DNA of 43,572 nucleotides from Candidatus Omnitrophota bacterium (lineage in GTDB: Bacteria > Omnitrophota > Omnitrophia > Omnitrophales > Aquincolibacteriaceae), in assembly GCA_023247035.1 (NCBI GenBank), contig JAHFHG010000014.1:1-43572 (forward strand), given 5' to 3'. The notes below the pieces were generated by a model. The model saw only the letters and a list, made by a program, of their open reading frames with translations. It was not told where the DNA came from and did no database searches. Position numbers and translations under genes: made by a program. Positions 1 to 43,572 of this stretch are shown piece by piece (position 1 is the stretch's first letter; each line of letters opens with the position of its first letter).

Positions 1-119
1 TTGAGCTTGGCCTCGGGCATATGCTTATGAAACTCGCCCCAATCTTTGATCCGCTCCGTTGGCGAGCGGTCTTCAGGCAGCTCCCTCGGAATCTCAATAA
101 ATCCTGTGGGTTTACCCAT
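1..119 (-). CDS. gltD: Glutamate synthase small subunit (GltD), N-terminal part, runs off the left edge
   Basis: Reverse complement of 119..1 reads MGKPTGFIEIPRELPEDRSPTERIKDWGEFHKHMPEAKL, the characteristic GltD N-terminus; AAGGTG-type RBS just upstream. Not in the supplied ORF list because truncated. Confidence 0.9.
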   Translation of the reverse strand, partial: MGKPTGFIEIPRELPEDRSPTERIKDWGEFHKHMPEAKL

Positions 120-264
120 TGTGATTCACCTTTATGCCGAATACGGCCTTATGGGAATGGATACGTCCTGCTTCAATATCCGCTTCTGCTCGTTTGAGTG
201 ATTTGACCGGCTCGGCATCCGCAAGAATTTCCAAAGTCTCACGGTCTTCGTTCATTTTATTCAT
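112..264 (-). CDS. Short Phd/YefM/RelB-like antitoxin C-terminal fragment (probably degraded)
   Basis: MNKMNEDRETLEILADAEPVKSLKRAEADIEAGRIHSHKAVFG... resembles the C-terminal 'ETLEILsDpe..kSi.eg.eDI.aGRv.sheeVFG' of YefM/Phd-type antitoxins; lacks the N-terminal DNA-binding part. Overlaps the gltD start by 8 nt. Confidence 0.5.
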   Translation of the reverse strand: MNKMNEDRETLEILADAEPVKSLKRAEADIEAGRIHSHKAVFGIKVNHNG

Positions 265-265
265 A

Positions 266-379
266 TCATTTATCAATACGCTTGACGCTTGCGGAAAGAT
301 AATTTTCCTTTTTATCTTCCTTGATTTTCTTGATGATTCCAATATCCCGCAAATCCTCAAGCTTCTCCGATTGATCCAT
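266..379 (-). CDS. Very short ORF (37 aa), possible remnant of the upstream part of an antitoxin
   Basis: MDQSEKLEDLRDIGIIKKIKEDKKENYLSASVKRIDK* read from the reverse complement; stop abuts the next ATG (TGATATG). Confidence 0.25.
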   Translation of the reverse strand: MDQSEKLEDLRDIGIIKKIKEDKKENYLSASVKRIDK

Positions 380-390
380 TTAATTCACCT

Positions 391-846
391 TTAATCCGAA
401 AAAGGTTCTATCCATTTCCTAATAAGACCAAGGCCGTCCGCCGGTACGACAATTGGAAAATCAACTAGTGATGCGATTCCGCGGGCCATAAAATCACGAG
501 TGTTCCATGTGACAAAAGTCGATACTTTAGCCAACGATGCGGCACAGAGAATTAAAGCGTCACCTTTAACGAGTTTCTGTAAAAACGGCTGAAGTTGGTG
601 AGCCCCCGGATTGGGTGCGATCTCAGGACTTAAATCCTTCCAAAATTGACGGCTTTGCTGAACCAAATGCGGAAATTTCTCCGCTGTAACTCGATCCACT
701 TCCGTAACCACTTCTTCCGAAACGACCATGCGAATCAGCTGAACTTCAGATAACCTTAAGAGTTCTCTTGCGGCGCCATCCGGAGAACGCAAGCCCGCAA
801 TATAAACGCTCGTGTCGAAAAAAAATCTATATTGCGGAATGGCCAT
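391..846 (-). CDS. PIN-domain ribonuclease toxin (VapC-like)
   Basis: FFFDTSVYIAGL...EVVTEVDR...KGDALILCAASLAKVSTFVTWNTRDF: PIN-type spaced acidic residues; start codon overlaps the upstream AbrB-like antitoxin stop (TAATG). Confidence 0.8.
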   Translation of the reverse strand: MAIPQYRFFFDTSVYIAGLRSPDGAARELLRLSEVQLIRMVVSEEVVTEVDRVTAEKFPHLVQQSRQFWKDLSPEIAPNPGAHQLQPFLQKLVKGDALILCAASLAKVSTFVTWNTRDFMARGIASLVDFPIVVPADGLGLIRKWIEPFSD

Positions 847-1088
847 TACTTTTTCTCGCGGCGCATTTTCCTCAAGTCTCTGAGCAGATCCTCTAAAGTG
901 ATGCCTTTTTCCTCCGCAGCCTTTTGAAACCTGGCACCAAAAGATTCAACAGCCGAAGGTTTTGGAATAAGCAAAATTCCATTTCCCGCTTTAACGATTG
1001 ACAATATGGAATCCTTTGACAAATGAAGCGACTCCCGAATGTCCGACGGAATTGTGACCTGCCCCTTTTCCCTCATGCGTGTCACCAT
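846..1088 (-). CDS. AbrB/MazE/SpoVT-type antitoxin
   Basis: MVTRMREKGQVTIPSDIRESLHLSKDSILSIV: canonical 'KGQVTIP..iR..L.l' swapped-hairpin AbrB motif; AGGAGGAAGG RBS. Confidence 0.85.
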   Translation of the reverse strand: MVTRMREKGQVTIPSDIRESLHLSKDSILSIVKAGNGILLIPKPSAVESFGARFQKAAEEKGITLEDLLRDLRKMRREKK

Positions 1089-1222
1089 GGCCTTCCTCCT
1101 ATTTTCCTACTATTTCCAACTTTCCTACCAAATAATACCTTAAGAAACCGGCCTTTGCAAGTCCTTTTTCTCCGCTCGGCCTGTCCCGCGGAGCGAAATT
1201 ATTCACACTTTTTGAATCGTTA

Positions 1223-1873
1223 TCAATCTACCACTGGCATCCAGTCGCACATACAAAAACCTTGCTTTCCATTTTCAATGGAATTTGTACATCCATTAAA
1301 CGGCAGAGGCATTTTTTCAAGAGCCTCGTCAATTGAAAGCTTTTTACCGTCCAACTTGGAGCATGCACTACACAATCCTTCACCGCCTGTACTGATTCCC
1401 ACCTTTTCGACAAATCCCTCTTTTTTATAACTCAGCAGTCTCATTTTTGCTGATTGCCGTAATAGCTCTGAATAATCTTTTCCCTCGGAGTTAAGAAATA
1501 GAGCCGTCGAATAATAAATCATCCGTAATGCATCTAAATCTTGGCTATTTTTCGCAATCAAGTCATTAAAAATCGCCCAAATTGCATCTGCGGATTTTGC
1601 TTTGCCACCAAACTTTTGGGAAAGCTCCGTTCTTTTGTCCAAGAAATCTGTCGATGTAACCCCATATGTCTCTAATTGCTTAAGTTGATCGGCCGCCATC
1701 GCATCTTCACGTGTAAGAAGACTGGATTCAAAAACTTTTTGGGTTGACCTCACATACATCTCCTTACCGCAGGATCGACACTTAATTTTTCGAGAAGGCA
1801 TTTTTTCAAGCGTCTCATTGCAATAAGGGCAAGTCGGATAAGGCTTGCTTGCCAAATCTATTTTTAGCTCCAT
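1223..1873 (-). CDS. Zinc-ribbon protein with a MuF/SPP1-gp7-like C-terminal Cys motif, unknown function
   Basis: N-terminal CPYC...CRSC ribbon; C-terminal CSACSKLDGKKLSIDEALEKMPLPFNGCTN...GFCMCDWMPVVD. Start at ATG 1873 overlaps the preceding ORF stop (ATGGAGCTAA). Confidence 0.55.
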   Translation of the reverse strand: MELKIDLASKPYPTCPYCNETLEKMPSRKIKCRSCGKEMYVRSTQKVFESSLLTREDAMAADQLKQLETYGVTSTDFLDKRTELSQKFGGKAKSADAIWAIFNDLIAKNSQDLDALRMIYYSTALFLNSEGKDYSELLRQSAKMRLLSYKKEGFVEKVGISTGGEGLCSACSKLDGKKLSIDEALEKMPLPFNGCTNSIENGKQGFCMCDWMPVVD

Positions 1874-2313
1874 CCGAATCTTTCTTTTAAAAGAACAACG
1901 CATTCGTCAGGCGTCATAACTGATATTTGTTCAATTTTTAATTCCGTTTTGTGTCTAATAAAATTACCATCGTCTGTTAGAAATATATCCGTAAGATATT
2001 TCCGATGCGCAATGATATGCGCAATATCCCTGCGCTGTTCCTTATTGAGGTTTGTAATTGAAATTGTAGGAAATAATATCTTCCTGAATTTTTCAAAAAG
2101 CTCTGGGTAGTTATGCCCGGGCCTTAGACACTGAACAATATACTTTCCCTGCTTGTGATACTGCACACTTCCTTCGGTTAGTTCTTCCTCCATTACATCG
2201 TTGACGAACAGACATATTTTTTCCTGATCATGCCATTCTTCCAATTTATTCATTGCTGAAAGCATGCCTTTTGCGTTTATCACGTTTGTATCTATCGTTA
2301 TGCTTATAGACAT
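1864..2313 (-). CDS. PIN-like domain protein
   Basis: MSISITIDTNVINAKGM...VMEEELTEGS...RRDIAHIIAHRKYLTDIFLTDDGNFIRH: D-E-D-D spacing of PIN-like nucleases. Confidence 0.65.
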   Translation of the reverse strand: MSISITIDTNVINAKGMLSAMNKLEEWHDQEKICLFVNDVMEEELTEGSVQYHKQGKYIVQCLRPGHNYPELFEKFRKILFPTISITNLNKEQRRDIAHIIAHRKYLTDIFLTDDGNFIRHKTELKIEQISVMTPDECVVLLKERFGWS

Positions 2314-2369
2314 GCCCCATCCTTTATAAAAAACCGCCTCGGCTCCGAGTGGAAGCGGGACGTTAGATT

Positions 2370-2510
2370 TTATTTTACCGAATTCGGAGAAATCCAAACT
2401 ACTTTGCCGTTTCGCCACACCGCAAGCGGGCGGCCGGTTTTTTTGTGCCTTTCCACGACTCCCCGAACGGCTTCTTTTAACGCAGCGAACGCTTTATCTT
2501 GCAAAGTCAT
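2370..2510 (-). CDS. Small conserved-looking protein (46 aa), possible antitoxin-like
   Basis: MTLQDKAFAALKEAVRGVVERHKKTGRPLAVWRNGKVVWISPNSVK; AAGAGG RBS immediately upstream of ATG 2510. Confidence 0.45.
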   Translation of the reverse strand: MTLQDKAFAALKEAVRGVVERHKKTGRPLAVWRNGKVVWISPNSVK

Positions 2511-2578
2511 CCTCTTTTTCACGGATTCCCTCACTTTAAGAAGTCGTGGTTGGTTCAGAGCACGCAAAGGAGAGAAGT

Positions 2579-7201
<4,623 letters not shown>

Positions 7202-7449
7202 AGGCTTTTTAAAATTTATCTTTTTGGAGCGGGACATTTTTCTGTATTTTATTTTTCCTGTCAATCTTAAAGACGTTACAGCCTGCGCCGTTCGCCTAAC
7301 CGGCAATCACGGGCTAAGTTACGAGCATAAATCTACATTACAATACATCATTAGCCCATAAGGGTAAACAGCTTTTTGCGGAGATCGGGGCGCTTTTTGC
7401 GTCCGCAGGGTAACGCCTGGAAGGGGAATTGCTTTACCGCGGATTTAAA

Positions 7450-7818
7450 TCAAGTTTTCTCTTTGGCGTCTAAATGGGAAGCGATTTTCTGGAGCAGTTC
7501 TGCGGCGTCGAAAGGTTTTAAAATATAATCCGTAATCCCTTCAGCCTCGAACAGGTCTTTCATATTCACATAAGCCGTCAGCACGATAATAGGAATGCGC
7601 TTAATTTCATCAAGCCGCTTGAACCTTCTCAAGAATGTGAAACCGTCCACTTGAGGCATTTTGATATCCAATAAAATCAGATCCGGTTTTTCGCTGGGTA
7701 TCTTTTGCAGGCCAGTTTCCCCGTCCGAGGCAAGGATGACTTCATAATGAGCCTGCAGCCGGGTGCGGATAAGATTCAAAATTTCCGCGTCGTCATCAAT
7801 CACCAATACTTTTTTCAT
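7450..7818 (-). CDS. CheY-like response regulator receiver protein
   Basis: KKVLVIDDDAEIL...PDLILLDIKMPQVDGFTFLR...IPIIVLTAY...DYILKPFDAAELL. Confidence 0.93.
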   Translation of the reverse strand: MKKVLVIDDDAEILNLIRTRLQAHYEVILASDGETGLQKIPSEKPDLILLDIKMPQVDGFTFLRRFKRLDEIKRIPIIVLTAYVNMKDLFEAEGITDYILKPFDAAELLQKIASHLDAKEKT

Positions 7819-8009
7819 AATGTTTCAGGCCGCTTTTTCTGAAATGTAACGGCAGTTTGAAACCCGCCCGCGCACGGGGCAAGCACGCAATGTGTCTCTT
7901 CGCTTATCTTAAGATGAACGATGAGAAAATCGGGCTAATAAGATTCCAATATAATTTCGACATTTCCGGACAGTTCTAGATGCCTTTCTTAGGTTTGAAA
8001 AAATTCGCC

Positions 8010-8906
8010 CTACTCTGTGGTTTTCCAGCGGTTGTGCATCCAGCCCCACTGGCCCGGATAACGGCGGATCATCTCTTCACAGTTTTTCATCCACTGCTGC
8101 GTGGATTCCAAGATTGCCGCCTCGCGCGTGGTTTGGATTGCCGGCCTGATAATCTCACCGATCAGGAATTGATACCGGCCCTTGGGGCGGCGGATCACAA
8201 AACACGTTATGATCGGCGCTCCGGTCCGCAGAGACAACCGGACCGGCGCAATGGACGTGTGCGCGGATTTGCCGAAAAAATTCACGAAAACCCCTCTTAA
8301 GTTGGAAATATCCTGGTCCGGCAGCAGGCCGATCACTTCTCCCCGCCGGAGCAATTGAATAATCTCGCGGGGAGATTCGCTGCGGTAAATGGTTTCAAGC
8401 TGGACAGCCCGTCGAAGGTTCTCAATCCACTTATTGTAAGGTTCGTAGCGGACCCGGCGCGCCACCGCTTTTCCCGGAACTCCCTTTAATTTCAAAGCAG
8501 CGGCTAAAAGCTCCCAATTCCCCAGATGAGAGGTAATGAGAATAATCCCCTTGCCTTCCGCCAATAGTTTTCGGAAAGTTTCCAGCGCATCTCCCATTTC
8601 CACCCATTGGTCGAGCTTTTTGGGATCCATCTTTTGGAATAATAAAACATCCGCGTAAGCCTGGGCGAGATTTTCAAAGACTTCGCGGGCGATCTTGCGG
8701 ATTTCGGCCTCGGATTTTGTTCTTCCGAAAGCAAACCTCAAATTTCTGAGCGCGGCTTCGCGATGCCTGCTTACCAAAGAGTAGGCAGCCCGGCCGAGAC
8801 CTCGGGCGATGAAAAGCAAAACAGGACGCGGTAACGCGGCTAAAAACGCCGCGGTCAGGCGCGCCATCAAATAAATAAAAAATCGGTAGGGCTTGTTTTT
8901 TGCCAT
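8010..8906 (-). CDS. Lysophospholipid/lipid A acyltransferase family (LpxL/HtrB-like)
   Basis: ITSHLGNWELLAAAL (HX4D/E-like acyltransferase motif) and C-terminal RRYPGQWGWMHNRWKT typical of LpxL-family proteins. Confidence 0.85.
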   Translation of the reverse strand: MAKNKPYRFFIYLMARLTAAFLAALPRPVLLFIARGLGRAAYSLVSRHREAALRNLRFAFGRTKSEAEIRKIAREVFENLAQAYADVLLFQKMDPKKLDQWVEMGDALETFRKLLAEGKGIILITSHLGNWELLAAALKLKGVPGKAVARRVRYEPYNKWIENLRRAVQLETIYRSESPREIIQLLRRGEVIGLLPDQDISNLRGVFVNFFGKSAHTSIAPVRLSLRTGAPIITCFVIRRPKGRYQFLIGEIIRPAIQTTREAAILESTQQWMKNCEEMIRRYPGQWGWMHNRWKTTE

Positions 8907-8943
8907 TCCGTGCAACGGACTTTTTTCAAAGGTTCCGTTGAAA

Positions 8944-10017
8944 TTAAATCGAATAGTCCTCTGTAAACACTTTGACCTCTTTAGGAATCGCAAACACGGC
9001 CGCGTCCTTCTTAAGCCCTAAATATTGATAACGCTCGTGAGAAATTTCAACTTGCACGAGGGCATCCCACTCGGTGGTCAGTTCGACTCTCACCAGAGGC
9101 CCGGCTGCGTTAATGGATTTGACTTTAGCCCGGAAATAATTCCCGTTGGCCGGGGCGCTGTATTCAATATCCAGAAGATGGGGCCGGATGTAGACCGTTG
9201 CATTCCGCGCCTCTTGCTTGCCCTCGGTTTTGCCGCTATCCGCCGGAGCGTTTCCGAAAAGTATTTTTCCTCCTTCAAGGCGGCAGTGAAACAGATTGAC
9301 GCTGCCCAAGAAATGAGACACAAAGGGGCTGGCTGGATGATGGTACACTTCATCGGGAGTGCCGATCTGCTCAATCTTTCCTTCGTTCATCACGACGATC
9401 CGGTCGGCCACTTCGAGGGCCTCTTCCTGATCGTGCGTGACAAAGACGCTGGTCATGTGAAGCTTATCGTGAAGCTCGCGGATCCATTGGCGCAGCTCCT
9501 TGCGGACTTTCGCATCCAAAGATCCGAACGGCTCGTCGAGGAGGAGCATTTTCGGCTCGATCGCCAGGGCGCGCGCCAAGGCAACGCGCTGGCGCTGTCC
9601 TCCCGAAAGCTGGGAAGGATACCTTAACGCCATTCCTTCAAGGCGCACGAGTTTCAATAATTCGAACACTTTTAATTTAATTGCTTCCTGGGAAGGCCTC
9701 ACGCGGCGCGGCCGCACGTTAAGCCCAAAGGCCACATTGTCAAAAACGGTCATGTGGCGGAACAAGGCATAATGCTGAAAAACAAATCCGACCTGACGCT
9801 CCTTTACTTTTCTCGACGAGACATCCAGGCCGTCAAAAAGGACCGTCCCGCTGTCCGGGATTTCCAGGCCCGCGATAATCCTCAAGAGGGTTGTCTTGCC
9901 CGAGCCTGAAGGCCCGAGCAGGGCGACGAGTTCGCCCGGAGCGATTCGGAAGTTCACGCCGTTAAGCGCCGTAAAGCTGCCGAACGTTTTGACAATGCGC
10001 TGGACTTCGATACTCAT
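8944..10017 (-). CDS. cysA: Sulfate/thiosulfate ABC transporter ATP-binding protein
   Basis: Walker [10 protein letters not shown], signature [15 protein letters not shown], Walker [17 protein letters not shown]-terminal TOBE-like region; next to two CysT/CysW-type permeases. Confidence 0.92.
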
Positions 10018-10193
10018 TTACGATTCCTTTTATTCCAAATTTTTTTTCGAATTTTAAAAATATTGAATTTCGAAATTCAAAATCCCTGCGTCGTCTCCCC
10101 GCCTTCGGTCTGGCGGGCAGGCGAAACGAAATTTCAAACCTCAATCTTTCCGTGAATATCGAGCCTTCGAATTTCGAGTTTTGAATATTGTCA

Positions 10194-11051
10194 TTAAAGA
10201 CCGCAGTATTCCTTCCTGCTCCGCCGCTCGATCCAGTGTTTCACCACGAGCGTCACAAAAGCCAGAAACATCAACAGCGAAGAGACCGCAAACGCGGCCG
10301 TAAAATTGTATTCGTTGTAAAGAATCTCCACGTGAAGCGGGATCGTGTTGGTCAGTCCCCGGATATGCCCGGAGACCACGGAAACCGCTCCAAATTCACC
10401 CATGGCCCGGGCATTGCACAAAATGACTCCGTAAAGAAGGCCCCACTTGATATTCGGCAAAGTGACGCGGAAAAAAGTCTGCCAGCCGTTCGCGCCGAGA
10501 ATCACGGCCGCCGTCTCCTCTTCATTGCCCTGGGACTGCATCAAGGGAATAATTTCCCTCGCCACAAAAGGAAAGGTCACAAAAATAGTGGCGAGCACGA
10601 TCCCGGGAACGGAAAAAAGGATCCGAATGTTGTGGGCTTGAAGCCAGGGGCCGAAAATCCCCCGCGCTCCGAAGAGGAGCACAAAAATCAAACCTGCAAT
10701 CACGGGCGAAACCGTAAACGGCAGATCGATCAAAGCCAGCAGGATTTTTTTTCCAAAAAAATTGAATTTCGTAACCGCCCAGGCGGCGGCAAGGCCGAAG
10801 ATCAAATTGCAAGGCACCACAATCGCCGCAACCCACAGCGTGAGCCGGATCGCGGAGATCGCCGCAGGTTCGGTAAGGGCGCGCCAATAGGGCCCGATCC
10901 CTTTTCCGAAAGCATTCAGAAAGACAACAAGAATCGGGCCGAAGAGAAAAATCCCCAGGAAAAACAACGCCGTACCGATCAGCCCGCGCTTGATCCAGGG
11001 ACTCTCCGAAAAACGCGCCTTTTGAATTTCTATTGTTTTCGATTTATTCAC
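10194..11051 (-). CDS. cysW: Sulfate ABC transporter permease
   Basis: CysW-like permease: ARAMGEFGAVSVVSGHIRGLTNTIPLHVEILYNEYNFTAAFAVSSLL. Confidence 0.92.
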   Translation of the reverse strand: MNKSKTIEIQKARFSESPWIKRGLIGTALFFLGIFLFGPILVVFLNAFGKGIGPYWRALTEPAAISAIRLTLWVAAIVVPCNLIFGLAAAWAVTKFNFFGKKILLALIDLPFTVSPVIAGLIFVLLFGARGIFGPWLQAHNIRILFSVPGIVLATIFVTFPFVAREIIPLMQSQGNEEETAAVILGANGWQTFFRVTLPNIKWGLLYGVILCNARAMGEFGAVSVVSGHIRGLTNTIPLHVEILYNEYNFTAAFAVSSLLMFLAFVTLVVKHWIERRSRKEYCGL

Positions 11052-11134
11052 GATTATCCGGCCCCTCGGTTCGTCCGGTAAAGGCAGATTTCAAACCGGT
11101 CTCGAGGACTCCATAAATTTTGCTGCAAATTTTC

Positions 11135-11971
11135 TCAAACCTCTTGATACCTTTGGCTCCAGGCGTGCAAAAAATTAATCGCAAGCAAGAGGATAAAAGA
11201 AATCAGAAGCGCCGCACTGGCCACCGCCGCCGCGCCGCTGTAATCGTACTGTTCCAGCTTGGTCATAATCAGAAGCGGCAGGATTTCCGTTTTAAACGGC
11301 ATATTGCCCGCAATAAACACAACGGACCCATATTCTCCCAGCGCCCGCGCAAAAGCCATTGCCGATCCGGTCAGAAGTCCCGGCAGCAGCATCGGAAACA
11401 CGATCCGGCTGAAGGTCTGCCAGCGGCCGGCCCCCAAGCTAAACGCGGCCTCCTCAATCTCAACATCCAGATCCTGCAGAATGGGCTCCAGCGTCCGCAC
11501 GACAAAAGGAAATCCGATAAAAGTCAGCGCAATCACGATTCCAACCGGGCTGAAGGCGGATTGAATCCCCAATTTATAAAGACATTTTCCGAACCAGCCG
11601 TTGGGCGCGTAGAGCGTCGTAAGGGCGATACCGGCCACGGCCGTAGGCAGCGCAAAAGGCAAGTCCACCACGGCGTCGGCCAATTTTTTTCCTGGAAAAT
11701 CATACCGGACTAAAACCCACGCGACGAGCAATCCAAAAGCTCCGTTGATCAAGGCGCTGAGAAAGGAGGTCATCAGCGTGAGCTTGAAAGCCGCAAGAGT
11801 CCGCGGGGATCCCAGGACGCGCAGAAACGAGGCCCAATCCATTGCCGAGGTCCTCCAGAAAAGCGTTAAGAGCGGGATCAAGGCCGCCGCGCTCAAATAG
11901 AAGAGGGTAAAACTTAAGGTCAGGCCGAATCCCGGAAGAACACTGTGGCGTTTGAATTGTTTTGTGATCAT
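11135..11971 (-). CDS. cysT: Sulfate ABC transporter permease
   Basis: VDLPFALPTAVAGIALTTLYAPNGWFG...ARALGEYGSVVFIAGNMPFKTEILPLLI. Confidence 0.92.
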   Translation of the reverse strand: MITKQFKRHSVLPGFGLTLSFTLFYLSAAALIPLLTLFWRTSAMDWASFLRVLGSPRTLAAFKLTLMTSFLSALINGAFGLLVAWVLVRYDFPGKKLADAVVDLPFALPTAVAGIALTTLYAPNGWFGKCLYKLGIQSAFSPVGIVIALTFIGFPFVVRTLEPILQDLDVEIEEAAFSLGAGRWQTFSRIVFPMLLPGLLTGSAMAFARALGEYGSVVFIAGNMPFKTEILPLLIMTKLEQYDYSGAAAVASAALLISFILLLAINFLHAWSQRYQEV

Positions 11972-12005
11972 GATCTCTAAGAAATCAGGCGTCCTGGAAA
12001 AAGGC

Positions 12006-12459
12006 TCAAATAAAATACATGGCATTCAAAGATAATTCCCTTGCCCGCTCAACCTTATCATTCAAACTCGTTCCGTCCAAAATTTTCGCGGTCGCTTCCC
12101 TCACCTCTTTCATGACCATTCGCAATGAGCAGGTATTTTCATCTTCACATTCTTCGCAGCGCTGGTAAGCCGTCTGGCTGATGCAAGGCAAAGGCGCAAG
12201 AGGCCCTTCCAAAATTCTTATGACGCTGCCCAGTATAATTTTTTCCGGAGATTTCGCTAAGTAATAGCCTCCGCCCTTGCCCCTTTTGCTATGCAGGATT
12301 CCTTTATTCTTCAGTTCCAGCAAAATAGCTTCTAAAAATTTTTTAGGGACGCGGCCCCGTTTGGCCAAATCCGCAATTAAGAAGCGGCGCCCGCCTTTGA
12401 TAGTCCTCAGTCATTTTTGTTAAGGCAATTAAAGCGTATTTTATTTTTTTGGATATCAT
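12006..12459 (-). pseudogene. Rrf2-family transcriptional regulator, interrupted by a 1-nt insertion (frameshift) near 12376-12380
   Basis: From ATG 12459: MISKKIKYALIALTKMTEDYQRRAPLL then frame is lost; removing one A/T gives ...LLIADLAKRGRVPKKFLEAILLELKNKGILHSKRGKGGGYYL... C..C..C motif PCISQTAYQRCEECEDENTC. Total length 454 nt = 3n+1. Confidence 0.85.
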
Positions 12460-12639
12460 AGTCCAGAAACCTATAGAATTACTGGATAAATAACACAACT
12501 TCTTTAAAATAGGAAGGTTAAATTTAAGCTAGAGATAGCGCTCCGAGACAGGGAATGAGGATCTTCTCTTCTTTCCAATTAAACCTTTTTGCATTTCTGG
12601 CGTCTAATAGGGTGAAATCAAAAAAGGAGGCAACACCTC

Positions 12640-13107
12640 ATGAATGACGAAACAATGTACCGAAAAAACAAAAGCAGTGAGGTAAAAAAGATCGCGGGGT
12701 GGATTGTTGCTTTGCTGGTCGTGTTCCAGGGAGCAACCCTTCTCTATGCGGAAGATGAACAGAAGCAAGGCGACGCAGCAGCGCAAGTCTTGCCAGGGAA
12801 AGTAATCAACGAAAATGTAACGGAGGATGCTTCGGGCATCCATAGCCAAGCTCATCCTTATTCACGCAAAGAGAAGGTTGAGAAATGGCTGGAGGCGCAT
12901 CCGAAAGCAAAAAAACGGATCAACCGGAATCAAGACGGGACGGTAGATAAAAAGGAATCGAAGCACGCCCGCCAATTGCGGAGACATCATCACCGCCAGC
13001 GGAGAGATTATGACAACAATCCTCCCGGGGCATTGGGCGGGCCGGGCGCGAGTCCGAATAGGAGAGGCGGTAGATTCGGAAAAGCAAGAGGATGGCGCAG
13101 ACGATAA
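12640..13107 (+). CDS. Secreted hypothetical protein with one EF-hand-like motif and a basic Arg/His/Gly-rich tail
   Basis: AAAGGAGG RBS; N-terminal hydrophobic signal (IAGWIVALLVVFQGATLLYAE); NRNQDGTVDKKE EF-hand-like loop. Confidence 0.6.
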   Translation: MNDETMYRKNKSSEVKKIAGWIVALLVVFQGATLLYAEDEQKQGDAAAQVLPGKVINENVTEDASGIHSQAHPYSRKEKVEKWLEAHPKAKKRINRNQDGTVDKKESKHARQLRRHHHRQRRDYDNNPPGALGGPGASPNRRGGRFGKARGWRRR

Positions 13108-13302
13108 AAACGCCTCCTCTTCCGTTCTCACCCCAGCGGCCTATTGCAGCATCTGCAATGGGCCGTTTTGTTTAATGGCAAGCAAATCTCAAAATCCAAA
13201 CAATCATGGTGACGCCGCCTCGATTTTCTCGTTTACAAACCGGCTAAAATAAAAATTACTTTACTTGGCTCTGGAAAAAGCCGATATGTTTTAAGCCATT
13301 CA

Positions 13303-16300
13303 ATGAAAACACGTTATATAAAAAGTACGGCACTTTTTACGGGGGTTTTTTTTCTAAATTCCTTGCTTTACCCGTCGTCCGCCCTGAGCTGGTCTTTTTC
13401 CCTCCCCAAACCTTTGCCGGGCGAGAATATGAGCATTCCTATTTCCGGAAGCACGGTAAGGATTAAAGGCCTGACCCATCAAGCCAATAAAGTGACGCTC
13501 AACGGGCGGGAGGTCAGGATTCAGCCGGACGGTTCTTTTGCGGAAGAAATCATAATCCCCATCGGGGAAACGGAACTCGCCGTTCAGGTGAGCGATCCGC
13601 AAGGAAAAATCCGCCAATACGCCAAAAAAATCAAGGCCAAAGAGAATAGTTTTTTCCTGGCCGGGATTGCGGACGGGACATTCAATTTTTCGGATTCCAG
13701 CCAGGGCTTCCGCCTCGAACGCGACGGCAATCACTATAAAAATGGGTTCGAACCGGACGGCAAAATCTCGTATTACCTGACCGGCAAACTCCAGGGAAAA
13801 TACCTTTTCAAATCTGCGCTCGATACCAAAAAATCCACGCAGGATAAACTTTTCACTTTTATCGATCCGGACAAGTACTACCCGATCTACGGAGATCATT
13901 CAACCGTGGTTTATGACGTCAACAGCCAAGGAAAATTTTACGGGCTTTTTGAATGGGATAAATCCGGAGCGGTTTGGGGGAATTATCAAACGCAAATCGG
14001 CGAAGATGAATCCCAGCTTCTGACTTACAACCGCACACTCTACGGGGCCAAGGTCCATTTGGAAACTCCCAAGCGGACAGTTTATGGAGATCCGGTGGCC
14101 AAGGCTACGGCCTTTATCGCGGAGGCCAATCAGAGACAGGGCCACAGCGAGCTTCTGGCGACCGGCGGATCGCTCTATTATTTGAGGCACCGGAATCTCG
14201 TGGAAGGCAGCGAGCAGGTGCGTATTGAAGTTCGCGACAAAACATCCGGAAGGGTCATCAGTTCCACTCCGCAAGCTCAGGATACCGATTACGAAATCAA
14301 ATACGACGAAGGGCGGATTTTGTTTCGACGGCCCGTTTTTTCGATAGCGGCTTCAGGCACTCTTATCAGCGCCAGCGTTCTTGAAGGCAATCCTGTTTAT
14401 GTCGTGGCCAATTATGAATACGCAGCCCAGGAGACCTTCCCCTTTTTTCACGAGGATCTGGACAACCGCGCGGGCGGGCTGCGGATTTCCCGGCATCTCG
14501 GGGACCATCTTCGCGCAGGCTTGACTTATGTTCAGGAACAACGGGATGAAAAAAATCACCGGATGGTGGGCGGCGATACCACAGTCAAGATCGGCAATTT
14601 TACGAAAGTCACGGCTGAGATCGCCAAATCGGAAGCCCGGACGGCCAATTCCTATTCTTCCTACAACGGCGGATATGATTATGCGGAGGTCGTCACGGGA
14701 AATAATCTGGGCCAAGGTACGGCCAGCCGCATTGAGGCCAACACCTCGATTGGGGAATATTTTGGAAAGGAAAAGGGATACCTCGATCTTTCCGGTTACT
14801 GGCTGCGGGTCGACCACAATTATGCGGCCACGGATTCGCTTTTCGAAGCCGGCAGCCGGAAATACGGGCTGGATCTTTCGCATCAGCTCGGCAAATCCGA
14901 TAAGATCAAGTTCCGGTACGAAAAAGGGGAAATCGAGAAAAACGGGAACAATCCTGTTGTCAAAAACCAACTGCAGGCCAAGAGCCTGGAAAATTTCACG
15001 GCGCAGTGGAGCCGGCTTTGGAATAAATTCACGTTTACCACGGAATACCTTTATCGGGATGAGCGTGAATCGTTAAGCCGGATCCGCGACACCGGCAAGG
15101 GGCACGTGGTGGGGCATTTGATCGGGCACAGAATTTTGTATGATCTCAATGAGAAAACCGCTCTTTCCCTTGGACAGCAGCTCGGAATCACCGACTTGAA
15201 CGACTCCTTCACGACTTTGGGGATAAGAAGAAAAATCAGCGACAGCGTTTTTGTCCACGCTCAAGTCGGCGCCGGGCCCATGGGAAATTCAGTTCTCGCG
15301 GGCTTCGAAAAAGTCGTGGATTCAAAAAACAGCCGCTATATGAATTACACGCTCAGCCGCTCGGAGATCGACGGCCGGACTTCGATCACCTCTTTCGGCT
15401 CGAATACCGCCATTTCCGAGACCGCGACTTTACGCCGCGAGCGGCAGTTTGTCACAAGCGATGAGCGGGGCGTGTATGCCGGCAATCTTATCGGCTACGA
15501 AAATCAAATCACGCCTGAGCTTGCTTTCGATGCGACGTATCAGAGAAGGGACGAGAAGCAGCATCCTTTTACGATCACGGATTCCGAAGCGCGCGACGCC
15601 ACCACCGCAAGGATTTCCTATATCAAGCCGGACCGGTATAAAATTTTTTCCAGGGCCGAGCACCGCTTGAATACCGATAATTTATGGCAGATCGTCCTGG
15701 ACAATCAGGGGGAAGTCAAACTCACCCAGGATTTGTTTCTGTTCGGCGAATACGAATATTCCAAATTCCGCAAGGATCTTTCCCGGATTGATAAAAAGCA
15801 GGTCGGCCTCGCCTTCCGCCCCGTGAATTTCGACTGGTTTAACGCCCTGGCTAAATATATCCGTTTTGACGACGACCGGCCCCGGAACCTGACCAGCGCG
15901 GACGGCGGATTCACCCAAATGCAATCCCAAAGCGACCTGATTGCCGGCGAGTATGCCCTGGATTTGCCTTTCCGGTTTCAATTTGTCCAGAAATTAGCCT
16001 ATAAAGATCAGGAAATTTTGGAGGCTAATACTACGAATACGATCCAAACTCCAAGAAACAACAAGGCCTTTCTGTGGATTCACAGGCTCAATTATCATCT
16101 GACCCGCCGAATTGACGTCGCCGCCGAATACCGTCACCTGCGGCAGCGCGGTTCCGCTCCCAATAATAAGGAAGCAGGCATTCTTCTGGAGGTGAGCTGC
16201 CAAATTATAAAAAATATTGCCCTCGGGCTGGGTTTTAACTTTACTTCTTTCACGGATAATCTGCTGGCCCAAGGCGATCTCACGAAGGATCACTCGAGTG

Positions 16301-16338
16301 GAAAAGGCTTTTTCCTCAGACTCCAAGGGAAATATTAA
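13303..16338 (+). CDS. Large outer-membrane beta-barrel-type protein
   Basis: Signal peptide, N-terminal Ig-like segment, ISYYLTGKLQGKYLFKSALDTKK...IDPDKYYPIYGDHSTVVYDVNSQGKFYGLFEWDKSGAVWGNYQT..YNRTLYGAKVHLET; long alternating amphipathic strands; C-terminal ...FFLRLQGKY with terminal aromatic. Confidence 0.75.
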   Translation: MKTRYIKSTALFTGVFFLNSLLYPSSALSWSFSLPKPLPGENMSIPISGSTVRIKGLTHQANKVTLNGREVRIQPDGSFAEEIIIPIGETELAVQVSDPQGKIRQYAKKIKAKENSFFLAGIADGTFNFSDSSQGFRLERDGNHYKNGFEPDGKISYYLTGKLQGKYLFKSALDTKKSTQDKLFTFIDPDKYYPIYGDHSTVVYDVNSQGKFYGLFEWDKSGAVWGNYQTQIGEDESQLLTYNRTLYGAKVHLETPKRTVYGDPVAKATAFIAEANQRQGHSELLATGGSLYYLRHRNLVEGSEQVRIEVRDKTSGRVISSTPQAQDTDYEIKYDEGRILFRRPVFSIAASGTLISASVLEGNPVYVVANYEYAAQETFPFFHEDLDNRAGGLRISRHLGDHLRAGLTYVQEQRDEKNHRMVGGDTTVKIGNFTKVTAEIAKSEARTANSYSSYNGGYDYAEVVTGNNLGQGTASRIEANTSIGEYFGKEKGYLDLSGYWLRVDHNYAATDSLFEAGSRKYGLDLSHQLGKSDKIKFRYEKGEIEKNGNNPVVKNQLQAKSLENFTAQWSRLWNKFTFTTEYLYRDERESLSRIRDTGKGHVVGHLIGHRILYDLNEKTALSLGQQLGITDLNDSFTTLGIRRKISDSVFVHAQVGAGPMGNSVLAGFEKVVDSKNSRYMNYTLSRSEIDGRTSITSFGSNTAISETATLRRERQFVTSDERGVYAGNLIGYENQITPELAFDATYQRRDEKQHPFTITDSEARDATTARISYIKPDRYKIFSRAEHRLNTDNLWQIVLDNQGEVKLTQDLFLFGEYEYSKFRKDLSRIDKKQVGLAFRPVNFDWFNALAKYIRFDDDRPRNLTSADGGFTQMQSQSDLIAGEYALDLPFRFQFVQKLAYKDQEILEANTTNTIQTPRNNKAFLWIHRLNYHLTRRIDVAAEYRHLRQRGSAPNNKEAGILLEVSCQIIKNIALGLGFNFTSFTDNLLAQGDLTKDHSSGKGFFLRLQGKY

Positions 16339-16345
16339 TTCTCAG

Positions 16346-18223
16346 ATGCCGGCTTGTTCTTGTAAGTTTTTTCGTTTGGCCGCAGCTCTTTTTTTCGCTG
16401 TCTCGCTATCCTTTTCTCCCCTTTCCGCTTTCGCTGAACTGCGAAATGGAATGGACGCCGATGTCGTCATCGGCCAGCCGAATTTTGTCACCAATTCTCC
16501 CGGGACGACTCAAAGCAAGACGGACACGCTCCAGGGCGTGGCGACCGACGGAAAGCGGCTTATTATCGCCGACAACACGAACAACCGCGAGCTGCTATTT
16601 AATACGATTCCGAAAAATTCTTCCGCACCGGCGGATATCGTGATCGGGCAAACTAATTTTTCTTCCAACGGCGCCGGAACCGGAGCCGCCCAACTCAATT
16701 CTCCCCGCCTTGCCTATATCGACGGCAAAAGGCTTATCATTCCCGACTTCACCAACAACCGTGTTTTGATCTGGAATACAATCCCTGCCGTCAACGGGGT
16801 TCAAGCCGATATTGCTGTGGGACAGCCTGATCTTTCAACAACCGCAGCCGGCGCCGGACTCGCCAATTTGTCGGGCCCTATTGCAGTCGCTTCAGACGGC
16901 AGGCGGCTTTTTGTGGCGGATGCCTTGAATTTCCGCATCCTGATCTGGAATTCTATTCCGGCCACAAATGGAGTTCCTGCGAATGTGCTGCTGGGAGAAA
17001 CGGGCGTGGCGGGCCAAGGTCCGGTTCGGTTTGCTTTGCCCGTCGCCGTTTTTTTTGACGGAAAGAATCTTTTTGTCTCGGATTTCAACAACAACAGAAT
17101 TTTGATTTGGAAATCACTGCCGGCGCAAAATCAAACCCCTGCCGATATTGTCCTCGGCCAGCCTGATTTTAACGGTTCGGCCGCCGGCACCTCAGCCCGT
17201 CACTTGTCGACGCCGGGCCAGATTTTTTCAGACGGCCGAAGTCTTTATGTCGCCGATCTCGGCAATAACCGTGTTCTGATCTGGAAAAAAATTCCGGAAT
17301 CGAATTTCGCGCCGGCCGATATCGTGCTCGGCCAGCCGGATTTTACGACCGGCACTGCGGGGCTCGGCCGCAATAAAATGGATGCGCCTACGTCGGTCGC
17401 CTCCGACGGCCAAAGGCTTTTTGTCGCCGAACAGAACAATCGGCGGCTTTTAATTTTTAATTTAGGCTCCGGTTCGGAAACAAAATTAGGCCCGCATTTT
17501 GAACAGGGCAAGAGCGTCGTAGGAAAAGTATTTGAAGACCGTGACGGAGACGGGTGGCAGGACAAGGACGAGAACGGAATCGACGGCGTGAGGATATTCT
17601 CGGATACGGGTATTTATGCGATCACCGACGAAGACGGAAAGTATCACTTCCCTTTTATTGAAACCGGCCAGCGCGTGCTGAAGGTTGACGAAAATACCTT
17701 GGGAGAAGGCGCCGTCCTCACCACCGAATCCCCCAGGAAAATCGTGGTCACGAAGGGAATGCTGACGAAAGTAAGTTTCGGGGTCCGGCTGCCTGATTAT
17801 AAATCATTCTTGCCTCAGGCGGCGGGCGGAAAAAAAGATAAAGACGCCCCCTTGCTGAAAATCGCCGTGTCTCAGGACGCCTCTGCTTTAAAGCCGAGGC
17901 TGTCGATCTCGGCGGAGCAGAAAAAAGAAAAGGCGCAGGCCGCCGATAGAAAAATTATCTTTACGATCGACTGCAATTATTTTCTGCTTATTCATCGGGC
18001 GGAACTAAAGTTATACGATGGCAATAAAAAACCGGTCCAAACGATCAATCTGCCGAGCCCGCTGCCTTTGAGATACGAGATGCCGCTTCCGCTGGGACGA
18101 TCCGCGGCGCGGTTGTGGAAGGATAAAGAAACGCGGGAAGACGTTTTTTATTATCAGCTTTCCGTCTTTGACAAGCGCGGCCGTGAGGACAGGACCGGCA
18201 TCGGCAGGATATCCTTACAATAA
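16346..18223 (+). CDS. Secreted NHL-like beta-propeller protein (about six repeats) with SdrD B-like Ca-binding domain
   Basis: Six repeats of '[PAD]IV[LI]GQ[PT][DN]F...SDG[RK]RLFVADxxNNR[VI]LIWN..P' then GKVFEDRDGDGWQDKDENGIDGVRIFSDTGIYAITDEDGKYHFPFIETGQRVLKVD. Starts 8 nt after the barrel gene stop. Confidence 0.8.
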   Translation: MPACSCKFFRLAAALFFAVSLSFSPLSAFAELRNGMDADVVIGQPNFVTNSPGTTQSKTDTLQGVATDGKRLIIADNTNNRELLFNTIPKNSSAPADIVIGQTNFSSNGAGTGAAQLNSPRLAYIDGKRLIIPDFTNNRVLIWNTIPAVNGVQADIAVGQPDLSTTAAGAGLANLSGPIAVASDGRRLFVADALNFRILIWNSIPATNGVPANVLLGETGVAGQGPVRFALPVAVFFDGKNLFVSDFNNNRILIWKSLPAQNQTPADIVLGQPDFNGSAAGTSARHLSTPGQIFSDGRSLYVADLGNNRVLIWKKIPESNFAPADIVLGQPDFTTGTAGLGRNKMDAPTSVASDGQRLFVAEQNNRRLLIFNLGSGSETKLGPHFEQGKSVVGKVFEDRDGDGWQDKDENGIDGVRIFSDTGIYAITDEDGKYHFPFIETGQRVLKVDENTLGEGAVLTTESPRKIVVTKGMLTKVSFGVRLPDYKSFLPQAAGGKKDKDAPLLKIAVSQDASALKPRLSISAEQKKEKAQAADRKIIFTIDCNYFLLIHRAELKLYDGNKKPVQTINLPSPLPLRYEMPLPLGRSAARLWKDKETREDVFYYQLSVFDKRGREDRTGIGRISLQ

Positions 18224-18290
18224 AATTGTTACCTTCCGCTCCCTGACCTGCCCAGGCCAGAGAGCGCGAAGGTTAGAGTTGCCGTCTAAA

Positions 18291-18518
18291 TCAGGCGCAG
18301 CTCTTCTTGCAGCCCGGACATAATCCAAGGCAGCTGGCCAAAAGGACCAGCCCTGAAACACCGACCCCAACATAGACCATCCGCGTTAATGACGTTCCCA
18401 ATCCAAAAACTTTTTCGACCAAATTGATTCCCGCCGCTCCCACCAGGCCCCAATTTAAAGCGCCGATAATCGCAATCAATCCGAAAATGTTGCAAAGAAA
18501 GCAAGCTTTTTTGAGCAT
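18291..18518 (-). CDS. Small DUF378-family membrane protein
   Basis: IFGLIAIIGALNWGLVGAAGINLVEKVFG: DUF378 signature 'iGalNWgLvG'. Confidence 0.75.
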   Translation of the reverse strand: MLKKACFLCNIFGLIAIIGALNWGLVGAAGINLVEKVFGLGTSLTRMVYVGVGVSGLVLLASCLGLCPGCKKSCA

Positions 18519-18705
18519 ATCCCCTCCTCAGGTTCGATGTTAAGGGCTCAGGGAGTTTGGCTCCCCTCCTCCCTCTAGAAAATTAAGGTCACCTTGCATC
18601 ATCCGCCAAAAACCGGCGGATCCTTAAACCGGCCCCTTGGAAAAAGCTCCTAAGGATTCAGCCGTCTAGATCATCGGCCAAAAGGAAACGGAAGTGTACC
18701 GGAGT

Positions 18706-20838
18706 TTACAATAACGAATTTGCAGCGGCGGCAGCGAATGGAGATTTCGTCTCGGGGGTCTTCAGAGGCAGCGTGATATAAAAAGTTGCCCCTTTTCCCG
18801 CCTGGCTTTCAACCCGGATATTGCCCTTGTGCTTCTTGACGATCCCGTAACAAAGACTAAGCCCCAGCCCCGTCCCCTTTCCAATCTCTTTGGTCGTAAA
18901 AAAAGGCTCAAAAATCTGATTGTAATTTTCAGAGGCAATGCCTATCCCGTTGTCTTGCAAAGCGATCAGGAGGGAATCTTTATCAGGTTTTACCGAAACG
19001 GCAATTTCGCGGCCGTGATCGAGGGGTTCAAGGGCGTCCCGCGCGTTTTGAAAAAGATTCGTGAAAAGCTCGCGCATTTGGTCATGATCAACTTTGATCT
19101 GGATAAGATTTTTCGGGTAATTCCTCCGGATATTGATTCCCATTCGCTCAAAATCAAGGCGAAAATTGGCGATCATTTCATCGATGACGATGCAAAGATT
19201 TATCGGCTCCAAATTCAGGGGGCGCCGGCGCGCGAAGGTTAAAAGATCCTGCGCAATGCGGTGGCAGTGGGCAGCTCGTTTTTCGACAATCTTGAGCGAA
19301 TCGGAGGTCTGCGAATCCCGGTTGCCCTCAAGCAAACGCCGGGCGTGGCGCAGGATAACGATCAAGGAACTGTTCATCTCGTGGCTCAGGCCGGCAATGA
19401 ACTGGCCGATCGAAGCCAGCTTTTCGGATTCCAGGAGTTTTTCCTCAAGACGCTTGCATTCCCGCATATCCAAAGCCACACAAACGTATCCTTCCGTCCG
19501 GCGGTTTCGATCCTTCAGCGGCGCGCCGAGGAAAAGAACGGGGATTTCCATCCTATTTCTCGCCCAGTAGATCATTTCGACAGCCTGGGGCGGCGTGCCT
19601 GCATTCTGTTCCGCAAGGCTTTGAAGAAGTTCCTCTTCCTGGCGTTTTCCAAGAAAAAATCTTGCGGGCTTGCCCAGCAATTCCTTTTCCTGATAACCCA
19701 AAAGCGCGCACATACTTTCGTTGGCCATTTCGATTTTTCCTTCGGGCGAAATGACGGTAACGCTGTTGAGCATACTTTTAAGGACATCCTGCACATAAGA
19801 TTTCGTGACGGTCGTGGCTTTGAGCGCTTCCGCCATTGTGTTAAAAGATCGGGCCAGGTCGCCGATTTCATCGCGTCTCGATACCTCAACGCGGGCGGAC
19901 AAGTCGCCCTCCGCGATTTTTTTGGATCCTTGGACGAGCGCTTGAATGGGGCGCGTAATCCTGTACGATAAAAGCAAGCCCGCAAAAAGAGCCGCCGCCA
20001 GGATGACCCCTGTGATCAAGAATAAACGCCGCTGGAGGATACGATAAAAGGCGCGTTCCTTGTCCAGAGAACGGGCCAGAATGTAACTGGTTTCTGATCC
20101 TTCGCTAAACGGCACCTTCACGTGCAAATAATCCTCTCCTTCGACAGACGTGAGCACCACCTTGCGGAAGGGCGCCGATCCATCTGAATAATACTTTTGC
20201 TTTAACCCTTCAAATAAGGCTGCGGAATCCGCCATTGCGACCCATTTCTCCCCGGCATTGACGGCCACACGCGCATTGGCCATTTGCTCAAAGGTTCGTA
20301 TCGCGTCCGCATTCAAGACAAAGCCGCTCACCAGAACGCCCACGATGCCGTCTTCAAAGGCCAGAGGACTTAAGACCAGCTGGAGGACGGCTTCTTGAGT
20401 CGGCCAAATCCCTTGGAAAGGGTTTCCTTTTAAGGCTTCGCCAATAGCCGGCGCTTGGGCCATTCCGGAATCAAAAAAAGATTTTTCTCCAGCGCCTCCC
20501 AGGGATTTTCCTGAAGGATCAAGGATGAAAGTGAAATCGCTCTGCAGGTTTCGCCTTATGCTTTCCGCAATATGCTCAATCAGCGCCGGATCCAGATCGG
20601 AGGTGATCGCAAGAGCTTTCAGAAAAGGCGCCTGAGCCAGGAGTTGATTATTCTTCAAGAGCGTGCTGAGACGGAAATGATGGAAACGTTCCAGAACTCC
20701 CGCGGCGGTTTCAATGTCCCGGCGAATTTTCTCTTCAACCGCCCGGCGCGTCGCCCAGTCGACAATCGACATCACGGAGACCAGCAGCGCGGTGACAAGG
20801 ATGAAAATGCCAACTGAAATCTTATGCCCCAAACGCAT
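18706..20838 (-). CDS. Membrane sensor histidine kinase (sensor-HAMP-PAS-HisKA-HATPase)
   Basis: TM segments, HAMP (RITRPIQALVQGSKKIAEGDLSARVEVSRRDEIGDLARSFN), PAS (VISPEGKIEMANESMCALLGY), H-box SHEMNSSL, N/G boxes NLFQNARDAL, GIGIASENYNQIFEPFFTTKEIGKGTGLGLSLCYGIVKKHKG. Confidence 0.92.
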   Translation of the reverse strand: MRLGHKISVGIFILVTALLVSVMSIVDWATRRAVEEKIRRDIETAAGVLERFHHFRLSTLLKNNQLLAQAPFLKALAITSDLDPALIEHIAESIRRNLQSDFTFILDPSGKSLGGAGEKSFFDSGMAQAPAIGEALKGNPFQGIWPTQEAVLQLVLSPLAFEDGIVGVLVSGFVLNADAIRTFEQMANARVAVNAGEKWVAMADSAALFEGLKQKYYSDGSAPFRKVVLTSVEGEDYLHVKVPFSEGSETSYILARSLDKERAFYRILQRRLFLITGVILAAALFAGLLLSYRITRPIQALVQGSKKIAEGDLSARVEVSRRDEIGDLARSFNTMAEALKATTVTKSYVQDVLKSMLNSVTVISPEGKIEMANESMCALLGYQEKELLGKPARFFLGKRQEEELLQSLAEQNAGTPPQAVEMIYWARNRMEIPVLFLGAPLKDRNRRTEGYVCVALDMRECKRLEEKLLESEKLASIGQFIAGLSHEMNSSLIVILRHARRLLEGNRDSQTSDSLKIVEKRAAHCHRIAQDLLTFARRRPLNLEPINLCIVIDEMIANFRLDFERMGINIRRNYPKNLIQIKVDHDQMRELFTNLFQNARDALEPLDHGREIAVSVKPDKDSLLIALQDNGIGIASENYNQIFEPFFTTKEIGKGTGLGLSLCYGIVKKHKGNIRVESQAGKGATFYITLPLKTPETKSPFAAAAANSLL

Positions 20839-20858
20839 CGCTTGTTCCTTCCTAAGAT

Positions 20859-21272
20859 TTAGGGGGCCTCGGGATAAGCGCGCCGGCCTTCTGCGGAACG
20901 CCCGTGAGCGCGGCCCGCGGATCTTTTCGCTTCACGAATCTGCGCTGCAACCCTCGAAGCCTCTCTTAAAATTTCCTGGTTCAACCGGTCCGCTTCGGCC
21001 CGGTTCAAAGTTTTGTCCAATCCGTTGATATATAAGGCCAGCTCAAGCTGCGCAAAATAACGCTCCAGTTCTGCGGGATTGGAATCGGAGAGATTTCCCG
21101 GGCGTTTGCTGATGACGCTTTTAATATAAGAAGAGCCGTTCATTTCCGCCAAGGGTGCGGAAGCGCGGAAAAAAAGTGAGCTTAAAATGGCGAATCCGAT
21201 CCGGACGAGCGATTTTGCATACCTCTTCACTTTGAAGGTTTGCTCTTTAGCGAACCCTTCCGGCTGCTTCAT
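20859..21272 (-). CDS. Hypothetical protein
   Basis: Open frame with plausible signal/TM (SLVRIGFAILSSLFFRASAPLA); just upstream of the kinase on the same strand. Confidence 0.45.
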   Translation of the reverse strand: MKQPEGFAKEQTFKVKRYAKSLVRIGFAILSSLFFRASAPLAEMNGSSYIKSVISKRPGNLSDSNPAELERYFAQLELALYINGLDKTLNRAEADRLNQEILREASRVAAQIREAKRSAGRAHGRSAEGRRAYPEAP

Positions 21273-21606
21273 GCTGCGGATCCTTTCCCATTTTTTGCGG
21301 ATTTCTAATAATAATAAAGCTTAGTCGGCGGGATAAAGGAATTCAATTGCAAGTTTTGAAATTTGAGGCCCCAAAAGCGCGAAATCAGGACTCTTTTTTG
21401 AGATCCAAAAAAAGTCTGAACTCACGATAAATTAAGGACTAAAACCAAATGCCCGGCGACGGAGGGAAGCCTTTTGGGGCCTTCTTTAAGGCCGGCTCAA
21501 GCGGAGGCTTCGGCAACAGTTCTGCCAACTGCTTTTAATTGTGCGATCATCTCCATTTTTTCGCCTTTAAGAATCGCCTAGCTGAGATTCACTATGAATA
21601 TGCCTA

Positions 21607-22046
21607 TATAGTATCTGCCCTCATTAAGGAGATTTTTTTCATGTTGATGTATTTTTGTGGATAGGGGCGAAGCGGTTTCGAGGAAGAATGGCCATACCCT
21701 TGGACACGAAACTCTGGAAGCGATGCGAAGGACGGCTGTTCGGATGCAACAGCAAGGGCATGGTGTCGAGGATATCGCCTCGTGGATGCGGCTGCATCGT
21801 TCTTCGGTTTTTCGTTGGGTCGAGACGTACGGTCGCAAAGGGATCGAAGCCTTGATATCCAGGAAAGCGTCCGGAGCGCCGGGAGTGGGAGCAAGACCCT
21901 CAAAAAATTCGTCAAGGGCAAAAAGGGATGCCGCCCCAAATTCAACGCTCAAAAGCGCTCAGAGCCTTACGCGCTCCGCAAAAAAAACCTGAAAAAATAA
22001 AATCTTTCTTCGAAATAGAGTCCCCTTAATGAGGTCGGGCGCTATA
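21607..22046. mobile_element. IS630-like insertion sequence remnant/non-autonomous element with terminal inverted repeats
   Basis: Left TATAGTATCTGCCCTCATTAAGGAG (21607-21631) vs reverse complement of right end TATAGCGCCCGACCTCATTAAGGGG (22022-22046), 19/25 identical including CCTCATTAAGG; encloses a truncated HTH transposase N-terminus. Confidence 0.7.
21657..21992 (+). pseudogene. Truncated IS630-type transposase (N-terminal HTH only)
   Basis: GHETLEAMRRTAVRMQQQGHGVEDIASWMRLHRSSVFRWVETYGRKGIEALISRKASGAPG is HTH_29-like; sequence after this loses homology and no DDE catalytic domain follows before the right TIR. Confidence 0.7.
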
Positions 22047-22106
22047 CAAAACTTTTTTAAAAATTTTCTTGGCCTAAATCGCAAAGGCGATTATCATAAC
22101 CGCTCG

Positions 22107-23261
22107 ATGAGAAAAAAAATTCAAGGACGCAATCCGGCGGCGGACGATAAAAACCGCCGCAAGAGCGGCGAATACGGCGACGGTTTCCGCCACGGCTTCA
22201 AACCGCTTGAATCGCTCGACTTATCCCAAATCCATTCGATTGACGATCTCGTGCGCGGGATGTCGAAGACCTCTTTCGGCGGCCGCTCGGTCGGCGAGGC
22301 GGCGGATATCCTGGAAGCGATGGCCCTCGATCCCGAATGTTTCGTGATCCTCACTTTATCCGGCGCAATGACGGTCGCCAAACTGGGGCTCGTCGTCTGC
22401 GATATGATTGAGCGCGGAATGGTCCATGCCGTCATCAGTACGGGCGCGCTGATGGCGCACGGATTCGTCGAGGCTGCGGGCATGAAGCATTTCAAATATG
22501 AAGAAGGCATGGACGATCAGGCGCTCTACAAAGCCGGATACGACCGCATTTACGATACCCTCGAGCTGGAAAAAAATCTGGATGACGCGGAAGTGATTGT
22601 GACGCGCGTGCTGGACCGTATTGAGCGGAACACTGTCCTTTCAAGCCGCCTGGTGAATGAAAAACTCGGCGAATACCTTTCGAAAAACGTGAAAGGCCGC
22701 GGCGTGCTGCGAAGCGCTTATGAAAAAAAAGCACCGGTCTACGTGCCCGCCTTTACGGATTCGGAATTGGGGCTGGACGTTGGAGTTTACAACCGGCACG
22801 CCGTTTCGCAGAATGAAAAACCTTTTGCTTATAATCCCTTTCTCGATCTCGAACATTACACGGAAACCGTAAAGGCCCAGAAGAAATTAGGGATCTTCAC
22901 CATTGGCGGCGGGGTCCCGCGAAACTGGGCGCAGCAAGTCGGCCCTTACCTGGATATCATTGACCAGCGCCTCGGATTTGGCGGCGCCTTTAAACGTTTT
23001 CACTACGCGGTCAGGATCTGCCCCGAGCCCGTGCACTGGGGAGGCCTGTCCGGCTGCACTTACTCCGAAGGCGTTTCCTGGGGCAAGTTTGTTCCGAAAG
23101 AAGAAGGCGGAAGATGGTCTGAAGTGATGGCCGACGCCACCATTGCCTGGCCTTTAATCGTCAAAGCCGTCCTTGAACGGCTGGAAAATAAAAAGATCAA
23201 CAAGAAAATCCTTGAAGCGCCTTCCTCTCGCCCGACCCGGCGCAAAGCCGCTCTCACCTAA
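22107..23261 (+). CDS. Deoxyhypusine synthase-like protein
   Basis: SVGEAADILEAM...CFVILTLSGAMTVAKLGLVVCDMIERGMVHAVISTGALMAHGFVEAAG...FTIGGGVPRNW...EGVSWGKF (catalytic-Lys region conserved). Confidence 0.88.
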   Translation: MRKKIQGRNPAADDKNRRKSGEYGDGFRHGFKPLESLDLSQIHSIDDLVRGMSKTSFGGRSVGEAADILEAMALDPECFVILTLSGAMTVAKLGLVVCDMIERGMVHAVISTGALMAHGFVEAAGMKHFKYEEGMDDQALYKAGYDRIYDTLELEKNLDDAEVIVTRVLDRIERNTVLSSRLVNEKLGEYLSKNVKGRGVLRSAYEKKAPVYVPAFTDSELGLDVGVYNRHAVSQNEKPFAYNPFLDLEHYTETVKAQKKLGIFTIGGGVPRNWAQQVGPYLDIIDQRLGFGGAFKRFHYAVRICPEPVHWGGLSGCTYSEGVSWGKFVPKEEGGRWSEVMADATIAWPLIVKAVLERLENKKINKKILEAPSSRPTRRKAALT

Positions 23262-23345
23262 ATTTTCTCTTTAAAATCTGCGCGGAATATCAGCCGCAAG
23301 GCGTAGGATCTCGGTTCAATCCGAAGTAGGACAAAATCAAATTTT

Positions 23346-23624
23346 TTAGCGGGACAGCATCAAATCGTGGCCGATGATGAGGGTAAAAATAAGGCTGAAG
23401 GCAAGAGGGGCCAGCGCGACGAGGGTAAGGAGAATCTTTTCGAATTTCAAATGCATATAAAACATCGCCACCAAAGAGGCCTTTACGATGGCAAGCCCGA
23501 CCAGCATCAGCGCGATAGGAAGCCTGGCCAGCGGCAGATTGGCGGTTGCGAGTTCGAGGATCGTGAGGACAAAAAGGCCTAAGAAAATTGCGCCGTAACG
23601 GCGGGAATGGCTTTCTTCGCTCAT
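23346..23624 (-). CDS. Cytochrome c oxidase subunit IV (prokaryotic type)
   Basis: MSEESHSRRYGAIFLGLFVLTILELATANLPLARLPIALMLVGLAIVKASLVAMFYMHLKFE; ATGA overlap with subunit III. Confidence 0.85.
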   Translation of the reverse strand: MSEESHSRRYGAIFLGLFVLTILELATANLPLARLPIALMLVGLAIVKASLVAMFYMHLKFEKILLTLVALAPLAFSLIFTLIIGHDLMLSR

Positions 23625-24211
23625 ATCAGATACACAATCGTAAAAAGGATGATCCAAACCAAATCCACAAAGTGCCAGTAAAGGCCCGCAATTTCAATGC
23701 CCTTGTGTTCCTCTTTCGTGTAAGCCCCGCGCATCGACCGCAAAAAAACAAAAATGAGGCAGATCACGCCGACTAAGACGTGCATTCCGTGGAAACCCGT
23801 GAGCGTGAAAAAACAGGCGCCGAAAATGCTCGAGGAAGGCGTGAAGTGTTTTTCATGAATGAGTTCGTGATATTCGTGGGCCTGAATGCTTAAAAAAAGC
23901 GCGCCGAGAAGCACGGTGAGAAAAAGCCCTACCTGCATTCCTTCCCGGTCTCCCTGCTGGGCAGAGGCAAGCCCTTTGACGAGAGTAGCGCTGGAGCAGA
24001 TTAAAATAAACGTGTTCAAAGCCGTGAGAGGAATATTGAGAACGGCGCTCGGGACCGGCCACTCGGGCGTCACCTGCCGGATCACAATATAGGCCCCGAT
24101 AAGCCCCGTAAAAAACATCACTTCCGAGGCAAGGAAAATCCACATCCCGAATTTCCGGTTCTCGATGCCCAGGTTTTCGTAAGAAGAGGAAGAAGCAGCG
24201 GCGTGGTTCAT
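23621..24211 (-). CDS. Cytochrome c oxidase subunit III
   Basis: KFGMWIFLASEVMFFTGLIGAYIVIR...FFTLTGFHGMHVLVGVICLIFV...EIAGLYWHFVDLVWIILFTIVYLI. Confidence 0.93.
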   Translation of the reverse strand: MNHAAASSSSYENLGIENRKFGMWIFLASEVMFFTGLIGAYIVIRQVTPEWPVPSAVLNIPLTALNTFILICSSATLVKGLASAQQGDREGMQVGLFLTVLLGALFLSIQAHEYHELIHEKHFTPSSSIFGACFFTLTGFHGMHVLVGVICLIFVFLRSMRGAYTKEEHKGIEIAGLYWHFVDLVWIILFTIVYLI

Positions 24212-24327
24212 ATCAATTTTGTATCTTACCGGTCCTTTTTTAAAAGTCAAATTCGTCTTCAAAGCATGAAGGATAAATTTGATCCGCCAAAGTAATTGAG
24301 TGGCGGATCATCGCCGAAGCTTATTCT

Positions 24328-26079
24328 TTACGAGGCGAGAGAGACGTTGGGACTGCGCTTGATCTCACAACTGACGAGGAGTCCGTCCGCCGCCCAGCGC
24401 GAAAACCAGGCGGCAACCGGCAATTCCTCCTCGCCGGATACATCCGCCAAATCCTCGCACACCTCGCCCAAGGTCCGGCCCTGGAGAAGCCCTTCGAGCA
24501 GCTTGTGCTGGGCGGGATTTAAAAGCTCGCACCGGACCTGCGCATCCCGCCTTCCGATCAGAAGATGCTGAGGCGTTTTCTGAAAAACCCATTGGCCTTC
24601 ATGGCTTCCGGGATCCTGTTTCTTTTTCCAAATATCCAGAACAGGCCAGGGAGAGAAAAAAATCGCGGACGAAGGCTGGAAGACCACTTTGGCGTATTCC
24701 CAGTCTTCAAGAGGGATATCCGCTAATTGGGCAGGAACGAAAGGCGGCTTGTCAAAAGCGTGAAAGGCCTCGGCCATCCTCCATTCCAGTTCTGCCAAAT
24801 CCGCCAGAAAAGGGACATCGTCCAGGCCGGGAGCGGTCCGAATGAATTCCGGAAAATGGATCCCGATCCGGCTCAGATTATAATGATGGGAAGGATAAGC
24901 GGCGGCGTAAGCCTCGCCTAACGCGTTAAAACGCTCCGGCCCCAAAATAAATTGCGTGGCCTCGTACACATCGGCCAGGCCTTCCTGAACGCGCGCGACA
25001 TAGCCCCCTGCGTAAACCGACATCCGCTCACGGCCGGCGACTCCCCCTTGCGGATTCAGCAGATCACTTTCTTCGCGAGCTTCGCGAGGGCCGGCCTTGG
25101 AATCGGATAAGGGCCTTACGTAAGCCTTCATTCGATTGAGGATTTCGACCAAGGATTGAGGAGAAGCGTCACGCGGCGGATTCAAACTTTCCCGCGCGCT
25201 CGATGCCGCAACCTCGGGCGGATTCCAATTTTCGAACCGGCTGTAAAAAAATTTCGCGCGCGTGCACTCCTCTTCCAGTTTAGAAAATTCCGGAATGTTT
25301 TCATCCCACTCGACCAGCGTGGGAATCTGCCCCCATTTTTTCAAGGCCTCGCGGTAAAGCTCCCAGACAGGATCAATGACAGGCGCGCTGTGCGTATCGA
25401 AAAGAAAAGATCCCATATCCGTGTGCCCCGCCAGATGAAACTGTCCGACCTTTCCGGCGGGAATGTCCGCCAGATAAACAAGGGGATCAAACCGGTGGTT
25501 GGCCGCATTGACGAAAATATTATTGAGGTCCAGGAGGATGCTGCAGCCGGATCTTTTGGCGATCTCGGAAAGGAATTCCCATTCGGGCATTGCAGAATGC
25601 GCATAAGTCACGTAGGTCGATACATTCTCAATCAAAATTTGCCGGCCCAGAAACTCCTGGACTTGCTGAACGCGCGAAACGACGTGCGCAATCGCTTCTT
25701 CGGTAAAAGGAAGGGGAAGCAAATCGTGGAGATTTTCACCTCCGATGCCGGACCAGCAAAGGTGGTCGGAGACAATCACAGGATCGATCCGGTCGGCCAG
25801 GGCTTTTAAGCGTTTAAGGTAAATTAAATTGAGGGGATCTGTGGATCCTACGGAGAGAGAAACGCCGTGAAGCGCTACGGGGTAGCGGCTGCGGACTTTT
25901 TCCAAAATCTGAATCGGGCGGCCGCCGGTATCCATATAATTCTCACTGATGGCCTCAAACCAGTCCACTTTCGGCCATTGCTCAAGAATATAGGAATAGT
26001 GCTTGGTCCGAAGTCCGACCCCGCAACCCAATTTCGGCTGCCTGGCTTTGCCCGCTGCCGCTGCCCCGTTGACGCTCAT
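24328..26079 (-). CDS. Fused MNIO (DUF692, BufB/HvfB-like) - DUF2063 (BufC/HvfC-like) protein
   Basis: N-terminal DUF692: LGCGVGLRTKHYSYILEQWPKVDWFEAISENYM...LHGVSLSVGSTDPLN...VSDHLCWSG...LIENVSTYV...LLDLNNIFVNAANH...FHLAGHTDMG...VEWDENIP; C-terminal DUF2063: RMSVYAGGYVARVQEGLADVYEATQFILGPERFNALGEAYAAAYPSHHYNLSRIGIHFPEFI. One continuous 583-aa frame. Confidence 0.88.
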   Translation of the reverse strand: MSVNGAAAAGKARQPKLGCGVGLRTKHYSYILEQWPKVDWFEAISENYMDTGGRPIQILEKVRSRYPVALHGVSLSVGSTDPLNLIYLKRLKALADRIDPVIVSDHLCWSGIGGENLHDLLPLPFTEEAIAHVVSRVQQVQEFLGRQILIENVSTYVTYAHSAMPEWEFLSEIAKRSGCSILLDLNNIFVNAANHRFDPLVYLADIPAGKVGQFHLAGHTDMGSFLFDTHSAPVIDPVWELYREALKKWGQIPTLVEWDENIPEFSKLEEECTRAKFFYSRFENWNPPEVAASSARESLNPPRDASPQSLVEILNRMKAYVRPLSDSKAGPREAREESDLLNPQGGVAGRERMSVYAGGYVARVQEGLADVYEATQFILGPERFNALGEAYAAAYPSHHYNLSRIGIHFPEFIRTAPGLDDVPFLADLAELEWRMAEAFHAFDKPPFVPAQLADIPLEDWEYAKVVFQPSSAIFFSPWPVLDIWKKKQDPGSHEGQWVFQKTPQHLLIGRRDAQVRCELLNPAQHKLLEGLLQGRTLGEVCEDLADVSGEEELPVAAWFSRWAADGLLVSCEIKRSPNVSLAS

Positions 26080-26096
26080 TATATTACCTGAATAAA

Positions 26097-26369
26097 TCAG
26101 ACGGCAGGAGCAGGAACAACCTTACCGCCTGCGGCCTCGCACTCTTTCGCTGAGGCAGACTTCATCCAGCCCTCTCCTTTGCAGGCATTCTTTCCTGCGC
26201 AGGCATTGCCTTTTCCGCCGCATTCACCTTTTCCTTTGCAGGCATTGATGCCGCTGCAGTTCACATCGGCATAAACAGTATTCGCTCCCGTCAACGCGCC
26301 GGTCAAGGCAAGCAATCCTGCAACCGAGGCAGCCAGCAGCATTTTCTTTTTTGTATTCTTTCTTTCCAT
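26097..26369 (-). CDS. Bufferin-like (BufA2/HvfA-type) Cys-rich RiPP precursor with signal peptide
   Basis: MERKNTKKKMLLAASVAGLLALTGALTGANTVYA | DVNCSGINACKGKGECGGKGNACAGKNACKGEGWMKSASAKECEAAGGKV; six Cys at 38,44,50,57,63,77; AAAGGAGAA RBS; 17 nt upstream of the MNIO gene. Confidence 0.82.
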   Translation of the reverse strand: MERKNTKKKMLLAASVAGLLALTGALTGANTVYADVNCSGINACKGKGECGGKGNACAGKNACKGEGWMKSASAKECEAAGGKVVPAPAV

Positions 26370-26410
26370 TCGATTCTCCTTTTTTTTGTTTTATTGACTA
26401 CTTCACACCT

Positions 26411-26455
26411 CGCGAAACGGCCTCCGCTTTAAAACTTCAGAAGAGGCCTTCCGCG
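26411..26455 (-). promoter_or_regulatory. Imperfect stem-loop between yceI-like gene and the bufferin-like precursor
   Basis: On the minus strand CGCG-gaa-GGCCTC...GAGGCC-gttt-CGCG (arms 26443-26455 and 26411-26424); no U-tract follows. Confidence 0.4.
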
Positions 26456-26470
26456 TTCCACCACTTTATA

Positions 26471-27055
26471 TCATTCCTTAAGCATCCCCTCGATCTCCAG
26501 ATTTATTTCAACCTCATCGCCGACCAGCGCTCCGCCGGTTTCCAAGGCTTGGTTCCAGGTCAAGCCGAAATCCTTCCGGTTAATCTTCGTCGCCGCGCTA
26601 AATCCGGCCTGGACATTTCCCCAAGGATCCTTGCCGGCGCCGTGGATCTGCAAATCGAATACCACAGGCTTTTCCACGCCGTGAATGGAAAGAAGGCCGT
26701 GAAGTTTGCCTCCCTCCTCGGTAGGGTTTTCTATCTTAGTGCTTTTAAAAGTCAAAGTGGAAAATTTTTCAGCGTCAAAAAAATCGGCCGAGCGGAGATG
26801 TTTGTCGCGCTCTTTGGCATTCGTATTGATGCTTGCCGTCTGGACCGTTGCCGTCACCTTCCACCGCTCCGGCTTTCCGGGTTCATATTCGATCGCGGCT
26901 TCAAATTCCCCGAAATTTCCCCGAACGTAGGAAAAAAGATGCCGGATTTTAAATCCGACACTCGAGTGATCTTTGTCGACGGTATAAGCCGCTCCGTAAG
27001 CGAAACTGTTGGAAAATAAAATTCCCAGCATGAGAATAAAAACCAGCTTTTTCAC
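26471..27055 (-). CDS. YceI-family periplasmic protein
   Basis: Signal peptide; YTVDKDHSSVGFKIRHLFSYVRGNFGEFEAAIEY...SINTNAKERDKHLRSADFFDAEKFSTLTFKS...GLSIHGVEKPVVFDL. Confidence 0.93.
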   Translation of the reverse strand: MKKLVFILMLGILFSNSFAYGAAYTVDKDHSSVGFKIRHLFSYVRGNFGEFEAAIEYEPGKPERWKVTATVQTASINTNAKERDKHLRSADFFDAEKFSTLTFKSTKIENPTEEGGKLHGLLSIHGVEKPVVFDLQIHGAGKDPWGNVQAGFSAATKINRKDFGLTWNQALETGGALVGDEVEINLEIEGMLKE

Positions 27056-27263
27056 AAGAAACCTCCTCAGATTTTGTCCGTAAGCCTTTGAATAGAACCG
27101 GGGGGATTGATTACCCTATTTTTTTGTGGCCGGCAATAAATACAAAACTGTGCTTATTATTAATGAAAATCCGTATTTTTCAAGTTCAAAATAATTTTCC
27201 AGAGGATTCCTGAATTTTTCATTGTCAGTCAAAGAAGGCGGGGCGCGGGACAACTTTTGTATT

Positions 27264-27824
27264 TCAGGGGGAATCCATTTCTAAATCTTTAGCGTCAAAG
27301 TCTTCGCGCGCCAGGGTATCGTGAATTTCTTCAAGGAATCTTTCGCGGAATTCGTTTGCGAATAGAATCCCGATCTGAGTTTTTAGAAGTCTCAAAGAGG
27401 CTAAATCCAAGGGGTGCTCTTTAGCCAGCATTTGGAGCTTCTCCTCTTCCCTAAAAACTTTAAACGCCGGGGATCCTGCGTCCATCATCTCGGGCTGCTT
27501 CGATTTGCCCAGTTGCCGGGCCCGCAATGATTCGTGCAGGAGCTTCCATTCCTGATCCAATTCGTTCTGGTTGAGGGCCGCCTTTTTTACAAATTCCATA
27601 TAGCGGATTTTATCGTTTGTTTTTTCCGCCTCATCCATCCCTTTTGATAAATCCTTGGCCTTGAGCCCCAGCTCGTTAATTTTCTGGTCGTGCATTTCAA
27701 TGACGGGATCGCGCCAGCCGCTTGTTTGATGGGTCCGCCACGACCGGTAAACAAGGCCTGCGGCCAGCAGGACAAAAATAATGACCCCCATCCAGCGCTT
27801 TTTATTCCCTGTCTTTTTTTTCAC
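27264..27824 (-). CDS. Hypothetical membrane-anchored protein
   Basis: Single N-terminal TM (WMGVIIFVLLAAGLVYRSW) followed by a charged helical region. Confidence 0.5.
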   Translation of the reverse strand: MKKKTGNKKRWMGVIIFVLLAAGLVYRSWRTHQTSGWRDPVIEMHDQKINELGLKAKDLSKGMDEAEKTNDKIRYMEFVKKAALNQNELDQEWKLLHESLRARQLGKSKQPEMMDAGSPAFKVFREEEKLQMLAKEHPLDLASLRLLKTQIGILFANEFRERFLEEIHDTLAREDFDAKDLEMDSP

Positions 27825-27940
27825 TTTTGCGGATCTTTCTTTAGACTCGTCATAAGATTGAACGCCCGGAAAAACCTATTCTTTTTTCGGCAAGAGGCGA
27901 GAAAATATCTAGAAAAAAATGGGGGCGTGTCATGTCAACC

Positions 27941-28822
27941 TTAGGAATGGCCTGACATCATGAGAAGTCTGCGGACCCTTTCTTTGACCGGCGGGTGGGT
28001 CGAAAACCAGTTGAAGACGGCCTCCCCTGAAAAATGGTTCACGATATAAAGATGCGCAAAGGCAGGCTGCATATACCCCAGCCTGCTTTCCCCCTGAAAT
28101 CTTCGAAGCAGAGCGGGATCGGAAATTTTTTGCAGCGCGGAAGCAAGGGCTTCGGGATCCTTGGAGATGCGCGCGCCGGATTCATCGGCCATAAATTCGC
28201 GCGTTCTGGAGACGGCCATCTGAATAAGGGTTGCGACTAACGGGGCGAGCACAATCGTCAAAATGAGCGCGAGCGGATTGCTTCCCCTGTCGTTTTCTCG
28301 AGAATCCCGGCGCTGCCCGCCCGTTATTGCCGCCCATTGAAGCATATGAGACAGATACATCATTGCCGAAGCAAGGGCCGCGACAACGGTCGAGACCAGG
28401 ATATCCCGGTTGCGGATATGGGAAATTTCGTGCGCCAAAACGCCGCGCAATTCCCGTCCGTCGAGCATCCGCAGGATCCCTTCGGTTACGGCGACGGCCG
28501 CGTGCTCCGGATTCCTGCCCGTGGCAAAGGCATTCGGAGTCCCTTCCTGGATCACATAAACTTTCGGCATGGGAAGGCCGGACTCCCCCGCCAATTCTTG
28601 AATGATTTCATAAACGCCGGAAGGATGCTGCGGGCCGATCGGCCGGGCGCCGTGCATGGACAAAACAATTTTATCCGAAAACCAGTAGGCGCCCGCATTC
28701 ATCAGGAGCGACATCAAAAAGGCATAGAAGACACCGGCCCGTCCGCCGAACGCGTATCCGATCATAAGAAAAAGCCCGCTCAGCAACACGAGCAAAAAGA
28801 CAGTCTTTAATGAGTTGTTCAT
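27941..28822 (-). CDS. htpX: Membrane zinc metalloprotease HtpX
   Basis: GVLAHEISHIRNRDILVST (HEXXH), REFMADESGARIS, FSTHPPVKERVRRL. Confidence 0.95.
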   Translation of the reverse strand: MNNSLKTVFLLVLLSGLFLMIGYAFGGRAGVFYAFLMSLLMNAGAYWFSDKIVLSMHGARPIGPQHPSGVYEIIQELAGESGLPMPKVYVIQEGTPNAFATGRNPEHAAVAVTEGILRMLDGRELRGVLAHEISHIRNRDILVSTVVAALASAMMYLSHMLQWAAITGGQRRDSRENDRGSNPLALILTIVLAPLVATLIQMAVSRTREFMADESGARISKDPEALASALQKISDPALLRRFQGESRLGYMQPAFAHLYIVNHFSGEAVFNWFSTHPPVKERVRRLLMMSGHS

Positions 28823-29000
28823 TTCGCGCCTCCTTGATAGACAATCCGGATATTTGACTACAGTGCCACAAAAGCCGTTTTATAATCAAGAGATTTCATG
28901 AGCTTTTGATTTTTTGGAATTGATCCGAGAGGCGTTTCAATAGTGAAGGCCGCCCCTGTCCCCTTCCGCTTCGTTCAGAATCATTGAATCTCCACGGATT

Positions 29001-29132
29001 TCACCTTCTCCTTTCATGATCCGTCCACCGCCCGAGCGAGCTTGAAAACAACCCGTCCGTTTCTTCCTGCAGGTCAGCGATCCCTTTCAAAGGATCCCAC
29101 CCTTCTTTGTTGTTTCGACGCATGAGATTCAT
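29001..29132 (-). pseudogene. Possible Hsp20 N-terminal remnant (43 aa)
   Basis: Reverse complement reads MNLMRRNNKEGWDPLKGIADLQEETDGLFSSSLGRWTDHERRR*, resembling '...WDPfre...Lq.e.nrLF...lgrw' starts of small heat-shock proteins; no alpha-crystallin domain follows. Confidence 0.35.
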
Positions 29133-29315
29133 AACCCACTTCCTTAATCCGTAAAAATTTTTTAATTATTCGACGTGTATTTTTTTAGGAATTGTCCCCT
29201 CGGATTTTTTGAAACAAAATTTCATGAAGAAACCTGACTTTCAATCAGTGTGAAGAAAAAGAAGGCGAGCTGAAATAAACTTCCGAGCAGGAAGCGAATT
29301 CTCGGGGCGGAAAGA

Positions 29316-30185
29316 TCATTGCCGGATGCCGGCCGGCATGGGTTTCCATCTCCGGTGCGCCCAAAGCCACTGGTCCGGATAACGTTTGATTTGTTCCTCA
29401 AGCAGCCGGTTGAGCCGCTGCGTCAGCTCGCTTTCACTCGACCCCTCCGCCGGAACAGATTCGTGAATCTCGATCGTGTAAAAACCGGGCGAAGTTCGGA
29501 TGCAATAAGCAGGAACGATCGGGCTCCCAAAGCGCAGCGCCAGCCGGGCAGGGACGGAGGTCGTCGAGGTAGGATGCCCAAAAAAAAATTTCCAGATCCC
29601 TTCGCCGCCCGCCCACTGGTCGATCAGAATGGCGACACCGTGATTTTGTTTCAGCTGCCTGACGGCTTGTTTGATCGAGTCTTTTTTGGGGATCGGATTT
29701 ACCGTCATCATTCTTCTTAAATCATTTATATTCCGGTTCAGATAAGGATTCCGAATATCCTTCACAATGACGGACCATCTTGGCTTCTGTAAATACGGCA
29801 GAAAGGAAAGGTATTCCCAGGATCCCAAATGCGAAATGGCCAGAATAACTCCCCTTCCTTTCGCAAAGGCCTGTTCCAAAAAATGGTAATTCGAAAAGCC
29901 GAAGCAGGAGCGGGCGCGCCGGATCATTCGAGGGACCATAAAAAGCTCCGTGGCAGAAAGCGTCATATTTTGAAAGGAGCGGCGGGCGATTCTTCTTTTC
30001 TCTTTCGCCGGCAAGGAATGGCCGAAAGCTGTGTCCAAATTTTTTAATGCGATTTTACGGCGGAAAATCAAAACAAAATAAAGGAGTCCGCCGGCGCTCC
30101 GGGCCAGCCGCGCGACGAGAGAAAAGGGAAGAAACGACAGGGCCCAAGCCGCCGAACGGATCATGAAACTCAACAGATAATCCAT
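29316..30185 (-). CDS. Second LpxL/HtrB-like acyltransferase
   Basis: LAISHLGSWEYLSFLPYL motif and C-terminal KRYPDQWLWAHRRWKP. Confidence 0.85.
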   Translation of the reverse strand: MDYLLSFMIRSAAWALSFLPFSLVARLARSAGGLLYFVLIFRRKIALKNLDTAFGHSLPAKEKRRIARRSFQNMTLSATELFMVPRMIRRARSCFGFSNYHFLEQAFAKGRGVILAISHLGSWEYLSFLPYLQKPRWSVIVKDIRNPYLNRNINDLRRMMTVNPIPKKDSIKQAVRQLKQNHGVAILIDQWAGGEGIWKFFFGHPTSTTSVPARLALRFGSPIVPAYCIRTSPGFYTIEIHESVPAEGSSESELTQRLNRLLEEQIKRYPDQWLWAHRRWKPMPAGIRQ

Positions 30186-30344
30186 GCTCTACAACCTACG
30201 TTGAAATTAAATGTTCCACATTTTAAAAAACAACAGGTTTTATATGCTGGATATTCGAGGCGCGGTCTGCTTTTCCTTAGGGTAGCGGGATTCTTACGCT
30301 GGCATTTTAAAGAGTTGAAACCTGAAGTTCCTTAGGTCTTTGAG

Positions 30345-30375
30345 GCCGGCGCTCTTTTTAGTCTTTCACGCCGGC
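30345..30375. terminator. Stem-loop just 3' of the RRM gene
   Basis: GCCGGCG (30345-30351) / CGCCGGC (30369-30375), 14 nt past the stop codon at 30389; no clear U-tract. Confidence 0.35.
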
Positions 30376-30388
30376 AACTTCCGTCCTT

Positions 30389-30697
30389 TTAATACTCGGA
30401 TCTTCTTTTTCCGTACGGTTTCCGTCCGCCGGAGTTATCCTCAAAATTTTTCTTCGGAGGCCTGGCTTCCGAGACTGTAATGTTGCGCCCCATCAGCGCG
30501 TTCCCGTTTTCCGCAAGCGCCTTTTCAGCGTTGGCTGAGTTTGACATTTCAACGAAGGCAAAACCTTTCGATTGTCCCGTATATTTATCTTTGACCAGAT
30601 TGACCGAGATGACATCGCCGTATTTCTGGAACAAGGTGTAAAGGTCGGATTCAGCCACACTATAATTCAAATTTCCAACGTACAATTTGGATTGCAT
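30389..30697 (-). CDS. Single-RRM RNA-binding protein
   Basis: RNP2 LYVGNLNY and RNP1 KGFAFVEM; short basic Gly/Arg tail; AGGAGG RBS. Confidence 0.93.
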   Translation of the reverse strand: MQSKLYVGNLNYSVAESDLYTLFQKYGDVISVNLVKDKYTGQSKGFAFVEMSNSANAEKALAENGNALMGRNITVSEARPPKKNFEDNSGGRKPYGKRRSEY

Positions 30698-31400
30698 ATC
30701 AAATTCCTCCTAGGGTTTCTTGCAACGAACGCACTGCAACGGAGCGGAAAAACAGAAGTAAGACAGCCGGGTGAGAGCGTTCTTAAGCCCGTTTAGTCCA
30801 GCTTCCCCATCTTTTCAGAATTTTGAAAGCTTAACATCCTTTAAACGAAGATACAACCAAAAGATATGCCCAACGGCTGAAGTAACGGCGCATAAATCTT
30901 TTGATACGGTTCCACCCGGCCGCGCTGAATCCCGGCGTGACAAAAAGAGACGTGCCGCCGCGGGGATGCGCCGGCTTCGTGCGTACCGCAATAAACAATC
31001 AACTTGGAGCATTAAATCCGAGGAGTTGGGACATGGTTAAAACTCCCCGACCCCTCATCTAACTGTTTTGCGCTTCCCCAAAAATTAACACCTGTCAGAC
31101 GATAAATTGAGATGAGATAAATATTATCAGTCATAATGCCTATTTGATTTTCCCTGGATTTTAAAAAACTGTGCTACTGAACTTTCAGAATCGAATGGAT
31201 ACGCTTTCTCAGAGGGAAAACGTGTGTCCATTAATTTCCGAAACGTCAGTAATTCTGCCGCAAACAGCCTTATCGCCACGGGAAATCAACGGAATCTGAT
31301 CCGGCGCTTGAATAAGGTTTAGATTTGTCCGAGATTCTCCTTGCTTTTAAATTGAAAATTCGCTACTTATATCCTCGAAACTTGAGCGAAGGAATCTGCA

Positions 31401-32438
31401 ATGGAAAAAATGCGCGCGGCGCTTTTTGAAAACCACGGCGGAATCGAAAAACTCGAATACGCCTACACCGAAGTCCCCTATCCGGGCCCTCACGAAGTCC
31501 TCATCAAAGTGAAGGCCTGCGCCTTGAACCACCTCGACCTGTGGACTTTAATGGGAATGCGGGGCGTCAAGATTCCGCTGCCTCATATTTTAGGATGTGA
31601 TATTGCCGGCGAAGTCGTCGAGCGGGGATCCAAAGTCAAAGGCATTCCTCTCAACCGTCCGGTGATTGTGTGCCCGGGAATCTCCTGCGGCAAGTGTGCG
31701 TTCTGCAAAGACGGCTGGGACAGCCTTTGCAGCGATTACAAAATCCTGGGCCTGCAGAGGAACGGCGGCTACGCGGAATATGTGAACGTTCCTGAGCGAA
31801 ATATCATTCCCGTTTCTTCCCAGCTCAGTTATGAAGAATGGGCGGGCGTCCCTCTTGTTTTTCTGACCGCCTGGCATATGCTTGTGACGCGCGCGGCTCT
31901 GAAGAAAAAAGAAAAAATCTTGATTCACGCGGCCGGAAGCGGAATCGGAAGCGCGGCGATTCAACTCGCAAAACTGCTTGGAGCCCACGTCCTTACAACG
32001 GTCGGAAGCGATGAAAAGATAAAACGCGCCAAGTCACTCGGCGCGGACGAAGTCATCAACTACCGGAAAAAAGATTTCTCGATTGAAATTAAAAGGATCA
32101 CGCACGGCCGAGGCGTGGACGTGGTGTTCGAGCATATCGGGCCGGACACCTTCGCCAAAAGCCTCTCGGCGCTGGCTAAAAAAGGCCGCCTCGTGACTTG
32201 CGGAGTGACAAGCGGCTCCGTGGTGAATCTGGATTTGCGATTTCTTTTTGTCCGCCAGATCTCCATCGCGGGCTGTTATATGGGAGGCTTTCGCGAGCTT
32301 AAAAAAGTCGTCCGGCTGATCAAAAAGAAAAAATTAAAACCTGTCCTGGATAAGGTCTATCCCCTGCGTGAAGCCCCAAGCGCCCTCGAACGGATGCGGT
32401 CCCGGATCAATTTTGGAAAAATCATTTTGGTTCCTTGA
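31401..32438 (+). CDS. Zinc-binding alcohol dehydrogenase/quinone oxidoreductase (MDR) family
   Basis: LGCDIAGEVVERGSKV, CGKCAFCKDGWDSLC structural Zn motif, LIHAAGSGIGSAAIQLAKLLGAHVLTT nucleotide-binding motif. Confidence 0.92.
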   Translation: MEKMRAALFENHGGIEKLEYAYTEVPYPGPHEVLIKVKACALNHLDLWTLMGMRGVKIPLPHILGCDIAGEVVERGSKVKGIPLNRPVIVCPGISCGKCAFCKDGWDSLCSDYKILGLQRNGGYAEYVNVPERNIIPVSSQLSYEEWAGVPLVFLTAWHMLVTRAALKKKEKILIHAAGSGIGSAAIQLAKLLGAHVLTTVGSDEKIKRAKSLGADEVINYRKKDFSIEIKRITHGRGVDVVFEHIGPDTFAKSLSALAKKGRLVTCGVTSGSVVNLDLRFLFVRQISIAGCYMGGFRELKKVVRLIKKKKLKPVLDKVYPLREAPSALERMRSRINFGKIILVP

Positions 32439-32501
32439 TCTTCCAATCTCTTTCTCTACATTCTCCGCGAAAGGATCCCTGTTGCGGAACTCAAGTCTAT
32501 C

Positions 32502-32531
32502 GTAAGGGCACAGAGCACGCCGTGCCCTTAC
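32502..32531. repeat. Perfect 10-bp inverted repeat (terminator-like or dispersed repeat)
   Basis: GTAAGGGCAC (32502-32511) ... GTGCCCTTAC (32522-32531). Confidence 0.6.
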
Positions 32532-32585
32532 AGACAGTAACGTAAATATGAAAAAAATAAACTTCTCCAGACTTAGCGATAATCC

Positions 32586-33500
32586 ATGAAACGATCCAGG
32601 TCTCATCTTTCGGGAATCGCGCTGATGTGCAAGGCCTCGTTCGCTTTTTCTCTGATGGCCTTGTGCGTGAAATTTGCGAGCCAAACGCTTCCGAGCCTCG
32701 AAATTGTTTTTTTCCGGAGCCTCATCGGCGCGCTGATGATTCTGACGCTGATCCGTGCCAAGAAGGTCTCGCTTTTCGGGAAGGAAAAATTCCTGATGAT
32801 CCTTCGCGGCCTGTGCGGGTTCGCCGCGCTTTCCCTTCACTTTTATACGATCGCCCGGCTCCCTTTGGGGACCGCCGTTCTTCTGAATTACACGGGCCCG
32901 ATCTTCGCGTCCCTCTTCGCCGTATTTTTTCTTAAAGAAAAACCCGGGATTCTTCTTTTCGCAATGGCGCTGATCTCGTTCACAGGCGTTTACTTTTTGA
33001 CGCAAGCCGACTTCCGCGCGGCCGGTCTTCCGTTTTTCCTCGCGCTGCTTTCCGGGGTCTTCGTCGGAATCGTTTACGTGCTCATCCGGGCCATCCGGCG
33101 CCGGGAATCCCCGCTGACCGTTATTTTTTATTTCACCGCCGTATCGACGGCCGGTTCCCTCGGATTCCTTCCCTTCGGCTTCAAATGGCCCGGTCTGTAC
33201 GAATGGCTGCTGCTGGCGGGCGTCGGCGCCGGCTCTTTCTACGGCCAGCTTTGGATGACCACTTCGCTTCGAAGGGCCCCCGCGGCCCTGGTCAGCCCTT
33301 TCTCTTATCTTGCTCCGCTTTTGTCGTTCGTCTACGGTTTCATTTTCTTCGGCGAGGAATGGACTTTCCAATCCGCGTGGGGGGCTTTTCTGATTATCCT
33401 GGGAGGTTCGCTGATTTCTTATTTTGAAACACTGCCGGTATCTAAAAAAAATTCTAAGCTCGAACGGCAAGTTTCCAATAGCAGATTCAAACTTACATAG
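32586..33500 (+). CDS. EamA/DMT-superfamily transporter
   Basis: Ten hydrophobic segments with two EamA halves: SLEIVFFRSLIGALMIL...LNYTGPIFASLFAVFFLKE; PAALVSPFSYLAPLLSFVYGFIFFGE. Confidence 0.9.
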   Translation: MKRSRSHLSGIALMCKASFAFSLMALCVKFASQTLPSLEIVFFRSLIGALMILTLIRAKKVSLFGKEKFLMILRGLCGFAALSLHFYTIARLPLGTAVLLNYTGPIFASLFAVFFLKEKPGILLFAMALISFTGVYFLTQADFRAAGLPFFLALLSGVFVGIVYVLIRAIRRRESPLTVIFYFTAVSTAGSLGFLPFGFKWPGLYEWLLLAGVGAGSFYGQLWMTTSLRRAPAALVSPFSYLAPLLSFVYGFIFFGEEWTFQSAWGAFLIILGGSLISYFETLPVSKKNSKLERQVSNSRFKLT

Positions 33501-33540
33501 GCTATGGATTCAACTCGGGGCGATTTAAAATTTACCCGGC

Positions 33541-34323
33541 TCAGGAAGGAGCGATTTTTTCTTCGGTCAATTTGATCCCGAGGAAGAGGTAGATCGTGGT
33601 GAGGAAAAGGGAGCCGGCAAGACCCAGCGACAGGGGCAGGGAAGGAAAAGCAAGATCCAAAAGTTGAATCAGGAAAACCGGCGTCAAGGCAAAGAACGAA
33701 ACATTCAGGACCGCGGAATAGGCGAGCTTTTCTCTTCTCATCCGATTGATCAGGAGACCGGGGAGGGAATAAAAAATCGCGGCGAGCAGTTTCCAAATGA
33801 AGAAAAGAGGAAATGACGCCGCGAAAATGAGAAAGGCAATCCATCGGTCGAAAACTTCCCCAACCTTCTTCAGCGTTTCATTGACCGAAACAAGGTTTCC
33901 CTGCCGGCCGGGCCGAGCAAGAGGATAAACCCGCATCTGCCCTTTTGGGGCGACCACGTAAAGATTTTTTTTCGTCACGAAAATCATGGCATTGCCCGCT
34001 TCCTCGGCGGAAATATTGTCTTTGGTCATATCGAAGGTGATCGTTAAACCGTATTTCGGATTGACGATCGTGCGCGGGCTTCCGGCATTCATGGTAAGGC
34101 CCTCGGGGGAATAGGCCAGCGGAGGCAGATTCCCTTGCAGCCATTGATTCATCTCCCTGAATTCCGGCTTTCCATAAACGTGAAAAAGCAGGGCGAAGGC
34201 CAGCGCAGCCAGGAAAGAAAGGTAAGCGAGGTACGCCAATCCTTTCGAGAGCGAGGATAGGACGGCCTGCCGGTAAAAACGGAGACTGAAAAGAGAGAAT
34301 AGGGGCGCTAAAAAAATATTCAT
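33541..34323 (-). CDS. DUF1189-like membrane protein
   Basis: FLAPLFSLFSLRFYRQAVLSSLSKGLAYLAYLSFL, central soluble segment (YGLTITFDMTK...AMIFVTKKNLYV), then TM segments. Confidence 0.6.
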   Translation of the reverse strand: MNIFLAPLFSLFSLRFYRQAVLSSLSKGLAYLAYLSFLAALAFALLFHVYGKPEFREMNQWLQGNLPPLAYSPEGLTMNAGSPRTIVNPKYGLTITFDMTKDNISAEEAGNAMIFVTKKNLYVVAPKGQMRVYPLARPGRQGNLVSVNETLKKVGEVFDRWIAFLIFAASFPLFFIWKLLAAIFYSLPGLLINRMRREKLAYSAVLNVSFFALTPVFLIQLLDLAFPSLPLSLGLAGSLFLTTIYLFLGIKLTEEKIAPS

Positions 34324-34796
34324 GAAGGACGCAAAATTTTTAGGATCTCGTATTTTACTTTCCCCGCGGGGATCTGAATCTCGGCAGTTTCCCCCGCGGA
34401 TTTTCCCAGCAGTCCTTTTCCGATCGGAGAAGTGACCGAGATTTTTCCTTTTTGAAAGTCCGCTTCGTCTTGAGCCACAAGGGTATAGCAAAAGATCTGC
34501 CCTGTCGCAAGATTTTTTATTTCCAGGCTCACGCCCAAAAAGGCCTTGCCCTCGGGGATATCTTGAAGGTCGACAATTTGGGCGTTCGACAATTTCGCCT
34601 CAAGGCTTGCAATGCGGGACTCCAGCTGATGCTTCGCCTCTTTGGCTGTCTCGTACTCGGCGTTCTCCCGCAAATCCCCGAGCGAGCGGGCGAACTCGAG
34701 CTGATTGGCGACTTCCCGCCGTTTTTTGGTCTTGAGGAAATTAAGTTCTTCTACCAGTTTCTCATAACCTTCACGCGTTAAGATCATCCGTTCCAT
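34320..34796 (-). CDS. greA: Transcription elongation factor GreA
   Basis: LTREGYEKLVEELNFLKTKKRREVANQLEFARSLGDLRENAEYETAKEAKH; SPIGKGLLGKSAGETAEIQIPAG. Confidence 0.96.
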   Translation of the reverse strand: MERMILTREGYEKLVEELNFLKTKKRREVANQLEFARSLGDLRENAEYETAKEAKHQLESRIASLEAKLSNAQIVDLQDIPEGKAFLGVSLEIKNLATGQIFCYTLVAQDEADFQKGKISVTSPIGKGLLGKSAGETAEIQIPAGKVKYEILKILRPS

Positions 34797-34872
34797 TTTA
34801 TTTTTCGCCCTCAGATATTTTCCATCTGGATTTGAAGTTTTTCGAGTTTCCCGATCCCAAAATGCGAAGAGT

Positions 34873-35904
34873 TTACGCTCCGATATACCGGCTGTAAAGG
34901 TTTCTGGCCTGGTCGGGATTCTCCGTTCCTTTCACAATCGCGCGGCCGTTGGAGAAAACGGTAATCTCATAAGACGCCAGGCGGTACTGCAAAAGATAAT
35001 CATTGAATTTGACTTCCCCTTCCAGCGATAACCTTTGGGCAAGCTGCTTGAAATCGATCGGCCCTGCCGCGGAATGCCCCAAAATCTGCACGGCGTTTCG
35101 TCCGCAAAGGGTCACGGTCCGCGCGCCTAACCGCCGGTTCAAATAAGGGTATTCGCGATTTTGGCAGCCGCTGCAGGGCGCCTCCTTTAAATGCTCGACC
35201 GAAATCGTTTTGAACTGGCGGCTCCAGAGATCCACCTTCCAAAGGGCGCGCTCGACCGCTTCAAAATGACGCGCCAGAATTTTAATGGCTTCCATCGTTT
35301 GAAAGGAGGCGATCAAGTGGGCCACGGGCGCGAGGATTCCAACCTGGTCGCAGGTCTGAATGCTTCCGGAATCCGGGGCCGCGCCGAAAAGGCAGCGCAG
35401 GCAGGGGCCGTCTTCGGGAAGCGTCACATAGGACATCCCTTCGGTGCGGATCGCGCCGCCGTAAATCCAAGGAATTTTTTTCTTTAATGAATAATCGTTT
35501 AAAAGATAACGTGTTTCAAAATTGTCCGTGCCGTCAATAATAAGATCGACTCCGCTCAAGAGCCCCTCAATCGTTTCGGGATTGAGATCCGCCGTTTCCG
35601 CTTCAATGGTAATTTCGGAATTAATCCCCCGGAGTTTTTGTTCGGCGGCGATCGCCTTGGGGAGATTGTTTGAAAGATCCGTTTCATCAAAAAGAATCTG
35701 CCGCTGCAGATTATTGATCTCGAGATAATCGCGGTCAATGAGTTTAAGGTAGCCGACGCCGGCGCGCGCAAGAAGATTGGCGGAAACCGAACCCAGCGCC
35801 CCAAGGCCGACCGCGGCCACGCGGGACTCTTCTAAAAGCCGCTGGCCCTCGCGCCCGATCTCTTTGAGGATCATCTGCCGCGAATAGCGGGAATATTCTT
35901 CCAT
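34873..35904 (-). CDS. ThiF/MoeB/HesA-family adenylyltransferase
   Basis: RYSRQMILKEIGREGQRLLEESRVAAVGLGALGSVSANLLARAGVGYLKLIDRDYLEINNLQRQILF; DGTDNFETRYLLNDYS; CLRC and CSGC zinc pairs. Confidence 0.93.
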   Translation of the reverse strand: MEEYSRYSRQMILKEIGREGQRLLEESRVAAVGLGALGSVSANLLARAGVGYLKLIDRDYLEINNLQRQILFDETDLSNNLPKAIAAEQKLRGINSEITIEAETADLNPETIEGLLSGVDLIIDGTDNFETRYLLNDYSLKKKIPWIYGGAIRTEGMSYVTLPEDGPCLRCLFGAAPDSGSIQTCDQVGILAPVAHLIASFQTMEAIKILARHFEAVERALWKVDLWSRQFKTISVEHLKEAPCSGCQNREYPYLNRRLGARTVTLCGRNAVQILGHSAAGPIDFKQLAQRLSLEGEVKFNDYLLQYRLASYEITVFSNGRAIVKGTENPDQARNLYSRYIGA

Positions 35905-35908
35905 AGGA

Positions 35909-36403
35909 TTATTTAAAAAGCACGACCGATCCGTACAGCACGCCAAGGGCCAGCATCAGATTCAATCCCATAAGCCTGACGTACGTACGGTGAAAACGGT
36001 TGAAGCGGACTTTTGCGCTGTGATCCGCGGAAAGGGCATCGAGCCCCGGCGTTTGTTCTTTGATTGAATCCATTTGAGGCGTCAAAGCAAAAGTATAAAA
36101 ACCCGCGATGCAGGCCATAAGCAAGATCACGCCGATCATGACCCAGCAGCCTTCCTTTTTGAACTGGATAAAACGGAGAGCGGAAAAACTCGTGACGATT
36201 AAAATAAGGCACGCGGTGAGTTCCGCGCCATTGAATTTTTTCAGCATATTGCCGACGATCTGGCCGGCCACGGATTTTGCCGCCATTGAGCGGTGCGCGG
36301 CAGGCGCGGCGATACTGCTCAAGAAGGTGATCCCGCCGATCCAAACGGAGAGCGCGAGAAAGTGGATCCACTGAATAAAATGCCATACGTCAGATGCGTC
36401 CAT
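35909..36403 (-). CDS. DUF4149-like membrane protein
   Basis: IQWIHFLALSVWIGGITFLSSIAAPAAH...; four predicted hydrophobic segments. Confidence 0.65.
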   Translation of the reverse strand: MDASDVWHFIQWIHFLALSVWIGGITFLSSIAAPAAHRSMAAKSVAGQIVGNMLKKFNGAELTACLILIVTSFSALRFIQFKKEGCWVMIGVILLMACIAGFYTFALTPQMDSIKEQTPGLDALSADHSAKVRFNRFHRTYVRLMGLNLMLALGVLYGSVVLFK

Positions 36404-36420
36404 AACTTCTTTTAACCCTT

Positions 36421-36480
36421 CCGTTGTCCTTTGTTATTCCCGCGTCCGCCGGCGGAAAAGAGGGAATGACAAAGGGACGG
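36421..36480. repeat. Palindromic intergenic repeat (GTCATTCC family)
   Basis: CCGTTGTCCTTTGTTATTCCC...GGGAATGACAAAGGGACGG: long imperfect inverted repeat. Confidence 0.65.
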
Positions 36481-36497
36481 CCCCCTCCAAAGTCAGA

Positions 36498-37589
36498 TCA
36501 CCCCGCATATTGATACGAACTATCCACCAGGCGCGGCTCGTACCCGGCGGAGCGGATCAAATGTTCGAGCTCCTGCCGGCTGAGATCCACAGGCGTTTTA
36601 GATCCGGCGTCGTGGACGATCTTTTCATTCAGATTCGTACCGCCTAAATCATCGACGCCGAAAGATAAAGCGACCTGGCCCAACTTAAGGCCCGTGGTGA
36701 TCCAATGCGCTTTAAGATGGGGAATATTATCCAGAAGAAGGCGGGAAACGGCGCAGACTTTTAAATCCAAAAATCCGCCGGCCTCGCCCAGCTTTTGCAT
36801 CGGCGTATTTTCCGCGTTGTAAGCCAGAGGAATGAAGGAAAAAAATCCGCGCGTCTCGTCCTGCAGGGCGCGAAGCCTTAAAACGTGATCCACGCGGTCT
36901 TCGTCATTTTCAATGTGGCCGTAGAGCATGGTCGCGTTGGTGCGGAGCCCCAATTCGTGGGCCAGGCGGTGGATCTCAAGCCAGGTGTCCGCGCTGATTT
37001 TATCCTTGCAGATTTTCTGCCGCACGCGCGGATGAAAAATTTCCGCCCCGCCGCCCGGAAGGCCGTCCAATCCGGATTCTTTCAGAGTGAACAAGACGTC
37101 GCGGTAAGACATCCCCGAACGGACCGCGAGGTCATCAATTTCCGGCGCGGTAAGGGCCTTAATATAAATCGTTTCGTTGGCACGGCGGATCATCCGGATC
37201 ATCCGGACATAATAATCGAGCCCGAGATCGGGATTGTGCCCGCCTACGATATGAATTTCGTTAATCTGCCATTTCTCAATCGCCTGCTTCACTTTGTCCT
37301 GGATTTCTTCGGGACTGAAGGTGTAGCCGCCCTCTTCGCCCGGCCTCCGGGCAAAGGCGCAAAAAAGGCAGCGCAACGTGCAGACGTTGGTGTGATTGAG
37401 ATGAAGATTGACGGAATAAAAAACGCGATTCGCGTTTAAACGAGTCCGGACCATTTGAGCGAGGGCCCCAAGGGCCGGGAGATGATTGGAGCGGTAAAGG
37501 CGGACGCCGTCTTCGAAAGACAAACGCTCTCCGGCCTTTATTTTTTCATGAATATCGGAGAGAGCGCCGAAATCAAAAAACTCACTCAT
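36498..37589 (-). CDS. mqnE: Aminofutalosine synthase (radical SAM)
   Basis: NVCTLRCLFCAFAR (CxxxCxxC), INEIHIVGGHNPDLGLDYY, HWITTGLKLGQVALSFGVDDLGGT. Confidence 0.93.
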   Translation of the reverse strand: MSEFFDFGALSDIHEKIKAGERLSFEDGVRLYRSNHLPALGALAQMVRTRLNANRVFYSVNLHLNHTNVCTLRCLFCAFARRPGEEGGYTFSPEEIQDKVKQAIEKWQINEIHIVGGHNPDLGLDYYVRMIRMIRRANETIYIKALTAPEIDDLAVRSGMSYRDVLFTLKESGLDGLPGGGAEIFHPRVRQKICKDKISADTWLEIHRLAHELGLRTNATMLYGHIENDEDRVDHVLRLRALQDETRGFFSFIPLAYNAENTPMQKLGEAGGFLDLKVCAVSRLLLDNIPHLKAHWITTGLKLGQVALSFGVDDLGGTNLNEKIVHDAGSKTPVDLSRQELEHLIRSAGYEPRLVDSSYQYAG

Positions 37590-38716
37590 TGCTCGTAGAT
37601 CTGGGAGCTGGAAGATTTTTCTGAAGGGGAGGAGTTTTGATCCGGATCGGAAGGCCCTTTCCGGCGTGTTTCGATTTCCTTGAAAAGTTCATCGACAAGC
37701 TTGGCTTCGTCCACCACGCGGCGCTGCTTGCCGTCGATATAGATCATTCCCTTGTCCTTGCCGCCCGTGACGCCGAAATCGGATTCGTGGGCCTCGCCCG
37801 GGCCGTTCACCACGCAGCCGAGCACCGAGATCGTCATCGGGTCTTTGATCTGGGCCATTGCGCGGCTCTCCACTTCATTGGCAAGTTTAAAGACGTCCAC
37901 TTCCGCCCGCCCGCAGCTTGGGCACGAAATCACGCGCACGCCTTTTCTCAAGCCCAAGGCCTCGAGAATCATTTTCCCGACTTTGATTTCCTCAACCGAT
38001 TCGGCCGTGAGCGACACGCGAATCGTATCGCCGATACCTTCCTGCAGAAGCGTTCCGATTCCGATTGCATTGTAAATACTGCCGCGCAAAAGGGTGCCCG
38101 CCTCGGTCACTCCTAAATGAAGCGGATAATCAAAAATTTGGCTCGCCAGACGGTAAGACGCCACCATTGTCGGCACGTCCGAGGCTTTGAGGGAAATAAT
38201 AATGTCGTGAAAATCAAGCTCCTCCAGAATCGCGACGTGGCGCTTGGCGCTTTCGACAAGGGCCTCGGGTGTAGGCCCGAATTTTTCCATTAAATCTTTT
38301 TCAAGGGAGCCGCCGTTGACGCCGATCCGGATCGGCACGCGCATTTTTTTTGCCTTTTCCACGATCTCGACCGTGCGGTCTTTTTTTCCGATATTACCGG
38401 GATTGAGACGAAGTTTGTCCACGCCTTCGTCAAGGGCGATCAAGGCAAAGCGGTAATTGAAGTGAATATCCGCGACGAGCGGAATCTTGATCCGCGATTT
38501 GATTTTGCCAAGCGAGCGGGCGTCCGCTTCCGTAGGGCAGGCCACGCGCACGATTTCACAGCCCGCCTCGGTGAGCTGCTGGATTTGATCCACGGTCGCG
38601 TCCACGTCGCGCGTGTGCGTGGTGGTCATCGATTGAATGCGGACAGGCGCTCCGCCGCCGACCGTGACGGGGCCAATTTTAACTTGGCGCGTATTTTTAC
38701 GCGGAATCGAAGTCAT
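37586..38716 (-). CDS. ispG: 4-hydroxy-3-methylbut-2-enyl diphosphate synthase
   Basis: RQVKIGPVTVGGGAPVRIQSMTTTHTRDVDATV; LRLNPGNIG; ISCPSCGRAEVD; VLGCVVNGPGEA. Confidence 0.97.
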   Translation of the reverse strand: MTSIPRKNTRQVKIGPVTVGGGAPVRIQSMTTTHTRDVDATVDQIQQLTEAGCEIVRVACPTEADARSLGKIKSRIKIPLVADIHFNYRFALIALDEGVDKLRLNPGNIGKKDRTVEIVEKAKKMRVPIRIGVNGGSLEKDLMEKFGPTPEALVESAKRHVAILEELDFHDIIISLKASDVPTMVASYRLASQIFDYPLHLGVTEAGTLLRGSIYNAIGIGTLLQEGIGDTIRVSLTAESVEEIKVGKMILEALGLRKGVRVISCPSCGRAEVDVFKLANEVESRAMAQIKDPMTISVLGCVVNGPGEAHESDFGVTGGKDKGMIYIDGKQRRVVDEAKLVDELFKEIETRRKGPSDPDQNSSPSEKSSSSQIYEQ

Positions 38717-39642
38717 ACAATCGAGAGCATTCTTTCAATGGGAAGGTAAGCGCGCTGGGCGAGTTCCGGAGGAACTTTGACTTCATATTGCAAATTCTCT
38801 AAAGAGGCCACGATCTTTTCCAGGGTATTCATCTTCATATAATTGCAAACCGCGTGCACGCTGGCCGGAATAAAATTTTTCCCGGGGTTGTCCTTACGCA
38901 TCCTGTGGAGCACTCCCGTTTCCGTGGCCACGATAAATTCCCTGGCCGGCGATTCTTTCACGTAGCGAACCATTCCTTCCGTGGAAAGAATCCGGTCCGC
39001 CAGGTGCATGGATTTGGTGAGGCAGCCGCACTCGGGGTGCATGATAAATTCCGCGCCCGGGTGGCCGGCGCGCAGCTTTTCAATATCTCTGGACTGGATC
39101 AGCATATGCGTCGGGCAGTAACCGCGCCACAGCTCCATATTTTTTCGGCCCGTCCGCTGCTTGACGTAGGTCCCCAAAAAGAAATCCGGAATAAACAAAA
39201 CGTCCTTATCTTCGGGGATACTGCGAACGACCTTTTCCGCGTTCGAAGACGTGCAGCAATAATCAGATTCCGCTTTCACTTCAGCGGAAGTATTGACGTA
39301 ACAAACGACAAGGCCGTCCGGATGTTCGGCTTTCCATTGGCGGACATCTTCAGGCCGGATCATATCGGCAAGCGAACAGCCCGCCTCAAGATCAGGCACG
39401 AGGACTTTTTTGTCCGGACACAAGATGCTCGCGGTCTCGGCCATAAAATGGACGCCGCAAAAGAGGATGACTTCCGCATTTGTTTTCCGCGCTTCCTGGG
39501 CGAGCCGCAGGGAATCCCCCGTAAAATCGGCGGCGTCCTGAACCTCGCCGATTTGATAATTGTGCGCCATAATCACGGCGTTCCGCTCTTTTTTCAGCGC
39601 CCGGATTTCTTCTTCGATCGTTCCGTAGATTGCACGACTCAT
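38713..39642 (-). CDS. nadA: Quinolinate synthase A
   Basis: VIMAHNYQIGEVQDAADFTGDSL; FCGVHFMAETA; VCYVNTSAEVKAESDYCCTSSNA; MHPECGC. Confidence 0.97.
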   Translation of the reverse strand: MSRAIYGTIEEEIRALKKERNAVIMAHNYQIGEVQDAADFTGDSLRLAQEARKTNAEVILFCGVHFMAETASILCPDKKVLVPDLEAGCSLADMIRPEDVRQWKAEHPDGLVVCYVNTSAEVKAESDYCCTSSNAEKVVRSIPEDKDVLFIPDFFLGTYVKQRTGRKNMELWRGYCPTHMLIQSRDIEKLRAGHPGAEFIMHPECGCLTKSMHLADRILSTEGMVRYVKESPAREFIVATETGVLHRMRKDNPGKNFIPASVHAVCNYMKMNTLEKIVASLENLQYEVKVPPELAQRAYLPIERMLSIV

Positions 39643-39657
39643 TGTTTGCCCTTTTTG

Positions 39658-39770
39658 ATGTCATCCCTGAATGATTTTATCAGGAATCCAGTTTGGTCGC
39701 CCCGCATTTACCCACTGGATTCCGGCTCGCCCCCGGATTAAATCCGGGGTTGGCCGGAATGACAAGAATA
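39658..39770. repeat. Palindrome-rich intergenic repeat between nadA and thiC
   Basis: Contains GTCATCC...GGAATGAC ends, ATTCCAGT/ACTGGATTCC and CCCCGGATTAAATCCGGGG. Confidence 0.55.
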
Positions 39771-39794
39771 TGAGCTTCTTTTCCCATTTATATC

Positions 39795-41192
<1,398 letters not shown>

Positions 41193-41417
41193 TCAACCGC
41201 CTCCGTTACTTCGTCCTCAACAAAGAAAAAATTCCTTAAAATTAAAGAAGACCGTTTAAAGAGCAGCCTTTCTCTTTTTTTAAGCTTCACGCTAAATTGG
41301 ATTCGATGAATTGCAGGTTGTTCATAATACATCGGCCCGCCGGATTTGTCTAGCTGGGAGGAAAATGATCCTAACCGGAGATTTTTCAAGGGCTTATCGG
41401 ATGCAAATGAAAACCGC

Positions 41418-42113
41418 TTACACCTGTTCCTGAAAATTGTCCCCGGTGCGGCGCTCGCGGATGTGGTGCCGGACATCAATGCCCTTTTTAACGTAGATGA
41501 CGTCCTCCGCGATATTGGTCGCCAGATCCGCCACCCGCTCAAAATTGTGAGCCACCATGATCAGGCTCACGCCGGTGCGGATATGCTGGGATTTCTGCTC
41601 CAGAATTTTTTGGATCTCATCGTAAATTTTATCGTTGATCCGGTCAATGAAATCATCCCGTTCCAGGATCGCCTTGGCCTTGTCCGGATCGGCGGTCATA
41701 AAGGCATCCAGCGCGTCGCGGACCATCTGCCGGACCGCGGCCGCCATTTCCGGCAGATCCTGATAAGGCTTAAGCGGAGGCTCTTGATTAATCACCAGCG
41801 CCTTCTCCGCAATGTTGACCGCTTGGTCCCCCATTCGCTCAAGATCATTGGTGATTTTAAGGACCATCGTGATCAGCCGGAGGTCCACGGCGGCCGGCTG
41901 ATGGAGCGCGATCAACTCGTGGCCCAGCTCGTCAATCTCGATTTCATAAAGGTTGATCTCCTGATCCCCTTTCAGAACTTCCTGAGCCTTCACCGAATCA
42001 CGATGAAGAAGCGCCGACGTAGCATTCTCAATCGCCTTTTCGACAAGCAATCCCATCCGGAATACTTTTTCTTTTAATTTTTTCAACTCAATATCGAAGT
42101 GTCGGTTCATCAA
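41418..42113 (-). CDS. phoU: Phosphate transport system regulator PhoU
   Basis: RHFDIELKKLKEKVFRMGLLVEKAIENATSAL; ITNDLERMGDQAVNIAE; HNFERVADLATNIAEDVIYVKKG. Confidence 0.95.
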   Translation of the reverse strand: MMNRHFDIELKKLKEKVFRMGLLVEKAIENATSALLHRDSVKAQEVLKGDQEINLYEIEIDELGHELIALHQPAAVDLRLITMVLKITNDLERMGDQAVNIAEKALVINQEPPLKPYQDLPEMAAAVRQMVRDALDAFMTADPDKAKAILERDDFIDRINDKIYDEIQKILEQKSQHIRTGVSLIMVAHNFERVADLATNIAEDVIYVKKGIDVRHHIRERRTGDNFQEQV

Positions 42114-42130
42114 TTAGCCTTTTTGTGAGA

Positions 42131-42170
42131 TTGTCATTCCGGACGGCCGAAGGCCGAGCCGGAATGACAA
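42131..42170. repeat. Perfect 12-bp inverted repeat (GTCATTCC family)
   Basis: TTGTCATTCCGG (42131-42142) / CCGGAATGACAA (42159-42170). Confidence 0.75.
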
Positions 42171-42202
42171 AGAGAATACTTTACTATTTCTGCTTGCGTG
42201 CG

Positions 42203-42721
42203 CTAACTTTCCTTCAACGCCTTAATCATTTCTTTCATAAAAGCCGGCAGATCGTCCGGCTTGCGCGAGGTAATCAGATTTCCGTCCCGGACGACTTCAC
42301 GGTCCACAAAATTTCCGCCGGCGTGAACCAAATCGTCTTTAATCGCAATATAGGACGTGAGCGTTTTCCCTTTGCAGATTCCGGCTGAAGCGAGAACCCA
42401 GCCGCCGTGGCAAATGGAGGCGACGACCTTGCCCCGGTCAAAAAGTGTTTTGACGAAGTCCAGGATTTTTTCGGACAAGCGCAGTTTATCCGGCGCCCAG
42501 CCGCCCGGAATAACCACGCCGTCAAAATCAGCGGCGCGGACTTCATGAATCGACTTATCGACCTCAATCGGATAACCGTTCTTCCCTTTGTATTCCTTAC
42601 GGCCGTTAGGTTCTACGGTCACGACTTCGATCCCTTCTTCGCGGAGCCGGAGGATCGGATACCACACTTCTAAATCCTGATAATAGTCCTCGATGAGAAC
42701 TGCGACACGAATCTTACTCAT
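42203..42721 (-). CDS. DJ-1/PfpI family protein
   Basis: IRVAVLIEDYYQDLEVWYPILRLREEGIEV; DGVVIPGGWAPDKLR; VASICHGGWVLASAG (nucleophile-elbow Cys). Confidence 0.93.
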   Translation of the reverse strand: MSKIRVAVLIEDYYQDLEVWYPILRLREEGIEVVTVEPNGRKEYKGKNGYPIEVDKSIHEVRAADFDGVVIPGGWAPDKLRLSEKILDFVKTLFDRGKVVASICHGGWVLASAGICKGKTLTSYIAIKDDLVHAGGNFVDREVVRDGNLITSRKPDDLPAFMKEMIKALKES

Positions 42722-42763
42722 GAAATTTTTCCTCCTAATCAAGAAAAATTCAAGGTTCTTTTC

Positions 42764-42883
42764 TTGTCATTCCCGCGAAGGCGGGAATCCGTTTCTAAAA
42801 TTATGAATCTTCGCTGCTCGCTTCGTTGAAGACTCAGCAAGTCCGGAGTTAACGACCGGATCCCCGCCTTCGCGGGGATGACA
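42764..42883. repeat. Pair of inverted GTCATTCCCGCGAAGGCGGG-type repeats
   Basis: TTGTCATTCCCGCGAAGGCGGGAATCCG (from 42764) and CGGATCCCCGCCTTCGCGGGGATGACA (to 42883) in opposite orientation. Confidence 0.75.
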
Positions 42884-42892
42884 GAAAAAATG

Positions 42893-43572
42893 TTATCCTT
42901 TGATCACCCCGAGCGGGCGGAGGCGGACGACTTTTTTGGCAATGCCTGCCTGGTGCACGACCTCAACCACGTCATTGACATCTTTATAGGCCTCCGGCTG
43001 CTCTTCGGCAATACCTTTTTTCCCTCGGCCCATTACAATAATCCCTTTTGCTTCTAGTTCCCTTTCAATCGACCGCCCGCGCGCCGCTTTGACGGCCGCA
43101 GCCCGGGACATCAAACGCCCGGCGCCGTGGCAGGACGTTCCGAAAGTTTCCTCTACCGCCTGCTCCGTCCCCACAAGAAGATAAGAATTCCGTCCCATAT
43201 CTCCCGGAATAATCACGGGCTGGCCGGTTTCGCGGTAATCTTCCGGAAGCTCCGGATGTCCCGGCGGAAACGCTCGCGTCGCGCCTTTGCGGTGGACGCA
43301 AAGCGTTTTCTCTTTGCCGTTCACATTGTAGCGCTCGAACTTCGCAATATTGTGCGCCACATCGTAGATCAAATCCATTCCGAGCGACCGGAAACTCCGG
43401 CCGAAAAATTTTTCAAACACTTCGCGCGCGAGGGCCGTCAAACACTGCCGGTTATTCCACGCGTAGTTGGCCGCGCAGCGCATTGCGCCGAGATATTGCC
43501 GTCCTTCGGGAGAATGGATCGGGGCGCAGGATAATTGAATGTCCGGCACCGAAATTTTATATTTCACAAGCG
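42893..43572 (-). CDS. rtcB: RNA-splicing ligase RtcB, C-terminal part, runs off the right edge
   Basis: CAPIHSPEGRQYLGAMRCAANYAWNNRQ; DVAHNIAKFE; HRKGATRAFPPGH; VIIPGDMGRNSYLLVG; GTSCHGAGRLMSR. The frame stays open to the window end (the listed start is GTG). Confidence 0.95.
   Translation of the reverse strand, partial: LVKYKISVPDIQLSCAPIHSPEGRQYLGAMRCAANYAWNNRQCLTALAREVFEKFFGRSFRSLGMDLIYDVAHNIAKFERYNVNGKEKTLCVHRKGATRAFPPGHPELPEDYRETGQPVIIPGDMGRNSYLLVGTEQAVEETFGTSCHGAGRLMSRAAAVKAARGRSIERELEAKGIIVMGRGKKGIAEEQPEAYKDVNDVVEVVHQAGIAKKVVRLRPLGVIKG

Follow-up and report, generated by a model that had tools for sequence, protein, structure and literature searches.

The locus lies on the minus strand of a window of 43,572 nucleotides, that is, the whole stretch of DNA analysed here, from a Candidatus Omnitrophota bacterium. 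Read along this strand, yceI is followed after 101 nt by bufA2, after a further 17 nt by bufBC, and then by cox3 and cox4:

26471..27055, minus strand: yceI (PF04264, 172.9 bits; cut-off 23.7)
26097..26369, minus strand: bufA2, BufA2-type bufferin precursor of 90 aa with six Cys (NF050166, 62.4 bits)
24328..26079, minus strand: bufBC, fused maturase of 583 aa, a single open frame
25252..26025, minus strand: BufB/MNIO domain of bufBC, residues 19-276 (PF05114, 360.7 bits; NF050167, 380.1 bits)
25150..25251, minus strand: variable linker of bufBC, approximately residues 277-310 (unaligned and of varying length, with low pLDDT within)
24331..25149, minus strand: BufC/PME-type 1 half of bufBC, DUF2063 and predicted RRE-like C-terminal domain (PF09836; fold matches)
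24280..24309, minus strand: perfect 10-bp hairpin, TGATCCGCCA / TGGCGGATCA, with a loop of 10-11 nt, just 3' of the bufBC stop
23621..24262, minus strand: cox3, caa3/aa3 oxidase subunit III (PF00510, 127 bits)
23346..23657, minus strand: cox4, caa3 oxidase subunit IV (PF03626, 47 bits; TIGR02229, 42.6 bits; cut-off 37.25)

A bufferin precursor and its cassette

A first-pass annotation had described a 90-aa precursor with six cysteines located 17 nt before a 583-aa open reading frame, and all coordinates were confirmed together with the spacing C-x5-C-x5-C-x6-C-x5-C-x13-C (Cys38, 44, 50, 57, 63, and 77). The NCBIfam model NF050166 matches this precursor with a slim margin over its cut-off of 60 bits and also matches 11 of the 11 aligned precursor homologues. 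By inspection, the N-terminus is of the Sec type (approximately residues 1-34) with a positive start, a hydrophobic stretch, and a VYA/D end, and Ala34 is invariant in the alignment of homologues. The bufA2 start codon (ATG) is preceded by an AGGAG ribosome-binding site, and the gene stands directly ahead of the MNIO gene, as is characteristic of BufA2 cassettes. With both the BufA2 and the BufB model scores above the NCBIfam cut-offs, the earlier assignment as a bufferin-type RiPP cassette is borne out. The idea that the core sequence is unusual and carries an extra cysteine had to be abandoned, however, since six cysteines spaced 5-5-6-5-12/13 are the ordinary BufA2 arrangement in Omnitrophota as well as in other phyla.

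The BufA2-type peptide and the bufferin family are already known, and the locus resembles the Buf2 clusters described by Antoine et al. 2025 (PMC12452194) in its six-Cys precursor with a Sec signal, the gene order A-B-C, the MNIO, and the DUF2063-RRE partner. Unlike in these clusters, B and C form one protein here, yceI belongs to the neighbourhood, and no DoxX is adjacent in the window. The separate bufC gene that is usual for BufA2 clusters, though no stated requirement of the family, is thus absent, BufC being part of the BufB chain. A scan of nine genes of the window turned up neither a DoxX nor a copper regulator or copper pump. Immediately downstream of bufBC, the hairpin region (24225-24330, minus strand) folds at -23.8 kcal/mol (z -1.9); it has no T-run and was not called as a terminator, and the hairpin may be an RNA stabiliser or a weak terminator between bufBC and cox3.

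The fused maturase as a predicted single-chain enzyme

The bufBC frame has no internal stop and joins DUF692 (MNIO) to DUF2063, just as had been claimed from the sequence: both Pfam models score far above their cut-offs, PF05114 with a cut-off of 25 (E 5e-108) and PF09836 at residues 341-413 with 55 bits (cut-off 27.2, E 1e-14). DUF2063 was likewise matched at E 0.01 or better in 17 of 17 fused members scanned. NF050167 (cut-off 310) places the MNIO domain in the BufB branch. The HvfB model NF003818 (265.3 bits, cut-off 360) and the HvfC model NF050145 (44.7 bits, cut-off 142) both score below their cut-offs, so that the label "Hvf-like" is not supported and membership in the HvfB/HvfC (oxazolin) group was rejected.

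A structural model of whole BufBC (mean pLDDT 83, pTM 0.81, with residues 293-301 at pLDDT < 50) most closely matches two MNIO entries of the PDB, 3BWW (TM 0.88 by target length) and TglH. A PDB sequence search with the C-terminal half gave no useful match, but the fold search did: when the last 280 residues were modelled separately (pLDDT 87), the result matched only TglI (8hci, 8hi7) and NGO1945 (3DEE; TM 0.74 by target length) at E < 0.001. Because these are its only significant PDB fold matches, the C-terminal half is, as modelled, a complete PME-type 1 partner composed of DUF2063 and an RRE-like fold; on its Pfam model, the RRE scores only 18.7 bits (cut-off 27). In the 3BWW alignment, N187, D228, and H230 of BufBC were identified by eye as counterparts of HvfB residues N175, D242, and H244, with N187 placed through the conserved D-x-x-N motif, and all three are invariant across 17 fused proteins. 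These HvfB residues are essential in HvfBC (PMC13419390). The RRE-like C-terminal domain, the conserved upstream yceI, and the downstream cox3-cox4 genes had not featured in the first-pass annotation.

We consider it likely that yceI-bufA2-bufBC is a BufA2-type bufferin operon with a one-chain maturase that produces a Sec-exported, copper-buffering peptide. The BufA2 precursor would be synthesised with its Sec signal peptide, which in bufferins doubles as the leader according to the title of a study cited in PMC13419390. In the cytoplasm, the single BufB-BufC chain would grip it via the RRE-like C-terminal half, and the MNIO half would use O2 at its iron cluster to oxidise core cysteines, most likely into 5-thiooxazoles. 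PME1-dependent MNIOs broadly convert cysteines to 5-thiooxazoles, and the products bind copper (PMC12668002). Exported by Sec, the modified peptide would buffer copper outside the inner membrane of a bacterium that presumably relies on a copper-containing haem-copper oxidase, and YceI would probably guard the same compartment, for example from lipid peroxyl radicals.

Regarding the fusion itself, previous work showed that the active Fe(II)/Fe(III) state of HvfBC depends on the partner and that an engineered HvfB-HvfC fusion, built for 1:1 stoichiometry, has a higher activity than the two proteins when co-expressed (PMC13419390). This precedent makes it plausible that the natural fusion enforces 1:1 stoichiometry, as had been suggested for bufBC. 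We infer by analogy that it acts here like the engineered protein, in that it would hold the partner permanently in place, comparable to HvfBC, where the partner enables the iron cluster to attain the active, mixed-valent state. Both proteins have the MNIO at the N-terminus and the PME1 at the C-terminus and make a second protein unnecessary, but BufBC is natural, has a variable linker, and is paired with a BufA2 rather than an oxazolin precursor. The role of the MNIO partner has recently been widened by way of this artificial fusion from holding the peptide to also setting the iron cluster, and natural fusions are ready single-chain holoenzymes for structural work and spectroscopy.

A DUF692-DUF2063 protein of equal domain order appeared in Pfam in 2009 as one among 216 proteins, and the accessible portion of that paper does not discuss its organism, precursor, or function (PMC2954202). 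MovX, as it is cited in PMC13419390, is an MNIO that carries its recognition domain on the enzyme chain like BufBC, though in the form of a fused C-terminal RRE and not of a DUF2063-RRE partner. The fused architecture is not discussed in the accessible text of the 2025 landscape study (PMC12452194). In the literature that we searched, there appears to be no description of its distribution, of the two lineages that carry it, or of the link to yceI.

Distribution and origins of the fusion

The fused architecture recurs in 17 further Omnitrophota loci from several studies, each with BufA2 upstream, and three of these frames run off the contig end; the aligned fused relatives are 44-58% identical to BufBC. 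At one locus (L049, 2152-2784), a tandem pair of bufA2 genes lies ahead of a single fused maturase. Across our Omnitrophota phylum sample, every strong BufB locus of family f1 is fused except one (G002, split), as are both loci of family f8 (2/2) and all those of family f20 (5/5), and family f64 has one fused locus (L021) that ends at the contig edge. In families f43, f29, and f47, bufB and bufC are separate genes. Because many Omnitrophota keep the split form with a BufA2-type precursor and yceI alongside, the fusion is not needed for function. In a set of 80 named loci drawn from the genome collection, fusions occur exclusively in Omnitrophota, and about 55 loci of other phyla have separate genes. 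The survey of fused and split forms that had been proposed thus shows a real, lineage-restricted subfamily; of the earlier suggestion that core sequence and fusion might together mark something distinct, the part concerning the fusion stands, and that concerning the core fell with the ordinary cysteine spacing.

The strong BufB-like matches listed for Pseudomonadota (MNIO in 145/399 genomes), Bacteroidota (17/248), Planctomycetota (79/246), and Acidobacteriota (30/129) included no fusion. Long frames from Pseudomonadota, Planctomycetota, and Acidobacteriota were dismissed as candidate fusions, given that all those fetched have the MNIO domain at the frame end and merely an upstream extension. 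In the plasmid collection, the best 25 records all match in two pieces, corresponding to two genes where annotated. Myxococcota have an MNIO in 74 of 122 genomes, and true fusions were present in 14 of 17 fetched loci (L142-L146, L148-L154, L156, and L158), which were picked for long frames and therefore give no rate for the phylum. These cases overturned the notion that the fusion is confined to Omnitrophota. They share the one-frame domain order of BufBC but belong to another MNIO branch, and mostly no BufA2 precursor was found with them; at L146 (1589-1829), a CGGKG-repeat precursor is located just ahead of the fusion.

Trees of the MNIO domain, inferred by a quick kind of method, place the fused Omnitrophota rows together with the split L051 on one side of a branch (SH-aLRT 91.8). 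A single clade of the fused Omnitrophota rows alone was not rejected (p-AU 0.82), and a joint clade of Omnitrophota and Myxococcota fusions was rejected marginally (p-AU 0.031). The Myxococcota fusion is probably independent of the Omnitrophota one, and our reading of the trees is that there were at least two fusion events, possibly with one later splitting, which suggests that evolution merged MNIO and partner more than once. In the cassette of L051 (3700-3900), the start of bufC overlaps the end of bufB in a different frame, which could represent a re-split, the ancestral state, or an assembly frameshift.

How much the fusion matters is a separate question, and there is an appreciable, if less than even, chance that it is selectively neutral, with overlapping or adjacent genes having merged by stop loss or frameshift in a tolerant linker so that one chain simply equals two. 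In many split relatives (for example, L044 and L048), bufB and bufC overlap or share a frame and are one stop apart, an arrangement that seems to offer an easy route to fusion. A neutral origin would also fit the variable linker, which tolerates a long insert at L034, and the position of the split L051 nested among the fused rows of the tree. On the other hand, the fusion has been retained over several Omnitrophota families (f1, f8, f20, and f64) and has arisen again in Myxococcota, and the activity gain of the engineered HvfBC fusion also speaks for a functional benefit. The maturase at L047 (with L034, the same genes as the L003/L009 pair) has its insert within the partner half, with a "CHCEER...KQSK" stretch, and both inserts look like translated dispersed repeats.

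Oxidase genes, copper, and yceI

The cox3 gene of the window is the only COX3 of its genome and is located away from COX1, which was found by a family model match on contig C44 (locus L141). Beside this COX1 lie COX2, CtaA, CtaB, an ABC transporter, and an SCO protein, all named from sequence. At the same locus (7282-8871 and 8893-9588, minus strand), the N-terminal extension of the COX2-like protein resembles a neighbouring 231-aa protein by eye, as if a duplicated neighbour domain had been fused to COX2. Convergent with cox4 of the window is a bacterial deoxyhypusine synthase-family gene (22029-23261, plus strand; PF01916, 260 bits).

Genes cox3-cox4 follow the buf cassette here and in L128, that is, in 2 of about 17 neighbourhoods, and a functional link between the cassette and the downstream cox3 is uncertain. 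COX1 is encoded by 23 of 26 BufB-bearing genomes versus 54 of 358 others (Fisher p 7e-15, with kinship not fully corrected) and, within family f1, by 7 of 8 genomes with BufB versus 4 of 19 without (p 0.002). Since both traits need oxygen and kinship is not fully corrected, this co-occurrence is better evidence of an aerobic setting than of copper handling in particular, and it may reflect only aerobic life because the enzyme needs O2.

The same co-occurrence and the cox3-cox4 genes directly downstream, together with the MerC-bufferin fusions and "gig" operons mentioned in the accessible parts of the literature, would also be compatible with a peptide that serves some purpose other than coping with excess copper, such as supplying the oxidase with copper or handling gold, mercury, or peroxide. 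We regard this as unlikely, as known bufferins and other thiooxazole peptides bind copper (PMC12452194) and the cox linkage is limited to the two neighbourhoods. Finally, that sequencing or assembly artificially fused two genes in what is a metagenome-assembled genome has a negligible probability and is refuted by independent assemblies from several studies, in which 17 other Omnitrophota loci show the same architecture.

The product of yceI is a periplasmic YceI-family lipocalin with a signal peptide. Among 25 named Omnitrophota loci, 22 have a yceI directly ahead of bufA2 on the same strand; as for the three exceptions, L039 is truncated where its contig begins, and L046 and L052 have upstream room with no YceI match. 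Eight loci outside the named Omnitrophota, including five Myxococcota and one Binatota, also have yceI upstream, and no linked yceI was seen in Pseudomonadota (0/23 loci). The yceI gene of the window is the sole YceI gene of its genome; among 14 genomes checked, which were selected for having the cassette, the linked yceI is the only YceI in 10 and the best-scoring one in the other 4.

Based on this gene linkage, we propose that yceI is a member of the cassette. Our full-text literature search retrieved no paper joining YceI with MNIO or bufferin, and YceI is absent from the main text of the bufferin landscape paper (PMC12452194); this near-constant neighbour suggests an undescribed component of bufferin biology. 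The YceI lipocalin BcnA shields Gram-negative envelopes against lipid peroxyl radicals (PMC9113575), which by analogy suggests a joint role of YceI with copper buffering; the BcnA system likewise has a periplasmic YceI-family protein, linked to cytochrome b561 rather than to a bufferin. As a tentative and rather speculative extension, yceI-bufA2-bufBC may form one envelope-protection unit in which a thiooxazole copper peptide and a quinone- or lipid-binding YceI would support the aerobic respiration of Omnitrophota, with the fused maturase as a pre-assembled MNIO holoenzyme that is always able to reach mixed-valent iron and that evolved at least two times. At one locus of family f20 (L121, 5245-6272, minus strand), genes that by eye appear DoxX/MauE-like and thioredoxin-fold-like lie upstream of yceI and extend the cassette.
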